Assembly (NCBI GenBank): GCA_024643255.1
Contig: JAHENF010000003.1
Coordinates: forward strand, 38,255 to 102,254
Length of the DNA stretch: 64,000 nt
Source of the DNA: Ilumatobacteraceae bacterium
Lineage (GTDB): Bacteria; Actinomycetota; Acidimicrobiia; Acidimicrobiales; Ilumatobacteraceae
Direction: 5' to 3'
Positions 1-64,000 of this stretch are shown here, in pieces (within the stretch, counting starts at the first letter, position 1; the number at the start of each line of letters is the position of its first letter). The translations under genes and the position numbers were made by a program. Under the pieces are notes generated by a model. The model was given only the letters and a program-made list of their open reading frames with translations, did no database searches and was not told the origin of the DNA.

Positions 1-9
1 GCCCTCGGG

Positions 10-336
10 TCAGAGGTAGAGCCCGGTCGATGCCTCGATGCGCTCGGCCGCGACCGCGTGCAGTTCGCGCTCGCGCAGCATCACGTAGTCCTCACCCTGC
101 ACTTCGACCTCGTAGCGGTCGTCGGGGCTGAACAGCACCTTGTCGCCGACCTCGCAGGAGCGGACGTTCTGCCCTTGCGCCACGACCGTCGCCCAGATGA
201 GCCGTTTCGCCACCTGAGCGGTCGCCGGGATCACGATGCCGCCGGACGACTTCCGTTCGCCGTCCTTGTCGGAGATGCGAACGAGGACTCGATCGTTGAG
301 CATCTTGATCGGGAGTTTGTCGTCGTCGGCAACCAT
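10..336 (-). CDS. GroES-like co-chaperonin
   Basis: A 108-residue protein of the GroES (Cpn10) family, which caps the GroEL folding chamber in the cytoplasm. The N-terminal strand LNDRVLVR is typical, followed by a mobile-loop region at about residues 24-41 (GERKSSGGIVIPATA) and a C-terminal strand with GDKVLF and EDYVMLRE. It is slightly longer than the usual 95-100 residues and has an extra C-terminal segment ending STGLYL. No groEL adjoins it, so it may be a second, specialised copy rather than the main GroES. The ATG at 336 was chosen because a TACCCT hexamer ends 7 nt before it; an internal ATG at 303 is the alternative. It is divergent from the hydrolase at 362. Confidence 0.85.
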   Translation of the reverse strand: MVADDDKLPIKMLNDRVLVRISDKDGERKSSGGIVIPATAQVAKRLIWATVVAQGQNVRSCEVGDKVLFSPDDRYEVEVQGEDYVMLRERELHAVAAERIEASTGLYL

Positions 337-343
337 CGGTGGA

Positions 344-353
344 AGGGTACCGT
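344..353. promoter_or_regulatory. Overlapping divergent -10 elements (groES-like / hydrolase)
   Basis: The sequence AGGGTACCGT carries TACCGT on the + strand (348-353), 8 nt before the GTG at 362, and TACCCT on the - strand (349-344), 7 nt before the ATG at 336. The two hexamers share the central TA of GGTACC. Both would give leaderless transcripts. No clear -35 is visible. Confidence 0.55.
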
Positions 354-361
354 CGAAGGTC

Positions 362-967
362 GTGAGCACTTCCGTCTCCCCTCGCGTCGTCCACTTCGCG
401 GCGTCCGACGGCATCGGTCTCGTCGGCGACCTGGCTGTCCCCTCCGATCCGGTGGGCGCGGCCATCATCTGCCATCCCCACCCGCAGTACGGTGGCAACC
501 GGTTCAACAACGTGGTGACCGCGCTCTTCGACGCGCTGCCGGCAGCGGGCATCGCGGCACTCCGGTTCGACTTCCGGTCGCCGTTCACGGGCGGTACAGG
601 TGAACATCTCGATGCGCTCGGAGCGCTCGACGCGCTCGCGGTGGAGGTGCCCGGCGCCGGGCTCGCCGCGATCGGCTACTCGTTCGGGGCGATGGTCGCG
701 CACGGGCTCCGAGACGAGCGCGTGTCGTCGCTCGTGCTGATCGCGGCGCCGTTGGCGATGGCGCCCGACGTCCTCGCGCCGACGGTACCCACGCTGGTGC
801 TCACGCCCGCGCACGACCAGTTCAGCCCGCCCGAGCTCACCGAGCCGATCGTCGCAGGGTGGACGGCAGCGCGTGTCGACCGGCGCACGATCGAGATGGC
901 GGACCACTCCCTGGTCGGCCACACCGCCGCGATCGCCGACGCGGTGACGTCGTGGCTCAGGACTTGA
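362..967 (+). CDS. Alpha/beta hydrolase, dienelactone-hydrolase-like
   Basis: A 201-residue cytoplasmic serine hydrolase of the short alpha/beta-hydrolase type; no signal peptide. The nucleophile elbow GYSFGA places Ser107, with Asp152 in TPAHDQF and His182 in ADHSLVGH completing a plausible triad. The early motif CHPHPQYGG (about 38-45) is characteristic of a family of small hydrolases often annotated as dienelactone hydrolase or alpha/beta hydrolase. The substrate cannot be told. GTG at 362 is preferred because TACCGT ends 8 nt upstream; upstream in-frame starts would run into the groES-like gene. The last 11 bases overlap the 3' end of the convergent aldo/keto reductase. Confidence 0.8.
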
Positions 968-1949
968 CGGCGGCTTCCATCTCTTCTTTCACCTCGTCGG
1001 TGAGGAGCGGGATCACGTCGACGGTCTCGAAGTTCGACTCGACCTGGCTGACCTTCGACGCGCCGGTGATCACCGTCGACACGTACGGGTTCTTCGTGCA
1101 CCAGGCGAGGGAGAGCTGCGCCATCGTGCAGCCGAGCCGGTCGGCGATCGGTCGGAGCTTCTCGACCCGGGCGATCGCCTCGGCATCACTCAGACGGCCC
1201 GCGAGCCAGCCGTAGCCGTCGAGCGCGGCGCGCGAGTCCTCCGGGATGCCGTCTTTGTACTTGCCGGTCAGCAGGCCCGATGCGAGCGGGCTCCAGATCG
1301 TGTTGCCGTAGTTGAAGTCAGCATTGATCCGCGCGTACTCGCGTTCGACCTTCTTGCGTTCGAGCAGGTTGTACTGGCTCTGCTCGGTGACCGGCTTGTG
1401 CAGGTGATGACGATCGGCGATGTCGATGGCCGCTCGGATCTCGTCGGCCGACCACTCGCTCGTGCCCCAGTACAGCGCCTTGCCGGCGTCGATGATGTCG
1501 CTCATCGCCCACACCGTCTCCTCGATCGGCGTGTCCGGGTCGGCGCGGTGGCAGTAGAGCACGTCGACGAAGTCGACCCCGAAACGCTCGAGCGAACCGT
1601 CGATGGCGTGCATGAGGTACTTGCGGTTCAACGTGTTGTTCATGTTCGGCGTGTCCTTGTGGAGCCCCCAGAACACCTTGGTCGTCAGCACGTAGGACCA
1701 ACGCGGCCAATCGAGCTCACGGAGCGCGGCACCCATGATGGTCTCGCTCTTGCCGCCGGCATACGCCTCGGCATTGTCGAAGAAGTTGCAGCCCGCATCG
1801 CCGGCGGCAGCCATGCACTGGAGGGCGAGATCCGTGTCGAGCTGCGTGTCGAAGGTGACCCAGCTGCCGAACGACAGCACGCTCACCTTGAGGCCGGTGT
1901 TGCCGAGCCGGCGATATTCCATCTTGGGATTCACGTTGGGGGTAGCCAT
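957..1949 (-). CDS. Aldo/keto reductase (AKR6/Kv-beta type)
   Basis: A 330-residue NADPH-dependent aldo/keto reductase with a TIM-barrel fold. The catalytic tetrad is visible: Asp58 and Tyr63 in FFDNAEAY, Lys91 in TTKVFWG and His134 in LYCHRAD. The start [14 protein letters not shown] and the [12 protein letters not shown] segment resemble the voltage-gated potassium channel beta-subunit (AKR6) branch, which includes bacterial YghZ-like enzymes acting on aldehydes; the exact substrate is unknown. ATG at 1949 is chosen because TAGGGT ends 7 nt upstream, whereas the earlier in-frame codons have no support. It stands alone, convergent with the upstream hydrolase. Confidence 0.9.
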
Positions 1950-1956
1950 GCCGACG

Positions 1957-1962
1957 ACCCTA
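1957..1962 (-). promoter_or_regulatory. -10 element of aldo/keto reductase
   Basis: TAGGGT on the minus strand, 7 nt from the ATG at 1949. This spacing predicts a leaderless transcript. No convincing -35 hexamer is seen. Confidence 0.4.
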
Positions 1963-2038
1963 TCCACCCCTCATTCGACCCATCTCGCCCGGTGGCACAA
2001 AAGGGTCCGCCTCGGCAGGATCTGCTCCGGCCGAGCGG

Positions 2039-2752
2039 TCAGAGGGGGCTGACGCCGGCCGCGCGGTCGCTGGCGACCTGTTCGGCCATCAGGTCGAGTG
2101 CCGGTCCACGCAGCTTGCGGATCGTTCGCTGATAGGCCGACGCGTCGAGCGTCGCAGCAAGTTCGGCGGCCACGGTCACCGCTCGCTCGAGCACGTCGTC
2201 CGCCGGCACCACTTCGTCGATGTAGCCGACGTCGACTGCGTCCCGCGGCGTGGTGAGTCGGGCGGTGGCGAGCGCTCGTTGTGCGTGACGCTTGCTGAGA
2301 CGTTCGCCGGCGATCGTGAACGCCCAGTCGGGCAACACCATCTTGATCGCGACCTCGTTGAGGCCGACCTTCGCGTCGATGTCGGCGCCGATGCGCACGT
2401 CGCAGCCGAGCAACACCAGTGCGCCGGCGGCGAGTGCATGCCCCGTGCATGCCGCCACCACCGGGACCGAACAGCCGTAGATGCGTTGGACGAGCGCCCC
2501 GCCATCGGCAACGAGGTTGATGATCGCCGACAGGTCGTCGCCGAACATGACGCCGAGGTCGAACCCTGCCGAGAACCGCCCCGGACGTCCGTTGATGACC
2601 AGCGCGCCCACTTCGGCGTCGGTCTCGGCCTCGGTGATCGCTGCCTGCACCGCGGCGATCACGTCGAAGGACAACGCGTTCGCCTTGCCGTCGTCGAGGT
2701 GAACGATCATGACGCCATCGCGCCGTTCGGTGGTGACTGCTGACGTACTCAT
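2039..2752 (-). CDS. Enoyl-CoA hydratase/isomerase (crotonase family)
   Basis: A 237-residue crotonase-fold protein. The oxyanion-hole segments are [10 protein letters not shown] (first loop) and [20 protein letters not shown] (second). The residue context [10 protein letters not shown] supplies a Glu at the usual catalytic position, whereas a second acidic residue is not obvious. The family hydrates or isomerises acyl-CoA esters; the specific substrate cannot be assigned. It lies 10 bp downstream of hisF on the same strand, yet has its own TAGCGT hexamer 7 nt before the ATG at 2752, so it is probably transcribed separately from the histidine operon as well as by read-through. Confidence 0.85.
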
Positions 2753-2759
2753 CCGGCGA

Positions 2760-2765
2760 ACGCTA
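2760..2765 (-). promoter_or_regulatory. -10 element of enoyl-CoA hydratase, inside hisF stop
   Basis: TAGCGT on the minus strand, 7 nt before the ATG at 2752. Its first three bases are the TAG stop codon of hisF. Predicted leaderless promoter; functional use is inferred. Confidence 0.35.
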
Positions 2766-3545
2766 CGCGATGACCGGGCGAACGGAGACGCCCGCGGCGG
2801 CCATCTGTGCCTTGGCCTCGGCAACCGTGTGCTCGCGGAAGTGGAAGATCGACGCCGCGAGCACTGCGTCCGCACGCCCGACGGTCACCCCCTCGACGAG
2901 ATGTTCGATCGAACCGACGCCACCACTTGCGATCACCGGAACGGTCACCGCATCGACGATCGCCTCGGTCAGCACGAGGTCGAAGCCTTCGCGGGTGCCG
3001 TCGCGGTCCATCGAGGTGAGCAGGATCTCGCCCGCCCCACGGCGCACGGCTTCGCGAGCCCATTCGACCGCGTCGATGCCGGTCGGCGTACGACCTCCGT
3101 GCAGGTAGACCTCCCAGCCGGCGGCCGCATCGTCGTCGTCGGATCGACGCTTGGCGTCGATCGCGCACACCACGCACTGGACCCCGAACTCGGCCGCGAT
3201 CTCGGTGATCAACTCGGGTCGCTCGACCGCGGCGGTGTTGACGCTGACCTTGTCGGCGCCGGCACGCAACATGCGTCGAGCGTCCTCCAACGTTCGGATA
3301 CCGCCGCCCACGGTGAACGGGATGTACACCTCGTCGGCGACGCGGCGCACCATCTCGACCGTCGTCTCACGATTGTCACTCGAGGCCGTGATGTCGAGAA
3401 ACACCAGTTCATCAGCACCTTCGAGGTCGTATCGGGCGGCGAGCTCGACCGGGTCGCCGGCGTCGACCAGGTCGACGAAGTTGGTGCCCTTGACCACGCG
3501 CCCGGCCGTCACGTCGAGACAGGGGATGACGCGCGCGACCCTCAT
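2763..3545 (-). CDS. hisF: Imidazole glycerol phosphate synthase, cyclase subunit
   Basis: HisF (260 residues) takes ammonia from the HisH glutaminase and converts PRFAR to imidazole glycerol phosphate and AICAR in histidine biosynthesis. The (beta/alpha)8 barrel carries the catalytic Asp11 ([14 protein letters not shown]) and Asp130 (CAIDAKR), with phosphate-binding loops TVGGGIRT and IASGGVGS. A loop after Asp130 rich in Asp ([11 protein letters not shown]) is longer than usual. The ATG overlaps the hisA stop by 4 bp, so translation is coupled. It is the last gene of the hisC-B-H-A-F run. Confidence 0.97.
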
Positions 3546-4261
3546 GACGCCGCCAACGCCGCGAGCGCCTCGACGACCGTGAAGCGACCTTCGTAGACCG
3601 CTTTGCCGGTGATGATCCCGCCCAGGTTCTCGATCCGAGCGAGCGCCACCACGTCGGCGAGGCTCGATACGCCGCCGCTGGCGATCACCGGGGCGCCCGC
3701 GAGTTCGGCCGACCTCGTCAGCCCCTCGATGTCCGGTCCGACCAGCATGCCGTCACGCCCGATGTCGGTGATCACGAACACTGCGGCCGTCGGAAACAAC
3801 TCGAAGGCCTGGTCGAGCATCAACCCGCTCCCCTCGGTCCACCCGTGAACCGCGAGCTCGCCGTTGCGATGGTCGAGCCCGACGGCGACGGGCACCAGCT
3901 CGGATGCCGCCACGACCAGCGACGGATCGCTGACCGCGGCCGAGCCCATCACGACTCGGGCGACGCCGGCGTCCGCGAGTTCGCGAGCATCGCCGGTGGT
4001 TCGGACTCCCCCACCGGTCTGCACCTCGGCCGAGCCGGCGAGCGCCGCCGCGATCGCCGCGACGACCGGTCGATTGACCGGATCGCCGGACCGGGCGGCG
4101 TCGAGATCGACGACGTGCACCCAGGTCGCGCCCGCCGCGGCGAACCCCCGCGCGACCGACACCGGATCGTCGCCGTACACCGTCTCGTCGGCGTAGTCGC
4201 CCTGTCGGAGTCGCACGACACGACCCCCGAGCAGGTCGATCGCCGGATACAGCTCGATCAC
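3542..4261 (-). CDS. hisA: ProFAR isomerase (HisA, possibly PriA-type)
   Basis: The 239-residue barrel isomerises ProFAR to PRFAR, the step before HisF/HisH. Asp9 in YPAIDLLGG is the expected general base; Asp130 (LDHRNG) and Asp166 (TDIGRDG) and the phosphate loops TGGGVRT and ASGGVSS are present. Many actinobacteria use a bifunctional PriA that also replaces TrpF. Here the loop reads VHGWTEG, with His where I recall PriA having Arg before Gly-Trp, so I lean to HisA, but this cannot settle the question. The gene overlaps hisH and hisF by 4 bp each. Confidence 0.93.
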
Positions 4262-4887
4262 GAGCGGCCGCCACAGATGTCGACGAAGTTCGCCAACAAC
4301 CGCAGGCCGGGGCGGCTCGACTTCTCCGGATGGAACTGCACGGCGAAGACGTTGTCACGTCGGAACGCCGCGTTGATCGTCGTGCCGTACTCGACCGTCG
4401 CCGCGACCACCGAGTCGTCGTCTGGCACACCGTGCAGCGAATGGACGAAGTAGACGTAGGGCTCGTCACCGAGACCACGCAGCATCGGTTCGTCGGGGTC
4501 GACGATGTCGAGCCGGTTCCACTGCATCTGGGGAATCTTCGGCCCTGCGGGGATCCAGGTGACCGTGCCCGGAATCAGTCCGAGACCCGCCGCACCGGCG
4601 TTCTCCTCGGACTTGGTGAACAACATCTGCATGCCGACGCAGATGCCGAGGAACGGACGGCCCGAATCGGCAGCGGCGTGCGCCGGATCCTCCAGGCCCG
4701 CCACTCGCAGCGCGTCCATGCACGCACCGAACGCACCCACACCGGGCAACACGACACCGTCGGCGTCGGCGATCAACACCGGATCGGCGGTGAGCCGAGC
4801 ATCGGCCCCCTCGTGCTCGAGCGCCTTCTGCGCGGAATGCAGGTTGCCGATGCCGTAGTCGAGCACGGCGATGACCGGTCGGGTCAC
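4258..4887 (-). CDS. hisH: Imidazole glycerol phosphate synthase, glutaminase subunit
   Basis: HisH (209 residues) is the class I glutamine amidotransferase that hydrolyses glutamine and channels ammonia to HisF. The nucleophile Cys83 is in GICVGMQ, and His186 and Glu188 are in QFHPEKS. The N-terminus VIAVLDYGIGNLHSAQKAL is diagnostic. The start is GTG at 4887, which overlaps the hisB stop by 4 bp (GTGA); the in-frame sequence further upstream lies within hisB. Next to hisA in a translationally coupled operon. Confidence 0.95.
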   Translation of the reverse strand: MTRPVIAVLDYGIGNLHSAQKALEHEGADARLTADPVLIADADGVVLPGVGAFGACMDALRVAGLEDPAHAAADSGRPFLGICVGMQMLFTKSEENAGAAGLGLIPGTVTWIPAGPKIPQMQWNRLDIVDPDEPMLRGLGDEPYVYFVHSLHGVPDDDSVVAATVEYGTTINAAFRRDNVFAVQFHPEKSSRPGLRLLANFVDICGGRS

Positions 4888-5477
4888 AGCACACCCTTCG
4901 TCGAGGGCACACCGCCGGCATCGTCGATGCGCACGGCATCGCGCAGCGTCCGGGCGAGCCCCTTGAACGTCGCCTCGATGATGTGGTGGACGTTGCGGCC
5001 GCGGATCAGCTCGACATGCAACGTGATGTTGGCCGCCGTCGCGAAGGAAGCGACCGCGTGCTCGGCCAACTGCGGGTCGAACGCCGGATCGCCCAGCGCC
5101 AGACACTCGGGCAGCGGGACGTGCCATTCGACCCAGGGGCGCCCGGACAGGTCGAGTGCAACGTCGACGAGCGCCTCGTCGAGCGGGTACCGACCGCTGG
5201 CGAAACGGCGGACGCCCGACTTGTCGCCGAGCGCCTCGGCGAACGCCTCGCCGATGGCGATCGCCACGTCCTCCACGGTGTGGTGGGTGTCGATCTGGAG
5301 ATCGCCGACCGCCTGCACCCGCAGGTCGAACCCGCCGTGGCGACCGAGCTGGTCGAGCATGTGGTCGTAGAAGGGGATCCCGGTGGAGATGTCGGTGTCG
5401 CCCGTCCCGTCGAGGTCGATGTCGACTTCGATCGAGGTCTCCTTGGTCGAGCGGCGGCGCTGGGCGGTGCGGGTCAT
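4884..5477 (-). CDS. hisB: Imidazoleglycerol-phosphate dehydratase
   Basis: A monofunctional IGP dehydratase of 197 residues with no histidinol phosphatase domain, as usual outside Enterobacteria. Metal-binding histidine clusters appear as FYDHMLDQLGRHGGFD, DTHHTVED and NVHHIIEATFK. It converts IGP to imidazole acetol phosphate. The start at 5477 (MTRTAQRRRSTKETS) overlaps the hisC stop by 4 bp (ATGA). Confident by conservation and context. Confidence 0.96.
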   Translation of the reverse strand: MTRTAQRRRSTKETSIEVDIDLDGTGDTDISTGIPFYDHMLDQLGRHGGFDLRVQAVGDLQIDTHHTVEDVAIAIGEAFAEALGDKSGVRRFASGRYPLDEALVDVALDLSGRPWVEWHVPLPECLALGDPAFDPQLAEHAVASFATAANITLHVELIRGRNVHHIIEATFKGLARTLRDAVRIDDAGGVPSTKGVL

Positions 5478-6559
5478 ACGGTGACTCCATCGGTCGAGGA
5501 AGGGTGGGTGAGCACGTCGGCGAGCGCGGTCAGGAACGCGGTGTTCTCCTCCGGGGTGCCGACGGTGACGCGCAGGCAATCGGTGAGACGAGGCCAGCCG
5601 GAGCAGTCACGGATGAGCACGCTGTGGTCGACGAGCCCCTGCCAGACGGCGAGGCCCTGGCCCGGCCCGACGCGGAACAACACGAAGTTGGCGCCGCTCG
5701 GGAACACCTCGAGGTCCAGGTCGGACATCGACGCCACGATCCGCTCGCGCTCGGCAACGATGTGCTCGACGCGATCGTTCATGTCATCGGAGTACCGCAG
5801 CGCGAGCCGTCCGGCGATCTGCTTCACGGCATCGAGGTGGTACGGCAGCACCACCTTGTCGAGCTCGGCGACCAGCCAGGTCGGCCCCACGAGATAGCCG
5901 AGGCGGGCTCCCGCCATCGACCACGTCTTCGAGAACGTCCTCGTCACGACGAGCGGACGATCCTCGGCGACGAGGTCGAGGGCACTCCACTCGGCGAATT
6001 GGGCATATGCCTCGTCGACCACCACGAGGCCGGGCGCGATCGAGAGGAGCTGCATGACCCGCTCGACCGGCTCGACGAGTCCGGTCGGATTGTTCGGCGA
6101 GGTGAGGAACACGACGTGCGGGCGGTACTCGGAGACCACACGCTCGACCTCGGCGGGATCGAGCGTGAAGTCAGGGGCCCGCTCGCCCTCCACCACCGTT
6201 GCTCCGGTCACCCGGGCGATCTGGGCGTGCATCTGGTAGGTCGGTTCGAACGTCGCGACGGTCCTGCCGGGACCTGCATACGCGAGCAGCACCGTCTGGA
6301 GCACCTCGTTGGAACCGTTGGCCACGAAGATCTGGTCCGGGTCGACCCCGTGGAGCTCGGCGATCGCTGCACGCAGTTCGGTCGCCGCGCGGTCGGGGTA
6401 TCGATGCCATTCGACCCGGGACACCTCGGCTGCCACGGCATCGCGGAAGGCGGCCGGTGGTGGTTCGGGCGACTCGTTCGTGTTGAGGCGCACACGGACG
6501 TCGACCTGCGCCGAGTGATACCCGTCGAGGGCGCGAAGGTCGTCTCTGACGGGAATCAC
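5474..6559 (-). CDS. hisC: Histidinol-phosphate aminotransferase
   Basis: HisC (361 residues) is a fold-type I PLP aminotransferase that forms histidinol phosphate. The Schiff-base Lys211 lies in RTFSKTWSMAG; SPNNPTG (154-160), Asp182 and Tyr185 in VVDEAYAQF are also present. It heads the his operon here. The GTG at 6559 is preferred because it gives the family N-terminus IPVRDDLRALDGYHSAQ and because TACACT ends 7 nt upstream. An ATG at 6613 would collide with the divergent small gene. hisD, hisG and hisI/E are not in the window. Confidence 0.95.
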   Translation of the reverse strand: MIPVRDDLRALDGYHSAQVDVRVRLNTNESPEPPPAAFRDAVAAEVSRVEWHRYPDRAATELRAAIAELHGVDPDQIFVANGSNEVLQTVLLAYAGPGRTVATFEPTYQMHAQIARVTGATVVEGERAPDFTLDPAEVERVVSEYRPHVVFLTSPNNPTGLVEPVERVMQLLSIAPGLVVVDEAYAQFAEWSALDLVAEDRPLVVTRTFSKTWSMAGARLGYLVGPTWLVAELDKVVLPYHLDAVKQIAGRLALRYSDDMNDRVEHIVAERERIVASMSDLDLEVFPSGANFVLFRVGPGQGLAVWQGLVDHSVLIRDCSGWPRLTDCLRVTVGTPEENTAFLTALADVLTHPSSTDGVTV

Positions 6560-6566
6560 CGATCGA

Positions 6567-6572
6567 AGTGTA
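6567..6572 (-). promoter_or_regulatory. -10 element of his operon
   Basis: TACACT on the minus strand, 7 nt before the hisC GTG at 6559, so a leaderless operon transcript is predicted. It leaves little room for a leader-peptide attenuator. Confidence 0.45.
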
Positions 6573-6611
6573 GAGGGAGGCCCCGGCGGGGTCCCGGTAG
6601 GGTTTCGCTCC

Positions 6612-6815
6612 ATGGCCGGATCCGTCGAATCGACTGCCGCCGAACTCGCGGCGATCGCCGACAACGTGGCGCAGTATCGAAGCCGCGTCGGCGGGCTGGC
6701 CGAGCCCTGGGTCGGCTCGGATCGCGACGATCTGGTGGCCGCGATCCGCGAGGCCGAGCGTCAATTGCGCAACGCCGAACGCACGCTGATCAGGGCACTC
6801 CGCGCGGCCAGCTGA
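6612..6815 (+). CDS. Small helical protein of unknown function (67 aa)
   Basis: A 67-residue, alanine- and charge-rich protein with predicted helices and no cysteine, transmembrane or signal segment. The C-terminal half (REAERQLRNAERTLIRALRAAS) has a heptad-like pattern, suggesting a short coiled coil. I do not recognise a family. A TAGGGT hexamer ends 8 nt before the ATG, matching the leaderless pattern seen at neighbouring genes, which supports it as real. It is divergent from hisC and convergent with the 6C-like RNA. Confidence 0.5.
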   Translation: MAGSVESTAAELAAIADNVAQYRSRVGGLAEPWVGSDRDDLVAAIREAERQLRNAERTLIRALRAAS

Positions 6816-6852
6816 CGCCGCAGGTCAGCCGATCGAGCGGGACGACCGACCC

Positions 6853-6954
6853 GAAAATGCGGCGACGGCCCCTCGAAAGGGGCCGTCGCACAGTGCGAGG
6901 CCGGGAGGCGGATCCCAGCCGTCGCAGCAAACCAGGTGGCGGGAACCTGGTCAC
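6853..6954 (-). ncRNA. 6C-like small RNA
   Basis: On the minus strand, two hairpins with C-rich loops are followed by a strong terminator. Hairpin 1 has stem ACCAGGT/ACCTGGT (6951-6945 with 6937-6931) and loop UCCCGCC. Hairpin 2 has stem GGCUGGG/CCCGGCC (6920-6914 with 6905-6899, one G-U pair) and loop AUCCGCCU. This arrangement of two cytosine-rich loops plus a terminator is the definition of the actinobacterial 6C RNA family, whose loops are thought to bind G-rich ribosome sites of mRNAs. Identification rests on structure, not on a search. A good promoter lies just upstream. Start is estimated at 6954. Confidence 0.75.
6862..6889 (-). terminator. Intrinsic terminator of the 6C-like RNA
   Basis: A perfect 11-bp GC-rich stem (GCGACGGCCCC with GGGGCCGTCGC) around a 6-nt loop, followed on the minus strand by CGCATTTT. 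As a perfect palindrome it may also stop transcription from the small gene at 6612-6815. Confidence 0.75.
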
Positions 6955-6959
6955 AGAAA

Positions 6960-6987
6960 ACTATACACCTGAGTTGCACCCAGGCAA
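6960..6987 (-). promoter_or_regulatory. Promoter of the 6C-like RNA
   Basis: On the minus strand TTGCCT (6987-6982) and TATAGT (6965-6960) are separated by 16 nt. This is one of the few promoters in the window with a recognisable -35. It would start transcription about 6953-6954, just before the first hairpin. Confidence 0.6.
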
Positions 6988-7083
6988 GGACCTTGCGCCC
7001 GCACGCAGTTGCTCGTCAACGGGCCCGCCGGGGCGATCCGATCGACCCACCGGGCGCCCTGCAGCGGCCGGTACTCTCGACAC

Positions 7084-8013
7084 ATGCGTTGTCTCGAGAT
7101 CAAGCGCCAGATGGCCACCGACGAGATCGCGCACGTCACCGAACTGCTCGATGCCGCCGCCCGCGCCGACGGTCGCCGCCCGCTGTCGGATCACCTCTAC
7201 CTCGACCTCGTCAACGGTGGCCTCGACGGCTTCGCCGGGTTCCTCGCGTCCGAGCCGGGCCACGACCATCCGGTGGCCTACGCCCAGATCTCGCGCGGCA
7301 ACGACGCCTACGCGTTCGAACTCGTGATCCATCCCCACCACCGCTACGAGATGGCCACCCTCGGGCCCGAACTGATCGATGCCGCGATCGACGTCGTGGC
7401 AGGCGCCGGTGGTGGACTCGTCAACTGGTGGGTGTTCGAACCGACCTCGGCCCACGTGCAGCTCGCCAGCGATGCCGGCATGGCGCCCGGCCGGAGCCTC
7501 TATCAGATGCGCCGTTCGCTCCCGACGGGCCTCGATGTCACGGTGACGACGAGGGCGTTCGTTCCCGGTTCCGACGATCAGGCCTGGTTGAGCGTCAACA
7601 ACCGGGCGTTCGCCGGCCACGGCGAGCAGGGCGGCTGGACACTCGACACCTTCTGTCAACGCCAACAGGAGGCATGGTTCGACCCGGAGGGCTTTCGCGT
7701 CCACGACATCGACGGGCGGATGGCGGCGTTCTGCTGGACGAAGGTCCACGATCCGGCCGCGCGCGGCGAGGACCCACTCGGCGAGATCTACGTGATCGCC
7801 GTCGATCCCGACTTCCACGGACGCGGCCTCGGGAAACAGCTGACCCTGGCGGGCCTCGAGCACCTCGCCGGGCGCGGCATCACCGAGGCCATGCTCTACG
7901 TCGACGCGGACAATGTCGCCGCAGTCTCGCTCTACGAACAGCTCGGATTCAGGATCCACTGCACCAACGCGGCGTTCGTCGTCGACGTGGCACCGAGCGG
8001 CGGTGCATCATGA
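7084..8013 (+). CDS. mshD: Mycothiol synthase
   Basis: MshD (309 residues) acetylates Cys-GlcN-Ins with acetyl-CoA in the last step of mycothiol synthesis. It has two tandem GNAT domains. The C-terminal one holds the clear motifs LSVNNRAFAGHGEQGGWT, AVDPDFHGRGLGKQL (acetyl-CoA loop) and LYVDADNVAAVSLYEQLGF. TACTCT ends 6 nt before the ATG at 7084, so that start is favoured over an upstream in-frame ATG at 7009. It overlaps the next gene by 4 bp (ATGA) and leads an mshD-peptidase-rlmN operon. Confidence 0.93.
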   Translation: MRCLEIKRQMATDEIAHVTELLDAAARADGRRPLSDHLYLDLVNGGLDGFAGFLASEPGHDHPVAYAQISRGNDAYAFELVIHPHHRYEMATLGPELIDAAIDVVAGAGGGLVNWWVFEPTSAHVQLASDAGMAPGRSLYQMRRSLPTGLDVTVTTRAFVPGSDDQAWLSVNNRAFAGHGEQGGWTLDTFCQRQQEAWFDPEGFRVHDIDGRMAAFCWTKVHDPAARGEDPLGEIYVIAVDPDFHGRGLGKQLTLAGLEHLAGRGITEAMLYVDADNVAAVSLYEQLGFRIHCTNAAFVVDVAPSGGAS

Positions 8014-9857
8014 CGACGGCCGAGGTCGGACGCAATTCCGATCTCCCCACGTGGAGCGTCGCGGACGTCCACGACTCGCTCGACGCCCGGTCGTTCACCG
8101 ACGCGATGGAGCGATCGTCGGCCGACGTCGACCGCCTCGTCGCACTCTTCGACGAATTCGACATCCGTGCGCAGACGCCACGGCGTCCGAACGCCGCCGA
8201 CGCAGCGGCCGCCGATCGGGCGATCGACGAGCTCAACAGGGTGAGCGCCGAGTTGGCGATCGTGCGGGTGTACGCGTACTCGATCGTGTCGACCGATTCC
8301 CGTGACGCCCGTGCACAGTCAGCCCTCGCGGAGACCCGCCAGATCGACGCCACGCTGCGGCCATTGTCGGCGCGTCTCGCCGACTGGGTGGCATCGCTCG
8401 GCGTCGACGACCTCGCAATGCTGAGCGACGTCGTCGCCGAGCACGGCGGACCGTTGCGACGCCTCGCCGCGCGCGCCGAACATCAGATGTCCGAGGCCGA
8501 AGAGCATCTGGCCGCAGAACTGTCGGTCACGGGGAGCACTGCATGGGGGCGGTTGCAGAACGACGTCACCTCACAGCTGACCGCCGACGTCGAACTGCCC
8601 GACGGCACGGTCACCCTCCCCCTGCCCGCTGTGCGCGGGCTGGCGACCGACAACGACCCCGTCGCGCGTCGGGCCGCCTACGAGGCCGAGATGCGTGCCT
8701 GGCCGACGATCGAGGTTCCGGTCGCCGCCGCCATGAACGCCATCAAGGGTGAAGCGAACGCACTCAACCGTCGACGCCACTGGCCGTCGCCGCTCGAGGC
8801 GTCGCTCTTCGCCAACAGCGTCAGCCGCCGAACCTTCGATGCCATGCAGTCGGCCGTCGTCGGCGCACTGCCCGATCTCCGTCGCTGGATGCGCACCAAG
8901 GCAGCACTGCACGGGCATGACCCCGCCGACGGGCTGCCCTGGTGGGACCTCGTGGCTCCGTTGCCGTTTGCCGGTGCCGAGGTGCGCTGGGACGATGGGG
9001 TCGAGGTGGTGCGGTCCGCATTCTCGGCGTACAGCGACGAGCTGGGTGGCCTGGTCGACCGCGCGATCGATGAACGGTGGATCGACGCCGCACCGAGGCC
9101 CGGCAAGAGCGGTGGCGCGTTCTGCGCTCCGTTCGTCGGCGACCGATCGCTGGTGCTGCTCAACTGGGCGGGCTCGGCCGACTCGACCCAGACGACCGCC
9201 CATGAGCTCGGCCACGCGTACCACAACACCACGCTGGCTGACCGGACGCCGCTGCAGCGACAGCTCCCCATGGCGCTGGCCGAGACCGCCAGCATCTTCT
9301 GTGAGACCCTCGTCGTGGAAGCAGGCCTCGCCCGGATGTCGGGCACCGATCGCCTCGCCCAGCTCGACGTCGATCTCGTCGGCACCAACCAGGTCGTCGT
9401 CGACATCCACTCACGATTCCTGTTCGAGACCGAGGTGTTCGCCCGTCGCCGCCGCCGGACGCTCAGCGCCGACGAACTGAGCGAGATGATGACCGAGGCA
9501 CAGGCAGCGGCCTATGGCGACGGCCTCGACCAGCGAAGCGCTCATCGGTACATGTGGCTGCTCAAACCGCACTACTACGGCTCGCACTTCTACAACTGGC
9601 CGTACACGTACGGGTTGTTGTTCGGCCTCGGCCTGTTCGCCCGGTACCAGGACGATCCGGAGCACTTCCGCTCCGGCTACGACGACCTGTTGTCACGTGC
9701 CGGAATGGACACGGCGGAGGAGCTGGGCATGTCGTTCGGACTCGACGTCACCGATGAGGCGTTCTGGACAGCGAGCCTCGACGTGGTGCGCACCCGCATC
9801 GACGACTACGTCACGCTCGCGCATACCGCGCTCGGTGAACCGGGCGGTGCCGCATGA
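8010..9857 (+). CDS. M3-family zinc metallopeptidase (oligoendopeptidase F-like)
   Basis: A 615-residue cytoplasmic oligopeptidase-type protein. The zinc motif HELGHAYH is at 398-405, and a downstream Glu in MALAETASIFCE is the expected third ligand. The C-terminal segment with HRYMWLLKPHYYGSHFYNWPYTYG supplies the conserved His and Tyr residues typical of M3 enzymes such as PepF. No signal peptide is present. It probably trims short peptides. Start and stop overlap mshD and rlmN by 4 bp, so the three are translationally coupled. Confidence 0.92.
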   Translation: MTTAEVGRNSDLPTWSVADVHDSLDARSFTDAMERSSADVDRLVALFDEFDIRAQTPRRPNAADAAAADRAIDELNRVSAELAIVRVYAYSIVSTDSRDARAQSALAETRQIDATLRPLSARLADWVASLGVDDLAMLSDVVAEHGGPLRRLAARAEHQMSEAEEHLAAELSVTGSTAWGRLQNDVTSQLTADVELPDGTVTLPLPAVRGLATDNDPVARRAAYEAEMRAWPTIEVPVAAAMNAIKGEANALNRRRHWPSPLEASLFANSVSRRTFDAMQSAVVGALPDLRRWMRTKAALHGHDPADGLPWWDLVAPLPFAGAEVRWDDGVEVVRSAFSAYSDELGGLVDRAIDERWIDAAPRPGKSGGAFCAPFVGDRSLVLLNWAGSADSTQTTAHELGHAYHNTTLADRTPLQRQLPMALAETASIFCETLVVEAGLARMSGTDRLAQLDVDLVGTNQVVVDIHSRFLFETEVFARRRRRTLSADELSEMMTEAQAAAYGDGLDQRSAHRYMWLLKPHYYGSHFYNWPYTYGLLFGLGLFARYQDDPEHFRSGYDDLLSRAGMDTAEELGMSFGLDVTDEAFWTASLDVVRTRIDDYVTLAHTALGEPGGAA

Positions 9858-10894
9858 CCACGCGATACGAGCTGACCCGCGACGGGCTGACCGAACTGCT
9901 CGACGGCGAACCGCGCTACCGCCTCGACCAGCTGTGGGAAGGGCTCTACACACACCTCGCCGATCCCGTCGACATCACCAATCTCCCCAAGTCACTCCGG
10001 GCACGCCTCGACGCCGAACTTCCACTCGCGCTGCAACCGGTCACCGAGTCGGTCAGCGATCGCGGCGACACGGTGAAGTTCCTCTGGGAACTCGACGGTG
10101 GAAGCCGGGTCGAGACCGTGCTGATGCTGTATTCCGACCGCGCCACCGTCTGCGTCAGCAGCCAGGCCGGATGCGCGATGGGATGCGGGTTCTGCGCCAC
10201 CGGCCAGGCCGGGTTCACCCGCCATCTCACCGTCGGCGAGATCGTCGAACAGGTCGTCCGGGCGGCCCAACGAGCCCGACGGCTCGACCGCCGGGTGAGC
10301 AACATCGTCTTCATGGGCATGGGTGAGCCGATGGCGAACCTCGACGCCGTCTGGGCGGCGACCGAGCGGTTCCACGGCGATCTCGGGCTGTCGGCGCGCC
10401 ACATCACGATCTCGACGGTCGGCGTGATTCCGGGCATCCGCTCGCTGAAAGACCGATCGCTGCCGGTCAACCTCGCCGTGTCGCTGCACGCGGCGAACGA
10501 CACCCTGCGCGACGACCTGGTGCCGATCAATCGCCGCTACCCGATCGACGACCTCATGGCCGCATGCGCCGACTATCTGCAGGTGAAGCACCGCCGGGTG
10601 AGTTTCGAGTGGGCGATGATCGAGGGCGTCAACGACCGCGACAGCGATGCGCGCGAGCTCGCCGCGCTGTGTCGTCGGCTCAGCCCACACGGACACGTCA
10701 ATCTGATTCCGCTCAACCCGACGCCGGGATACCCGACCACCGGCTCGTCGCCGAAGCGCGTCGAGGAGTTCCGCGACCTGCTCGACTCGTTCGGCGCCAA
10801 CGCGACCGTTCGGCGCAATCGCGGGACGGACATCGACGCGGCGTGCGGACAGCTCGCGGCCGGTCAACCGGTCGTGCTCACCCGGCGCCGGTGA
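9854..10894 (+). CDS. rlmN: 23S rRNA (adenine2503-C2)-methyltransferase / tRNA A37 methyltransferase
   Basis: RlmN (346 residues) is a radical SAM enzyme that methylates C2 of A2503 in 23S rRNA and A37 in some tRNAs. The cluster motif CAMGCGFC gives Cys107, Cys111 and Cys114. FMGMGEPMANLD, STVGVIPGIR, LAVSLHAAND and the C-terminal TVRRNRGTDIDAACGQL are all diagnostic; the last contains the methyl-carrying Cys near the C-terminus. It is third in the mshD operon, and its last 17 bases overlap the convergent DUF6285 gene. Confidence 0.96.
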   Translation: MTTRYELTRDGLTELLDGEPRYRLDQLWEGLYTHLADPVDITNLPKSLRARLDAELPLALQPVTESVSDRGDTVKFLWELDGGSRVETVLMLYSDRATVCVSSQAGCAMGCGFCATGQAGFTRHLTVGEIVEQVVRAAQRARRLDRRVSNIVFMGMGEPMANLDAVWAATERFHGDLGLSARHITISTVGVIPGIRSLKDRSLPVNLAVSLHAANDTLRDDLVPINRRYPIDDLMAACADYLQVKHRRVSFEWAMIEGVNDRDSDARELAALCRRLSPHGHVNLIPLNPTPGYPTTGSSPKRVEEFRDLLDSFGANATVRRNRGTDIDAACGQLAAGQPVVLTRRR

Positions 10895-11228
10895 CGTAAC
10901 GGGGATTGGCGACGGCGAGCTTGTCCAGCACGCTCTCGAGCAGCAGTGCGCGCAGCTCGTCTGCGCGATCGTCGAAGTCGCGCCGGCGGATGGCTGCGGC
11001 GAGTTCCGCATCGCTGCCCACTCCGAGTCGGGCCAGCCGCGCCTCGTGTGCCGCCGCCTGACCTGGCCCGAGTTCGATTTCTCGTTCGACGATGCCCAAC
11101 ACGTTCGCGGCCACGCGGGCGTGGAAGCGCAGGCGTCCCTCGGTGCCGGGAATCAACTCGCGGTCGATCCATTCACGAACGGCTTCGAGGAGCTCATTCG
11201 CGTTCGGCGCATCGTGCGGAGCGGTCAT
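10878..11228 (-). CDS. DUF6285-like protein
   Basis: A 116-residue helical, charged protein with the N-terminal pattern APNANELLEAVREWIDRELIP and the central FHARVAANVLGIVEREIELGP. This matches what I know of DUF6285, proteins found next to phosphotransferase and acyl-CoA dehydrogenase genes; function unknown. No membrane or signal segment. It begins 1 bp after the upstream phosphotransferase stop, so the two form an operon, and its 3' end overlaps rlmN by 17 bp. Confidence 0.7.
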   Translation of the reverse strand: MTAPHDAPNANELLEAVREWIDRELIPGTEGRLRFHARVAANVLGIVEREIELGPGQAAAHEARLARLGVGSDAELAAAIRRRDFDDRADELRALLLESVLDKLAVANPRYVTGAG

Positions 11229-11229
11229 C

Positions 11230-12177
11230 TCACCAATGTCCTTCCAGGGCTGCGAACAGGTCGTACTCGTTCTCGCAGACCCGCCGTCCGATCGCCGCGA
11301 GTTCGTGGCTCCGAGCGGCACCGGTGAGATGCACGCTGGCCTGCAGGATGCACATGACCGCCCACTTCCACGTGCCGAGCACCTCCCACCAGTGCACGAC
11401 GACCGGGTCGACGGGAGCGCCACCCGCCTCCTCGTACGCCGCGAACAACTCGTCGTACCGACCGAGCCCGGCGACCGGTGGCGTCGCCCCGAAGCGCCAC
11501 GCCTTCACGCACAGCCAGCCGAGGTCCTCCATCGGGTCGCCGAGGTGCGCGAGTTCCCAGTCGATGACGGCGCGCAGCCCGTCGCGACCGACGATCATGT
11601 TGCCGAGGCGGAAGTCGCCGTGGACCAGCGTGGCGCGACCGGCCGGAGGGCGCGTGTCGATGAGCCAGTTGCGCACCAGCTCGAGCACGGGATGCGGCTG
11701 TCCGAGCCCGTCGAGCACGTCGGTGTAGTACTGGACCTGATCGGTCTGCTGCAGGCCGGAGATGGTCGCGACGTCGAGGGCGTGGATCCGAGCGAGCGCG
11801 GTGCCGAAGTCACCCACCAATCGCGAGCGGGCGTCGGCGAAGTCGTCGTCGCGCAGGATCTTGCGCGCGATCGTCTCGCCGTCGATCGCCTCGAGGATCA
11901 TGAACGCCATGCCGTCGTCGCGTCGACGGGCGTCGAGGAGTGCGGGGACCGGTGCGCCTCCGCGCCCGGCGGCACGCACGACGCCGGCTTCGATCAGCAT
12001 GTCGCGTTCGTCACCGGCACGTTGGCGCTGGAGGATGAGCGGGCGACCGTCGGCCTCGAATCGCCAGGTTTCGCGGGATGCCCCGCCCGACAGCCGGTGC
12101 AGGCCGTGGATCTCGGCATCGTCGAGCAGTTGCGACAGCATCGTCGACAACTCGGTCCCCACGGCAGAGCTCTCCAT
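11230..12177 (-). CDS. APH-type phosphotransferase family protein
   Basis: A 315-residue protein with an aminoglycoside-phosphotransferase-type kinase fold. The catalytic loop LVHGDFRLGNMIV and the metal-binding VIDWELAHLGDP are intact, and LSGGASRETWRFE lies at the nucleotide-binding N-lobe. This branch (ACAD10 N-terminal-like) is usually linked to fatty-acid or hydroxyacyl metabolism rather than antibiotic resistance; here it pairs with DUF6285. The ATG at 12177 is preceded by GGAG 4-7 nt upstream, one of the few recognisable ribosome sites here. Confidence 0.82.
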   Translation of the reverse strand: MESSAVGTELSTMLSQLLDDAEIHGLHRLSGGASRETWRFEADGRPLILQRQRAGDERDMLIEAGVVRAAGRGGAPVPALLDARRRDDGMAFMILEAIDGETIARKILRDDDFADARSRLVGDFGTALARIHALDVATISGLQQTDQVQYYTDVLDGLGQPHPVLELVRNWLIDTRPPAGRATLVHGDFRLGNMIVGRDGLRAVIDWELAHLGDPMEDLGWLCVKAWRFGATPPVAGLGRYDELFAAYEEAGGAPVDPVVVHWWEVLGTWKWAVMCILQASVHLTGAARSHELAAIGRRVCENEYDLFAALEGHW

Positions 12178-12230
12178 CGCTCCGACATTCGCAGATCGGC
12201 AGCCGGTGCTCCGCACCGGGCGCAGCAGCG

Positions 12231-13598
12231 TCAGCAGCCGGCGACGCGGACGCTCGGCGTCGGGTTGACGGCGAGACCACCACCGGGGTGCACTTCGAAG
12301 TGGAGGTGCGGAATGCCGGTGGCGTTGCCGGTGTCGCCGTTGTAGCCGATGACGTCACCCTGGTTGACCCGGCGATTCGCTCCCTCGTAGCGCGACAGGT
12401 GGGCGTAGTAGTACCGGTTGCCGTTGTCGCCCGCCAACGACACGGCGTTGCCGCCCAACCGATTCTGCTTGAAGTTCACCGTGCCGCTGACGACGGCGTA
12501 GATGGGCGTGCCCATCGGGGCGAGCATGTCGACGCCTTCGTGGCGACGGCCACCAGATCGCGGTGCGCCCCAACTGTCGCCGTAGGCCGACCCGGGCATC
12601 GGGCAGATGATCGCGTCGATGTAGATCTCGCCGTTGAGCACACCGATCGGCGTGCTGCCCGCACCGCCGGTACCGGTACGTCCACCGCTGCTGCCGCCGG
12701 ATGCGCCGGTGTTCGGCGCGAGCGTCGGCACGGGGACGCCGTCGGTGGGCATGTCACCGTCGGCCGCAGTGGGATCGGCGGTGGGATCGGCAGCGGCGGC
12801 AGCGGCCGCAGCGATGGCCGCCTCGGCAGCGGCGACACCCGGGTTCGGTTGGGCCCTGGCTGCGGCCTCGCTGTTGCGCAGTTGGGCCTCGACGAACTTC
12901 GACAACGCCGCTTCCTGTTGCGCCGCCAATGCCCGCACGACCGCCTCGTCGGTCAGTCGTTGCTCTTCGATCTCGCGCAATCGCTTGACCTCGGCGTCGG
13001 CCTCGGCCTGGAGCTTCGTGAAGAGCACCTGCTGGTCCTCGATGTCCTGGCGTCGGCCCTCGAGCTGCTTCTGTTTGGCGACCAACTCCTTCTGAACGAG
13101 TTCGAACTCGTCGATCGAGTTGCTCCCTGCGTTCGTGACCACGTCGACGAGCACCTCGGCCTGCACCTGGTCCTTGGGCGCCTGCAGGCCGGTCAACAAC
13201 GGGATCCCCTTCGAGCCACTGGTCGCGAACCGCGCGACGGCGAGCGACTCGACGTCGCGACGCAGCCGATCGACACGTTCCTGCAGCGCGCTCTCGTCGC
13301 TCTCGAGGCCCTTCGCCTGATCCTGCAGGACCTCGAGGTCGGACTGCGCCTGGAGGAATGCGGCCGCGGCTGCGTTCGCCTTGTCGCGAGCAGCCTGGAT
13401 CTCGCGCGCCGCCTGCTTGGCGGCCTCGTCGCTGGTCTGTGCTGCAGCCGGTGCGTGCGGGCCGAGTGGCACGATGATCACGCTGCCCAGGGCCGCCACC
13501 ACGACCGCACTCGCGAAGCGCCCGAGACGTCGACGGAGACCTCCTCGACGCGCCGGCGCGCCGGGGCATGCGATCCTGTCCGCCGGTGTTGGGGGCAT
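12231..13598 (-). CDS. Secreted M23 peptidase with N-terminal coiled coil
   Basis: A 455-residue exported murein-hydrolase-like protein. An Arg-rich n-region and hydrophobic stretch (FASAVVVAALGSVIIVPLG) end at AAAQT, forming a signal peptide. About residues 60-250 form a long coiled coil, then an Ala-rich and Gly/Ser-rich linker leads to the LytM domain, with His353 and Asp357 in HEGVD and His431/His433 in HLHFE as zinc ligands. The architecture is like EnvC or RipA-partner peptidases acting at division. TAGAAT ends 10 nt before the ATG at 13598; an ATG at 13622 is possible. The 151 bp upstream hold no gene I can see. Confidence 0.88.
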   Translation of the reverse strand: MPPTPADRIACPGAPARRGGLRRRLGRFASAVVVAALGSVIIVPLGPHAPAAAQTSDEAAKQAAREIQAARDKANAAAAAFLQAQSDLEVLQDQAKGLESDESALQERVDRLRRDVESLAVARFATSGSKGIPLLTGLQAPKDQVQAEVLVDVVTNAGSNSIDEFELVQKELVAKQKQLEGRRQDIEDQQVLFTKLQAEADAEVKRLREIEEQRLTDEAVVRALAAQQEAALSKFVEAQLRNSEAAARAQPNPGVAAAEAAIAAAAAAAADPTADPTAADGDMPTDGVPVPTLAPNTGASGGSSGGRTGTGGAGSTPIGVLNGEIYIDAIICPMPGSAYGDSWGAPRSGGRRHEGVDMLAPMGTPIYAVVSGTVNFKQNRLGGNAVSLAGDNGNRYYYAHLSRYEGANRRVNQGDVIGYNGDTGNATGIPHLHFEVHPGGGLAVNPTPSVRVAGC

Positions 13599-13749
13599 AC
13601 GCTGGGCGATTCTACTGGACATGTCGATCAGGTACCGGGCAGCTCGACGACACTGATTGCGTCGGTGAACACACCCGCCACCTGCCTTGTCGGCACGCGA
13701 CGACGTGATCTTGAACGAATCCACACTCAAGTTGCGGCGGTCCGCGCCC

Positions 13750-14217
13750 TCAGGCGGTTTCGGTGTCCGGCGGCCCGGTTGACAACAGCGATGCGAGCGC
13801 CAGCGCACCGCGCTCGACATGGTCGTCGAGCACCCGTTCGAGCACGGCTCCGGTCCAGAGGTTGCCGCCGTAGCTCAACGTCATCGTGACCTCGATCTGC
13901 GACGACGCCGACGGTACGAGCGTCGACTGGAGCACCCACGGCGAGTGCCGACGACCATCGACCTCCTCACGTTCGAACACGACGGTGCGCGTCGGTTCGT
14001 GGACGCTGCGCACCATCCGCAACCGCTTCGAACGCGCGAGCGGGCCGACCTGCGCTCGAAGTTCGACGTCCCACGCTCGTCGAGCGCCGGCAGTCGGCGG
14101 CAACTCGGTCACAACATGGACCAGGTCCATCCACTCCGGGTAACGCCCGAGGTCGTCGAGCAGTTCGAAGACGACCGATGCGGGACCGGGCAGCACGACC
14201 GTGCGTTCGATCCTCAT
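13750..14217 (-). CDS. SRPBCC (START-like) family protein
   Basis: A 155-residue protein with the helix-grip fold pattern: MRIERTVVLPGPASVVFELLDDLGRYPEWMDLV at the N-terminus and a long C-terminal helix (LERVLDDHVERGALALASLL). Such proteins bind hydrophobic ligands; specificity is unknown. No export signal. It lies on the same strand between the DUF3499 and M23 genes. The ATG at 14217 has neither a clear -10 nor a Shine-Dalgarno, so co-transcription from upstream is likely. Confidence 0.75.
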   Translation of the reverse strand: MRIERTVVLPGPASVVFELLDDLGRYPEWMDLVHVVTELPPTAGARRAWDVELRAQVGPLARSKRLRMVRSVHEPTRTVVFEREEVDGRRHSPWVLQSTLVPSASSQIEVTMTLSYGGNLWTGAVLERVLDDHVERGALALASLLSTGPPDTETA

Positions 14218-14262
14218 GGTCGACGGCCTGGTGCCGCAGCGTCGGTCATCGCCGATCGTCGA

Positions 14263-14763
14263 TCAGAGATCAGGCCGGTCGGCGGTACGAAACGCCCGCG
14301 AGAGCAGCGGGCTGCGCGCCGTGAGCAAACCGTCGAGATCGTCCGCCTCGTCGAAGCTGGGAGTCCACGGCCCGGGGTCGACGGCCTCCCGATCAACGAT
14401 CGGTTCGTCGTACACGATCGTGACCACGTCCCGGTCCACCTGCGCGAGGAACTCGTCGCTCAGACGCAACTGTTCGCCGGTCGCATCGTCGGGGATCGTT
14501 CGGGGCGCTCGTGCCACTCTGGAGCGGCTCGGCGGCGTCGGAGTCGGAGGCCGGAACAGGTGCAGGTCAGGATCGCGGAGATCGTCGAGCGTCCAACCGC
14601 GAGGCACGATCATCGAGTCGGCATGGCGACGGCACAGCACGCCGCCGATGCCGCTGTCGTCCTCGGGCAGCACGTCGATCCAGAACACGAGATCCTCGGC
14701 GCGCATGCCATACGCCACCGACGCCATGTCGGAGCAGCCGGGGCGTCCGCACAGTCGATCCAT
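14263..14763 (-). CDS. DUF3499 family protein
   Basis: A 166-residue protein beginning MDRLCGRPGCSDMASVAYG, with a second pair of metal-ligand-like residues in VLCRRHADSMIVPRGW. The two-Cys plus Cys-x2-His arrangement and the PRGW motif match DUF3499, an actinobacterial family of unknown function that may bind zinc. The C-terminal 90 residues are Pro- and Asp-rich and poorly conserved. TAGTGT ends 8 nt before the ATG at 14763, supporting this start. Confidence 0.78.
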   Translation of the reverse strand: MDRLCGRPGCSDMASVAYGMRAEDLVFWIDVLPEDDSGIGGVLCRRHADSMIVPRGWTLDDLRDPDLHLFRPPTPTPPSRSRVARAPRTIPDDATGEQLRLSDEFLAQVDRDVVTIVYDEPIVDREAVDPGPWTPSFDEADDLDGLLTARSPLLSRAFRTADRPDL

Positions 14764-14889
14764 CCGCGCTGACACTAGTCGGACCGATCGCTCGCACCGG
14801 CTGATGCAGCCGCCAGCGCGCGATGCGCGACGCGCACATCGCGATGCGTCATGATGTGGCCGACAACTCCGCCACGACACGAGGTACGC

Positions 14890-15273
14890 ATGATTCGACT
14901 CCTGATCCGCATCGGACTCTCACTGCTCGGCAACGCGCTCGGGCTGTGGGTTGCTTCGCTGATCCTCTCCGACATGAGCGTGAGTGGCACCGCGTTCGTC
15001 ATCGCGGTGATCATCTTCACGGTCCTGACCGCCGTGATCCAGCCGCTGATCACCAAGATGGCGATGCAGAATGCTCCCGCCCTCCAGGGCAGCAGCGCAC
15101 TCGTCACCACGTTCATCGCCTTGCTGATCACCGAGCTCGTCTCCGACGGGTTGACGATCTCCGGGCTGTCCACGTGGATCTTCGCCACCGTGATCGTCTG
15201 GTTCTTCACGATGCTCGCGGCGTGGCTGTTGCCGATGTTCCTCTTGAAGGAAGCCGTCGACAACAAGAAGTGA
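14890..15273 (+). CDS. Small holin-like (phage_holin_4_2 type) membrane protein
   Basis: A 127-residue integral membrane protein with about four transmembrane helices (approximately 5-25, 34-54, 70-92, 97-118). It resembles the widespread bacterial proteins labelled phage holin family 4, superfamily IV, which are usually chromosomal and of unknown role, not lysis genes. A second member of this type forms the N-terminus of the protein at 51409-53544. GAGG sits 6 nt before the ATG. It abuts the convergent GT-C-like gene with no spacer. Confidence 0.7.
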   Translation: MIRLLIRIGLSLLGNALGLWVASLILSDMSVSGTAFVIAVIIFTVLTAVIQPLITKMAMQNAPALQGSSALVTTFIALLITELVSDGLTISGLSTWIFATVIVWFFTMLAAWLLPMFLLKEAVDNKK

Positions 15274-16959
15274 TCAGCGCTCCCAGAGGCCGTAGAGACC
15301 TCGGGGATCACGCCACACCAGACGCGCACCGGAGTTCTCGAACCCATCACCGGTGACCTTGGCGAACACATACTTCGACGTCGCGCCGTCGGCTCGGTCG
15401 TGGACGACGGTGAACTCCGTACGCGGCAGGTGGAACTGGTAGAGCATCATCCGGCTGGTCGCGGTACTGCCCGGCGGCAGGTAGAAGTCGACGGCCACGC
15501 CGTCGGGGAGCACTCCGTCACGCAGTACTTCGACCGCGCTGATGTCGCCGGAGTCGTCCCAGAACTGGTCGACGATGGTGGAGGTGCGAATGCCGGCGAG
15601 CGTCACCAGGACCCCGACCGCGGCGAGGACGACAACCGCACGAGCGTGGCGCCGCGCCGCGTGGGAGATGCCGGCGAGCCCGAATGCGAGCGCGCTCGCC
15701 CAGACACTGATGCGGAGCACGTCGATCGCGGTGTCCGACGTGGCGAAGGGCTGCAGCCCGAGGATCATCGGTTCGAGGCCGTTGCTGTCGGACAGGACGT
15801 CGCTGCGAAGCGCCCAGAGGCCGGCTCCACCCAGGAGGACCGCCGTCGCGATCGCCGCGCCGAACGCGACGACGCGCTGCAGCGGGATCGCACCGATGAG
15901 CACCGCCAGCCCGACGACCAGGACCGGTGTGACCACCGCATCGTTGTAGCGGCCGTACACCAACTGGTCGCTCCGCCAGCGGTCCGACATGAACACGATC
16001 GACAGGGCGACGCACGCACCCACGACGACCAGCACGAGGCGCGCGTCGCCACGCGTCGGTGCTGTCGGCTGTTCGGGTCCCGTTGCTGCCCTGACGAGCG
16101 CGATGACGCCGAACGCGACGATGCCGATGCTGGCGACGAGGAGGTACCAGCTCTGGCCGAGGGCCGACACGAGAACGGGCAGCCGGCTCGTCAGCTGCTC
16201 TCGCACGCCGCCGATCGAGTTGCGGGTGCTGGGTTGATTCCAGATCCGGTCGACGAGGTACGAGGTGTACGCCGAGACGGCGTACGCAGCAGCGAGTGCC
16301 GTTGCGATGCCGATCGCGGCGTCACGAAGCGCCATCCGTCGACGGAATGCCGCGAGGCCGATGACGCCGATGGTGATCAACGTGAGCGGCAACATCCGGC
16401 TGTGCGCGCCGAACGCCGCGCCGGCGAGCAGCGCCGCGAGTACGGCATCGCGACGTGTCGGCGACTCGTGCAGCCGCAGGAGCACCAGCAGGGTGGCCAG
16501 GAAGAGCGGGGCGACCAACGACTCGGAGAAGACGAAATCGGCGGTGAAGATCACCGACGGGGCCAACGAGACGATCAACGCGACTGCCGCGCACCACCGG
16601 ATCGTCAGCGGTGTCAGGCGGCGCGCGACCTGGACGAGCAGACCCGCAGCGAGACCACCGAGGACTGCGTTGAGTGTCAGCGCCGTGTGGAACACCGTGG
16701 TCGGATCGTCGGTGAACCAGTAGACGGGGGCGAGAATCGTGCCGAACAACGGCCGCCACACACTGTGGTTGTCCATGTTCCAGCGGGTGCCACCTCCGAC
16801 GAATCGGGCGATCGCCAACTGCGCCGGCTCGTCGGGCCAGATCGCGTACTCGTCGCGGCCGCGGGAGATCCATCGCCTCGCAATGGTGACGACGAACGCC
16901 ACCGCGACGGAGGCGAGAGCCCAGCGGCGACGGTCGGACATCGAAGCGATGTCTACCAT
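15274..16959 (-). CDS. Polytopic membrane protein, GT-C glycosyltransferase-like
   Basis: A 561-residue protein with roughly 10-12 transmembrane helices and a C-terminal hydrophilic domain of about 100 residues. Between the first helices the sequence GRDEYAIWPDEPAQLAIARF provides an acidic pair in the position used by GT-C polyprenyl-phosphate-sugar transferases (PMT/ArnT-like). I infer transfer of a sugar from a polyprenyl donor to an exported acceptor, but no subfamily can be named. The start is uncertain: ATG at 16959 or 16941. It is divergent from the Crp-family gene. Confidence 0.6.
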   Translation of the reverse strand: MVDIASMSDRRRWALASVAVAFVVTIARRWISRGRDEYAIWPDEPAQLAIARFVGGGTRWNMDNHSVWRPLFGTILAPVYWFTDDPTTVFHTALTLNAVLGGLAAGLLVQVARRLTPLTIRWCAAVALIVSLAPSVIFTADFVFSESLVAPLFLATLLVLLRLHESPTRRDAVLAALLAGAAFGAHSRMLPLTLITIGVIGLAAFRRRMALRDAAIGIATALAAAYAVSAYTSYLVDRIWNQPSTRNSIGGVREQLTSRLPVLVSALGQSWYLLVASIGIVAFGVIALVRAATGPEQPTAPTRGDARLVLVVVGACVALSIVFMSDRWRSDQLVYGRYNDAVVTPVLVVGLAVLIGAIPLQRVVAFGAAIATAVLLGGAGLWALRSDVLSDSNGLEPMILGLQPFATSDTAIDVLRISVWASALAFGLAGISHAARRHARAVVVLAAVGVLVTLAGIRTSTIVDQFWDDSGDISAVEVLRDGVLPDGVAVDFYLPPGSTATSRMMLYQFHLPRTEFTVVHDRADGATSKYVFAKVTGDGFENSGARLVWRDPRGLYGLWER

Positions 16960-16988
16960 CGTGCGTTGTCACCGGCTACCGTTGTGAC

Positions 16989-17690
16989 ATGACGGGTGCT
17001 CCTACATGGGGCCCCGACGGTGAGTCGTTGACGAGCTTGCTGTCCGAGCGGCCCCGACGCCAGCTCGATCGTGGTGCGCGCCTCTTTCACGAGGGCGACG
17101 CTCCGAGTGACGCCTACGTCGTGCACAGCGGTCTCGTGAAACTGGTGATGACGGCTGACGACGGCACCGAAGCCGTGATCGAATTCCGAGGACCGGACGA
17201 CCTCGTCGGCGAACGGTTCGCCGACGATCGCCTGCCGCGTACGAGCAGCGCAATCGCGGCGATCGACACGTCGGTCTCGGCAGTGCAGCAGGGCGAATTC
17301 ATCGCGCACCTCCGCCATGACGCCGACCTGGCGTTGACGATGCTCTCGCGCCTCGCCCGGACCGCGCGCACCAACGCCCGTCACATGCTCGACCTGACTG
17401 TCGGCGACGCGGTGAACCTGGTGGCGACCCGCGTGATGCAGCTCGCTCGGGATCCGATCTTCGCTCCGGTCCGCGAGGATCGAAGCGGAACGATCGTCAT
17501 CGAGATGCCGCTGTCGCAACAAGAACTCGCGAGCTGGGCCGGCGTCTCCCATCGGTCTGCGACCGGTGTCCTCGAGCAGCTGCGCGAGGAGGGCCTCATC
17601 TCGACGAGCCGACTCCACCTCGAGATCCATGACCCAGCGGCACTCGCGACGCGGTGTGTGACGCGGCCATCCGCGGCTGCTGCCGAGTAG
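16989..17690 (+). CDS. Crp/Fnr family transcriptional regulator
   Basis: A 233-residue regulator with a cNMP-binding beta-barrel (about 20-135), a long dimerisation helix (LSRLARTARTNARHMLDLT) and a winged HTH with the recognition segment LSQQELASWAGVSHRSATGVLEQLREEGLI. No cysteine cluster, so not Fnr-like oxygen sensing. Whether it binds a cyclic nucleotide is unclear: the phosphate-binding Arg/Ser motif of CAP is not obvious (FADDRLPRTSSA). TACCGT ends 6 nt before the ATG. The cNMP-fold gene downstream may be functionally linked. Confidence 0.88.
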   Translation: MTGAPTWGPDGESLTSLLSERPRRQLDRGARLFHEGDAPSDAYVVHSGLVKLVMTADDGTEAVIEFRGPDDLVGERFADDRLPRTSSAIAAIDTSVSAVQQGEFIAHLRHDADLALTMLSRLARTARTNARHMLDLTVGDAVNLVATRVMQLARDPIFAPVREDRSGTIVIEMPLSQQELASWAGVSHRSATGVLEQLREEGLISTSRLHLEIHDPAALATRCVTRPSAAAAE

Positions 17691-17811
17691 AGGACACGGC
17701 CGACATCGAGCGTGGCAAAGGTCACGCTTCGTGTGCGCAGGGGTGCGTGGACACCCCGCGTCGTTGGTCGCACAGTGGAGCACCCGCCAACCGCCGTTCG
17801 GAGACGCCGCC

Positions 17812-18438
17812 ATGTTCCCTACCGATCCCACATCCGTCCAACAGCTTCGTCACGCCGACCTTGTCGCCGCCGATCAGTATCGACTGAGCCACCGATCGGA
17901 CAGCTCGGACGCTGGAGACAAGCCCCGATTCCTGAGGATGTTCCACCATCACGCTCCGAACCGGCCGGTCATCGATGGATCGCTCGAACTGTTCGTGGGG
18001 CTCGACCGGCAACAACTCGATCGGCTGGCGCTCCACTTCTCGTTCGTCGAGGTGAACGATGGAGCATCGCTCGCACGCCAGGGTGACCCGGCTCGCGAGT
18101 TCGTAGTGGTGCTCAGTGGCCAGATCGGTGTCTCCCTCGATGGGCTCGCCCTCGCCGTCTTCGACCGCGGCGCCCAGTTCGGTGCTCTGCCGTTGCTGGA
18201 CGGAGCACCGGGCCGGTTCAGCCGTGCCTCGTTCGATGTCCTGGAACCAGCGACGATCGCCATCGCCGACCGCAGCCAGTTCTTCGACATCCTGAAGAAC
18301 TTCCCCGTCGTCGGGCAGCGGATCGTGCAGATCGCGGAAGTCCGACGCGCCTATCTGCGGGGACACGCCGACGCTCGCGCGTTGGCCGCGGACCGCGACA
18401 CGGCCCCGTTTCCGGTTCACCTCCTCGAGCAGGTCTGA
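17812..18438 (+). CDS. cNMP-binding-fold protein lacking a DNA-binding domain
   Basis: A 208-residue protein whose centre (about 65-180) is a cyclic-nucleotide-binding barrel: LDRLALHFSFVEVNDGASLARQGDP, VVVLSGQIGVSLDG and FGALPLLDGAPGRFSRAS, the last at the phosphate-binding cassette. After the C-terminal helix the protein ends without an HTH, unlike its neighbour. It could be a stand-alone sensor or partner protein; a truncated regulator is the alternative. GGAG lies 8-11 nt before the ATG at 17812. It sits between a Crp regulator and an HD-GYP protein on the same strand. Confidence 0.75.
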   Translation: MFPTDPTSVQQLRHADLVAADQYRLSHRSDSSDAGDKPRFLRMFHHHAPNRPVIDGSLELFVGLDRQQLDRLALHFSFVEVNDGASLARQGDPAREFVVVLSGQIGVSLDGLALAVFDRGAQFGALPLLDGAPGRFSRASFDVLEPATIAIADRSQFFDILKNFPVVGQRIVQIAEVRRAYLRGHADARALAADRDTAPFPVHLLEQV

Positions 18439-18536
18439 GCGCCGAACCTGGAATCCCGCCGCGTCGACCTCGAGGCAGCGGTGATGCGAGTCGATCGCCG
18501 AATCAAGTCGCGTCATCACCATGCCGATGACATGAT

Positions 18537-20351
18537 GTGGCATCGACGACGACGGCACTGGGCGGCTCCGCGTCCTCGCAGGCCGAGACGCTCGATCGCG
18601 CGGCGTGGACGCCACGGCCGCTGACCGCGTTTGCGCTCAAGTTGACGCTGTTTCTCGCACCGATCCTCGCGGCCGTGCTGGCCGTTCGGGGCTTCATTGC
18701 CGCCGTCTCCGCCCCGAACGGCACCCTCCTCTACTGGGTGTGGATGGCGGCGCTGGTCGCCGTGTCGTGCGCGGTCTCCGTCGGAATGCAGCGGGTGCTG
18801 CGCCGACTTGCCCCGTTGACCGTCTTGTTGAAGATGTCGCTCGTGTTCCCCGACGAAGCGCCGGATCGCTTCGGTCTCGCGTTGCGCAGCGGTACGTTCC
18901 GATCCTTGAGCCGCAAGGTGTCGGGCCCGAACGACCTCCGCAGCGACGACCAGGCCAGAGCGGAGCACCTCGTCGAGGCGATGGGCCAGCTGGGCCGCCA
19001 CGACCGGATGACCACCGGCCATTCGGAGCGGGTGCGCGCATATGCCGTCATGCTCGGCGAGGAGATCGGTCTGTCGGCGGACGAACTCGACAAGTTGAAC
19101 TGGGCAGCGCTGGTGCACGACATCGGCAAGCTGGCGGTTCCCTCCGAGATCCTCAACAAGCCCGGCCGACCGACCGCGGACGAATGGGCCGTGCTGCGCG
19201 AACATCCCGGTGCCGGCTATCACCATGTCAACCCGCTACGGCCGTGGCTCGGCGACTGGGTGGATGCCGCCACACAACATCATGAGCGGTGGGACGGTGG
19301 CGGGTACCCCCTCGGTCTGGCGGGCACCGACATCTCGATCGCCGGGCGGATCGTCGCGATCGCCGATGCCTTCGACGTGATGACCGCGACCCGGTCGTAC
19401 AAGAAGCCACTCGCTCCCGAACAGGCCAGGGCCGAGCTGACGCTGAACAGCGGCACGCAGTTCGACCCGCACCTCGTGAGGAGCTTCCTGCAGATCTCGC
19501 TGGGACGGATGCGTCGCGCCATCGGCCCCCTCGGCCTGCTCGGCAACTTTCCCGACCTCATCCGAGTGCCGCTGACCGTGGCGCTCACCTCGACGACAGC
19601 CGTCGTGACCGCGGCAGCGATCGCGGCAGGAGCGAGCGCCGGGGCCATCGCACCCAGGACGATCTCCGAGCCCGCAGCCGTCGAGCAGTCGATCGAGATC
19701 GACAGCGCACCGGCGAACCAGGTACCCAGGTCAGGCGGTGGAACGAACCCTGATGGGACCCGGCTGACGGCCGTGCCGGGAGACACCATCGACGCTTCCG
19801 GAGCGACGGCACCGGCCGATCCGCTCACCGACGAGGCGCTCGTGTCGACCGTCGTGCCGGTGATCGAGGAGTCGCCGACCGAGTCGATCCTTCCACCGAT
19901 TTCGACACCTGACGATCCCGCGGTGCCCTCTGTGACGACCGCCCTCCCGACGACCAAACCGCCGGCGATCACCACTCCACCCACGACGACGAAGACGACC
20001 ACACCACCGACGACTCCTCCGACCACGACGAAGGTGACCGCGCCGCCGTCCACCGCACCACCGACGACGGTGGACACATCCCCCGTGGCCGACGACACCG
20101 CGACGGCACTCTCCGGAGCGAGGGTCAACATCAAGGTGCTGCAGAATGACGGATTCCCGGGTGCGACCATCGACTTCAAGACGCTGGCCGTCCTCATCGC
20201 CCCGGCGAACGGCACCGTGAAGGTCATCGCCGGCCAGAACCTCCTCTACCAGTCGAACGTCGGCTTCCGAGGGAACGACACGATGACGTACCAGGTCTGC
20301 TCGACGCTCGGCGCGTGCGACACCGCGGTCGTGACCGTCACCGTGACGTGA
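18537..20351 (+). CDS. Membrane HD-GYP protein with exported Ig-like domain
   Basis: A 604-residue protein, start GTG at 18537. Two N-terminal transmembrane helices (about 28-50, 62-85) precede a complete HD-GYP domain: His162 in TGHSERV, His194-Asp195 in VHDIGKL, HPGAGYHH, HHERWDGGGYP and ADAFDVMTATRSY. This family hydrolyses cyclic di-GMP. After it comes a further hydrophobic stretch (about 345-370), a Thr/Pro-rich linker (about 450-525), and a C-terminal cadherin/Ig-like module (VADDTATALSGARVNIKVLQ to VTVTVT), likely extracytoplasmic. The combination of a c-di-GMP hydrolase with a C-terminal exported domain is unusual. Confidence 0.85.
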   Translation: MASTTTALGGSASSQAETLDRAAWTPRPLTAFALKLTLFLAPILAAVLAVRGFIAAVSAPNGTLLYWVWMAALVAVSCAVSVGMQRVLRRLAPLTVLLKMSLVFPDEAPDRFGLALRSGTFRSLSRKVSGPNDLRSDDQARAEHLVEAMGQLGRHDRMTTGHSERVRAYAVMLGEEIGLSADELDKLNWAALVHDIGKLAVPSEILNKPGRPTADEWAVLREHPGAGYHHVNPLRPWLGDWVDAATQHHERWDGGGYPLGLAGTDISIAGRIVAIADAFDVMTATRSYKKPLAPEQARAELTLNSGTQFDPHLVRSFLQISLGRMRRAIGPLGLLGNFPDLIRVPLTVALTSTTAVVTAAAIAAGASAGAIAPRTISEPAAVEQSIEIDSAPANQVPRSGGGTNPDGTRLTAVPGDTIDASGATAPADPLTDEALVSTVVPVIEESPTESILPPISTPDDPAVPSVTTALPTTKPPAITTPPTTTKTTTPPTTPPTTTKVTAPPSTAPPTTVDTSPVADDTATALSGARVNIKVLQNDGFPGATIDFKTLAVLIAPANGTVKVIAGQNLLYQSNVGFRGNDTMTYQVCSTLGACDTAVVTVTVT

Positions 20352-20408
20352 GGACCTGACCCCGGATCTCCGTCCACCGACCGGCGAACGTGGCGGCAGA
20401 CTTCGACG

Positions 20409-20510
20409 ATGAATGAGCCGAATCGCCGGGATCGGGGCCGGTTGTTCGATCCGGTTCCCGAGCTCTACGACCGGGTGAGGCCGAGGTGGGTCCCAGAGCT
20501 CTTCGCAGAC
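20409..20510 (+). pseudogene. Remnant of a SAM-dependent methyltransferase N-terminus
   Basis: The first 34 codons encode MNEPNRRDRGRLFDPVPELY followed by DRVRPRWVPELFAD, which reads like the start of a class I methyltransferase (the F-x3-xxLYDRxRPxYP pattern). From about 20511 the frame matches nothing and is only the antisense of the hydrolase gene. No SAM-binding GxGxG follows. I read it as a 5' fragment left by a deletion whose junction is near 20505-20510. The end coordinate is approximate. Confidence 0.5.
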
Positions 20511-21133
20511 CGATCCCACCACGACCGCACGATGGGCGCAGCGCGACCCGGGTCGCGTGCGTCGATGCGCTCCAGGGTCGCCCGGGCGAAGTGGCCGACG
20601 AGGTCGTCGGTGTCCGGTGTGGGCGACGAGGGGGTCTCGATCAGCAGCACGGGCACCGGCATCGCCGCGGCCTGGCGGACGGCGAATCCCCGGTCGGCTG
20701 CGCCGACGACCATCGTCGCCCGCACATCTGCAGTGCCGGGTGCGGGCGCGGACATCGCTCCGGGCGTCGTCAGGATCCGTCGGCGCATCTCGCGCCGTTG
20801 CGTATCGATCGCGGCAGGTCCGAGCCACGGACCACCCAAACCGTCGACCAGTACCAGTCCCGCCGCCCGACCACCCAGCGCGAGGATCTGAGCGGACGCG
20901 CCGTTGTGGCCGACGCCCACGACGATGAGTTCGTCGGGAGCCTCGGCGCGCAGGAGGTCGAGCGCCACGAACACCGCGTCGCCCGTCTCGTAGTGCCCGC
21001 CGATCGGGGGTGGCATGCCGTTGTGCCCGGGCAGGTCGGGTGCCAGGACGCGGCCTGGCCAGCCGACCAGCGCTGCAGCCCACTCGCCGCCGCCCGGAGC
21101 ACCGACGTCGTGGAGGACGAGGAGGTCGGTCAT
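20465..21133 (-). CDS. Alpha/beta-hydrolase-fold protein lacking the usual nucleophile
   Basis: A 222-residue protein with the alpha/beta-hydrolase pattern LLVLHDVGAPGGGEW, VLAPDLPGHNG and a nucleophile elbow reading VGVGHNGASAQ. Asn stands where Ser, Asp or Cys is expected, and no GHxxxxE-type C-terminal His motif is visible, so classical hydrolysis is doubtful. The C-terminal about 12 residues overlap the methyltransferase remnant on the other strand and may be a deletion-made tail. Its ATG overlaps the stop of the complete hydrolase upstream by 4 bp, suggesting a two-gene operon. Confidence 0.7.
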   Translation of the reverse strand: MTDLLVLHDVGAPGGGEWAAALVGWPGRVLAPDLPGHNGMPPPIGGHYETGDAVFVALDLLRAEAPDELIVVGVGHNGASAQILALGGRAAGLVLVDGLGGPWLGPAAIDTQRREMRRRILTTPGAMSAPAPGTADVRATMVVGAADRGFAVRQAAAMPVPVLLIETPSSPTPDTDDLVGHFARATLERIDARDPGRAAPIVRSWWDRSAKSSGTHLGLTRS

Positions 21134-22038
21134 GGGCGGGCGCCGATCTCGTCGAGGAACCGGGTGATGCGATCGAGCACGAAGTCGGGTTGTTCGACAT
21201 GGACGTAGTGGCCGGCCCCGGGCACCGACTCCAGCCGCCCGTCGGCGAGCATCGCCACCCGCCGCTCGGCCTCCTCGTCGTGCACCTCGGTCCAGGCATC
21301 CTCCTCGGAGCTGACCAGTACGAGCGTCGGCGCCGCGACGTGGCGGTACTGGGCGAGGATCAGATCCAGCGAGAATCCATCGGGGATCCCGGTGCGGCAA
21401 GCGGGATCCCACTTCCACACGAACCCGCCCTCGACCTCGTTGGTGCCGAACTCGACGAGGTGTTCGAGGAACGGTTGGGGCAGTCGGATGTTGATCGCCC
21501 CGCGCCGCTCGGCGAGCTGGTCGCGTGACGCCCACGGCCGCGGCGGGCGGCTGCGGAACTTGTCGATCTCGTCGAGGCTCCGCGTCGCCACGTCAACGAT
21601 GTCGTCGTGAACGAAGACCTCGGTCGGCGGGCCCAGCCCATCGAGGTTGACCAGCCAGGCGAAGCGCTCTGGCATCGTGGCCGCGGCGGTGAGGATCTGA
21701 CCGCCGCCCATCGAGTGCCCGACCATGCCGATCGGCGTGCCAGGCGCCGGAGCCAACAGCCGGGCGAGCTCGCACAGGTCGATCGCTGACGCGCTCCACG
21801 CCATCCCCGACGTCAACCGACCCGAATCGCCGTGGCCGCGCACATCGATCGCCACCACATGGAACCCGAGCGCCGCCAGTCGGGGAGCGAAGCCGTCCCA
21901 CGCGCGGCCGTGGTCATAGGCGCCGTGGACCAAGACGACAGGCGGGGCCGAGGGGTCGCCCCAGCACCACGCCCGCAGTCGCGTCCGGTTGACCTCGAAG
22001 AAGGTTGCCCGATCTGGCGTCGCGAATTCGTCCCCCAC
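21130..22038 (-). CDS. Alpha/beta hydrolase
   Basis: A 302-residue hydrolase with a full catalytic set: VLVHGAYDHGRAWDG (oxyanion loop), nucleophile Ser in VGHSMGGGQ, acid in SSEEDAWTE and His in VPGAGHYVHVEQPD. The cap region between is helical. Substrate unknown; the family includes esterases, haloperoxidase-like enzymes and lipid hydrolases. GTG at 22038 is chosen because GAGGA lies 9 nt upstream; upstream codons run toward the tRNA gene. The downstream gene overlaps its stop by 4 bp. Confidence 0.83.
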   Translation of the reverse strand: MGDEFATPDRATFFEVNRTRLRAWCWGDPSAPPVVLVHGAYDHGRAWDGFAPRLAALGFHVVAIDVRGHGDSGRLTSGMAWSASAIDLCELARLLAPAPGTPIGMVGHSMGGGQILTAAATMPERFAWLVNLDGLGPPTEVFVHDDIVDVATRSLDEIDKFRSRPPRPWASRDQLAERRGAINIRLPQPFLEHLVEFGTNEVEGGFVWKWDPACRTGIPDGFSLDLILAQYRHVAAPTLVLVSSEEDAWTEVHDEEAERRVAMLADGRLESVPGAGHYVHVEQPDFVLDRITRFLDEIGARP

Positions 22039-22105
22039 GATCGACCATCCTCGCAGGCGGCCACACACGGAACCGAGCGAGTTCCGGCGACCTGGACTTG
22101 CGGAG

Positions 22106-22178
22106 TGGGCGATGGGAGTCTCGATCTCCCGACCTCCACGGTGTGAACGTGGCGCTCTTCCAGCTGAGCTAATCGCCC
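22106..22178 (-). tRNA. tRNA-Val (anticodon CAC)
   Basis: The minus strand folds as a 73-nt cloverleaf. The acceptor stem is GGGCGAT/ATCGCCC, the D arm contains TTAGCTCAGCTGGAAGAGC, and the anticodon stem CCACG/CGTGG encloses TTCACAC, giving anticodon CAC (reads GUG). The T arm shows GGGAG, TCGAGAC-type loop and CTCCC. The discriminator is A; CCA is not encoded. It lies between two minus-strand genes. Confidence 0.95.
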
Positions 22179-22241
22179 CTGAGGGAACCCACAAGTTACC
22201 AGTGCGCTCGACGCATCACGCCTCGAATCAGGGAGCGAATT

Positions 22242-22847
22242 TCACGGCACGGCGACGCACGCAATGCCCATGCCCTGGCGGTCCTGGTGCGGCTCCGTGC
22301 GTGTCGGACACGTTGCGTCGAACGGTACGAGGGCTTCGACCACGAGGTCGACGGCGACGTCTCCGGTGCACAGCACCTCTCGCGCGAATCCGTTGGACTC
22401 GATCGTGACGCAACTCCCGACACCGAGGATGCCGTCGGGCCCGAGAGGGTCACCGGGATCGGTGAACTGGGCGAGCACGACCACCCCGATCACGCCGATC
22501 ACACCCACGAACAGCAGACTGCGCCACGGAATGCGCGCCGGCCCGAGATGGCTCGGATGCACGGTTGGCGTGAAGCCGTTCGATGCATCAGACGCGGCGG
22601 GGTCAGGTGTCGGCGCCGGCCGCGGTGTCCGCAGCCCCGCGTCGTAGACGGCCCGTCGGGCAGGGTCGCCGAGGACCCGGTATGCCTCGTTGATCGCCGG
22701 CATCGACGTCGCGCCCACCGACGAACCCACCGACACCTGGCGATCGGGGTGGTGTTCGCGAGCGAGCCGTCGGTAGGCCTCGCGGATCTCGGCGTCGGAC
22801 GCCGCCGGCGAGACCCGAAGTGTCTCGTAGTACGTCGGTGCGGGCAC
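22242..22847 (-). CDS. DnaJ-domain membrane protein
   Basis: A 201-residue protein. Residues 3-65 are a J domain (YYETLRVSPAASDAEIREAY, then HPD in REHHPDRQ, then NEAYRVLGDPARRAVYD). A Pro/Ala linker leads to one transmembrane helix (SLLFVGVIGVIGVVVLAQF, about 107-125) and an outer domain of about 75 residues with four cysteines, which could form disulfides. It presumably recruits DnaK at the membrane. The start GTG at 22847 lies 7 bp after the dehydrogenase stop, so the two are co-transcribed. No zinc finger or DnaJ C-terminal domain. Confidence 0.82.
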   Translation of the reverse strand: MPAPTYYETLRVSPAASDAEIREAYRRLAREHHPDRQVSVGSSVGATSMPAINEAYRVLGDPARRAVYDAGLRTPRPAPTPDPAASDASNGFTPTVHPSHLGPARIPWRSLLFVGVIGVIGVVVLAQFTDPGDPLGPDGILGVGSCVTIESNGFAREVLCTGDVAVDLVVEALVPFDATCPTRTEPHQDRQGMGIACVAVP

Positions 22848-22854
22848 GGTCCGT

Positions 22855-23778
22855 TCAGTAGCCGGCGTCGACGTCGACGACACCCACCAGGTCTTCGCCA
22901 CGAGCGAAGCGGCGGACGTTCTCGGTGACTCGATCGGCGAGCAACGGCATGGCCATCTCGGGTGTGTTCCCCACGTGCGGTGTGATGATGCAGTTCGGCA
23001 GCGACCAGAGCGGGTGACCGTCCGGGAGCGGCTCGGGATCGGTCACATCGAGGCCTGCTCCGCCGATGACGCCCGAGCGCAGCGCATCGACGAGGTCGTC
23101 GGTGATGATGTGTCGGCCCCGCGCGACGTTGACGATCCAGGCGTGGTCCTCCATCAGCGCGAACTCGTCAGCTCCGAACATCGCCTCGGTCTCGGGCGTC
23201 AGCGCCAGCGCCAGCACGACCAGATCGGCCCCCGGAAGGGCATCGGCATATCGATCGGCTTCGAGCACGTCGTCGACGCCCTCCATCGCCTGGACATTGC
23301 TGCGCACGACCGTGATCCGACAGTTCCACGGTTGGAGAAGTCGAACCAGCGACTCGGTGATGCCGCCACCTCCGAGAATTGTGACGTTGCCGTTCAAGAG
23401 GTTGCGGCCGGCCGGCGCGCTCCAACCGGAGGCCTGGGCGTACGCAGCGACGTTGCGCAGCCCGGCGAGCCCGAGTGCCAACGCCATCTCGGCGACCGGC
23501 TCGGCGTACACGCCCTTGCCGCAGGTCCAGACGCGGTCGTGATCGAGATGGTCGACGAAGTTCTCGATTCCTGCGAACGGAAGCTGCACCCACCGGATGT
23601 GCTCCGCTCCGTCGATCATCGATGCGAGCGCCTCGACGTTGCGGGCATCGCTCCACACGATCGCCTCGGCGGACTCGACGTCGACGAGTTGAGCCCCTCC
23701 TTCGATCACCGCATCGGCGAGCCACGAGGGAGCCGGATCGGGGCCGAGGTGGATACGGGGTGCGTCGGTGTTCGTCAT
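22855..23778 (-). CDS. D-isomer-specific 2-hydroxyacid dehydrogenase
   Basis: A 307-residue NAD(P)-dependent enzyme of the D-2-hydroxyacid dehydrogenase family. The nucleotide-binding glycines are in VTILGGGGITESLVRLL, a variant of GxGxxG. NVARGRHI supplies the conserved Arg, DVTDPEPLPDGHPLW the Glu and TPHVGNTP the catalytic His. It interconverts a 2-oxo and a D-2-hydroxy acid; substrate unknown. TACGGT ends 10 nt before the ATG at 23778, a slightly long spacing. It is divergent from ald and heads a pair with the DnaJ-domain gene. Confidence 0.9.
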   Translation of the reverse strand: MTNTDAPRIHLGPDPAPSWLADAVIEGGAQLVDVESAEAIVWSDARNVEALASMIDGAEHIRWVQLPFAGIENFVDHLDHDRVWTCGKGVYAEPVAEMALALGLAGLRNVAAYAQASGWSAPAGRNLLNGNVTILGGGGITESLVRLLQPWNCRITVVRSNVQAMEGVDDVLEADRYADALPGADLVVLALALTPETEAMFGADEFALMEDHAWIVNVARGRHIITDDLVDALRSGVIGGAGLDVTDPEPLPDGHPLWSLPNCIITPHVGNTPEMAMPLLADRVTENVRRFARGEDLVGVVDVDAGY

Positions 23779-23853
23779 CTTCGACCGAACCGTAGTGGCT
23801 CGATCGACCGACGATCCGGATCCGGGAGGTCGATCATCGGGCATGATGAGGCG

Positions 23854-24987
23854 ATGACGAGCACCGCACCCGTAGTCCGCACCGTCGGCGTCCCTCGCGA
23901 AGTCAAGACCGCCGAACATCGCGTGGCGATGACACCGGACGGAGTCAGGGAGTTCGAGCGCCACGGCATCGCCGTGCTCGTCGAGACCGGCGCAGGCGAG
24001 GGGGCCTCGATCACCGACGACGACTACATCGCAGCAGGCGCCGACATCGTGCCGACCGCCGCCGACGCGTGGGCCCAGGAAATGGTCGTCAAGGTGAAGG
24101 AACCCCAGCCTTCCGAGTACGGATTCCTGCGCGAAGACCTGACGCTGTTCACCTACCTCCACCTCGCGGCCTACCCCGGTGTGGCCGAGGCGTTGCTGGC
24201 GTCCAAGGCCACGTCGGTCGCCTACGAGACCGTCCAGATGGCCGATGGCTCGCTGCCGCTGCTCGCGCCGATGAGCGAGGTCGCCGGGCGGCTCGCCCCG
24301 CAGATGGGGGCGCACTACCTCGAGCGCCACAACGGGGGGCGAGGTGTGCTGATGGGCGGCGCTCCCGGGGTTCGTCCCGCCAAGGTGGTCGTGCTCGGCG
24401 CCGGCAACGTCGGATGGAACGCAGCGTGGATCGCCGCCGGCATGGAAGCCGAGGTCGTGCTCGTCGACAAGAACCTCGACCGGCTCCGTTTCGTCGACCA
24501 GATCCACCGCGGGCGGATCATGACGGCGGCCTCGAACCGCGGAGCGATCGAGCGGGCGGTGGCCGACGCCGACCTCGTCATCGGCGCCGTTCTGGTCGCC
24601 GGCGGCCGGGCTCCGGTCGTCGTCAGCGAGGAGATGGTCAAGCAGATGAAGCCGCGATCGGTGATCGTCGATGTCGCCGTCGACCAGGGTGGGTGCATCG
24701 CGACGACAAGGGAGACCAGCCACGACGAGCCGACCTACGTCGCCCACGACGTCGTGCACTACGCGGTGGGCAACATGCCTGGCGCAGTGCCCCACACGAG
24801 CACCTACGCGCTCACCAATGCGACCCTGCCGTACCAGCTCGACGTCGCGCTCCACGGAGCGATTGGTGCGGCGCGGCGCGACCCTGCGATGGCGCACGGG
24901 CTGAACACCGTTGGCGGCGAGTACGCCAACGCGATCGTCGCCGAGTCGCTCGGCGCGACTGCGGTCGATCCGCTCACTTCGGGCTGA
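23854..24987 (+). CDS. ald: Alanine dehydrogenase
   Basis: Ald (377 residues) reversibly deaminates L-alanine to pyruvate with NAD. The N-terminus GVPREVKTAEHRVAMTPDGV, catalytic Lys in VVKVKEPQ, His in YLHLAAYP and the nucleotide motif VLGAGNVGWNAAWIA are all typical. TSTYALTNATLPY near the C-terminus is a family signature. GAGG precedes the ATG by 3-6 nt and CATGAT by 6 nt, so either leadered or leaderless start is possible. It can feed nitrogen or redox metabolism; in mycobacteria it responds to low oxygen, which is not shown here. Confidence 0.95.
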   Translation: MTSTAPVVRTVGVPREVKTAEHRVAMTPDGVREFERHGIAVLVETGAGEGASITDDDYIAAGADIVPTAADAWAQEMVVKVKEPQPSEYGFLREDLTLFTYLHLAAYPGVAEALLASKATSVAYETVQMADGSLPLLAPMSEVAGRLAPQMGAHYLERHNGGRGVLMGGAPGVRPAKVVVLGAGNVGWNAAWIAAGMEAEVVLVDKNLDRLRFVDQIHRGRIMTAASNRGAIERAVADADLVIGAVLVAGGRAPVVVSEEMVKQMKPRSVIVDVAVDQGGCIATTRETSHDEPTYVAHDVVHYAVGNMPGAVPHTSTYALTNATLPYQLDVALHGAIGAARRDPAMAHGLNTVGGEYANAIVAESLGATAVDPLTSG

Positions 24988-25005
24988 CCTGCCTACCATC
25001 GAGTG

Positions 25006-26229
25006 ATGGCCGCCATCGCTCCTGTTCCCGCCGCCGACCTCGAGATCCCGGTGATCGACATCGGACTCGACGACCGGGCACGGCAGGCCCAGATGGAGTC
25101 CCTCGCCGAGGACCACTGGATCGCGCGCAACCCGATGGGCTTCTCGATTCTGCAGTACAGCGATGCCGTGGCGGTCCTGCGCGACAAGCGCTGGCACAGC
25201 GCAGCGTCGAAGATCCCCGAGATGATGGGCATCACCGACCCAGCCTTCGCCGAGCGGCGGGTGTCGATCCTGTCGGCCGAGGGTGACGTCCACACCCGCC
25301 TGCGACGCTTGGTCGCGAAGTCGTTCTCGCCCCGTTCGGCCGACCGGCTCCGGCCATTCATGCGCGAGGTGGTCGACGGCCTCGTCGACAAGGTCGCGGC
25401 GAGCGGTCGGGCCGACGTCGCGGTCGACATCTGCGAGCCCTATCCGATTCCGATCATCTGTGAGCTCCTCGGGGCGCCGAAGCAGGACTGGGAACTGTTC
25501 TCGAAGTGGGCCGAGGACGTGCTGCGCATCTTCAACGGGACGGTGCTCGACGAACTCGACGTGATCAAGGCCGCGCAGATGGAACTCGACGAGTACTCGC
25601 GGGGTCTGATCGCCGACCGCCGCAACGATCCCCGCGACGATCTGATCACCGATCTCATCGCCGCCGAGGAGGAGGGCGACAGGCTGAGCACGGAGGAGCT
25701 CGTGATGATGGTCGACGCCGTCATCGTCGGCGGCACCGACACCACCCGCAACCAGCTCGGCTGCACCGTCGGACTGTTCACCGAACACCCGCAACAGTGG
25801 AAGCTGCTCGCAGAACGGCCCGAGCTGGCGCCACGCGCCGTCGAGGAGGCGATGCGCTACTTCGGCGCGGTGCGCGGCACCGCGCGCTTCGCCAGCGAGG
25901 AGATCGTCTACCGCGACGTCGCGTTCCCCGAGGGCTCGATGGTGATGCCGTCGCTGGCGCTCGCCAATCGCGACCCAGAGGTGTTCGACGACCCGGGCAC
26001 CTTCGACATCACCCGCGAAGCCGCCGGCCAGCCACACCTGACCTTCGGCAGCGGGATCCACTACTGCCTCGGCGCCGCGCTGGCGCGCGCCGAGCTCCAA
26101 GAGGCGCTGCCGATCCTCGCCAGGCGGATGCCGGACCTCGCGGTCGACGGCGCGATCGAGTGGAAGCCCGCGACCACGGCGATCTTCGGGCCCGCGCATC
26201 TACCGGTGACGTTCACCCCCGGACACTGA
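25006..26229 (+). CDS. Cytochrome P450
   Basis: A 407-residue soluble bacterial P450. The I-helix motif is VGGTDTTRNQ (oxygen activation), the ExxR pair lies in EEAMRYFGAVRG, and the heme ligand is Cys354 in FGSGIHYCLGAALAR. No membrane anchor. No ferredoxin or reductase gene adjoins it, so electrons must come from elsewhere. The substrate cannot be deduced; small hydrophobic molecules or lipids are typical. TACCAT ends 6 nt before the ATG at 25006, which argues against the overlapping GTG at 25003. Confidence 0.94.
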   Translation: MAAIAPVPAADLEIPVIDIGLDDRARQAQMESLAEDHWIARNPMGFSILQYSDAVAVLRDKRWHSAASKIPEMMGITDPAFAERRVSILSAEGDVHTRLRRLVAKSFSPRSADRLRPFMREVVDGLVDKVAASGRADVAVDICEPYPIPIICELLGAPKQDWELFSKWAEDVLRIFNGTVLDELDVIKAAQMELDEYSRGLIADRRNDPRDDLITDLIAAEEEGDRLSTEELVMMVDAVIVGGTDTTRNQLGCTVGLFTEHPQQWKLLAERPELAPRAVEEAMRYFGAVRGTARFASEEIVYRDVAFPEGSMVMPSLALANRDPEVFDDPGTFDITREAAGQPHLTFGSGIHYCLGAALARAELQEALPILARRMPDLAVDGAIEWKPATTAIFGPAHLPVTFTPGH

Positions 26230-26290
26230 CGCCGCGGCAGCCCGAGCGACGGGCTTGACCCGGACGTCGCCATCCGACACAATCGAACAT

Positions 26291-26896
26291 GTGTTCCTCC
26301 AAGGTTCGTTGTTCGGAACGTTGACGCCCGGCTTCGACGCGTCGTTCGCCGAATGCGGCCGGCGCCAGCTCGATGCGACCACCTGGGTCGACGTGGCGCC
26401 GGGGTGGCTCAGCGGTTCGGATCGCGTGTTCGACGAGCTCGTCGAACGACTGCCGCTGCGACAACGCACCGGTGTCAGGATGTACGACCAGATGGTCGAC
26501 GAACCCCGCCTGAGCGCCTGGTGGGGCGTGGAAGTGGGCGCCCCGGAGCCGATGCCACTGCTCGCCGAGATGCGCGGCGTCCTCGCCGAGCGCTACGACG
26601 AGACGTTCGACTCGATCGGGTTCAACCTCTACCGCGACGGAAACGACTCCGTCGCCTGGCACGGTGATCGCCACCGCCACGTGGTGACCAATCCCGTGAT
26701 CGCGATCGTGAGCGTCGGTGCACCACGCCCGCTGCGGCTGCGGCCCCGGGGCGGTGGCGCATCACTCAGCTGGATGCTCGGCAACGGCGATCTGTTGGTG
26801 ATGGGCGGCGCGTGCCAGCACGACTGGGAGCACACGGTCCCGAAGGTCCGCGTGACGACCGGGCCCCGGCTGAGCATCACGTTCCGGTCGGTCTGA
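26291..26896 (+). CDS. AlkB-like 2-oxoglutarate/Fe(II) dioxygenase
   Basis: A 201-residue enzyme of the AlkB family, which oxidatively removes alkyl groups from nucleic-acid bases. The iron ligands are in SVAWHGDRHRH (His and Asp) and CQHDWEHTVPK (distal His); RLSITFR supplies the 2-oxoglutarate-binding Arg. FNLYRDGNDSVAWH is the family hallmark. I chose GTG at 26291, since CACAAT ends 7 nt upstream and translation then starts FLQGSLFG; a TTG at 26255 would add 12 residues. Single gene between the P450 and a convergent RF-like gene. Confidence 0.88.
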   Translation: MFLQGSLFGTLTPGFDASFAECGRRQLDATTWVDVAPGWLSGSDRVFDELVERLPLRQRTGVRMYDQMVDEPRLSAWWGVEVGAPEPMPLLAEMRGVLAERYDETFDSIGFNLYRDGNDSVAWHGDRHRHVVTNPVIAIVSVGAPRPLRLRPRGGGASLSWMLGNGDLLVMGGACQHDWEHTVPKVRVTTGPRLSITFRSV

Positions 26897-26937
26897 CGCA
26901 GGCGTCGGATCGCCGTCAGTCGTCAGTCCGTCCCGGG

Positions 26938-27333
26938 TCAATCGTCGGCGGTCGGTGGCCGGCGGTACCGCTTGACCTCACCGCGTTGCTTCTTGGCATC
27001 CATCCTGCGGCGTTGCGACCCGCGTGTCGGTCGGGTGGCGCGTCGGTTCCGCGGAATGTGGAGCGCGCCGCGGAGCTTGTCGGCGAGGCGTTCCTCCGCG
27101 AGCGCGCGATTGCGAAGCTGCGAACGCTCGTCGTCGGCGACCACCCGGACGACCGGACCGAGCTTGGTGACGACTCGCGCGCGCTGGGTGTCGGTGAAGG
27201 CCGAAGAGGTCTCGACGTCGAAGGTCAGTTCGGCTCGCGTCGCCGCCTTGTTGGCGTGCTGGCCGCCCGGACCACCCGACGGGCTGAAGCGGACGTCGAG
27301 TTCGTGGCGCGGGATCCGCACACTGTCGGTCAC
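26938..27333 (-). CDS. arfB: ArfB-like peptidyl-tRNA hydrolase (RF-1 domain)
   Basis: A 131-residue release-factor-like protein with the catalytic SPSGGPGGQHANK (GGQ) motif and a basic, disordered C-terminal tail (RRMDAKKQRGEVKRYRRP) like the one that ArfB inserts into the mRNA channel. It rescues stalled ribosomes by hydrolysing peptidyl-tRNA. No stop-codon recognition domain, which separates it from RF1/RF2. Start GTG at 27333 is tentative; GTG at 27336 or 27360 would add only a few residues. Convergent with the AlkB-like gene. Confidence 0.88.
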   Translation of the reverse strand: MTDSVRIPRHELDVRFSPSGGPGGQHANKAATRAELTFDVETSSAFTDTQRARVVTKLGPVVRVVADDERSQLRNRALAEERLADKLRGALHIPRNRRATRPTRGSQRRRMDAKKQRGEVKRYRRPPTADD

Positions 27334-27405
27334 CACCAGACGATCGTCGCTCGCACCCACTCCCCCAGCATGCCCGACAGCCCACACGTGACGTACGGTG
27401 CGGGC

Positions 27406-28443
27406 ATGGGAGACATCAAACTGGGGTACAACACCGGGTACTGGTCGGCTGGGCCGCCGAAAGGTGCACTCGACGCGGTCAAGGAGGCCGAGCGCCTCGG
27501 GTTCAACTCGGTGTGGACCGCGGAGGCCTACGGCTCCGACGCGCTGACACCGCTCGCCTGGTGGGGTGCGTCGACCGAGACGATGAAGCTCGGCACCGCG
27601 ATCATGCAGATGGGAGCGCGGACCCCGGCGGCCACGGCGATGGCCGCGATCACGATGGATCACCTGTCGAACGGGCGGTTCATCCTCGGTCTCGGAGCGT
27701 CCGGCCCGCAGGTGGTGGAGGGCTGGTACGGCCAGGCCTATCCGAAGCCCCTCGCACGCACCCGCGAGTACGTCGAGATCGTGCGCCGGATCATCGCCCG
27801 CGAGGAGCCGGTCGAGTTCCATGGCGAGTTCTACGACATGCCGTTCAGCGGCGGCGCCGGGCTCGGCAAGGCGCTGAAGTCGACCGTGCATCCATTGCGC
27901 AACGACATCCCGATCTACCTCGCGGCCGAGGGCCCGAAGAACGTGGCGCTGTCTGCCGAGATCTGCGATGGCTGGCTCCCGCTGTTCTTCTCCCCCAAGG
28001 ATGATCAGTTCTACCGTGACTGCCTCCAGCAGGGCTTCGACGCGTCGGGCGACCCGACGAAGCAGGACCGCTTCGAGGTGACCGCCACCGTGATGCTCAT
28101 CCCGGGCGACGACGCCGAGAAGTGCGCCGACCTCGTGCGACCCTTCCTGGCGCTGTACGCCGGCGGCATGGGAGCGAAGGACGCCAACTTCCACTACGAG
28201 GTGTTCGCCCGGATGGGTTACGGCGACGTCGCCGACAAGGTGCAGGCGCTCTATCTCGAGGGCAAGAAGGCCGAGGCGGCCGCCGCGATCCCGCTGGCGA
28301 TGGTCGAGGACGTCGCGCTCGTCGGCCCGCCCGACAAGATCCGCGACGAACTCGCCAAGTGGCGTGAGACCTGCATCACCGAATTCCTGCTGAGCGGCCC
28401 GGCGATGGCGCTGCCCAGCTTCGCCGAACTCGTCCTCGGCTGA
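27406..28443 (+). CDS. LLM-class F420-dependent oxidoreductase
   Basis: A 345-residue luciferase-like monooxygenase-fold protein. LGYNTGYWSAGPPKGALDAV, SVWTAEAYGSDALTPLAWW, GRFILGLGASGPQVVEGWYG and AAEGPKNVALSAEICDGW match the actinobacterial TIGR03559-like F420 oxidoreductases. The cofactor is inferred from family, not shown. It probably reduces or oxidises a small organic substrate. TACGGT ends 6 nt before the ATG at 27406, giving a leaderless mRNA. Downstream are two palindromic repeats before the convergent DUF971 gene. Confidence 0.9.
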   Translation: MGDIKLGYNTGYWSAGPPKGALDAVKEAERLGFNSVWTAEAYGSDALTPLAWWGASTETMKLGTAIMQMGARTPAATAMAAITMDHLSNGRFILGLGASGPQVVEGWYGQAYPKPLARTREYVEIVRRIIAREEPVEFHGEFYDMPFSGGAGLGKALKSTVHPLRNDIPIYLAAEGPKNVALSAEICDGWLPLFFSPKDDQFYRDCLQQGFDASGDPTKQDRFEVTATVMLIPGDDAEKCADLVRPFLALYAGGMGAKDANFHYEVFARMGYGDVADKVQALYLEGKKAEAAAAIPLAMVEDVALVGPPDKIRDELAKWRETCITEFLLSGPAMALPSFAELVLG

Positions 28444-28462
28444 CACCCACCGACCACCCCAC

Positions 28463-28570
28463 TGCGATGAGTTCCAGCGCGACCCGTGCGCGCCCAGACT
28501 CATCGGTGACCGGGTTCAGGCCCGTGCGATGAGTCTCAGCGCGACCCGTGCGCGACCAGACTCATCGGTG
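28463..28570. repeat. Two-copy palindromic intergenic repeat (GATGAG...CTCATC family, site A)
   Basis: Two 46-nt units, 28463-28508 and 28525-28570, differ at only a few positions. Each starts TGCGATGAGT and ends ACTCATCGGTG, so each folds into a hairpin with an 8-10 bp outer stem (CGATGAGTCT with AGACTCATCG in copy 2) and an inner GCGCG/CGCGC region. They lie between convergent genes and could act as bidirectional terminators or REP-like elements. Confidence 0.75.
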
Positions 28571-28587
28571 GGGGTCGAGTCGAGCAC

Positions 28588-28914
28588 TCACGAGGTGATG
28601 GTGCCGACGCGGCCGGCGTCGACCCACTCGCGGAGCTTCTCCCATGCGTAGATGCCGGTCGAGTGACCGTCGCTCCAGTCGAGGCTCAGGCCCCATGCTC
28701 CGGAGAGCTCCGCGTCGGTGATCGTGATCGACTCGCCCTTGTCGATCCACGGCGCCACCGGCTGATCACGGGTACGCCTCGCATTGCACTCGGCGCACGG
28801 ACATGCCTGGCGCAGCGGGGTGAGCTCGAAGCGAGCTCGGACGCCGTCCTCGAAGAGCACCTCGACGTGCGACTTGCGGTCCACTTCGACCGACTCGATG
28901 TCATGCTTGGGCAC
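28588..28914 (-). CDS. DUF971 (gamma-butyrobetaine hydroxylase N-terminal-like) protein
   Basis: A 108-residue protein that is essentially one DUF971 domain. The zinc-site cysteines are in RQACPCAECNARRTR, and GLSLDWSDGHSTGIYAWEKLRE is the family signature (WSDGH-x3-Y). Stand-alone copies are found with Fe-S cluster and Mrp/ApbC genes, but none is here. Function unproven. The minus-strand ATG at 28914 is 39 bp from the divergent VOC gene start. Confidence 0.88.
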   Translation of the reverse strand: MPKHDIESVEVDRKSHVEVLFEDGVRARFELTPLRQACPCAECNARRTRDQPVAPWIDKGESITITDAELSGAWGLSLDWSDGHSTGIYAWEKLREWVDAGRVGTITS

Positions 28915-28953
28915 GTGGGGAGCGTACGGCGACCACGCGGCTACCGTTCGGCG

Positions 28954-29367
28954 ATGGGCCTCGAACTACGCAAGGACTCGATCGACCTCGGCGTCGTGAT
29001 CAAGGACAGTGAGCGCTCACTGGCGTTCTACCGTGACGTGATCGGGCTCGAACACGTCGCCGACACGCCGATGCCCGCACCGCTGAGCGGCACCATGCAC
29101 CGGCTGATGTGCGGCACCACCCTGATCAAGCTGGTCAAACTCGACGCTGTACCCGCTGCGGAACCCGCTCCGGGCGGGCTCGGCGGAGGAACCGGCTATC
29201 GGTACTTCACGATCTCGGTGTCGAACCTTGCCGACGTCACCCAGGCATGTCGCGACGCAGGGGTCCGCATCATCATGGACAACGTCGAACTCCGTCCCGG
29301 ATTCATGGTGTCGATGGTCGAGGACCCCGACGGGAACTGGGTCGAGTTCATCGATCCCGGAGCCTGA
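28954..29367 (+). CDS. VOC (glyoxalase/dioxygenase superfamily) protein
   Basis: A 137-residue protein with two beta-alpha-beta-beta-beta modules. The N-terminal SIDLGVVIKDSERSLAFYRDVIG and C-terminal FMVSMVEDPDGNWVEFIDP match glyoxalase-fold proteins. The C-terminal Glu (WVEFID) is a usual metal ligand, while the N-terminal His ligand is replaced (IDLGVV), so metal binding is uncertain. Substrate unknown. TACCGT ends 6 nt before the ATG. Confidence 0.85.
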   Translation: MGLELRKDSIDLGVVIKDSERSLAFYRDVIGLEHVADTPMPAPLSGTMHRLMCGTTLIKLVKLDAVPAAEPAPGGLGGGTGYRYFTISVSNLADVTQACRDAGVRIIMDNVELRPGFMVSMVEDPDGNWVEFIDPGA

Positions 29368-29384
29368 CCGAGCGTGATCATTCG

Positions 29385-29672
29385 ATGACCGGCGAGCTGA
29401 TCGGGAGGGGACGCGACTGCGACGTCTTCCATGACGGACCGGACCGTGTGCTGCGGCGCAACCGGGCCGGTACGTCGACCGAGGTCGAGGCGCTGACGAT
29501 GCGACACGTCGCTGCGCACGGCGACCCGTGTCCGGAGGTCTACGACGCCCAGGGCCCCGACATCGTGGTGCAGCGGCTCGACGGTTCGACGATGCACGAC
29601 GGCATGAGTCGGCGGCCGTGGACGATGGCGGCGGCGAGAACGCTCGCCGACCTCATCGACCGAGTCACCTGA
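29385..29672 (+). pseudogene. Truncated APH-type phosphotransferase (N-lobe only)
   Basis: A 95-codon frame encodes LIGRGRDCDVFHDGPDRVLR and ends LADLIDRVT before a TGA. This corresponds to the N-terminal lobe of an aminoglycoside-phosphotransferase-like kinase (phosphate-loop GRGRDCDVF, hinge IVVQRLDG). The catalytic HGDxxxxN loop and metal-binding Asp are absent. The helicase start follows 32 bp later, so the rest of the gene has been lost. A small functional protein cannot be excluded, but a remnant fits better. Confidence 0.6.
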
Positions 29673-29704
29673 TCGAACGCTTCCCTGCGTACCCTCGGTC
29701 GGAG

Positions 29705-32446
29705 ATGTCGTCACCCCACACCACGGCACCGCCGCTGATCCGACACCTCCCCGGACCGGGCGCGCGGTTGGCCGACGGCACGATCGACGGTGATGCCGTG
29801 CTGGGCGGGTTCACCGACTACGTCGGCGAGATCGGCCTGGAGCTGTACCCGGCGCAGGAAGAGGCGGTGTTCGAGGTCGTGCTCGGCAATCACGTGATCC
29901 TCAACACACCGACGGGCTCGGGCAAGTCGCTCGTCGCGACCGCGGCTCACTTCGCGGCGCTCGCGGCCGGCAAGCGGAGCGTGTACACCGCGCCGATCAA
30001 GGCGCTGGTGAGCGAGAAGTTCTTCGCGCTGTGTCGCGAGTTCGGCTCGGATCAGGTCGGGATGGTCACGGGCGATGCGGCGGTGAACCCGGAGGCGCCG
30101 ATCATCTGCTGCACGCAGGAGATCCTCGCGAACTGGGCGCTGCGCGACGGCCGCGACGCTCCGGTCGACGTCGCGGTGGTCGACGAGTTCCACTTCTACG
30201 GCGACCCGCAGCGCGGATGGGCGTGGCAGGTGCCGCTGCTCGAGTTGCCCGACACACAGTTCCTGCTGATGTCGGCCACGCTCGGCAATGTCGAGTTCTT
30301 CCGCGCCGACCTCACCGCGCGGACCGGGCGCGACACGACGGTGATCAAGTCGGTGCAGCGGCCGGTGCCACTCGACTTCGAGTACCGCACGAGCACCCTG
30401 CATCACAGCGTCACGTCGCTGCTCGAATCCGGACGGGCCCCGATCTACCTCGTGCACTTCACCCAGAAGGACGCGACCGAGGCGGCCCAGAACTACCTGG
30501 CGCTCGACCCGCTGACGAAGGACGAGAAGGCGAAGGTCAAAGAGGCGCTCGGCGGATTCCGCTTCGACTCTCCCATCGGCAAGGACCTGCGCCGGTACAT
30601 CACCGCCGGCGTCGGGGTCCACCACGCTGGGCTCCTCCCCAAGTACCGGCTGCTGGTCGAGAAGCTCGCTCAGGACGGACTGCTCAAGATCATCTGTGGT
30701 ACCGACACGCTCGGCGTCGGCGTCAATGTGCCGATCCGCTCGGTGCTGTTCACGCAGCTCTGCAAGTACGACGGGTCGGGTGTGCGGATCCTCTCGAACC
30801 GGGAGTTCGCCCAGATCTCCGGGCGCGCGGGTCGCAAGGGCTTCGACGATCGGGGCGACGTGTGGGTGCAGGCGCCCGAGCACGTCGTCGAGAACCAGCG
30901 TCTCGGCGAGAAGGCCGCGGCCAGTGGCAAGAAGAAGGTCGTCAAGAAGAAGCAGCCGGAACGCGGCTACGCCCACTGGACGCAAGAGACGTTCGACAAG
31001 CTCGTCGGCGGCGAGCCCGAGGCTCTGAAGTCACACTTCCACGTGAGCCACCAGATGGTGATGAACCTCCTCGACCGTCCGGTGGTCCACGACCCCGAAG
31101 GCACCGAAATCGACGGTTGCCGCGCTGTACGCACGCTGTTGACCGACAACCACGAGCCGCGACGACGCCAGCGGGCCCACATCCGCCGGGCGATCTCGAT
31201 CTACCGATCGCTGGTCGACGCCGAGATGTTGGAGTTCCCCGACGAGCCCGACGAGTACGGCCGCCGCGTGCGGGTCAACTTCGACCTCCAGGACCAGTTC
31301 GCCCTCCACCAGCCCCTGTCGCTGTGGGCCGTCGAAGCCCTCGGCGCACTCCCCGCCGCCGAAGCCGCAGCTGCCGCCGCGGCCCATCAATCCGAACCCC
31401 AACTCGAACCCGAACCCGAACCCGAATCCGAACCCCAACTCGAACCCGAAATTCGGAGCGAACGTGTCGCTGAGCGCAACGTTGGCTCCGAATTTGCGCG
31501 GGTTGAGGGGTGGGGGATCGACCATGCGCTCAATGTGTTGACGATCATCGAGTCGGTGCAGGAGAACCCCGGCGTGGTGCTCGCGGCCCAGGTCAAGCGC
31601 GCCAAGGACGATCTGATGGCCGAGATGAAGTCGTCGGGCGTCGAGTACGAGGAGCGCATGGAGCGCCTCGCCCAGGTCGACTACCCCAAGCCGAACCGGG
31701 ACTGGATCTATGGCAACTTCAACGAGTTCCGCACCCGCCATCCGTGGGTCGGCTCCGACACCGTCGCGCCCAAGGCGATTGTCCGCGAGATGTTCGAACG
31801 GGCGATGACGTTCGGCGAGTACATCAACGACTACGGCCTCAAACGATCCGAAGGCGTGCTGCTGCGGTACCTCTCCGACGTGTACAAGGGACTCGTCCAG
31901 AACGTCCCGGAGGAGCTCGCGACCACCGAACTCGGCGACATCGTGGCCTGGCTCGGAGCGGTGGTACGCGACGTCGACTCCAGCCTGATCGACGAGTGGG
32001 AGCGGCTACTTCACCCCGAGGATGCCGAGTCGGGCGTCGACCTCCGTCCACACCTCCCGACCGGCGAGCGCACGATCGTCGACGACGAACGCGCCTTCCG
32101 GGTGATGGTCCGCAACCGTGCATTCGACTGGGTGCAACGGCTGGCCCGCCGCCGCGGGTACGACGAGATCGTCACCGACGCCGCTCGAGAGCTGTGGCCG
32201 TCGGGCGAGGCGCTCATCGAGGCGATGGCGCCGTACTGGGACGAGCACGATGCGATCCTCACCGACCCGGGCGCCCGGTCCGGTGAGCTGTTCCGGTACG
32301 ACCGTGCGACCGGCCGCGTCACCCAGATCCTGCATGACCCGGACGACACGAACGAGTGGCGCCTCGAAGCGGTGGTCGACCGTGCCGCCAGCGCCGACGA
32401 AGGTCGCGCCATCCTGCGCCTCGTGTCGGTCACATCGGCCCACTGA
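29705..32446 (+). CDS. Ski2-like DEAD/DEAH helicase with DUF3516-type C-terminus
   Basis: A 913-residue superfamily 2 helicase. Walker A TPTGSGKS is at 68-75, the DEFH box at 160-163, SATLGN is motif III, and the second RecA domain has GVGVHHAGLLPKYR, GTDTLGVGVN and QISGRAGRKG (motif VI). The C-terminal about 310 residues resemble DUF3516 of actinobacterial helicases. Between them, residues about 562-598 form a Glu/Pro repeat and a palindrome-encoded stretch, so the linker looks inserted. It likely unwinds RNA or RNA/DNA. TACCCT ends 9 nt before the ATG. Confidence 0.9.
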   Translation: MSSPHTTAPPLIRHLPGPGARLADGTIDGDAVLGGFTDYVGEIGLELYPAQEEAVFEVVLGNHVILNTPTGSGKSLVATAAHFAALAAGKRSVYTAPIKALVSEKFFALCREFGSDQVGMVTGDAAVNPEAPIICCTQEILANWALRDGRDAPVDVAVVDEFHFYGDPQRGWAWQVPLLELPDTQFLLMSATLGNVEFFRADLTARTGRDTTVIKSVQRPVPLDFEYRTSTLHHSVTSLLESGRAPIYLVHFTQKDATEAAQNYLALDPLTKDEKAKVKEALGGFRFDSPIGKDLRRYITAGVGVHHAGLLPKYRLLVEKLAQDGLLKIICGTDTLGVGVNVPIRSVLFTQLCKYDGSGVRILSNREFAQISGRAGRKGFDDRGDVWVQAPEHVVENQRLGEKAAASGKKKVVKKKQPERGYAHWTQETFDKLVGGEPEALKSHFHVSHQMVMNLLDRPVVHDPEGTEIDGCRAVRTLLTDNHEPRRRQRAHIRRAISIYRSLVDAEMLEFPDEPDEYGRRVRVNFDLQDQFALHQPLSLWAVEALGALPAAEAAAAAAAHQSEPQLEPEPEPESEPQLEPEIRSERVAERNVGSEFARVEGWGIDHALNVLTIIESVQENPGVVLAAQVKRAKDDLMAEMKSSGVEYEERMERLAQVDYPKPNRDWIYGNFNEFRTRHPWVGSDTVAPKAIVREMFERAMTFGEYINDYGLKRSEGVLLRYLSDVYKGLVQNVPEELATTELGDIVAWLGAVVRDVDSSLIDEWERLLHPEDAESGVDLRPHLPTGERTIVDDERAFRVMVRNRAFDWVQRLARRRGYDEIVTDAARELWPSGEALIEAMAPYWDEHDAILTDPGARSGELFRYDRATGRVTQILHDPDDTNEWRLEAVVDRAASADEGRAILRLVSVTSAH
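31449..31495. repeat. Inverted repeat inside the helicase linker
   Basis: Perfect 11-bp arms AAATTCGGAGC (31449-31459) and GCTCCGAATTT (31485-31495) enclose 25 nt that also contain AACGT near each arm (one mismatch apart). It follows a degenerate repeat of GAACCC codons (about 31396-31448). AT-rich arms are unusual for this gene. It is read in frame as EIRSERVAERNVGSEF. Confidence 0.75.
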
Positions 32447-32498
32447 ACATCGAGGGACAGAAGGGCGATGATCGCGCACTCGACGTGCGCCGCCCTGT

Positions 32499-32604
32499 TG
32501 CGATGAGGTTCATGGCCAGCTGCTCGTCCGGAATCTCATCGCCCGACTCGAACCAGCTGTTGCGATGAGGTTGCGGACCACCCCTCGGGCCGGAAACTCA
32601 TCGC
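32499..32604. repeat. Two-copy palindromic intergenic repeat (site B)
   Basis: Two units, 32499-32542 and 32561-32604, each open TGCGATGAGGTT and close CTCATCGC. Unit 1 stem: CGATGAGGTTC with GAATCTCATCG (one G-T pair). Unit 2 carries an inner CCACCCCTCG also present in site C. They lie in the 215-bp gap between the helicase and the Nudix gene, on the same strand; the rest of the gap shows nothing else clear. Confidence 0.7.
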
Positions 32605-32661
32605 TCGGGGCCGCACGCCGCCGACACCAGCAGCGGGTCGCGATTGCTGAAGACTCACGAG

Positions 32662-33120
32662 ATGAAGTTGAGCGCGGGGATCGTGCTGTACCGCTCGACG
32701 GGCGGACTGATCGAGGTGTTGCTCGGCCACATGGGTGGGCCGTTCTGGGCCAGCAAGGATGCCGGCGCGTGGACGATCCCGAAGGGTGAGTACGAGGTCG
32801 ACGACGACGCCTTCGTCGCCGCGTGCCGGGAGTTCGAGGAGGAGGTCGGCATCCCCATCCCCGCGACCGAGTTCACCGACCTCGGCGAGGTTCGGCAGTC
32901 GGGGGGCAAAGTCGTGCGGGCATGGGCGGCCGCAGGCGACCTGGACCCGGCGACGGCGGTCAGCAACACCTTCGAGATCGAGTGGCCGCCGAAGTCGGGC
33001 GAGATGCGGGCGTTCCCCGAACTCGACCGCGTGCAGTGGTTCGATCTCGACGCGGCACGTCCCAAGATCATCACTGCGCAGCGCGAGTTCCTCGACCGCC
33101 TCGTCGCGATCGGGGTCTGA
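32662..33120 (+). CDS. Nudix hydrolase
   Basis: A 152-residue Nudix protein. The Nudix box reads GEYEVDDDAFVAACREFEEEVGI, matching the G-x5-E-x7-REUxEExGU pattern apart from the position of the first acidic residue. The start KLSAGIVLYRSTGGLIEVLLGH and the GPFWASKDAGAWTIPKG segment match small cytoplasmic Nudix enzymes with unknown nucleotide substrates, often annotated as NTP pyrophosphohydrolases. The ATG at 32662 fits the family; a TTG at 32644 would add six residues. Confidence 0.88.
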   Translation: MKLSAGIVLYRSTGGLIEVLLGHMGGPFWASKDAGAWTIPKGEYEVDDDAFVAACREFEEEVGIPIPATEFTDLGEVRQSGGKVVRAWAAAGDLDPATAVSNTFEIEWPPKSGEMRAFPELDRVQWFDLDAARPKIITAQREFLDRLVAIGV

Positions 33121-33132
33121 CCCCGATCGCGA

Positions 33133-34914
33133 TCAGGTGATGAGCGACGACGGGACCGCGACCACTCGTGCGCGCAACCACTCCCCCAGCGCCTTCGCCT
33201 GGGCGTCCTGTCGGGTCGACGCGGCGACGCCTTCCTGCAACAACCCGCGGACCACGAAGTTGAGGGCCCGCAGGTTCGGGTAGCGATACCGATCGATCGT
33301 CATCTCCGCGGTCTCCGGTAGCAGGACCCGCAGCCGCTCGACGGTCAGTTCGTGGTCGATCCATGCCCAACCGGCATCGTTGCGGGCGTACACGCCGAGG
33401 TTCGCATCACCGCCCTTGTCGCCCGATCGAGTCCCGACGAAGGTACCGAGCGGGACCTCGACGACATCGCCGCCGGACAGTACCGCCGACGGCATCGCAT
33501 CGACATCGATCGGATCGCCCGTCGGCGCGATCGACTCGATCTGCGTGGTGGAACCGTTCACGTGGATGTACTGCGGAACGAGGTCGTTCGGCACGGTTGC
33601 CGGGCGATACACCCCGAACGGCGACGCCGCGCCGGGCCCACCGCTGAGGCCGTACATGCCCGGAATTCCGGCGAGGGCGGTGTGCACCATCGCATCGGCG
33701 AAGGCCCGGCCGACCTTGCGTTCGTCGGGGTCCTTGACCGTCACCCGCCACAGCGCGGTCGCCTCCTCCTGCGTCGCAGGATCGGACTTGTCGGTGCGCA
33801 CGACCCTGCTGTCGATCGAGGCGAAGTCGTCGGGGCCGTACGGACACGCGTCCCAGAAGGTCGCCTGAGCGAACGCCGCCTTCTCGTCGACGTCGAGGCC
33901 GGTCAGCGCCACGGTGAACGAGTTGCGGAACCCGCCGAGTTCGTTCATCGCCACCTTGAGCGTCGATGGCGGGGCCTGGCCCTTCGTACCTGACACCCGG
34001 ACCCGGTCGGGCGCCAGCTGGGCGACCTCGATCGTGTCGAAACGCGCCGTCACGTCGGGGCCGAGGTACTCCGGGCCGCCGATCTCGTAGAGCAGCTGTG
34101 AGGTGACCGTCTCGACGTTGACGACGCCGCCGGTCCCCTCGTGCTTGCCGATCACGCACGATCCGTCGGCGGCGACCTCGGCCCAGGGGAACCCGAATCG
34201 GGCTCGGCCTCCTACCTCGTTGCGTCCGTCGATCTCGTGGAAGAACGAATAGTTGCCGCCCGTCACCTGGGCGCTGCACTCGATGACGTGACCGGCGACG
34301 ACACCTCCGGCGAGCTGGTCGAAGTCATCGCGGCGCCACCCGTGGTGCCACGCCGCCGGACCACAGGTGACCGCGGCATCGGTGACGCGACCGGTGATCA
34401 CGATGTCGGCGCCCTTGGCGAGTGCGTCGACGATCCCGAAACACCCCAGGTAGGCGTTTGCCGTCAGGAACTTCGACGGGTCACCGAGGTCGGTGCCGGC
34501 TCCGAACGGTGACAGCGCACCGGACGCCACGAGTTCCTCGATGCGCGGCAGCAGGTCGTCGCCGTCGATGTACGCGATCGTCGGTGACAGCCCGAGGCGG
34601 TCGGCGACCTCGGCAACCGCGTCGGCGCAACCGCCGGGATCGAGCCCGCCGGCATTCGACACCACCCTGATGCCCTTGTCGAGGCAGGTCCCCATCACCT
34701 GCTCCATCTGCGACACGAACGTCCGGGCGTGGCCGCCGCCCGGATGCTTGGCCCTGATCCTGCTCAGGATGAGCATCGTGAGTTCGGCGAGCCAGTCGCC
34801 GGTCAGCACGTCGATCGGGCCGCCCTCGACCATTTCGAGCGCGCCGCTCGGTCGGTCGCCGAAGAATCCGGAGCAGTTGGCGATCCGGATCGGCGAACCC
34901 GGTACCGCGGTCAC
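33133..34914 (-). CDS. AtuA-like protein (DUF1446, acyclic terpene utilisation)
   Basis: A 593-residue protein with the AtuA N-terminal domain (RIANCSGFFGDRPSGALEMV, TGDWLAELTMLILSR, ITGRVTDAA) and a C-terminal AtuA-like extension (SGDKGGDANLGVYAR). AtuA belongs to the acyclic terpene (citronellol/geraniol) pathway of Pseudomonas, though its reaction is unsettled, and homologues occur in other carboxylase clusters. The GTG at 34914 overlaps the biotin carboxylase stop by 4 bp, so it is translated with the two carboxylase subunits. Confidence 0.82.
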   Translation of the reverse strand: MTAVPGSPIRIANCSGFFGDRPSGALEMVEGGPIDVLTGDWLAELTMLILSRIRAKHPGGGHARTFVSQMEQVMGTCLDKGIRVVSNAGGLDPGGCADAVAEVADRLGLSPTIAYIDGDDLLPRIEELVASGALSPFGAGTDLGDPSKFLTANAYLGCFGIVDALAKGADIVITGRVTDAAVTCGPAAWHHGWRRDDFDQLAGGVVAGHVIECSAQVTGGNYSFFHEIDGRNEVGGRARFGFPWAEVAADGSCVIGKHEGTGGVVNVETVTSQLLYEIGGPEYLGPDVTARFDTIEVAQLAPDRVRVSGTKGQAPPSTLKVAMNELGGFRNSFTVALTGLDVDEKAAFAQATFWDACPYGPDDFASIDSRVVRTDKSDPATQEEATALWRVTVKDPDERKVGRAFADAMVHTALAGIPGMYGLSGGPGAASPFGVYRPATVPNDLVPQYIHVNGSTTQIESIAPTGDPIDVDAMPSAVLSGGDVVEVPLGTFVGTRSGDKGGDANLGVYARNDAGWAWIDHELTVERLRVLLPETAEMTIDRYRYPNLRALNFVVRGLLQEGVAASTRQDAQAKALGEWLRARVVAVPSSLIT

Positions 34915-36989
34915 GACTCCTCGCTCTCGTGGTGTTCGAGTGCCACGAGCAACTCGCCGGTGTCGACGCGGTCGCCGACGGCGAAGCGCACCTCGGCGAC
35001 GGTCGCGTCTCCCGATGCGACGATCTTGTGTTCCATCTTCATCGCCTCCACGACCATCAAGAGTTGTCCGTCGACCACGGCGTCACCGGCCGCGACATGC
35101 ACCGCGATCACCGTGCCGGGCAGCGGGCTGATCGGGCCACCGGTGGCCGACTCGGCGTCGTGCAGCAGGAAGCGCGGCGCCCGCGTCAGGGTGAGGGCGC
35201 CCGCCGAACTCCGCACATGGACGGTGACGGCCCCGACACCGTCGTCGTCGAGGCCGAGCATCGGATGCACGACATCGGTGTCGACCACCTGGCGACGGCC
35301 GTCGATCTCGACGGTCTGACGGCCCACGAATCGTTCGAGCAGCCGGACGGTCAGCTCGGGCCGATCGTCCGGACTCAACGCGCCGGTCTCGTCGGGTTCG
35401 GGCCACGGTCCGAGCCTGACCGTCGCCGTCCGCAGCGTCTCCCCGCCGGGCTGCCACGCCTGCGCCATCGTGTACTCGACATGCAGATGCTCGCCGGTCA
35501 CCTCGGTCCACACCTGGCGTTGCCCTTGCGTGCGCAGGTTGCGCCAGCCCGACGGAGCGAAGGGCGCTCCCCTGTCGGTCGAGCGATGTTCGAACTCCAG
35601 CGCGAACACGGCGCCCAGCAACAGCGCCACCCGATCATCACCGGTCGGACCCAGCGGCGCAACGACGGCGGGGTGTTCGTCGAGGTAGGCGGTCGGCGTG
35701 TCGGCGGCGAGGAAGTCGGCTTCGGCGCAGATCGCCACCAGCGTGTCGAGGTTGGTGCGGATACCGGTGATCTGCGAGGTCCGCAGCGCCCGGGCGAGTT
35801 GTCGGGCGGCGCCCGGGCGCGTCGGAGCGTGGGCGATCACCTTGGCGACCAGCGAGTCGTAGTCGGAGGAGATGACCGACCCGGCGCGCACGCCGGTGTC
35901 GACGCGGACCCCGGAGCCGATGTCGAACCGGTCGATGTGCCCCGTCGACGGCATCCAGCCGGCGGCCGGATCCTCGGCGACGACGCGGACCTCGATCGCG
36001 TGACCGCTGATCACCACCTCGTCCTGGGTGATCGGGAGCGGGTCGCCGGCGGCGACGCGAAGTTGCAGTTCGACGAGGTCGAGCCCGGTCACCGCCTCGG
36101 TCACCGGATGCTCGACCTGCAGGCGCGTGTTGACCTCGAGGAAGGTGATCGTGCCGTCGGCGCCGACCATGAACTCGACCGTCCCGGCACCCTCGTAGCC
36201 GACGTGGCGGGCGAGGGCGACCGCCCCGTCGCACAGCGCGGCGCGGATCTCCTGCGGGATTCCCGCGGACGGCGATTCCTCGACGATCTTCTGATTGCGG
36301 CGCTGGATCGAACACTCACGCTCGCCGAGATGGATCACGTTGCCGTGACGGTCGCCCATGATCTGGACCTCGACGTGCCGACCGCGCTCGAGGTACGGCT
36401 CGATGAACACCGCCCCGTCACCGAAGGCGGACAGCGCCTCCCGCGAGGCGGCGGCGACGGCGTCGTCGAGTTCATCGGCGCTGCGCACGACGCGCATCCC
36501 ACGGCCACCACCACCGGCGGCCGCCTTGACCAGCGCCGGATACGCCACGACGTCGTCGCCGACGACCTTGCCGTCGACCACGTCGATCATCGAGGTCGTC
36601 GGCACACCGGCCGCGAGCGCCGCTCGTTTGGCCGCGACCTTGTCGCCGAGCAACGTGACCTGTTCGGGCGTCGGGCCGACCCAGACCAGCCCCGCATCGA
36701 TCACCGCGCGGGCGAATGCTGCGTTCTCCGCCAGGAACCCGTAGCCGGGATGAATGGCGTCGGCCCCGGCCGCGAGTGCTGCCGCGATGACCGCGTCGCC
36801 GCGCAAGTAGGAGTCAGCCGCCGTCGCCCCACCCAGCGCGATCGCGACGTCGACCGAGTCGACGTGCAGGGCGTTGCGGTCGGGCTCGGAATACACCCCG
36901 ACGGTGTCGATGCCGAGACGATGTGCGGTCCGCGCGATCCGCACGGCGATCTCGCCGCGGTTGGCGATCAGGAGACGGGAGATGCTCAT
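34911..36989 (-). CDS. Acyl-CoA carboxylase alpha subunit (biotin carboxylase + BCCP)
   Basis: A 692-residue biotin-dependent carboxylase subunit. Domains: biotin carboxylase with IANRGEIAVRIARTA, ATP-grasp glycine loop AAAGGGGRGMRV, and EVNTRLQVEHPVTE (about 1-445); a middle BT-like domain; and a C-terminal biotinyl domain with Lys651 in EAMKMEH. It carboxylates biotin and passes CO2 to the beta subunit encoded upstream, which its ATG overlaps by 1 bp. With AtuA beside it, geranyl-CoA or methylcrotonyl-CoA carboxylase is plausible, but the acyl specificity is not readable. Confidence 0.92.
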   Translation of the reverse strand: MSISRLLIANRGEIAVRIARTAHRLGIDTVGVYSEPDRNALHVDSVDVAIALGGATAADSYLRGDAVIAAALAAGADAIHPGYGFLAENAAFARAVIDAGLVWVGPTPEQVTLLGDKVAAKRAALAAGVPTTSMIDVVDGKVVGDDVVAYPALVKAAAGGGGRGMRVVRSADELDDAVAAASREALSAFGDGAVFIEPYLERGRHVEVQIMGDRHGNVIHLGERECSIQRRNQKIVEESPSAGIPQEIRAALCDGAVALARHVGYEGAGTVEFMVGADGTITFLEVNTRLQVEHPVTEAVTGLDLVELQLRVAAGDPLPITQDEVVISGHAIEVRVVAEDPAAGWMPSTGHIDRFDIGSGVRVDTGVRAGSVISSDYDSLVAKVIAHAPTRPGAARQLARALRTSQITGIRTNLDTLVAICAEADFLAADTPTAYLDEHPAVVAPLGPTGDDRVALLLGAVFALEFEHRSTDRGAPFAPSGWRNLRTQGQRQVWTEVTGEHLHVEYTMAQAWQPGGETLRTATVRLGPWPEPDETGALSPDDRPELTVRLLERFVGRQTVEIDGRRQVVDTDVVHPMLGLDDDGVGAVTVHVRSSAGALTLTRAPRFLLHDAESATGGPISPLPGTVIAVHVAAGDAVVDGQLLMVVEAMKMEHKIVASGDATVAEVRFAVGDRVDTGELLVALEHHESEES

Positions 36990-38593
36990 CAGTGCCTCCA
37001 CACGCCGTATTCGGTGGCACCCTGTACCACGTTGCCGTGCACTGCCGACAGCGCCATTCCCATCACCGTGCGCGAATCGGCGGGGTGGATGATCCCGTCG
37101 TCCCACAGCCGGCCCGTCGAGTAGAGCGCCGTCGATTCGTGCTCGATCTGCGCCTCGAGGCCGGCGGTCTGCGCGGCGAGGGCGTCCTCGTCGATCTCGA
37201 TGCCGCGACCGGCCGCGGCGTTGCGGGCCACGATCTCCATCACCCCGGCGAGCTGTTTCGGCCCCATGACCGCCACTCGGTGGTTCGGCCAACTGAAGAT
37301 GAACCGCGGGTTGTACGCCTTGCCCGCCATGCCGTAGTTGCCCGCGCCGTAGCTCGCACCGACCATGAGATTGAAGTGCGGCACCGTCGAGTTCGACACC
37401 GCGTTGATCATCTTGGCGCCGTTGCGGATGATGCCGCCCTGCTCGGCCTTGGAGCCGACCATGAACCCGGTGATGTTGTGCAAGAACGCGAGCGGTGTGT
37501 CGCGCTTGTTGCACAGCTGGATGAACTGCGCGGCCTTCGATGCCTCCTCGGAGAACAGGATCCCGTTGTTGCCGAGGATGCCGACCGGGAAGCCGTGGAT
37601 CGACCCCCACCCGCACACGAGCTTGTCGCCGTAGAGCGGCTTGAACTCCTCGAACCGGCTCCCGTCGAGCAGGCGGGCGAGCACCTCGCGGATGTCGAAT
37701 GGAATCCGCACGTCGGCCGACGCGCAGCCCATCAACTCGGCCGGGTCGTACAGCGGCGGATCGTCAGGCTCGCTGGCGCCGGGCCCGAGCTTCGTCCAGC
37801 GCAGGTGGCGCACGATGCTGCGAGTGATACGGATCGCGTCCATCTCGTCGACCGCGAGGTAGTCGGACAGACCACTCGTGCGCGAATGCATCTCGGCACC
37901 CCCGAGCGTCTCCTCGTCGACGATCTCGTCGATCGCCATCTTCACGAGCGGCGGCCCACCGAGGTAGGCGGTGCCCTTGCCCTTGACGAACACGGTGTAA
38001 TCGCTCATCCCGGGCGTGTATGCGCCGCCGGCGGTGTTCGGACCGAATGCCATCGTGATCGACGGGATCCCCAGCTTCGACAGCTGCGTGAGGTCCTTGA
38101 AGCTGGCACCACCCTGGATGAACAGGTCGGCCTGCCGCGGCAGATCGGCGCCTGCGGACTCGTTGAGCACGATCACCGGCAGCCGGTTCTCGCGGGCGAT
38201 CTCGTGGAACCGCGACCCCTTCTTCCAGGTCGTCGGGTTCCCCGAGCCACCCCGATACGTCATGTCCGATCCGGAGATCGCGCACTCGACGCCCTCGACG
38301 ATGCCGATCCCGGCGCAACTGCCGACACCGACGGGGTCCTGCGTTCCCCATCCGGCGAGCGGACTGAGTTCGAGGAAGGGAGTGTCGGGGTCGATCAGCG
38401 CCTCGATCCGCTCCCGCACGAGCATCTTGCCGCGAGTGCGGTGACGGTCGACGTAGCGCTGGCCACCGATGGTCGGCACCGTTGCGAGTTCCGCGGCGAC
38501 GACGTCCCACAGCTGCTCCATCGCGGCGAGATTCTCCCGATACTCGTCCGACTTCGTGTCGAGTCGACTGCGCAGGACGGTACCGATGGTCAC
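36989..38593 (-). CDS. Acyl-CoA carboxylase beta subunit (carboxyltransferase)
   Basis: A 534-residue carboxyltransferase with two crotonase-like halves. RTRGKMLVRERIEALIDP, GGASFKDLTQLSKLGIP, AFGPNTAGGAYTPGMSDY and NITGFMVGSKAEQGGIIRNGAK match methylcrotonyl-/geranyl-CoA carboxylase beta subunits more than propionyl ones. It transfers carboxyl from biotin to the acyl-CoA. GTG at 38593 is chosen because TACGGT ends 6 nt upstream; there is no Shine-Dalgarno. First gene of the three-gene AtuA/carboxylase operon. Confidence 0.92.
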   Translation of the reverse strand: MTIGTVLRSRLDTKSDEYRENLAAMEQLWDVVAAELATVPTIGGQRYVDRHRTRGKMLVRERIEALIDPDTPFLELSPLAGWGTQDPVGVGSCAGIGIVEGVECAISGSDMTYRGGSGNPTTWKKGSRFHEIARENRLPVIVLNESAGADLPRQADLFIQGGASFKDLTQLSKLGIPSITMAFGPNTAGGAYTPGMSDYTVFVKGKGTAYLGGPPLVKMAIDEIVDEETLGGAEMHSRTSGLSDYLAVDEMDAIRITRSIVRHLRWTKLGPGASEPDDPPLYDPAELMGCASADVRIPFDIREVLARLLDGSRFEEFKPLYGDKLVCGWGSIHGFPVGILGNNGILFSEEASKAAQFIQLCNKRDTPLAFLHNITGFMVGSKAEQGGIIRNGAKMINAVSNSTVPHFNLMVGASYGAGNYGMAGKAYNPRFIFSWPNHRVAVMGPKQLAGVMEIVARNAAAGRGIEIDEDALAAQTAGLEAQIEHESTALYSTGRLWDDGIIHPADSRTVMGMALSAVHGNVVQGATEYGVWRH

Positions 38594-38668
38594 CAGGCCA
38601 CCGTAGTGGAGCGAGCGATGAAGCTTCCGAGCCGCATGCGGGCCCGCTGATCGGGTACACCTTGGGAG

Positions 38669-39484
38669 ATGGACGTCCGCGACGTATTGGCCGATCTGGT
38701 CGCCGAACAGCAGAGCCTCGACGACATCATGGTGGCGCTCACGCCGGAGCAGTGGGGACTGCCGACGCCCAGCCCCGGCTGGAACATCACCGACCAGATC
38801 GGGCACCTGACGTACTACGACGGCACCGCGGCGCTGGCAATCGTCGATCCCGAGGCGTTCGTGGCGGAGATGACGACATTGTTCGGCAACGCCGAACAGT
38901 CGGCCGACGAATTCACGCTCGGCCGATATCGAGCGATGACCTCCGACGAACTCCTCGCCGCGTGGCGGGCCAACCGTGAGGCACTTGCGACCGCAGGAGC
39001 GAGTCTCGCCAACGACACACGCGTCGCCTGGTACGGACCTTCGATGGGGGCCAAGTCGTTCCTGACCGCGCGGCTGATGGAGGCGTGGGCACACGGTCAG
39101 GACATCGTCGACGCCATCTCGATGAACGGCGGCGCGACCCGCGAACCGACCGACCGGCTCCGCCACATCTCCCAGCTCGGCTTCATCACGCGCGGTTGGA
39201 CGTACATCAACCGTGGGCTCGACGTCCCGTCCACGCCGGTTCGCGTCGAACTGACGTCACCGTCGGGCGAGATCTGGCGCTTCGGCCCCGATGACGCCGG
39301 TGAGTCGGTCGTCGGCCCAGCGCTCGATTTCTGCCTCGTCACCACGCAGCGCCGCCACGTCGACGACACCGAGCTCGTCGTCTCGGGCGCGTCGGCGCGC
39401 GACTGGATGGAGAAGGCCCAACTCTTCGCCGGCCCTCCCTCCGATGGTCCCCACCCCCGGAGCTCATCTCCGGGCGGACGCTGA
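38669..39484 (+). CDS. TIGR03084-like metal-binding protein (DinB / mycothiol-maleylpyruvate isomerase fold)
   Basis: A 271-residue protein. The N-terminal half is a DinB-like four-helix bundle with metal-ligand candidates in NITDQIGHLTYYD (His) and WAHGQDIVDA (His and Asp). The C-terminal domain is a SCP2-like fold ending in a Pro/Ser tail. In actinobacteria this group includes mycothiol-dependent isomerases and is often near carboxylase or epoxide genes. Substrate unknown. TACACC ends 7 nt before the ATG. Divergent from the carboxylase operon by 75 bp. Confidence 0.8.
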   Translation: MDVRDVLADLVAEQQSLDDIMVALTPEQWGLPTPSPGWNITDQIGHLTYYDGTAALAIVDPEAFVAEMTTLFGNAEQSADEFTLGRYRAMTSDELLAAWRANREALATAGASLANDTRVAWYGPSMGAKSFLTARLMEAWAHGQDIVDAISMNGGATREPTDRLRHISQLGFITRGWTYINRGLDVPSTPVRVELTSPSGEIWRFGPDDAGESVVGPALDFCLVTTQRRHVDDTELVVSGASARDWMEKAQLFAGPPSDGPHPRSSSPGGR

Positions 39485-39536
39485 GCGCACCCCTCCGGGA
39501 GAATTCCGGAAGGAGCCGGGGCCTAGGGTCGAGCGC

Positions 39537-40673
39537 ATGGAGCCCTTCACGATCGATGTCGCCCAGAACGTGCTCGACGATCTCAGGACGCGACTGCGCA
39601 ACACGCGCTGGCCGGAGCGTGAGCTCGTCGACGACTGGTCACAGGGCACGCCGCTCGCCTACGTGCAGGAGGTGTGCGAGTACTGGGCCGACGGCTACGA
39701 CTGGCGAGCTCGCGAAGCCCTCCTCAATCGCTTCGACCAGTTCACGACGCCGATCGACGGCCTCGCCGACCCCGGGTTGCATTTCGTCCACGCCCGCTCG
39801 CCTCACCCCGACGCGCTGCCACTGCTGATCACCCACGGCTGGCCCGGCTCGATCGTGGAGTTCCACAAGGTGATCGAACCGCTGACGGACCCGACCGCGC
39901 ACGGCGGCAGCGCCGCAGATGCCTTCCACGTCATCGCCCCCTCACTTCCGGGCTTCGGGTTCTCCGGCAAGCCGCTCGACACCGGATGGGGTGTTCAACG
40001 CATCGGCGAAGCGTTCTCAGAGCTGATGGCCGACCTCGGCTACGACCGTTACGTCGCACAGGGCGGCGACTGGGGTTCGGCGGTGACCACCGCAATCGGC
40101 GGAAACGACGTGGATCACTGCACGGCGGTGCACGTCACGCTCGCGATGGGTGCCAGGCCGAAGTTCGACGGCGCGCCGACGCCGGAGGAGCAACGGGCCC
40201 TCGACGGGCTGGCGTACTACCAGGAGTGGGACTCGGGCTACTCGAAGGAGCAGTCGACACGCCCACAGTCGGTCGGCTACGGGCTCGTCGACTCGCCTGC
40301 GGCCCAGGCGGCATGGATCCTCGAGAAGTTCTGGGCCTGGATGGACTGCGACGGCCATCCCGAGAACGTGCTCACACGCGACGAACTGCTCGACAACATC
40401 ATGCTCTACTGGATCAACGGCAACGGCGCCTCGTCGGCACGCATCTACTGGGAGAGCTTCGGCCGCGGCCCCCAACCGAAGACCGTCACGATCCCGTCGG
40501 GGTTCACCGCGTACCCGAAGGAGATCTTGCCCCCGGTGCGGGCATGGGTCGAGGGGTCGTTCACCGACATCCGGCACTGGCAGGAACAGCCGAAGGGTGG
40601 CCACTTCGCCGCGTTCGAGGTTCCGGATCTGTTCGTCGACGACATCCGCACCTGCTTCCGCCAGTTCCGCTGA
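39537..40673 (+). CDS. Epoxide hydrolase (microsomal type)
   Basis: A 378-residue alpha/beta hydrolase of the epoxide hydrolase EphX/mEH type with the N-terminal lid EPFTIDVAQNVLDDLRTRLR and RWPE motif. The oxyanion loop is HGWPGS (100-105), the nucleophile Asp178 is in QGGDWGSAV, and the His is in PKGGHFAAFE near the C-terminus. It opens epoxides to diols, useful for detoxification or terpene and fatty-acid breakdown. TAGGGT ends 7 nt before the ATG at 39537. The MFS gene follows 52 bp later. Confidence 0.92.
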   Translation: MEPFTIDVAQNVLDDLRTRLRNTRWPERELVDDWSQGTPLAYVQEVCEYWADGYDWRAREALLNRFDQFTTPIDGLADPGLHFVHARSPHPDALPLLITHGWPGSIVEFHKVIEPLTDPTAHGGSAADAFHVIAPSLPGFGFSGKPLDTGWGVQRIGEAFSELMADLGYDRYVAQGGDWGSAVTTAIGGNDVDHCTAVHVTLAMGARPKFDGAPTPEEQRALDGLAYYQEWDSGYSKEQSTRPQSVGYGLVDSPAAQAAWILEKFWAWMDCDGHPENVLTRDELLDNIMLYWINGNGASSARIYWESFGRGPQPKTVTIPSGFTAYPKEILPPVRAWVEGSFTDIRHWQEQPKGGHFAAFEVPDLFVDDIRTCFRQFR

Positions 40674-40725
40674 TCCGCGACGCTCAGCGCTAACTTGACC
40701 CACGGGTCAAGGCCCGCCCTCCCAG

Positions 40726-42039
40726 ATGACGACTCCCACCGAAATCGACGTCGCGCCACAGCACGGCCACACGCCGGGCACTGCGCGGGCCGCGTTCTCC
40801 TACCGCGGATTCCGGATCATCTTCATCGGGCTGGCGCTGTCGAACATCGGCACGTGGATGCAGAACTTCACGCTGCCGGCCTACATCGACGACCGCACCG
40901 GCCGGCCGGCGCTCGTGGGCCTGATGGTCTTCATGCAGCTCGGACCGTTGCTCGTGTTGTCGATCCCCGGCGGGGTGCTCGCCGACCGCGTGTCGAAGCA
41001 GAAGCTCCAGCTCACGATGCAGAGCGCATCGGTCGTGCTGACGATCGCGATCGCGTACTTCGTCGCCGGTGATCACCCGCTCTGGACGATCTTCGCCGCC
41101 CAACTCGGCATCGGCATCGCCAACGCGTTGAATGCCCCGGCGTTCCAGTCGTCGATGCCGCTGCTCGTGCACCGTCAGGACCTTCCTGGGGCGATCAGCC
41201 TCAACTCGGCGATGATCAACGGCACCCGCGTCGTCGGGCCGGTGCTCGCCGCGATCCTCGCGGTCGCCGGGATGAGCGTGTCGAGCATCTTTCTCGTCAA
41301 CGCCGCCACGTACCTGTTCTTCATCGCCGCACTGCTGATCGTGCGCATGCCCGACGTGCGCAGCGGCAACACCGCCAGGGGCTGGCGCAGCCTGCTGACC
41401 GGCGTCACCACGGCCCGCCACCGCAAGGTGCTCAGCCGCCTGCTGCTCGGGATGTTCCTGTTCTCGCTGTTCAGCCTCGTCTACATCGGGTTGTTCCCGT
41501 CGGTCGTGCGACTGAACCTCGACATCGCGCCGTCGAGTGCGACGTACCGGTGGCTCTACGCGATCTGGGGGCTCGGCGCGTTCTTCGGAGCGATCTCCGT
41601 CGGGACATTCCTGTCGAGAGTCGACCGCAAGGTGCTCATCGTCCGCGGGTTCATCGGCTTCGGCTTCGCACTCGGGGTGTTCTCGCAACTGCGCGGTCCG
41701 GAACTGGCATTCCCGGTCGGCTTCGTCCTCGGGTTCTTCTACTTCATGACCGCCACCGCGATCACCACGACACTGCAGCTGAACATGAAGAACACCGAGC
41801 GGGCGACGGTGATGCCGCTGTGGTTCATGGTTTTCGGCGGCACGGTACCGATCGGCAACCTGGTGTTCGGCGTCGTCATCGAGTGGGTCGGCGCCCGAGC
41901 GGTGCTCGGGTTCGGCGCGGCGTTCGCGTTCTTCCTCGCCTGGTGGGTCGACCTCCGACGACTGCCGCCCGATGCGTTCCTCCCCGAGGAGGACGGCGGC
42001 GAGCCGATCACCCCGACGAACGCGAGCCGCCTGGTCTAG
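40726..42039 (+). CDS. MFS transporter (EntS-like MFS_3 family)
   Basis: A 437-residue inner-membrane transporter with 12 predicted transmembrane helices. FSYRGFRIIFIGLALSNIG at the first helix, LADRVSKQK in the loop between helices 2 and 3 (motif A) and NSAMINGTRVVGPVLAAILA match MFS_3/enterobactin-exporter-like drug exporters. The substrate is unknown. The C-terminal tail is acidic and cytoplasmic. Its stop overlaps the convergent murF by 4 bp. The 52-bp gap after the epoxide hydrolase allows co-transcription. Confidence 0.9.
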   Translation: MTTPTEIDVAPQHGHTPGTARAAFSYRGFRIIFIGLALSNIGTWMQNFTLPAYIDDRTGRPALVGLMVFMQLGPLLVLSIPGGVLADRVSKQKLQLTMQSASVVLTIAIAYFVAGDHPLWTIFAAQLGIGIANALNAPAFQSSMPLLVHRQDLPGAISLNSAMINGTRVVGPVLAAILAVAGMSVSSIFLVNAATYLFFIAALLIVRMPDVRSGNTARGWRSLLTGVTTARHRKVLSRLLLGMFLFSLFSLVYIGLFPSVVRLNLDIAPSSATYRWLYAIWGLGAFFGAISVGTFLSRVDRKVLIVRGFIGFGFALGVFSQLRGPELAFPVGFVLGFFYFMTATAITTTLQLNMKNTERATVMPLWFMVFGGTVPIGNLVFGVVIEWVGARAVLGFGAAFAFFLAWWVDLRRLPPDAFLPEEDGGEPITPTNASRLV

Positions 42040-43334
42040 TCGCCGAGGAGCTGCGCGACGACACGCTCCAGGCCCGCCGAGCGACTCGCCTTCACCAGCA
42101 CGGCCACGTCGGGACCGAGACGACCGATCACCGCGCGGACGTCGTCGGTCGGTTCGACGCCGTAGAGATCGGTGCCGACGACGATCACCTCGATGCCGAG
42201 GGCTGCGGCATCGTCCGCGATCCGACGGTGCGCCGGACCCGGATCGGCGATCTCGCCCATCAGCCCCACCACGGCGATCCGCCGCTCGGCGCGCATTGCG
42301 GCGAGTGCCTCGAGCGCCGCGCGCATCGACGTCGGGTTGGCGTTGTAGGCGTCGTTGATCAGCGTGGCACCGTCGGCAGCCGTGCAGACCTCCATCCGCA
42401 TGCCCGACACCCTGGCGGTCGACAACGCATCGATCGCCGCCGACAGTTCGACGCCGACGACGCCCGCCACCGCGATGGCCGCAGCGGCGTTGGTCACCAT
42501 GTGCAGACCCGGCACCGCGAGACGCACCTGTCCGCTCCCCCATGGCGTGTCGACTCGGAACTGTGCGAGCGCCGAGTCGTCGAGCACGACGTCACTGACG
42601 CGCACGTCGCCGGTGACCCCGAAGGTGAGCACCTCGGCGCCGGTTCGTGCGGCCATCGCGGCGACTCGGGCGTCATCGGCGTTCAGGACTGCCGTCCCCG
42701 ACCGGGGCAATGCCTCGATCAACTCTCCCTTGGCGGTCGCCACCCCGTCGATGCCGCCGACCAGTTCGGTGTGCGCTTCGCCGACCACCGTGACCACACC
42801 GATGTCGGGCCGAGCCACCTCGCACAGTCGACTGATGTGCCCGAAGCCCCGCATGCCCATCTCGACGATCAGCACTTCGGTGTCGTCGGGTGCGTCGAGG
42901 ATGGTCACGGGCAGCCCCTGGTCGTTGTTGAAGCTGCGTTCGTTCGCCCGCGTGCGGCGACCGGCACTGCACGCGGCCGCCATCAGATCCTTGGTCGACG
43001 TCTTGCCGACGCTGCCGGTGACCCCCACCACGCCTGCATCGAGACGGCGGCGCGCCCACCCCGCGAGCGCCAGGAGCGCGAGCGCGGTGTCGGCGACCTC
43101 GATCGCCGTACCGTCGCGACGGTATGGATCGGGCTCGCTGGTCAGATGCACCAGAGCGCCCCGTTCCCGGGCGGCGCCGATGAACTCGTGGCCGTCACGC
43201 TCGGCGATGATCGGCACGAAGAGTTGGCCTGGCTTCGTGGTCCGCGAATCGAATGACGCACCGTCGAACTCGACGTCGGGTCCGATCAGTCGGCCCCCGA
43301 TTCCGGCGGCGGCCTCGGATGCTCGAATCCTCAC
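42036..43334 (-). CDS. murF: UDP-N-acetylmuramoyl-tripeptide--D-alanyl-D-alanine ligase
   Basis: MurF (432 residues) adds D-Ala-D-Ala to UDP-MurNAc-tripeptide in the cytoplasm. The ATP loop GVTGSVGKTST is at 104-114, VEMGMRGFGHISRL is the central-domain motif, and LINDAYNANPTSMRAAL is diagnostic for MurF. GTG at 43334 gives the normal N-terminus RIRASEAAAGIGG, with TACCGT ending 8 nt upstream. It is divergent from ddl, which makes its dipeptide substrate, and the two promoters overlap. Confidence 0.95.
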   Translation of the reverse strand: MRIRASEAAAGIGGRLIGPDVEFDGASFDSRTTKPGQLFVPIIAERDGHEFIGAARERGALVHLTSEPDPYRRDGTAIEVADTALALLALAGWARRRLDAGVVGVTGSVGKTSTKDLMAAACSAGRRTRANERSFNNDQGLPVTILDAPDDTEVLIVEMGMRGFGHISRLCEVARPDIGVVTVVGEAHTELVGGIDGVATAKGELIEALPRSGTAVLNADDARVAAMAARTGAEVLTFGVTGDVRVSDVVLDDSALAQFRVDTPWGSGQVRLAVPGLHMVTNAAAAIAVAGVVGVELSAAIDALSTARVSGMRMEVCTAADGATLINDAYNANPTSMRAALEALAAMRAERRIAVVGLMGEIADPGPAHRRIADDAAALGIEVIVVGTDLYGVEPTDDVRAVIGRLGPDVAVLVKASRSAGLERVVAQLLGD

Positions 43335-43342
43335 GGACGCCG

Positions 43343-43352
43343 ACGGTACCTT
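43343..43352. promoter_or_regulatory. Overlapping divergent -10 elements (murF / ddl)
   Basis: ACGGTACCTT contains TACCTT on the + strand (43347-43352), 6 nt before the ddl ATG, and TACCGT on the - strand (43348-43343), 8 nt before the murF GTG. They share the TA of GGTACC. Both would produce leaderless mRNAs for two consecutive steps of one pathway. Confidence 0.55.
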
Positions 43353-43358
43353 GGGCCG

Positions 43359-44471
43359 ATGACCTCCGAGTCGCATGAGGAAGATCTGGATCGTCGCATC
43401 CATCTCGTGGTGCTGTTCGGTGGCGAGTCGGCGGAACACGACGTCTCGTGTACCACCGCCGCGCACGTGCTCCGTGCCGCCGATCCCGCGCGCTATCGGA
43501 TCACGCCGATCGGCATCTCGACCGAGGGGCAGTGGGCGCTCGCCGACCACGCCGCCGAAGCGCTGTTGGCGGGAGCGGATTCGATCCCGGGACGGCTCGA
43601 CCCGGCGGGCACCAACATGTCGCCCACCCCGATGCTCACCGATGCGGCGAACTCCGAGGAGCTCACGGTCGTGCTCCCGTTGCTCCACGGCCCGCTCGGC
43701 GAGGACGGCACCGTGCAGGGCATGCTCGACCTCGCCAATGTGCCGTACGTCGGCAGCGGTGTGCTCGGCTCCGCGGTGTCGATGGACAAGGCGATGGCCA
43801 AGCAGGTCCTCACGGCCGCCGGCATTCCGCAGGCCCGCTACCGCGCCTTCGCCGAACACGAGATCACACCGGGACTCGCGGCCCGGCTGGTCGACGAGTT
43901 GGGCCTGCCGGTGTTCGTGAAGCCCGCCAACATGGGCTCGTCGGTCGGGGTCTCGAAGGCGTCGAGCGTCGAAGCACTTCGCGATGCGATCAACCATGCA
44001 CTCACCTACGACGAGATGATCGTCGTCGAGGAAGCGATCGTCGGACGCGAGATCGAGGTCGGCGTCCTCGGCACGACCGACCCACAGGCGTCGGTGCCCG
44101 GCGAGATCGTGCCCGGCGAGGAGTTCTACAGCTACGAGGACAAGTACGTCACCGACGGCGCCCAGTTGCTGATCCCGGCACCGCTCTCCGACGCGGCCAC
44201 CGACGAGGTCAGGCGGCTGGCGATCGAGACGTTCCGCGCGCTGCGATGTGATGGGCTCGCACGCGTCGACTTCTTCTACGAGATGGACGACGACGGCAAC
44301 GGCCGCGGGTTTCTCTGCAACGAGGTGAACACGATGCCCGGCTTCACGCCGATCTCGATGTACCCCAAGCTCTGGATCCACTCCGGAGTGAGCTACAGCG
44401 AGCTGATCGACCGGCTCGTCGAGCTCGCCATCGATCGTCACACCCGTCGCCGCCGCAACACCAAACGCTGA
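43359..44471 (+). CDS. ddl: D-alanine--D-alanine ligase
   Basis: Ddl (370 residues) is an ATP-grasp ligase that joins two D-alanines for peptidoglycan. VLFGGESAEHDVSCTTA at the N-terminus, GPLGEDGTVQGMLDLANVPY, VKPANMGSSVGVSKA and the metal-binding CNEVNTMPGFTPISMYP are all present. The length is normal for actinobacterial Ddl. It is divergent from murF by 24 bp, and the stop is followed by the 50-bp tandem palindromic repeat. Confidence 0.96.
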   Translation: MTSESHEEDLDRRIHLVVLFGGESAEHDVSCTTAAHVLRAADPARYRITPIGISTEGQWALADHAAEALLAGADSIPGRLDPAGTNMSPTPMLTDAANSEELTVVLPLLHGPLGEDGTVQGMLDLANVPYVGSGVLGSAVSMDKAMAKQVLTAAGIPQARYRAFAEHEITPGLAARLVDELGLPVFVKPANMGSSVGVSKASSVEALRDAINHALTYDEMIVVEEAIVGREIEVGVLGTTDPQASVPGEIVPGEEFYSYEDKYVTDGAQLLIPAPLSDAATDEVRRLAIETFRALRCDGLARVDFFYEMDDDGNGRGFLCNEVNTMPGFTPISMYPKLWIHSGVSYSELIDRLVELAIDRHTRRRRNTKR

Positions 44472-44588
44472 CCCACAACCTCATCACACCACCACCGATG
44501 AGGTTCCGGCCCACCCCTCGCCCCACAACCTCATCACACCACCACCGATGAGGTTCCGGCCCACCCCTCGCCCCACAACCTCATCGCA
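44472..44588. repeat. 50-bp tandem repeat with palindromes (site C)
   Basis: Two 50-bp copies (44472-44521 and 44522-44571) are identical, followed by a 17-bp partial third copy. Each contains AACCTCATC, an 11-nt loop, then GATGAGGTT, a perfect 9-bp inverted repeat, plus CCACCCCTCG shared with site B. The array lies between convergent ddl and the TetR gene. Too short and spacerless for CRISPR. Confidence 0.85.
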
Positions 44589-44606
44589 CGAGGATGTCAG
44601 GGGACG

Positions 44607-45191
44607 TCAGGGGGCGAGGGCGGCGCGGAAGAAGGCGCGCAGCTCGTCGCGCAGGCCTCGTAGGCCGGCGGCGTCGGAGTGCCAGCCGACCGCCCGGAGC
44701 GCTTCGGGTTCGGTGGCGATCCCCGTCAGCGTCGCGTAGCCGAGCGCCGCGATCAGGCCGGGGTCGCCGCGACGCAGGCGACCTGCGTCCATCTCGTTGC
44801 CGAGATAGGCAACGGCCCGATCGACCAGCGATTGCAGTCGTTCGCGCAGGCGCGCTGCCTGGTCGGACTCGAGCCGGCTGACCTCGCGGATCAGTCCGAG
44901 CAGCGCCGGGCGCCGCACCGCAGGACGGAACACCGCACGGACGACCGCGTCGACCCGGTCGAGCGGGTCGTCGGGTGCCGCACGGAGCGCGGCGTCGATC
45001 ACGACGACGAGTTCGGTCGCCGCGACGGCCAGCACCTCGTCGACGAGCACGTCCTTCGATTCGAACCAGTAGAGCACCGTCTGTTTTCGCACCCCGACCA
45101 CGCGTGCGATCTCGTCGAGCGACACCGCGTCGACGCCTCGCGTCCCGAACAGGTCGAGGGCCGTCTCGAGGATTCGGTCACGGGTGGTCAT
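44607..45191 (-). CDS. TetR family transcriptional regulator
   Basis: A 194-residue repressor. The N-terminal HTH is RDRILETALDLFGTRGVDAVSLDEIARVVGVRKQTVLYWFESKD; the C-terminal ligand domain is all-helical with no recognisable subfamily motif. It is divergent from the reductase operon, and a perfect 18-bp palindrome lies 2 bp beyond its start codon, so it probably represses itself and the operon. A fatty acyl or acyl-CoA ligand would fit the neighbours, but that is inference. Confidence 0.9.
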   Translation of the reverse strand: MTTRDRILETALDLFGTRGVDAVSLDEIARVVGVRKQTVLYWFESKDVLVDEVLAVAATELVVVIDAALRAAPDDPLDRVDAVVRAVFRPAVRRPALLGLIREVSRLESDQAARLRERLQSLVDRAVAYLGNEMDAGRLRRGDPGLIAALGYATLTGIATEPEALRAVGWHSDAAGLRGLRDELRAFFRAALAP

Positions 45192-45193
45192 CT

Positions 45194-45211
45194 CTCTACC
45201 AATTGGTAGAG
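45194..45211. promoter_or_regulatory. Probable TetR operator
   Basis: CTCTACCAATTGGTAGAG, an 18-bp perfect palindrome between the divergent TetR gene and the acyl reductase gene. A further half-site-like GGTAGA occurs at 45218-45223. Binding there would cover both promoters. Confidence 0.75.
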
Positions 45212-45219
45212 GATCGTGG

Positions 45220-45225
45220 TAGAAC
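45220..45225 (+). promoter_or_regulatory. Candidate -10 of the acyl reductase operon
   Basis: TAGAAC lies 8 nt before GTG at 45234, following the spacing of other leaderless starts here, though the last base is not T. The operator lies immediately upstream. Confidence 0.35.
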
Positions 45226-45233
45226 TGTCAACC

Positions 45234-47585
45234 GTGATCGCCGAGGCACTCGCCGGGAAACGGATTGCCATCACCGGCGCGACCGGATTCGTCGGCACCG
45301 CCCTCGTCGAGCGGCTGCTGCGCTCGGTTCCGGGATGCGAGCTCGTGTTGCTCATCCGTGACGGCCAGCGAACCCCGGCCGCGAAGCGCACCGACCGCGA
45401 AATCTTCAAGAACGACGCGTTCGACCGACTCCGCGCCACACATGACGACGACTTCTCGTCGGTGACCTCGCGGGTCAGCACGATCGCCGGCGATGTCACC
45501 CGTGATGGCCTCGGCCTGAACGAGGCCGACCGCGCGTTGTTCGCGTCGTGCGACATCGTCATCCACTCCGCCGCCGCGGTGTCGTTCGACTCGCCACTCG
45601 ACTCCGCTGTCGAGATCAACCTGCTCGGTCCATCGCGTATCGCCAACCTCTGCAACGAGATCGGCATCACCCCGCACCTCGTCGCCGTGTCGACCTGTTA
45701 CGTCGCGGGCAATCGGCGCGGCAACGCCCCCGAACAGCTCGTGAGCGACGGGCCCTTCGACATCGGCATCGACTGGCGCAGCGAGGTGGCGGCGAGCCGA
45801 CGCCTGCGATCCGACGCCGACGCCGCGAGCCGCAGTCGCGAGAACCTGGAGCGGTTCCGAGACGAGGCGCGAACCGAGCTGGGCGCCGCCGGAGCGCCCG
45901 CGCTCGCCTCGAAGACCGAGCAGCTGCGCGAGCGCTGGGTCAAGGACCAGCTCGTCGAAGCCGGACGCGCTCGAGCCGCGAGCGTGGGCTGGCCCGACGC
46001 CTACGCGTTCACGAAGGCACTCGGCGAACAGGCACTCACCGACGTCAAGGGTGCTGTGCCGGTGTCGATCGTCCGACCGTCGATCATCGAATCGGCGCTC
46101 GCCGAGCCGAAGCCCGGCTGGATCCGCGGGTTCCGTATGGCCGAGCCGGTCCTGATCTCCTACGCGCGAGGATTGCTCGACGAGTTCCCCGGCGTCCCCG
46201 AGGGAACCGTCGACGTGATTCCCGTCGACATCGTCGTCGCCTCGATCATCGCCGTCGCGGCACTCGGCCCCGAGCGTGCACCGGCGATCACGCAGGTCGC
46301 CTCCGGTGGCATCAACCCACTCAAGTACCGGATGCTCGTCGACAACGTGAGCGGGTGGTTCCTCGAACACCCGATCTACGACTCGAAAGGTCAGCCGATC
46401 GTGGTGCCCGAGTTCCGCTTCCCCGGTCGGGGTCGCGTGCAGGCACAGCTCGGGCGCGCCAAGAAGGTGCTGACCGCCGGCGAGAAGGTGCTCCAGAACC
46501 TCCCGTTGCGCGGCCGCCAGGCGGAATGGTCCGCCCAGATCGAGACCAAGCGCGTCGAGATCGAGCGGGCGCTCACCTACGTCGAGTTGTACGGGCTCTA
46601 CACCGAGTGCGAGGCGATCTACCAGGTCGACAACCTGATGCTCACGTGGGGCGAACTCGACGACGTCGACCGAGCGGAGTTCAACTTCGACCCTCGTTCG
46701 GTCGATTGGCCGACCTACATCACCCAGGTCCATCTGCCCTCGATCGTGCAGCACGCACGGGTCAAGACCACCCCCGGACCCGCGGCGTCGACCGACCGCA
46801 TGGCCCGCATGCGCAAGCAGGTACTCGACCCCCGACGTCAGGTCGTCGCCTTCGACCTCGAGAACACGCTGATCGCCTCGAACGTCGTCGAGAGCTATTC
46901 GTGGCTCGCGACACGCCGGCTCGACACCCCTGAGCGGGTTCGCTATTTCCTGCGCACCCTCGCCGAGGCACCGGGCCTGTTGAAGCTCGACCGTGCCGAC
47001 CGCACCGACTTCCTGCGGCACTTCTACCGACGATACGAGGACGCTCCGGTCGAGCAGATCGAGCGCGATGCCCGCGAGATGTTCGCCCAGCTGATCATGA
47101 CGAAGTCGTTCCCCGACGGCCTGCGCCGCGTCCGCGAGCACCGGGCGCTCGGGCACCGCACGATCCTGATCACCGGTGCGCTCAGCTTCAACGTCGAGGG
47201 GCTCCGGCCGCTGTTCGACGAGATCGTCGCCGCCGAGATGTCGATCCGCCCCGACAACACCTACTCCGGCGAGATGGTCACCGTGCCACCGACGGGCGAG
47301 GCACGAGCACAGATCCTGTTGGACTACTGCGATGCCGAGGGCTTCGACCCCGACGAGTGCGTCGCCTACGCCGACTCGTCGTCGGATCTTCCACTGTTCG
47401 AAGCGGTCGGCTTCCCGGTCGCTGTCAACCCGGAGACGCGACTCGCGGCCATCGCGCGCAAGCGAGGTTGGCTCGTCGAGCACTGGAGCAAGTCACCCGG
47501 TGGTCCCCGGCCGAAGCTGCCGATCGGGCCGCTGTTGTCGGAACGTGAACGTCGCCAGCGCTTCGGATCCGGAGCCCGCCGATGA
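45234..47585 (+). CDS. Fatty acyl-CoA reductase-like SDR fused to HAD-IB phosphatase-like domain
   Basis: A 783-residue fusion. Residues about 8-380 form an extended SDR of the fatty acyl reductase type: nucleotide motif TGATGFVG, VSTCYVAGN and active-site YAFTK. After a linker, about 540-760 is a HAD-IB domain with AFDLENTL, ILITGALS and AYADSSSDLPLF. Its motif I has Glu where most HAD enzymes have the second Asp. It may reduce acyl-CoA to aldehyde or alcohol. GTG at 45234 fits a leaderless start; GTG at 45216 would add six residues. It overlaps the next gene by 4 bp. Confidence 0.82.
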   Translation: MIAEALAGKRIAITGATGFVGTALVERLLRSVPGCELVLLIRDGQRTPAAKRTDREIFKNDAFDRLRATHDDDFSSVTSRVSTIAGDVTRDGLGLNEADRALFASCDIVIHSAAAVSFDSPLDSAVEINLLGPSRIANLCNEIGITPHLVAVSTCYVAGNRRGNAPEQLVSDGPFDIGIDWRSEVAASRRLRSDADAASRSRENLERFRDEARTELGAAGAPALASKTEQLRERWVKDQLVEAGRARAASVGWPDAYAFTKALGEQALTDVKGAVPVSIVRPSIIESALAEPKPGWIRGFRMAEPVLISYARGLLDEFPGVPEGTVDVIPVDIVVASIIAVAALGPERAPAITQVASGGINPLKYRMLVDNVSGWFLEHPIYDSKGQPIVVPEFRFPGRGRVQAQLGRAKKVLTAGEKVLQNLPLRGRQAEWSAQIETKRVEIERALTYVELYGLYTECEAIYQVDNLMLTWGELDDVDRAEFNFDPRSVDWPTYITQVHLPSIVQHARVKTTPGPAASTDRMARMRKQVLDPRRQVVAFDLENTLIASNVVESYSWLATRRLDTPERVRYFLRTLAEAPGLLKLDRADRTDFLRHFYRRYEDAPVEQIERDAREMFAQLIMTKSFPDGLRRVREHRALGHRTILITGALSFNVEGLRPLFDEIVAAEMSIRPDNTYSGEMVTVPPTGEARAQILLDYCDAEGFDPDECVAYADSSSDLPLFEAVGFPVAVNPETRLAAIARKRGWLVEHWSKSPGGPRPKLPIGPLLSERERRQRFGSGARR

Positions 47586-48778
47586 AAGCCCTCCAGGTCT
47601 CACGGTCGGTGCCCAAGCTGGGCATGGCGCGTCTCGCCTCGGCCGTCTCGCCGCTCGCTGCCGCGAAGCTCGGCCCGTTGGCCTACACCACCGTCGACGA
47701 ACCCGAGCTTCCCGGTCCGGGCTGGCACCGGGTGCACACCCGGCTCGCAGGAATCTGCGGATCGGATCTCTCACTCGTCGAAGGGCACGCGTCGCTGTAC
47801 TTCGACGACGTGGTGTCGTTCCCCTTCGTTCCCGGTCACGAAGTGGTCGGCGAACTCGACGACGGCACCCGCGTGATCCTCGAACCGGTCCTCGGCCACG
47901 AGGCCCGCGGCTTCGCTCCCCCGTTCGAGGGCGCCGCCCCCGGCGACGGCGACGATTACTCCCACCTGTCGACCGGAGCGCTCGAGCCGGGCATCCAGAC
48001 CGGATTCTGCTGTTCGACGGGCGGCGGCTGGGCGCCGACATTCGTCGCGCACGAGTCGCAACTCCACCGCATCGGTGACATGCCCGATGAGCGCGCCGTG
48101 CTCGTCGAACCGTTCGCCGGAGGCATTCACGCCGCACTGCTCGCCGCCCCGGTGGTCGCCGCCCGCCAGGACACGACCCGGCCAGCGGTCGTCGCCGTGC
48201 TCGGCGCCGGCACGATGGGGCTCGCCGCGATCGCCGGCCTGCGCCGTTACGTGCCCGACGTCGAGATCATCGTCGGCGCGAGGTATCCCCACCAGCAGAT
48301 GCTCGCGAAGGCCTACGGCGCCGACGTCGTCGTCGGACCCGACGGCCTGCAACGTGCGGTGCGGCGCGCCACCGGCTGCCACCTGATCGGCGACCACCTC
48401 AGCTCGGGCGCGCACGTGACGATCGATGCGGTCGGCACGAGCGCCACCGTCGCCGACTCGCTGCGCATCACCCGGCCACGCGGTCGCGTCGTGCTCCTCG
48501 GGATGCCGGCCGAGGTCACCGTCGACCTCACGGGCCTCTGGCATCGTGAAACCGAATTGAAGGGCGCCTACACCTACGGCACCGAGCATCTCCCCGATGG
48601 ACGCACGGCGCGCACGTTCGACCTCGCGATCGAGACCGCCACCGCCGTCGAAGCCGAGCGGTTGCTCTCGGCCACCTATCCCCTGTCCGACCACGTCGAC
48701 GCCATCGCCCACGCCGCCACCGCCGGCCGCCGCGGCGCCGTGAAGATCGCGTTCGACATGCGCACTGGAGACACCTGA
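47582..48778 (+). CDS. Zinc-dependent MDR alcohol dehydrogenase-like protein
   Basis: A 398-residue medium-chain dehydrogenase. Catalytic zinc ligands Cys59 (LAGICGSDLS) and His86-Glu87 (VPGHEVVGE) are present, and the Rossmann motif is VLGAGTMGLAAIAGL. The four-cysteine structural zinc lobe is missing; that region instead holds Gly/Asp-rich DGDDYSHLSTGALEPG. It would interconvert an alcohol and aldehyde, which fits a neighbour that reduces acyl-CoA. It overlaps the upstream gene by 4 bp and the downstream gene by 1 bp, so it is part of one operon. Confidence 0.88.
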   Translation: MKALQVSRSVPKLGMARLASAVSPLAAAKLGPLAYTTVDEPELPGPGWHRVHTRLAGICGSDLSLVEGHASLYFDDVVSFPFVPGHEVVGELDDGTRVILEPVLGHEARGFAPPFEGAAPGDGDDYSHLSTGALEPGIQTGFCCSTGGGWAPTFVAHESQLHRIGDMPDERAVLVEPFAGGIHAALLAAPVVAARQDTTRPAVVAVLGAGTMGLAAIAGLRRYVPDVEIIVGARYPHQQMLAKAYGADVVVGPDGLQRAVRRATGCHLIGDHLSSGAHVTIDAVGTSATVADSLRITRPRGRVVLLGMPAEVTVDLTGLWHRETELKGAYTYGTEHLPDGRTARTFDLAIETATAVEAERLLSATYPLSDHVDAIAHAATAGRRGAVKIAFDMRTGDT

Positions 48779-50364
48779 TGCCCAGACCTGGATTCGTTCT
48801 CGACGTCGATCGTTCGACGCCGCCCACACTCTTCTGGCACGGAGAGGGTTTCCGCCTGGAGAAGTTGCCGGCCGACCGCAGCCGGGTGATCTATGCGCCC
48901 GAGCCGCACGACGCGATCGACGACGTCGACGGTGCCATCCGCACCGCGTTGCTCCACCCGATCGACATGGATCCGCTGCCGTCGCTGCTGTTCCCAGGCA
49001 TGAAGTTGACGATCGCGTTCGACGACGTGTCGCTCCCACTGCCGAAGATGCGCCGCCCCGACCTGCGCCAACGGATCATCGAGCAGGTGCTCACGATGGC
49101 CGCTGATGCCGGCGTCGACGACGTCCATCTGATCGCCGCGCTCGCACTGCATCGGCGCATGCACGAGTTCGAACTGCGCCATGCCCTCGGCGACCGGGTC
49201 TACGACGCCTTCGAGCCCCGCGGCCTGCTGTTCCAGCACGACGCCGAAGACCCCGACAACCTCGCGTTCCTCGGCACGACCGATCAGGGCGAGGAGATCG
49301 AGATCAACAAGCGGGCGGCCGAGTCCGACCTGCTCATCTACGTCAACATCAACCTCGTCGCGATGGACGGTGGCTGGAAGTCGACCGCGGTCGGCCTCGC
49401 GAGTTATCGCTCGCTCCGCCACCACCACAACCCGACCACGATGGAGGCGTCGCACTCGTTCATGGACCAGCACGCCTCCGAACTCCACAAGAGCACGTGG
49501 CGCATGGGCAAGGTCATGCGTGATCATGGCCCGAAGGTCTTCCAGATCGAGACCACCCTCAACACCGACACGTTCCCGCAGCCGTTCGAGTTCCTGGCGA
49601 AGCGCGAGTGGGAATGGAACGCCAAGGACCGCGCGCTCTATCTCGCGAGCGCCAAGGCGCTGGCCAAGGCACCACCGCGAACGGCCCGCAAGATCTTCCA
49701 CGGCATCGAGGCCCCGCATCAGATGACCAGCATCCAGTGCGGTGAGGTCGAGGCGGTCCACAAGGTCACGACCCAGAACGTCTACGACCAGCAACTCGTC
49801 GAGGTCGAGGGCCAGACCGACATCCTGATGCTCGGGATCCCGTACATCTGCCCCTACAACGTGAACTCGATCATGAACCCGATCCTCGTGATGTGCACGG
49901 GGCTCGGCTACTTCTTCAACCTCTATCGCGGCAAGCCGCTCGTGCGTGAGGGCGGTGTGGTGATCCTGACCCACCCGACCACCAACGAGTTCCACCCGGT
50001 TCACCACCCGAGCTACATCGACTTCTTCGAGGAAGTGCTCGCGGACACGACCGATCCGCACGTGATGTCGCAGAAGTGGGAGCAGCAGTACGCCGAGGAC
50101 GACTGGTACCGCCATCTGTACCGGACCACCAACGCCTACCACGGCGTGCACCCGTTCTACATGTGGTACTGGGGCAGCCACGGCATGAAGCACGTGGGCA
50201 AGGTGATCATCGTCGGCGGCGACGCGGCCACGGTCCGCAAGCTCGGCTTCACGCCGGCATCGACGATGAACGACGCGCTCGAGATCGCGTCCGACACCGT
50301 CGGACGCCACCCGACGATCACCCACATGAAGACCCCGCCGCTGATGATCGCGGACGTGAAGTAG
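48778..50364 (+). CDS. LarA-like (lactate racemase domain) protein
   Basis: A 528-residue protein whose N-terminal part resembles the nickel-pincer lactate racemase LarA: FDDVSLPLPKMRRPDLRQRI and IAALALHRRMHEFELRHALG, the His in LHRRMHE corresponding to a LarA active-site His. The C-terminal half has many His and aromatic residues (YHGVHPFYMWYWGSHGMKH). LarA homologues epimerise or dehydrate 2-hydroxy acids, but no larB/C/E maturation genes are here, so the nickel-pincer cofactor is not assured. It lies in the TetR-controlled operon; its role there is unknown. Confidence 0.78.
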   Translation: MPRPGFVLDVDRSTPPTLFWHGEGFRLEKLPADRSRVIYAPEPHDAIDDVDGAIRTALLHPIDMDPLPSLLFPGMKLTIAFDDVSLPLPKMRRPDLRQRIIEQVLTMAADAGVDDVHLIAALALHRRMHEFELRHALGDRVYDAFEPRGLLFQHDAEDPDNLAFLGTTDQGEEIEINKRAAESDLLIYVNINLVAMDGGWKSTAVGLASYRSLRHHHNPTTMEASHSFMDQHASELHKSTWRMGKVMRDHGPKVFQIETTLNTDTFPQPFEFLAKREWEWNAKDRALYLASAKALAKAPPRTARKIFHGIEAPHQMTSIQCGEVEAVHKVTTQNVYDQQLVEVEGQTDILMLGIPYICPYNVNSIMNPILVMCTGLGYFFNLYRGKPLVREGGVVILTHPTTNEFHPVHHPSYIDFFEEVLADTTDPHVMSQKWEQQYAEDDWYRHLYRTTNAYHGVHPFYMWYWGSHGMKHVGKVIIVGGDAATVRKLGFTPASTMNDALEIASDTVGRHPTITHMKTPPLMIADVK

Positions 50365-50371
50365 GTCGCTC

Positions 50372-51370
50372 GTGGTCGACCGGAACCTGCAACGGGCCCA
50401 ACGGGTCGCCGGCGCCGCCGAGGACGCCGTGCGTCGCGCGGCCATGCCGCTGCGCAACTTCGGGTTCCCGTACCGCACACCCACCGTGCCTCGCGGCGTC
50501 GAGGTGCCGCCTGAGGTGTCGGGGCTCGGCGCCCACTACGACACGGAGTGGGCGCGTCGCCCCTTGGCGTCGTCGGTGCGCACCATGATCATCGAAGGCC
50601 CGATCCGTCTGACGGCGCGAGTGCTCACCTCGCCGGAGATCGTCGGGACCGACCGGCTCGCCGACCTCACCTCGCTCGACGATCCGCCGCCGGTCATCTT
50701 CGCCCCGAACCACCACAGCCACCTCGACACCGGGTTGATGATCCGCTCGGTGCCGTTGGCCTGGCGGCACAAGCTGGTGGTTGCCGCAGCTGCCGACTAC
50801 TTCTTCGACAAGAAGTGGAAGGCGGCGCTCTCGGCGTTGTCGCTGAACGCGATCCCAATCGACCGCGAGGTCACCGGGCGGACGTCGTCGGACCTGGTCA
50901 AGAGCCTGATCGACGACGGCTACAGCCTGGTGATCTACCCGGAGGGCGGACGGTCTCCCGACGGTTGGGGCCAGGACTTCAAGGGCGGTGCCGCCTACCT
51001 CTCCGCCCGCACCGGTGCACCGGTGGTACCCGTGTTCATCGACGGCACCGGAGCGATCTTCGGCAAGGGCATGAAGCGGCCGAAGCCGGGGCGTACGAAG
51101 GTCGTCTTCGGTGCGGCGCTGCGAGCGGACGAGGGAGAGTCGACTCGTCGTTTCAACGCCCGCATCCAGGCTGCCGTGACGACCCTCGGCGACGAGGCGA
51201 TCACCGACTTCTGGACAGCCCGCCAGCGCGCCGCGACCGGCACCAATCCGCCCTTGACCGGGCCGGAGCACACGGGTTGGCGACGCGACTGGGCGCTGGC
51301 CGAGCGCCGCAAGCTCGGCACCGCCGGGCTCAGGCGCCGCCAGCAGCGGCGCTGGCCAGACCTGGGCTGA
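50372..51370 (+). CDS. 1-acyl-glycerol-3-phosphate acyltransferase-like (PlsC family)
   Basis: A 332-residue membrane-associated acyltransferase. The catalytic HX4D motif is NHHSHLD, followed by the acceptor motif VIYPEGGRS, with LNAIPIDRE and AYLSARTGAPVVPVFI typical of PlsC domains. It moves an acyl group from acyl-CoA or ACP to a glycerol-phosphate-like acceptor. Basic C-terminal tail (RRKLGTAGLRRRQQRRW). It follows the LarA-like gene by 7 bp and is the last gene of the operon, suggesting that the pathway ends in a lipid. Confidence 0.9.
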   Translation: MVDRNLQRAQRVAGAAEDAVRRAAMPLRNFGFPYRTPTVPRGVEVPPEVSGLGAHYDTEWARRPLASSVRTMIIEGPIRLTARVLTSPEIVGTDRLADLTSLDDPPPVIFAPNHHSHLDTGLMIRSVPLAWRHKLVVAAAADYFFDKKWKAALSALSLNAIPIDREVTGRTSSDLVKSLIDDGYSLVIYPEGGRSPDGWGQDFKGGAAYLSARTGAPVVPVFIDGTGAIFGKGMKRPKPGRTKVVFGAALRADEGESTRRFNARIQAAVTTLGDEAITDFWTARQRAATGTNPPLTGPEHTGWRRDWALAERRKLGTAGLRRRQQRRWPDLG

Positions 51371-51408
51371 GCGATACGCGCCACACCGCGGCGAATACGA
51401 TGTGCATC

Positions 51409-53544
51409 GTGACCGCACCGACGCTGCCCGCTCGAACTCCGGGCCGCATTCCGCTGCGACGCCACGTGATCGAGTTCGCGATCACCGCCGCGAGCTTCTG
51501 GCTCGTCGCGTGGATCATGCCGAGCATCTCGATCCGCGACGGGGGCACTGCGCTGGTCGCTGCCGCACTCCTTTCGGTCCTCAACGCGGTGCTCTGGCCG
51601 ATCATCTCGCGGTTCTTCTCCCGCATCATCCTGTGGACAGCCGGGCTCCTCGGCCTCGTCGCCAACGGATTGATCCTGTGGCTCGCGAACGAGCTCCTCG
51701 ACGGCCTGACGATCGACTCGATGTGGGCCGCCGTCCTCGCTTCGTTCTTCATGACCGTGATCGGCATCGTGCTCAGCACGTGGCTGTCGGTCGACGACGA
51801 CGCGGTGTGGCAACGCCAGACCGTTCGCCGGATGGTGAACCGCCTCGAACCACCGACGCCGACCGACGTCCCCGGCATCCTGTTCCTCCAGATCGACGGG
51901 CTCGCTGAACCAGTGGTCCGACAGGCGATCGCCAACGGGCACGCTCCGACGCTCGCACGATGGGTTCGCGACGGCTCGCATCGCATCACGGGCTGGGAAT
52001 GCGACCTGTCGTCGCAGACCGGTGCCAGCCAGGCCGGGATCCTGCACGGAAACAACCACAACATGCCCGCGTTCCGCTGGTACGACAAGGAGGCCGGCAA
52101 GGTCTTCACGTCGAACCGACCGAAGGACGCCGCCGAAATCGAGGCCCGCCAGTCAGACGGCCACGGGTTGCTCGCCGATGGCGGAGTCTCGCGGTCGAAC
52201 GTGTTCTCCGGCGACAGCGTCGAGTCGGCGATCACGTTCAGCACGCTGCTCGACCGCAGCAAGCACAGCCACAAGACGGCCAACTACTTCCTGTCGGATC
52301 CGTACGCGGTCAGCCGGCTGATCACGCTGACGATCGCCGACGCGTGGCGCGAGATCGTCGACCGTCGCGACACCCGACGGCGCGACGTCGTCCCGCGTCT
52401 CGAGCGGGGCGGCATTTATCCGATCCTGCGAGCGGCGACGACGACCATCCTGCGCGACCTGACGATCTACACGCTGATGAGCGACGTGTACCGCGGCGTG
52501 CCCTCCGCGTACGCCGACTTCGTCGGCTACGACGAGGTGGCCCACCACTCAGGCCTGTTCGCGCCGACGGCACTCGACACGCTGCGCCGACTCGACGCCC
52601 AGCTCGCTCGACTCGAATACGCCATCGCCGAGGCACCGCGGCCATATCACGTCGTGGTGCTCTCCGATCATGGTCAGACCCAGGGATCGACCTTCCTGCA
52701 GCGCTACGACATGACGCTCGAGGATCTCGTCGACTCGCTGATCGACAGCGATATCGACATCGCCGTTCCGGAGATGTCGTCGGAGGGCTGGGGCAACCTC
52801 AACGGTGCGCTCACCGAGGCCGTGCGCGACAAGGACAGCCGGGTCGGCAAGCTCCTCGCCACGGTCACCCGCAACCGCATGGTCGACGGTGACGTCGTGC
52901 TCGGCCCGGCCCACGACGACGAACTCGCTGCGTCGACGGGCACCGACGAGGCGTCCAAGGCCGATGTCGTCGTGCTCGCGTCCGGCAACCTCGGCCTGGT
53001 GTCGTTCACGGACATCGAGGGACGAGCAACGATCGAGCAGTTGGCCACGCGCTTCCCGGGCCTGGTCGCCGGCCTCGCCGAGCACCCGGGCATCGGCTTC
53101 GTGCTCGTGCGCTCCGAGGCACTCGGCGGGCTCGTGATCGGTGGACGGGGAATCCACTACCTGTCCGACGATCACGTCGAGGGCGACGATCCCCTGGCCG
53201 GGTTCGGGCCGAATGCGGCCGACCACCTGCGCCGCACCGATTCGTTCACCAACGCCCCCGACATTTTGGTCAACAGCTTCTACGACCCTCACGCCGACGA
53301 GGGCGCCGCGTTCGAGGAACTGATCGGCTTCCACGGTGGCATGGGCGGCAACCAGACCCACCCGTTCCTGTTGTTCCCGGCAGGATTCGAACTGCCCGAC
53401 GAACCGATCGTCGGCGCCGCGACGGTCCACCACTTGTTCAAGCGCTGGATGGCCACGATCAACGACGGAACTGCGGCAGCCCCGTGGACCGTTCCCGAGC
53501 GGCCCGCATCCGCCCCGATCCCCGAGATCGCCACCGACGGCTGA
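51409..53544 (+). CDS. Holin-like membrane domain fused to alkaline-phosphatase-superfamily phosphodiesterase
   Basis: A 711-residue membrane protein. Residues about 10-125 form four transmembrane helices of the same type as the small protein at 14890-15273. The rest is a type I phosphodiesterase/nucleotide pyrophosphatase domain: FLQIDGLAEPV (first metal Asp), SSQTGASQAGI (nucleophile Thr region), DEVAHHSG and LSDHGQTQGS (metal ligands), and GGMGGNQTHPFLLFP at the C-terminus. Likely cleaves a phosphodiester or phosphate group. GTG at 51409 is favoured since TACGAT ends 7 nt upstream; ATG at 51400 is the alternative. Confidence 0.82.
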   Translation: MTAPTLPARTPGRIPLRRHVIEFAITAASFWLVAWIMPSISIRDGGTALVAAALLSVLNAVLWPIISRFFSRIILWTAGLLGLVANGLILWLANELLDGLTIDSMWAAVLASFFMTVIGIVLSTWLSVDDDAVWQRQTVRRMVNRLEPPTPTDVPGILFLQIDGLAEPVVRQAIANGHAPTLARWVRDGSHRITGWECDLSSQTGASQAGILHGNNHNMPAFRWYDKEAGKVFTSNRPKDAAEIEARQSDGHGLLADGGVSRSNVFSGDSVESAITFSTLLDRSKHSHKTANYFLSDPYAVSRLITLTIADAWREIVDRRDTRRRDVVPRLERGGIYPILRAATTTILRDLTIYTLMSDVYRGVPSAYADFVGYDEVAHHSGLFAPTALDTLRRLDAQLARLEYAIAEAPRPYHVVVLSDHGQTQGSTFLQRYDMTLEDLVDSLIDSDIDIAVPEMSSEGWGNLNGALTEAVRDKDSRVGKLLATVTRNRMVDGDVVLGPAHDDELAASTGTDEASKADVVVLASGNLGLVSFTDIEGRATIEQLATRFPGLVAGLAEHPGIGFVLVRSEALGGLVIGGRGIHYLSDDHVEGDDPLAGFGPNAADHLRRTDSFTNAPDILVNSFYDPHADEGAAFEELIGFHGGMGGNQTHPFLLFPAGFELPDEPIVGAATVHHLFKRWMATINDGTAAAPWTVPERPASAPIPEIATDG

Positions 53545-53549
53545 GCATC

Positions 53550-54302
53550 GTGGAGCTCACCTGGGTCGGCCACGCCACGATGCTGATCGACGTCGACGGT
53601 TACCGGGTGCTCACCGATCCGTTGTTGACCAAGCGGGTCGCCCATCTGCGGCGCCGCCGCCCGGATCCGGTGCCGGAGTCGTTCGACGTCGATCTGGTAC
53701 TGCTGTCGCACGTCCACCTCGACCACGTGCACCTTCCATCGCTCAGACGTCTGCGGCCGACCGCGCGCGTGCTCACGCCGGTTGGTTCGGGACGGCTGTT
53801 GCGCAAGGCCGGCTTCGCCAACGTGACCGAGATCTCCGTCGGAGACCGTGTCGAGTCCGGACCTGTCGTGGTCGACGTCGTACCGGCAGCCCACAAGCGC
53901 GGTCGGGGTCCCCACTCGCGCGTCAGCGCCGACCCCGTCGGGTTCATCGTCGCCGGCGCCGGGCGGCGGATCTACTTCCCCGGCGACACCGACCTGTTCG
54001 ACGCGATGGCCGACTTCGGCGACATCGACGTTGCGCTCCTGCCGATCTGGGGCTGGGGGTCCACGCTCGGTGAAGGCCATCTCGATCCTCGACGCGCCGC
54101 CGCAGCGACAGGTCTGATCAAGCCGGGTCTCCTCGTGCCCATCCACTGGGGCACCTATGCTCCCGAAGATGGTCGGCGGCGCCTCCCCCGATGGTTCGAC
54201 ACCCCGCCGACCGACCTGCGCAGAGAACTCGAGTCGATCGACGAACTGCATCGACTCGGTCTCGTCGAACCCGGCGAGTCGATCACGGTGACGAGCCGAT
54301 GA
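53550..54302 (+). CDS. MBL-fold metallo-hydrolase (UlaG/L-ascorbate-6-P lactonase-like)
   Basis: A 250-residue metallo-beta-lactamase-fold protein. It opens LTWVGHATMLIDVDGYRVLTDP, typical of the UlaG/NAPE-PLD-like group, and has the metal motif SHVHLDH, then PAAHKRG, FPGDTD and VPIHWGTYAP. The relation to N-acyl-phosphatidylethanolamine phospholipase D and a lipid-like neighbour set is suggestive but not conclusive. GTG at 53550 begins 5 bp after the upstream stop, and the gene overlaps the next by 4 bp, so translation is coupled. Confidence 0.87.
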   Translation: MELTWVGHATMLIDVDGYRVLTDPLLTKRVAHLRRRRPDPVPESFDVDLVLLSHVHLDHVHLPSLRRLRPTARVLTPVGSGRLLRKAGFANVTEISVGDRVESGPVVVDVVPAAHKRGRGPHSRVSADPVGFIVAGAGRRIYFPGDTDLFDAMADFGDIDVALLPIWGWGSTLGEGHLDPRRAAAATGLIKPGLLVPIHWGTYAPEDGRRRLPRWFDTPPTDLRRELESIDELHRLGLVEPGESITVTSR

Positions 54303-55285
54303 TCAGCCGCCGACTCGTCGCCCTCGGGGTCGTCGCCGCCGCGACCGTGGCCGCGTGCACGACCGAGCAGTCGTCGAACCCTGCGCCCACGCTGACATCG
54401 ACCACGTCGACGACGAGCACCACGACCACGACGACGTCCACCACGACGACGCTGCCGCCCAAACCGACCACGACCGTTGCCCAGTCGACCACGTCCCTGC
54501 CGAGCGGTCCCGCCGACGTGGAGGTGCCCCTCTTGATCGGCGGCGCGCAGGGCGGGTGGCTCTCCCTCGGTGCCTGGCGGTTCGACGCGTGGGCCGAAGC
54601 GGTCGACAACGCCGGCGATCCTGTGACACCGACGATCGGACCGGGGACAGCCGTCACCGTGTCGAACCTCGGGCCCGACAAGAGGGGCAAACTCGGCACC
54701 TACACCGACGCCTGTGGGATCGACGGCCGCACGGGCCCGACGATCGACGTGACCGTCCCTGCTCCCGATCCGCCCTCGTTCGGCTATGGCGCAGTCGCGC
54801 TGCCGACTCCGTCGTGGGATCTCGAACCCCGCCCGATCGCGGTGCTCGCCAAGGGGCCGGCGGCCTACGAGCAACTCGGCGCCGACGCGTTCAGTCGCGA
54901 TCCCGTCGACGGGACGCAGGGCACGGTCACGCAACTCGTGGTGACCGATCTCGACGGCGACGGCGACGACGAAGCGGTCGTCGTGTACGAGCACATCCAG
55001 AACTCGATCCGAGGTGCTCCTGGCGACTTCGCTGCGGTGCTCCTCGTCGACGCGACGACGCGCACCTCATCGACGGTGCTGAAGTCGTTCGTCGACCGGA
55101 ATCTCGGCGCCAACAGCCTCCCGCTGATCGAACGGTTCAGGGTCGTCGATGTCGCCGACTACAACGGCGATGGTCGGATGGAGGTGGCCGTCCACTCGTG
55201 GTACTACGAGGGCGCCTCGGTGACCGTGTTCGAGTACGACGGCTCCGAACTCACCCAGGTCCTGTCGACAGGCTGCGGCGCCTGA
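54299..55285 (+). CDS. Lipoprotein with Thr-rich linker and FG-GAP-like repeats
   Basis: A 328-residue exported lipoprotein. The signal MISRRLVALGVVAAATVAAC ends with a lipobox (VAAC), Cys20 being the lipid anchor. A Thr/Ser-rich spacer (about 30-70) tethers a globular domain. Two Asp-rich calcium-loop-like motifs, DLDGDGDDE and DYNGDGRME, resemble FG-GAP/VCBS repeats. No enzyme signature. The start overlaps the MBL gene stop by 4 bp. Function unknown; a surface-binding protein is a fair guess. Confidence 0.75.
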   Translation: MISRRLVALGVVAAATVAACTTEQSSNPAPTLTSTTSTTSTTTTTTSTTTTLPPKPTTTVAQSTTSLPSGPADVEVPLLIGGAQGGWLSLGAWRFDAWAEAVDNAGDPVTPTIGPGTAVTVSNLGPDKRGKLGTYTDACGIDGRTGPTIDVTVPAPDPPSFGYGAVALPTPSWDLEPRPIAVLAKGPAAYEQLGADAFSRDPVDGTQGTVTQLVVTDLDGDGDDEAVVVYEHIQNSIRGAPGDFAAVLLVDATTRTSSTVLKSFVDRNLGANSLPLIERFRVVDVADYNGDGRMEVAVHSWYYEGASVTVFEYDGSELTQVLSTGCGA

Positions 55286-55291
55286 ACGCGC

Positions 55292-57154
55292 CTACCAGGT
55301 GTCGATGTTGGCTCGGCGGGGTGCAGCGAAGGGGTCGATCGCGGTCCGATGGGTCTCCGGTGCCGCGTCGAACAAGGTGCTGATCCACCGACGCGTTTCG
55401 GCCGGGTCGATCACGTCGTCGATCTCGAAGTGGGTCGCAACGCTCACCGCTTTGCCGTGTTCGTACAGGCGGTCGACCATCTCGCGGAAGAGAACCTCCC
55501 GTTCGGCATCATCGGTCACGGCGTCGAGCTCCTTGCGATAGCCCAACCGCACCGCACCCTCCAGTCCCATGCCACCGAACTCGCCGGTCGGCCAGGCCAG
55601 ACACGCCAGTGGCGCCTTGGTGGTGCCGCCCATCATCGCCTGGGCACCGAGGCCGTAGGACTTGCGCGTCACGACCGACACCATCGGCACCGACAGGTTC
55701 GCACCGACGACGAACAGACGGCTGCAGTGCCGAACGAGCGCCGTCGCCTCGACGTCGGGTCCGACCATCATCCCCGGCGTGTCGACCAGTGTGACGACCG
55801 GGAGCCCGAAGGCGTCGCAGAGCTGCAGGAAGCGGGCTGCCTTGTCGGCACCGTCGGAGTCGATCGCTCCGGCGAGATGGCCGGGGTTGTTCGCCACCAC
55901 ACCGACCGGTCGGCCTTCGAGTCGTGCGAGCGCCGTGACCATCCCGATGCCGAAGTCCCGGCGGAGCTCGAGGACCGAACCGACGTCGAACAGGCCCTCG
56001 ATCGCGGTCCGGATGTCGTAGGCGCGCAGTCGATCGACGGGCACCACGTCGCGCAGCGCGGTCTGGTCGGGTGCCTCCCAGTCGGTCGTGCGGCCCTGGA
56101 AGTACGAGACGTACTGCTTGGCGACCTGTACCGCCTCGGCTTCATCGGCGACGACGACGTCGACCACGCCGTTCGCCCGCTGGACCTCGATCGGGCCGAT
56201 GGCCGTCGGCTCGAAGACACCGAGCCCTCCGCCCTCGATCATCGCCGGCCCGCCCATACCGATGTTCGAGTCGACCGTCGCGATCACCACGTCGCAGCAC
56301 CCCAGGATCGCAGCGTTGCCGGCGAAGCAGTACCCCGACGCGATGCCGACGAGCGGCACGGTTCCGGACAGCTCGGCGAACCACCGGAAGGCCAGGCAGT
56401 CGAGGCCGCTCACCCCGATGCCGTCGGTGTCGCCGGGACGACCTCCTCCACCCTCGGTGAAGAACACGATTGGGATCCGGAGCTGCTCGGCCACCTCGAA
56501 CAGGCGGTCCTTCTTGCGATGGTTCTGTGTGCCCTGCGTGCCCGCCAGCACCGTGTAGTCGTACGACACCGCTACGCACTTGGTGGTTCGACTCGAGCCC
56601 GACGATGAGAACAGCTCGACATTGACGTCGCCGATCCCTCCGACGAGGCCGTCGCCGGGGGTCGACGCGATCAGGTCGTCGACCGAACGTCGGCGACGCT
56701 GGGCCGCGATCACGAGCGGGCCGTACTCGACGAACGAGCCGGGATCGACGAGGTCGGCGACGTTCTCGCGGGCGGTGCGATGATTGCGACTGCGTCGGCG
56801 GGCGACCGCGTCGGGTCGTTGCTCGTCGAGGCCGACGAGATGGCGCTCGAGCACCTCGCGCAGATCGTCGCGTTCGAGACCGACCGGACCGCTCGACGTC
56901 GGTGCGGCGACCTGGTCGTCGTCGGTGACCACTTCGCGCACCTCGACGAGCACCTGACCTGCCGCGACGGCCTCGCCGTCGGCGATCATCACGACCTCGA
57001 CCACACCGCCCACCGGCGAGGTGATCTCGTGATGCATCTTCATCGACTCGACCAGCGCGAGCACTTGGCCGGAGCGCACCACCGAGCCGACCTCGACGAA
57101 CACCCCGACGATCGTTCCCTGCAGTTCCGAACCGACCGCGACCGCCGAACTCAC
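55292..57154 (-). CDS. Biotin-carrier domain fused to acyl-CoA carboxyltransferase
   Basis: A 620-residue fusion: an N-terminal biotinyl domain with Lys39 in ESMKMHHE (about 5-75), then two carboxyltransferase halves (DGLVGGIGDVNVELFSSSGS, ASGYCFAGNAAILGCCDVV, VDTPGMMVGPDVEATALVRH, FGGMGLEGAVRLGYRKEL). There is no biotin carboxylase domain, so a separate subunit must carboxylate the biotin. BCCP before CT is an unusual order. Acyl specificity unknown. GTG at 57154 lies 1 bp after the ClC stop, giving a two-gene operon. Confidence 0.85.
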   Translation of the reverse strand: MSSAVAVGSELQGTIVGVFVEVGSVVRSGQVLALVESMKMHHEITSPVGGVVEVVMIADGEAVAAGQVLVEVREVVTDDDQVAAPTSSGPVGLERDDLREVLERHLVGLDEQRPDAVARRRSRNHRTARENVADLVDPGSFVEYGPLVIAAQRRRRSVDDLIASTPGDGLVGGIGDVNVELFSSSGSSRTTKCVAVSYDYTVLAGTQGTQNHRKKDRLFEVAEQLRIPIVFFTEGGGGRPGDTDGIGVSGLDCLAFRWFAELSGTVPLVGIASGYCFAGNAAILGCCDVVIATVDSNIGMGGPAMIEGGGLGVFEPTAIGPIEVQRANGVVDVVVADEAEAVQVAKQYVSYFQGRTTDWEAPDQTALRDVVPVDRLRAYDIRTAIEGLFDVGSVLELRRDFGIGMVTALARLEGRPVGVVANNPGHLAGAIDSDGADKAARFLQLCDAFGLPVVTLVDTPGMMVGPDVEATALVRHCSRLFVVGANLSVPMVSVVTRKSYGLGAQAMMGGTTKAPLACLAWPTGEFGGMGLEGAVRLGYRKELDAVTDDAEREVLFREMVDRLYEHGKAVSVATHFEIDDVIDPAETRRWISTLFDAAPETHRTAIDPFAAPRRANIDTW

Positions 57155-57155
57155 C

Positions 57156-58460
57156 TCAGCTGGTTCCCTCAGGCGAACGCTGGAAGGTGGTGATCGACTG
57201 TTGACCCATCACCAACTCCGCAGCCACCGCCGCGAACAGGGCCGGCACGATGAAGCCTGGCTGTCCCGTCGCCTCGGCGACGAACATCACGGCAGCGAGC
57301 GGAACGCGGTACCCCGCGCCGAGGAACGCAGCCATGCCCAGGAGCACGTAGAGCGTCGGATTGAGCGGGTTGACGATGTCTCCCACACCGCGCCCGACGA
57401 TGGCCCCGCCGACGACGAGGGGGATGAACAGTCCGCCGACGCCACCCCCGGCGAGCGTGGTCGCCGTGGCGAGACATCGCAGCACGAGCACTGCGGCGAG
57501 CAACCAGATCGTGTGTTCCTGCCCCAGCCACACGATGACGCCGTATCCGGAGCCGATCGTCAGGCTCTCGCCCGTGAGCCCGCGGCAGATCACGAACAGC
57601 AGCGCCAGCATCACGGTCGACAGCGCGACGCGCAAGCCGATGGGCCGCAGCGTGAAGCCCTTGGCGTAGCGGATCAGCCGCGAGAACATCCGCGCGCCGA
57701 TGGCACAGCAGATCCCGATGAGGATGGCACCGGCGAGATCCTTGTACTCGAACGTGGCGCTGCCGTCGGTCTGGAACGTGAAGATCGGCCGAACGTTGCT
57801 CAACGCGACGAATACGAGGTATCCCGACGCGCTCGCGACGAGGGCAGGCAGCAGCATCCGGCGAGCCATCTGGTCGCGGTACGGCACCTCGAGGGCGAAG
57901 ATGGCGCCGGTCGCAGGCGCCTTGAAGATGGCCGCCACGCCGGCTGCCGCTCCGGCGACGAGCAGCGTGCGGTGATCGGCCCCGCGGAACGCCTTCGGCA
58001 GGCGGCGCTGCATCATGGCGCCGAGCGCGGACCCGCCGTACATCGACGGACCTTCGAGGCCCATCGGCCCACCGAGCCCGAGCGTGGTCACCGCCGCGGC
58101 CATTCGACCCATGAATGCACGCAGCCGAACCGGGTACTCGGGATCGTGGAATGCACGGAGGTATTCGTCGGACGTTCCCGACGATGCGCCGTTGCCCAAC
58201 GTCCGCAGAAGAATCGCGCCCAGCGCCAGTCCGGCGCCTGGAGCGAACGCGCCGACCCACAGCGGAGCTGCGAGCACCCTGTCGTACGACACCTCGACGA
58301 CGACGTACTCGAAGAAGCGGACCATCAGCCCGGTGATCGATCCGGTGATCGCCGCCAACAGCACGACTTCTCGTGAACGGCGGACGAGATCTCGGAACTC
58401 TTCACTCCGGATGTCGAACGACGGTGGGCGCCAACCCAACATCATCTTTCGATCCGACAC
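57156..58460 (-). CDS. ClC-family chloride channel/transporter
   Basis: A 434-residue membrane protein of the ClC family with about 12-14 helices. The filter segments are recognisable: GPMGLEGPSMYGG corresponds to the conserved GxEGP, and GGGVGGLFIPLVVGGAIVG to the GxFxP region. Glu in LEGP aligns with the gating Glu. It could exchange protons for chloride or act as a channel. GTG at 58460 fits TAGACT 8 nt upstream. Downstream is the BCCP-CT gene. Confidence 0.9.
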   Translation of the reverse strand: MSDRKMMLGWRPPSFDIRSEEFRDLVRRSREVVLLAAITGSITGLMVRFFEYVVVEVSYDRVLAAPLWVGAFAPGAGLALGAILLRTLGNGASSGTSDEYLRAFHDPEYPVRLRAFMGRMAAAVTTLGLGGPMGLEGPSMYGGSALGAMMQRRLPKAFRGADHRTLLVAGAAAGVAAIFKAPATGAIFALEVPYRDQMARRMLLPALVASASGYLVFVALSNVRPIFTFQTDGSATFEYKDLAGAILIGICCAIGARMFSRLIRYAKGFTLRPIGLRVALSTVMLALLFVICRGLTGESLTIGSGYGVIVWLGQEHTIWLLAAVLVLRCLATATTLAGGGVGGLFIPLVVGGAIVGRGVGDIVNPLNPTLYVLLGMAAFLGAGYRVPLAAVMFVAEATGQPGFIVPALFAAVAAELVMGQQSITTFQRSPEGTS

Positions 58461-58509
58461 GACGGCCCAGTCTAGACGGTGAGCGCCGACCGTCCGGTAC
58501 TGTCGGTTC

Positions 58510-59604
58510 ATGGCTGTGGCGGTGGTGACGGGGTCGGCGGGTTTGATCGGTTCGCAGGCGGTGCGGCACTTCGCGGCGGCGGGGTTCGATGTGGTCGGTG
58601 TCGACAACGACATGCGGCGGGTGTTCTTCGGTGATGATTCCTCGACGGCGTGGATGGCCACCGAACTGCAACGTGAGCTCGCCGAGCGCTACACACATGC
58701 GAGTGTCGACGTGCGTGATCGTGACGGCATCGACGCGTTGTTCGCCACCTACGGCTCGGACATCTCGTTGGTGATCCACACCGCGGCGCAACCGTCGCAC
58801 GACTGGGCGGCGCGCGAGCCGTTCACCGATTTCGACGTCAACGCGGTCGGCACGCTCAACGTGTTGGAGGCGACCCGGCGGCACTCGCCCGACGCGGTGT
58901 TCATCTTCACCTCGACCAACAAGGTGTACGGCGACACCCCGAACCGGTTGCCGCTGATCGAGCAGGAGACCCGTTGGGAGATCGACCCGACGCACACCTA
59001 TGCCGGCGGCATCCGCGAGGACATGTCGATCGACACGACGCTGCATTCGATCTTCGGGGCCTCGAAGGTCGCTGCCGACGTGATGGTGCAGGAGTACGGC
59101 CGGTACTTCGACATGCAGACCTCGGTGTTCCGCGGTGGCACCCTCACGGGCCCGAACCACTCGGCTGCCGAGCTGCACGGGTTCCTGGCCTATGTGATGC
59201 AGTGCACGATGACCGACACCCCGTACCGGGTGTACGGCTATCAGGGCAAACAGGTCCGCGACGCCATCCATTCGGCCGATCTGATCTCGTGTTTCGACCA
59301 CGTGCAACGCGCCGCTGCGGCCGGGGTGCGCCGCTGCGGCGAGGTGTACAACATCGGCGGCGGACGGTTCTCGAACTGCAGCGTCATCGAAGCGATCTCG
59401 CTGTGCGAGGACATCACCGGGCGCACGCTCGACTGGACCTACGTCGACGAGCACCGTGTCGGTGATCACATCTGGTGGATCGGCGACAACGGCCACTTCG
59501 CGGAGCTGCACCCCGACTGGCAGCTCACCTACGACGTCCCCGCCATCCTCGTCGAGATGCACGACGCCAACCGCGACCGCTGGACCCAGCGAACCGACCG
59601 ATGA
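58510..59604 (+). CDS. NAD-dependent epimerase, CDP-paratose 2-epimerase-like
   Basis: A 364-residue extended SDR. The cofactor motif TGSAGLIGS is at the N-terminus, [16 protein letters not shown] marks the active-site Ser/Thr, and [20 protein letters not shown] carries Phe at the Tyr position of YxxxK, as I recall for CDP-paratose/tyvelose epimerases. [20 protein letters not shown] is also typical of that group. It likely interconverts a CDP- or dTDP-linked deoxysugar for the polysaccharide cluster. TACTGT ends 6 nt before the ATG. It overlaps the glycosyltransferase downstream by 4 bp. Confidence 0.85.
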
Positions 59605-60398
59605 TCGACCTCGGCAAGGTCGACGTGATCGGCGTCGCCGTCGACGCGGTCGACTACGAAGCGGCGGTCGCCCGAATCATCGACGCCGCCGAGCGGTCGC
59701 AGCCGTACCGCGTCTCGGCGCTGGCGGTGCACGGGGTGATGACCGGCGTCGACGATCCCGAACACCTGAGCCGCCTCAACTCGTTCGACCTCGTGACCCC
59801 CGACGGGCAGCCGGTGCGTTGGGCGATGAACTGGATCCACCACACGAAGCTCCCCGAGCGAGTGTACGGCCCCGACCTCACCCTCGCCGTGTGCCGTGCG
59901 GCTGTCGAGCACGGCCTCTCGGTGTACTTCCACGGCAGTACACCTGACACGCTCGCGCACCTCGAACGCCGCCTCCCCACCCTGGTTCCCGGACTCGAGA
60001 TCGCCGGCACCAGCCCGTCGAGCTTCACGACCTCGACGGTGATCGAGCTCGACGAGCTGGCCGAGCGCATCCGGGCGACGGGGGCATCGATCTGCTTCGT
60101 CGGGCTCGGGTGCCCGCGTCAGGAGGTGTTCGTGTTCGAGAACGCCGATCGCCTCGCCATGCCATGCCTCGCGGTCGGCGCGGCATTCGACTTCCACGCC
60201 GGGCTCCAGGCAGAGCCGCCGGCGTGGATCCAGCGCGCCGGGCTCCAGTGGATGCAGCGGCTGGTCGCCGACCCCCGCCGTCTGTGGCGCCGCTACCTCA
60301 TCCTCAACCCTCGATACGTCGGTCGGGTGCTGCTGGCGCGCCTCGGTCGAGACACCGCCCCGGCGCCTGTACAACCTCGACACGTCGGCTACAGCTGA
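59601..60398 (+). CDS. WecG/TagA/CpsF (GT26) glycosyltransferase
   Basis: A 265-residue glycosyltransferase of family GT26, which adds a sugar (for example N-acetylmannosamine) to a polyprenyl-linked intermediate at the inner membrane. [40 protein letters not shown] and [11 protein letters not shown] are family motifs. The C-terminal region is basic ([17 protein letters not shown]), consistent with membrane attachment. It follows the epimerase with a 4-bp overlap and faces the priming sugar transferase. Confidence 0.92.
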
Positions 60399-60425
60399 GC
60401 GACGACGCGTCGCGTCAGGACACGC

Positions 60426-61130
60426 TCACGAGCCGGCGTTGGCGCCGAACATCGCGGCCGGAGTCCTGGCCATGATCCACAGGTCGGTCCGCATCGACAC
60501 GTGCTCCACGTAGTCGAGGTCCCACTGGCCGTTCTCGTGCATCGGACCGCGTCCGCGTGCAGAGATCTGCCAGAGTCCGGTGAGGCCCGGCTTCACCTGG
60601 TGGCGTTGGTGCAGGCCCGCAGCGTAGGTGTCGACGACCGACGGCAGCTCGGGGCGCGGCCCGACGATGCTCATCTCGCCGCGCAGCACGTTGAACAACT
60701 GCGGGAGTTCATCGAGGCTGTAGCGACGCAACATCCGTCCCACCGAGGTGTGACGTGGATCGCGATCGGTCTTGTGGGTGAAGCGACGGTCATGGATCAC
60801 GTCGAGGCGCTGGCCACGACGGTCCGGGCGCATCGTGCGGAACTTGAGGACCTCGAAGTGTTCCCCGTCGAGGCCGACGCGACGTTGCCGGAACAGGACC
60901 GGACGCCCCATCGACACCGCGACGACGCCGGCGACCACGAGCATGGGGACCGCGGACACGACGAGCAGCGATGCCGCGACCACCCGATCCATCGCCGGCT
61001 TGAGCAGCCCGACGTACATGCCACGGGGCGCACGGATTTCCCTGGTCGGGAACTGGACGACCGACGCCGAGTGCAGCCCGCCGGCCGTCGGCAGGGCCTC
61101 GTCGCCCCACGGTACGAGTTCGCTCGTCAT
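60426..61130 (-). CDS. Undecaprenyl-phosphate sugar-1-phosphate transferase
   Basis: A 234-residue monotopic phosphoglycosyl transferase (PglC/WbaP C-terminal type) that begins polysaccharide repeat synthesis on undecaprenyl phosphate. One re-entrant hydrophobic helix (about 54-78) precedes VLKFRTM, the DEL...LPQLFNVLRGEMSIVGPRP block and the VKPGLTGLWQI signature. The sugar cannot be told. ATG at 61130 has GGCGGA 5-10 nt upstream; earlier in-frame ATGs at 61148 are possible. It faces the GT26 gene; the 220 bp between it and the sulfotransferase show no gene. Confidence 0.92.
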   Translation of the reverse strand: MTSELVPWGDEALPTAGGLHSASVVQFPTREIRAPRGMYVGLLKPAMDRVVAASLLVVSAVPMLVVAGVVAVSMGRPVLFRQRRVGLDGEHFEVLKFRTMRPDRRGQRLDVIHDRRFTHKTDRDPRHTSVGRMLRRYSLDELPQLFNVLRGEMSIVGPRPELPSVVDTYAAGLHQRHQVKPGLTGLWQISARGRGPMHENGQWDLDYVEHVSMRTDLWIMARTPAAMFGANAGS

Positions 61131-61350
61131 TGTTCCGCCTTCCATCAAGCCCGCGGAGATTCAGTCACTCTCCGTAGCGTTCAACCCGCCACCAGTCGCC
61201 GGATCAGTCGATCGGTATGCCGACTGCGCCTGTACTGGAGCGGATATTCTCCCACGCCGAGCGCGCAGGAGCCACCACATTGACCAAGACTTGACAGCCA
61301 CGCAGAGTGAGACCCTGGCCGACATGGACAGCCGAGTACGCTGCGGGGAG
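61131..61350. other. Divergent intergenic region with possible promoters
   Basis: A 220-bp gap between the priming transferase and the sulfotransferase. TACGCT at 61337-61342 ends 8 nt before the sulfotransferase ATG. A TTGACA at 61291-61296 has no matching -10 at normal spacing. No repeat, hairpin or small gene stands out. Confidence 0.4.
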
Positions 61351-62259
61351 ATGGAGATCGACGCGCGGATCCGGACTGCCGCACGTGTGGCGATCAGGGT
61401 CGGGGCGATGGCCACTGCCGACCTCCGACCCCTTCCCGATCTCGTGATCATCGGCGTCAAGCGCGGCGGCACGACCTCGCTGTTCCGCGACCTCGAGCGA
61501 CATGGCGCGATGTGTCCGCTGGTTCCCTCTGCTCGACGGCTCCCGATGCGCGAGAACATGAAGGGCGTCCACTATTTCGACGGCGACATGGAGCGGTCGA
61601 TGCGTTGGTACCGCAGTCACTTCCCGACGTCACTCAGCCGCCGCATCCGCACCCGGCGAGCCGGGTCCAGTTTCACCGCCGAGGCGAGCCCCTACTACTT
61701 CTTTCATCCGCTGGCCGCCGAACGCGCTGCTGCACGACTGCCGACCACGAGGTTCGTCGTGATGCTGCGCGACCCGGTCGAGAGGACCGTGTCGCACTGG
61801 GCCGAGCAGACGCGCAATGGCGTCGAAACGCTCTCGCTCGACGATGCGCTCGACGCCGAGTCGGACCGGGTCGGCGACGACCGTGCCAGGCTCGCCGCCG
61901 GGACACTCGGAGAGAGCGCCGCGGACGAGCAGCAGACCTATGCCGCACAGAGCGAATATGCCGCCTCGTACGATCGCTGGGTCGGCGCGGTCGGCGCGGA
62001 GCGCGTCACCGTGATCTTCTCCGAGGACTACTACGCCGATTCGTTCGGCACGGTCAGTCTCCTCACCGACGCCCTGGGCGCCGGCCCGCCGCCACCCGAT
62101 GCTGTCGGGATCCACCGCAATGCCGCGCCGCGACCGGGCCGCATCGACCCGGATCTCGATGCCCGACTCACCGAGCGGTTCCGACCCGATGTCGAGCTCC
62201 TGAGCGAACGTCTCGGGCGAACTCCTCCATGGCCGCGCTTCGCGCCCGTCGCTCGATGA
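61351..62259 (+). CDS. PAPS-dependent sulfotransferase
   Basis: A 302-residue cytoplasmic sulfotransferase. The 5'-phosphosulfate loop is LVIIGVKRGGTTSLFRDL (conserved Lys and Gly-Thr-Thr), and the 3'-phosphate motif MLRDPVERTVSHW supplies the Arg and Ser. Family members transfer sulfate from PAPS to a sugar or lipid hydroxyl. In this setting a sulfated polysaccharide is the simplest reading. The ATG at 61351 follows TACGCT by 8 nt; an ATG at 61324 is in frame but lies upstream of that hexamer. Confidence 0.9.
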   Translation: MEIDARIRTAARVAIRVGAMATADLRPLPDLVIIGVKRGGTTSLFRDLERHGAMCPLVPSARRLPMRENMKGVHYFDGDMERSMRWYRSHFPTSLSRRIRTRRAGSSFTAEASPYYFFHPLAAERAAARLPTTRFVVMLRDPVERTVSHWAEQTRNGVETLSLDDALDAESDRVGDDRARLAAGTLGESAADEQQTYAAQSEYAASYDRWVGAVGAERVTVIFSEDYYADSFGTVSLLTDALGAGPPPPDAVGIHRNAAPRPGRIDPDLDARLTERFRPDVELLSERLGRTPPWPRFAPVAR

Positions 62260-62269
62260 AGGTCGATCG

Positions 62270-63436
62270 ATGAGGGTCCTGCAACTCCACACCCGCTACC
62301 GCATCCCGGCAGGTGAGGACTCGGTGGTCGACAACGAGGCGGCCGCCCTGCGCCGCGCCGGTCACGACGTCAGCCAGGTCGTCGTCGAGAATCCGTCGAA
62401 CAGCGCCGACGCGATCCGCGAGCTCGCGCGGAGTCTGCACAATCGCCCCGTCGCTCGCCGGGTCCGCGCCGAGATCGAACGGTTCGAACCCGATGTGGTG
62501 CACGTCCACAACACGTGGTTCGCGATGTCGTCGTCGGCGATCGCAGCGGCCGCCGGCGTTCCCGTCGTGATGACGCTCCACAACTATCGACTGGGGTGCA
62601 TCACCGTCGACCTGTTCCGAGACGGACGAGTCTGCACGGCGTGCGTCGGGCGTTCGCCGATCCGCGGGGTGGTGCACGGCTGCTATCGCGACTCGCGCCT
62701 GCAATCGGCTGTTCAGGCGACCGAGGTGGTCGTGACCCGTCGGCGCGGCGTCCTCGATCGGGCTGTCGACCGCTTCGTCGCTCCCTCGGCGTTCATGGCC
62801 GACCGGCTCCTCGACATCGGCATCCCGGCCGAGCGGATGGTGGTGAAGCCCCACTTCGTCGCGGATCCCGGGCCGCGGAACGCGCCACCGTCCGCGTCGG
62901 GCGATGTGCTCTACATCGGCCGGCTCGCCCCGGGCAAGGGTGTCGAGACGCTCCTGGCGTCGTGGGGCGACGCGGCCCGCTCCTCGGAACCCCCTCGTTC
63001 GAGACTCGTGGTCATCGGCGACGGGCCGATGGCGGCCGACCTCCGCACGTCATTGCCCGCAGGCGCCGAGATGGTCGGATGGCTGTCACGGGCCGAGGTC
63101 ACCGAACGGCTCCTCACGGCGCGGGCACTCGTGATGCCGTCGGAGTGGTACGAACCATTCGGCATGGTCCTGATCGAAGCGATGAGTGCGGGTCTCCCGA
63201 TCATCGTCACCTCGGCGTCGGGAGCCCGGGCCATCGTCGAGGCGCCCGATCGACTCGTCGTGCCACCTCGACAGCCCACGGCGCTCGCCACGGCGATTTC
63301 GTCGCTCGACGACGTCACCGTCGACGCGGTGGGGACGGCCAATCGCATCACCTTCGAGCAGCGCTACACCGAGCAGGTCGGGGTGGCGAATCTGGAGGCG
63401 CTCTACCGCTCGACGATCGAGGCGTCCCGATCATGA
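62270..63436 (+). CDS. GT4-family glycosyltransferase
   Basis: A 388-residue GT-B glycosyltransferase. The acceptor domain has RYRIPAGEDSVVDNEA and VHVHNTWFAMSSSA; the donor site is EWYEPFGMVLIEAMSAGLP (E-x7-E). A Cys-rich loop, VCTACVGRSPIRGVVHGC, is a mark of one GT4 subgroup and may bind a metal. It follows the sulfotransferase by 10 bp and overlaps the next gene by 4 bp, so the three share a transcript. Adds a sugar to the growing repeat unit. Confidence 0.92.
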   Translation: MRVLQLHTRYRIPAGEDSVVDNEAAALRRAGHDVSQVVVENPSNSADAIRELARSLHNRPVARRVRAEIERFEPDVVHVHNTWFAMSSSAIAAAAGVPVVMTLHNYRLGCITVDLFRDGRVCTACVGRSPIRGVVHGCYRDSRLQSAVQATEVVVTRRRGVLDRAVDRFVAPSAFMADRLLDIGIPAERMVVKPHFVADPGPRNAPPSASGDVLYIGRLAPGKGVETLLASWGDAARSSEPPRSRLVVIGDGPMAADLRTSLPAGAEMVGWLSRAEVTERLLTARALVMPSEWYEPFGMVLIEAMSAGLPIIVTSASGARAIVEAPDRLVVPPRQPTALATAISSLDDVTVDAVGTANRITFEQRYTEQVGVANLEALYRSTIEASRS

Positions 63437-64000
63437 GCGACTCGTTCGTCTCCTTCCCGTTCGCGCGTCGATTCACCATGCGCGCGGATGCCGGTCGATC
63501 GGCGCGCCGTGTTCGGCTCCTGGCCGGGACCTCGGATTGGCGACGCGACACGCTCGACCGAGCCGGCTCGGCAGCGATCGCCGTGTTCGGTACCCGAGCC
63601 TGGCGGAGGACGTCGCCGTGGGCGTGGCCCGATTGTTCGCCGAGCGAGCTCGTCGACGAACTCAGCGGAACACTTCCCGGCCTGGCGATCGTGGCCGCTG
63701 CAGCACCGCGTCAGGCGGGCCGAGCCCGGCTGTCGCTCCTCGGACGCTTGGAGGGTCGCACGATCGTCGTCAAGCTCGGCCCACTCGGCGACGGCCTCGA
63801 GGTCGAGGCGACGGCGCTGGCGCTGTTGACCGACGATCCGCTCCCGGGGATCGCCACGCCGGCGGTCATCGAGACGGGCGCGCTGAGCCGGTTCGGCGGC
63901 GTCGCGTACCTCGCGACGTCGGCGCTCGGGCTCGACGGACAGCGCCCCGCACTCGACGAGCCGCTCCATGCGTTCGAGTCGGATCTCGCCGACCGGCTCA
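63433..64000 (+). CDS. Kinase-like protein, partial (3' end beyond window)
   Basis: An open frame of 189 codons runs off the window end, starting at an ATG overlapping the GT4 stop by 4 bp. After an Arg-rich N-terminus, residues about 95-165 (RLEGRTIVVKLGPLGDGLEV and following) look like the N-lobe of an APH/choline-kinase-type phosphotransferase, with a candidate ATP-binding Lys and Glu. The catalytic loop would lie past the edge. It probably serves the polysaccharide cluster, since an operon continues here. Confidence 0.6.
   Translation, partial: MSDSFVSFPFARRFTMRADAGRSARRVRLLAGTSDWRRDTLDRAGSAAIAVFGTRAWRRTSPWAWPDCSPSELVDELSGTLPGLAIVAAAAPRQAGRARLSLLGRLEGRTIVVKLGPLGDGLEVEATALALLTDDPLPGIATPAVIETGALSRFGGVAYLATSALGLDGQRPALDEPLHAFESDLADRL

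Follow-up and report, generated by a model that had tools for sequence, protein, structure and literature searches.

A conserved small RNA gene with two C-rich loops beside the his genes of Acidimicrobiales

The 6C RNAs of actinobacteria are characterized by two hairpins, the loops of which each contain about six consecutive cytosines (PMC4046766). In B11, the mycobacterial 6C RNA, the second C-rich loop sits on the terminator hairpin (PMC12395582). Either loop of B11 is enough for repression in M. abscessus (PMC10470900), and in M. marinum the effect is carried by the terminator loop alone (PMC12395582). C-rich-loop small RNAs of other Gram-positive bacteria recognise G tracts or Shine-Dalgarno sequences by base pairing (PMC10470900, PMC12395582, PMC3961350), and for the UCCC motifs of LhrC of Listeria and of the Rsa RNAs of Staphylococcus aureus pairing with Shine-Dalgarno regions has been proposed or demonstrated (PMC4132741, PMC3961350).

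The RNA described here is encoded next to the his genes of an Ilumatobacteraceae bacterium, in a stretch of 64,000 nucleotides which was analysed as a whole and is referred to as the window. It resembles 6C and B11 in that it is predicted to be a free-standing actinobacterial small RNA of about 100 nt, with its own promoter and terminator and with two C-rich-loop hairpins that may be redundant. Unlike 6C, it is not matched by the 6C model and its loops contain CCCGCC and UCCGCC, not six or more cytosines, and unlike both 6C and B11 it has its terminator as a separate third hairpin with a loop of the UUCG/GCAA type. The C-rich loops may also be compared with the UCCC motifs of LhrC and the Rsa RNAs, although the sequences and hosts are unrelated and the putative seeds of the present RNA contain G, with a fixed core CCGCC.

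Layout and conservation of the RNA gene

A sequence-only reading had described TTGCCT and TATAGT separated by 16 nt, two hairpins, an 11-bp terminator stem and CATTTT on the minus strand, and all of these were found to be exact on direct reading (Table 1). The TTGCCT/TATAGT pair was the only sigma-70-like site in the 3 kb scanned for promoters (5400-8400), where 0.2 would be expected, and transcription is predicted to start at about 6952-6954 on the minus strand. The predicted RNA had a folding energy of -60.6 kcal/mol, compared to -39.0 ± 3.4 kcal/mol for dinucleotide shuffles (z = -6.3), and none of the 200 shuffles was as good. On the 3' side of the terminator stem the sequence reads CGCATTTT to 6854, the tail including CATTTT being CGCAUUUU. 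The terminator hairpin was not flagged by a simple terminator scanner, because the tail consists of four T only, after CGCA.

Table 1 Features of the RNA gene and its neighbours in the window
Feature	Position	Strand	Basis and details
hisC	5474-6604	minus	first his gene on this side; aminotransferase match
Small convergent ORF, 66 aa (ORF66)	6612-6812	plus	conserved neighbour, not part of the RNA
Predicted small RNA gene, ~98-102 nt	6853-6954	minus	fold and match of covariance model R1
Intrinsic terminator, 11-12 bp stem, UUCG loop, UUUU tail	6854-6889	minus	sequence, fold, covariation; perfect 11-bp stem 6889-6879/6872-6862, 12 bp if U-A closes the UUCG loop
Hairpin 2, 11-bp stem with a single bulged C, loop AUCCGCCU 6913-6906	6895-6925	minus	fold, alignment, covariation; GCGA(c)GGCTGGG 6925-6914, loop ATCCGCCT 6913-6906, CCCGGCC/TCGC 6905-6895
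Hairpin 1, 7-8 bp	6930-6952	minus	fold, alignment, covariation; ACCAGGT 6951-6945, loop TCCCGCC 6944-6938, ACCTGGT 6937-6931
-10 box TATAGT	6965-6960	minus	16-nt spacer from TTGCCT; [T/C]AnnnT kept among homologs
-35 box TTGCCT	6987-6982	minus	promoter scan; TTG kept among homologs
GNAT acetyltransferase, mycothiol-synthase-like, divergent neighbour	7084-8013	plus	Pfam Acetyltransf_1

BLASTN against 201 genomes of the same family gave clear matches in about 50, the rest being a long tail of chance matches near E = 1. A covariance model, R1, was built from the sequences of 44 BLASTN-derived relatives with the window sequence among the seed members, so that its score on the window (102.8 bits at 6852-6954) follows from the construction. 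When the collected loci were searched with R1, 84 matches were obtained in Acidimicrobiales, 74 of them distinct. Loci anchored on hisC identified Ilumatobacter and other Acidimicrobiia as carriers.

Covariation was scored for the 74 distinct homologs on a structure written by hand, with an alignment biased towards the model. Double-sided changes were found in 26 of the 29 base pairs. Compensatory changes in relatives, the absence of which would by the sequence-only reading have refuted the proposal, do occur, and they were seen also in an ungapped table around the loops. In total 89.9 % of the cells were paired, and sliding the partners by 1-3 columns lowered this to 35-46 %. The covariation score was 0.376, compared to 0.158 for shuffled and at most 0.076 for slid partners. 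The terminator had 98.2 % of its cells paired and double-sided changes in all ten pairs, and hairpin 1 had 94.9 % paired and such changes in seven of eight pairs. For hairpin 2, the outer stem of which is misaligned in a bulged clade, the changes were found in 9 of 11 pairs.

In the alignment the stems are variable and the loops near-invariant, an exact TCCCGCC loop 1 occurring together with an exact loop 2 in 67 of the 74 homologs. The motif common to the loops of hairpin 1 (UCCCGCC) and hairpin 2 (AUCCGCC) is YCCGCC, and as loop 2 is itself UCCCGCC, the motif of loop 1, in two homologs (L109 and L122), the loops give the impression of a single seed present in two near-redundant copies. A -10 box, [T/C]AnnnT, lies 4-16 nt 5' of hairpin 1 in 61 of the 74 homologs (14-19 in controls), and TTG is found at the matching -35 position in 35 (2-4 in shuffled or shifted controls). 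The conserved -10 box and the covariation thus support the original proposal of a free-standing small RNA that adjoins the his operon, has a promoter of its own and is made up of two hairpins with C-rich loops and an intrinsic terminator.

A GTG near the predicted start opens a reading frame in the window, as a short protein-coding gene would require. However, all distances from 28 to 34 nt occur between the two loops among the homologs, so that no frame is kept; neither this spacing nor the total length (95-111 nt) varies in multiples of three, and the substitutions track base pairing, not codons. A coding gene is thus hardly credible. Judged from sequence conservation, which is far beyond chance, the minus-strand element at 6853-6954 is a real small-RNA gene.

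Comparison with 6C and other Rfam families

The RNA had been assigned to the 6C family in the sequence-only reading. The Rfam 6C model (RF01066, cut-off 47 bits) gave no match in the window at the gathering threshold and none up to E = 10 in 6780-7080. Five homologous loci were likewise not matched by the model, which in the same test matched the locus L002. Conversely, four strong 6C loci scored no higher than 10.3 bits with R1. L002 (C3:3125-3201 of G086, an Acidimicrobiales genome) is the only 6C match in 100 relatives searched; it scores 47.5 bits, and its loops are CCCCC and CCCCCC, the second on the terminator hairpin. The same contig of G086 also carries the Acidimicrobiales RNA about 60 kb away (C3:63328, 35.4 bits), where a GGGATCCGCCGCCC hairpin and a terminator can be recognised. 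An orthologue should replace 6C in a genome, but G086 holds both as separate genes.

The loop sequences and the layout also differ from those of 6C. UCCCGCC and AUCCGCC hold an invariant G and no more than three consecutive C, and both loops are upstream of the terminator, which, as a third hairpin with a UUCG-like loop, does not correspond to the C-rich terminator hairpin of B11. What agrees with 6C are the conserved signals of a free-standing gene of about 100 nt with a promoter and an intrinsic terminator, the transcript being predicted.

A strongly diverged 6C member would have the like size, own promoter, two C-rich-loop hairpins and actinobacterial hosts that are seen here. The distribution is also nearly complementary, as among 296 genomes of the phylum 6C was found in 23 and the Acidimicrobiales RNA in 12, with no overlap. 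Nevertheless, such a diverged member is very improbable when set against the failure of each model on the loci of the other, the terminator hairpin without a C-rich loop and the two separate genes of G086. By these sequence comparisons the Acidimicrobiales RNA is not a 6C RNA, although a distant common ancestry is conceivable, and we are nearly certain that the RNA gene is both real and separate from 6C.

None of the 4227 families of Rfam 15 reached its cut-off on this RNA. The best raw score was obtained with CcsR1 (RF02791), which shares the layout of hairpins and terminator and a C-rich motif. At 20.8 bits, compared to a gathering score of 65.3, and with the CCUCCUCCC motif absent, it was taken as a chance match. 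The searches turned up neither a curated family of such small RNAs for Acidimicrobiales nor, in the open-licence literature, any paper on Ilumatobacter small RNAs, and on the basis of these two sources, Rfam 15 and open-licence papers, the family appears to be undescribed. The sole Rfam match at the gathering threshold in the window is a tRNA gene at 22106-22178 (minus strand).

Distribution and chromosomal place

The RNA was found, in one copy each, in 61 of 295 sampled genomes of the class, 60 of which are within Acidimicrobiales. In the carrier from another order (G357) the assembly is fragmented and the RNA lies on a short contig. All 12 carriers in the phylum sample of Actinomycetota belong to Acidimicrobiales. 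Both samples were scored with strict filters, which makes the absences approximate. When 24 genomes, of which 23 had lacked a strict match, were searched with higher sensitivity, no further convincing copy turned up. In relatives with small genomes the model gave weak matches (L123-L130), which do not have the two C-rich loops and look like unrelated terminators or chance, and the sole extra match of a phylum-wide pattern search (G776), which has a long gap and no apparent hairpin arms, was also judged to be chance. Within the family, the sampled carriers mostly have genomes of 3-5 Mb and the non-carriers of 1.6-2.8 Mb, a trend seen in one sample only and to which one carrier of 1.8 Mb (G004) is an exception.

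The usual gene order is nth, the RNA, a small convergent ORF, and hisD and/or hisC, and it is seen in nearly all of the 84 loci when genes that are absent or outside the fetched stretch are allowed for. In the window nth and hisD do not adjoin the RNA; nth was undetected beside the RNA in 17 loci, the window included. The minus strand between 6604 and 2763 carries hisC, followed by genes which we take to be hisB, hisH, hisA and hisF, the aminotransferase match backing hisC only. The divergent acetyltransferase gene is presumably mshD. The protein of ORF66 had no Pfam match; proteins of this type have about 63-71 aa, and in the majority of Acidimicrobiales loci their genes converge with the RNA; in seven loci they are reversed.

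It could be argued from the location kept between nth and ORF66/hisD/hisC, and from the strand shared with his in most genomes, that the RNA is a cis element, i.e. a his leader or attenuator, the 3' end of nth or an antisense RNA to ORF66. This is most improbable, given that the RNA has its own conserved -10 box and its own terminator, that the hisC start of the window is about 250 nt further on with the convergent ORF66 in between, and that nth is not seen beside the RNA in the 17 loci mentioned. In addition, L085 and L098 (genomes G333 and G480) have only the RNA reversed with respect to nth and hisD. These inversions, together with the seven flips of ORF66, mean that the location is conserved and the relative orientation variable, as would fit an independent transcription unit and not a his leader or nth tail.

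Possible mode of action

As a whole, the observations are probably best explained by a small RNA of a separate family that acts in trans through its loops. This free-standing, single-copy RNA of Acidimicrobiales, about 100 nt long and made from its own promoter to its own intrinsic terminator, would present the near-identical YCCGCC on two hairpins as two near-redundant seeds. The seeds would pair with G-rich GGCGGR stretches in a modest set of mRNAs, and the pairing would lower translation or stability of the targets in the manner of 6C/B11, LhrC and the Rsa RNAs. By analogy with these RNAs, we lean towards the view that the RNA acts mainly by pairing of its loops with mRNAs, and pairing with G-rich translation-initiation sites is plausible.

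Such sites had been proposed as targets in the sequence-only reading. The target tests drew on parts of three genomes, G014, G062 and G091. The 25 nt upstream of starts were analysed in two carriers of the RNA, with 1.2 Mb of sequence from G014 and 0.8 Mb from G062. The starts came from a home-made gene finder and were considered usable since the gene calls show a clear Shine-Dalgarno peak. No enrichment was found in G014 (GGCGGG 12 compared to 13.6 expected, GGCGGA 10 compared to 9.2) or in G062 (38 compared to 31.8 and 12 compared to 9.7, respectively), and the energies of the loop duplexes were not above those of reversed loops. A genome-wide preference for translation starts thus received no support from these two genomes. 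A small target set would escape an enrichment test of this kind. Three genes with the motif were common to G014 and G062, compared to 0.8 expected, which is too few to argue from, and the tests established no target shared between species.

Since the loop complements are not enriched and the loop duplexes are no better than reversed ones, a protein partner is a serious rival to mRNA pairing. The shared YCCGCC loops might titrate or deliver an RNA-binding protein, and one near-invariant loop motif on two hairpins, the stems of which covary freely, would suit this role. CsrB/RsmZ RNAs titrate or deliver CsrA through a different motif. However, no candidate protein is known for the Acidimicrobiales RNA, and pairing with mRNAs through C-rich loops is an established design among Gram-positive small RNAs; we regard protein binding as possible but doubtful.

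With trans-acting pairing through the loops still preferred, a wider proposal can be made tentatively: an Acidimicrobiales-wide family might hold the place that 6C has elsewhere in Actinomycetota, with interchangeable YCCGCC loops and mostly missing from the sampled small-genome members, and might act via a partner protein or a small, conserved group of target mRNAs, not by general masking of Shine-Dalgarno sequences.

A single-copy, syntenic RNA with a strongly supported structure lends itself well to transcript and knockout studies, and R1 provides a ready covariance model for annotation. The carriers are an order of soil and aquatic actinobacteria with the RNA at the same chromosomal spot, and comparison with 6C bears on how C-rich-loop regulation arises in G+C-rich bacteria.

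A WhiB-family gene was considered as a conserved target and rejected. Its leader in Ilumatobacteraceae has GGGAACC, which is partly complementary to GGUUCCC of hairpin 1, but reads as a promoter. Many WhiB genes of this family (loci L262-L289) have GGGAACC about 17 nt before CGTC in an ECF-sigma-like arrangement, which we take to be the -35 and -10 elements of an ECF-sigma promoter, and the box would therefore not be in the mRNA.

The sequence-only reading had added that the many leaderless genes should escape pairing at translation starts; that the window has many such genes is plausible. Shine-Dalgarno-like sites precede 20 % of the 55 genes called in the window, barely above the 15 % of the control. 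TAnnnT ends 5-10 nt before the start in 22 % of these genes, compared to 2 % in the control, suggesting many leaderless mRNAs.
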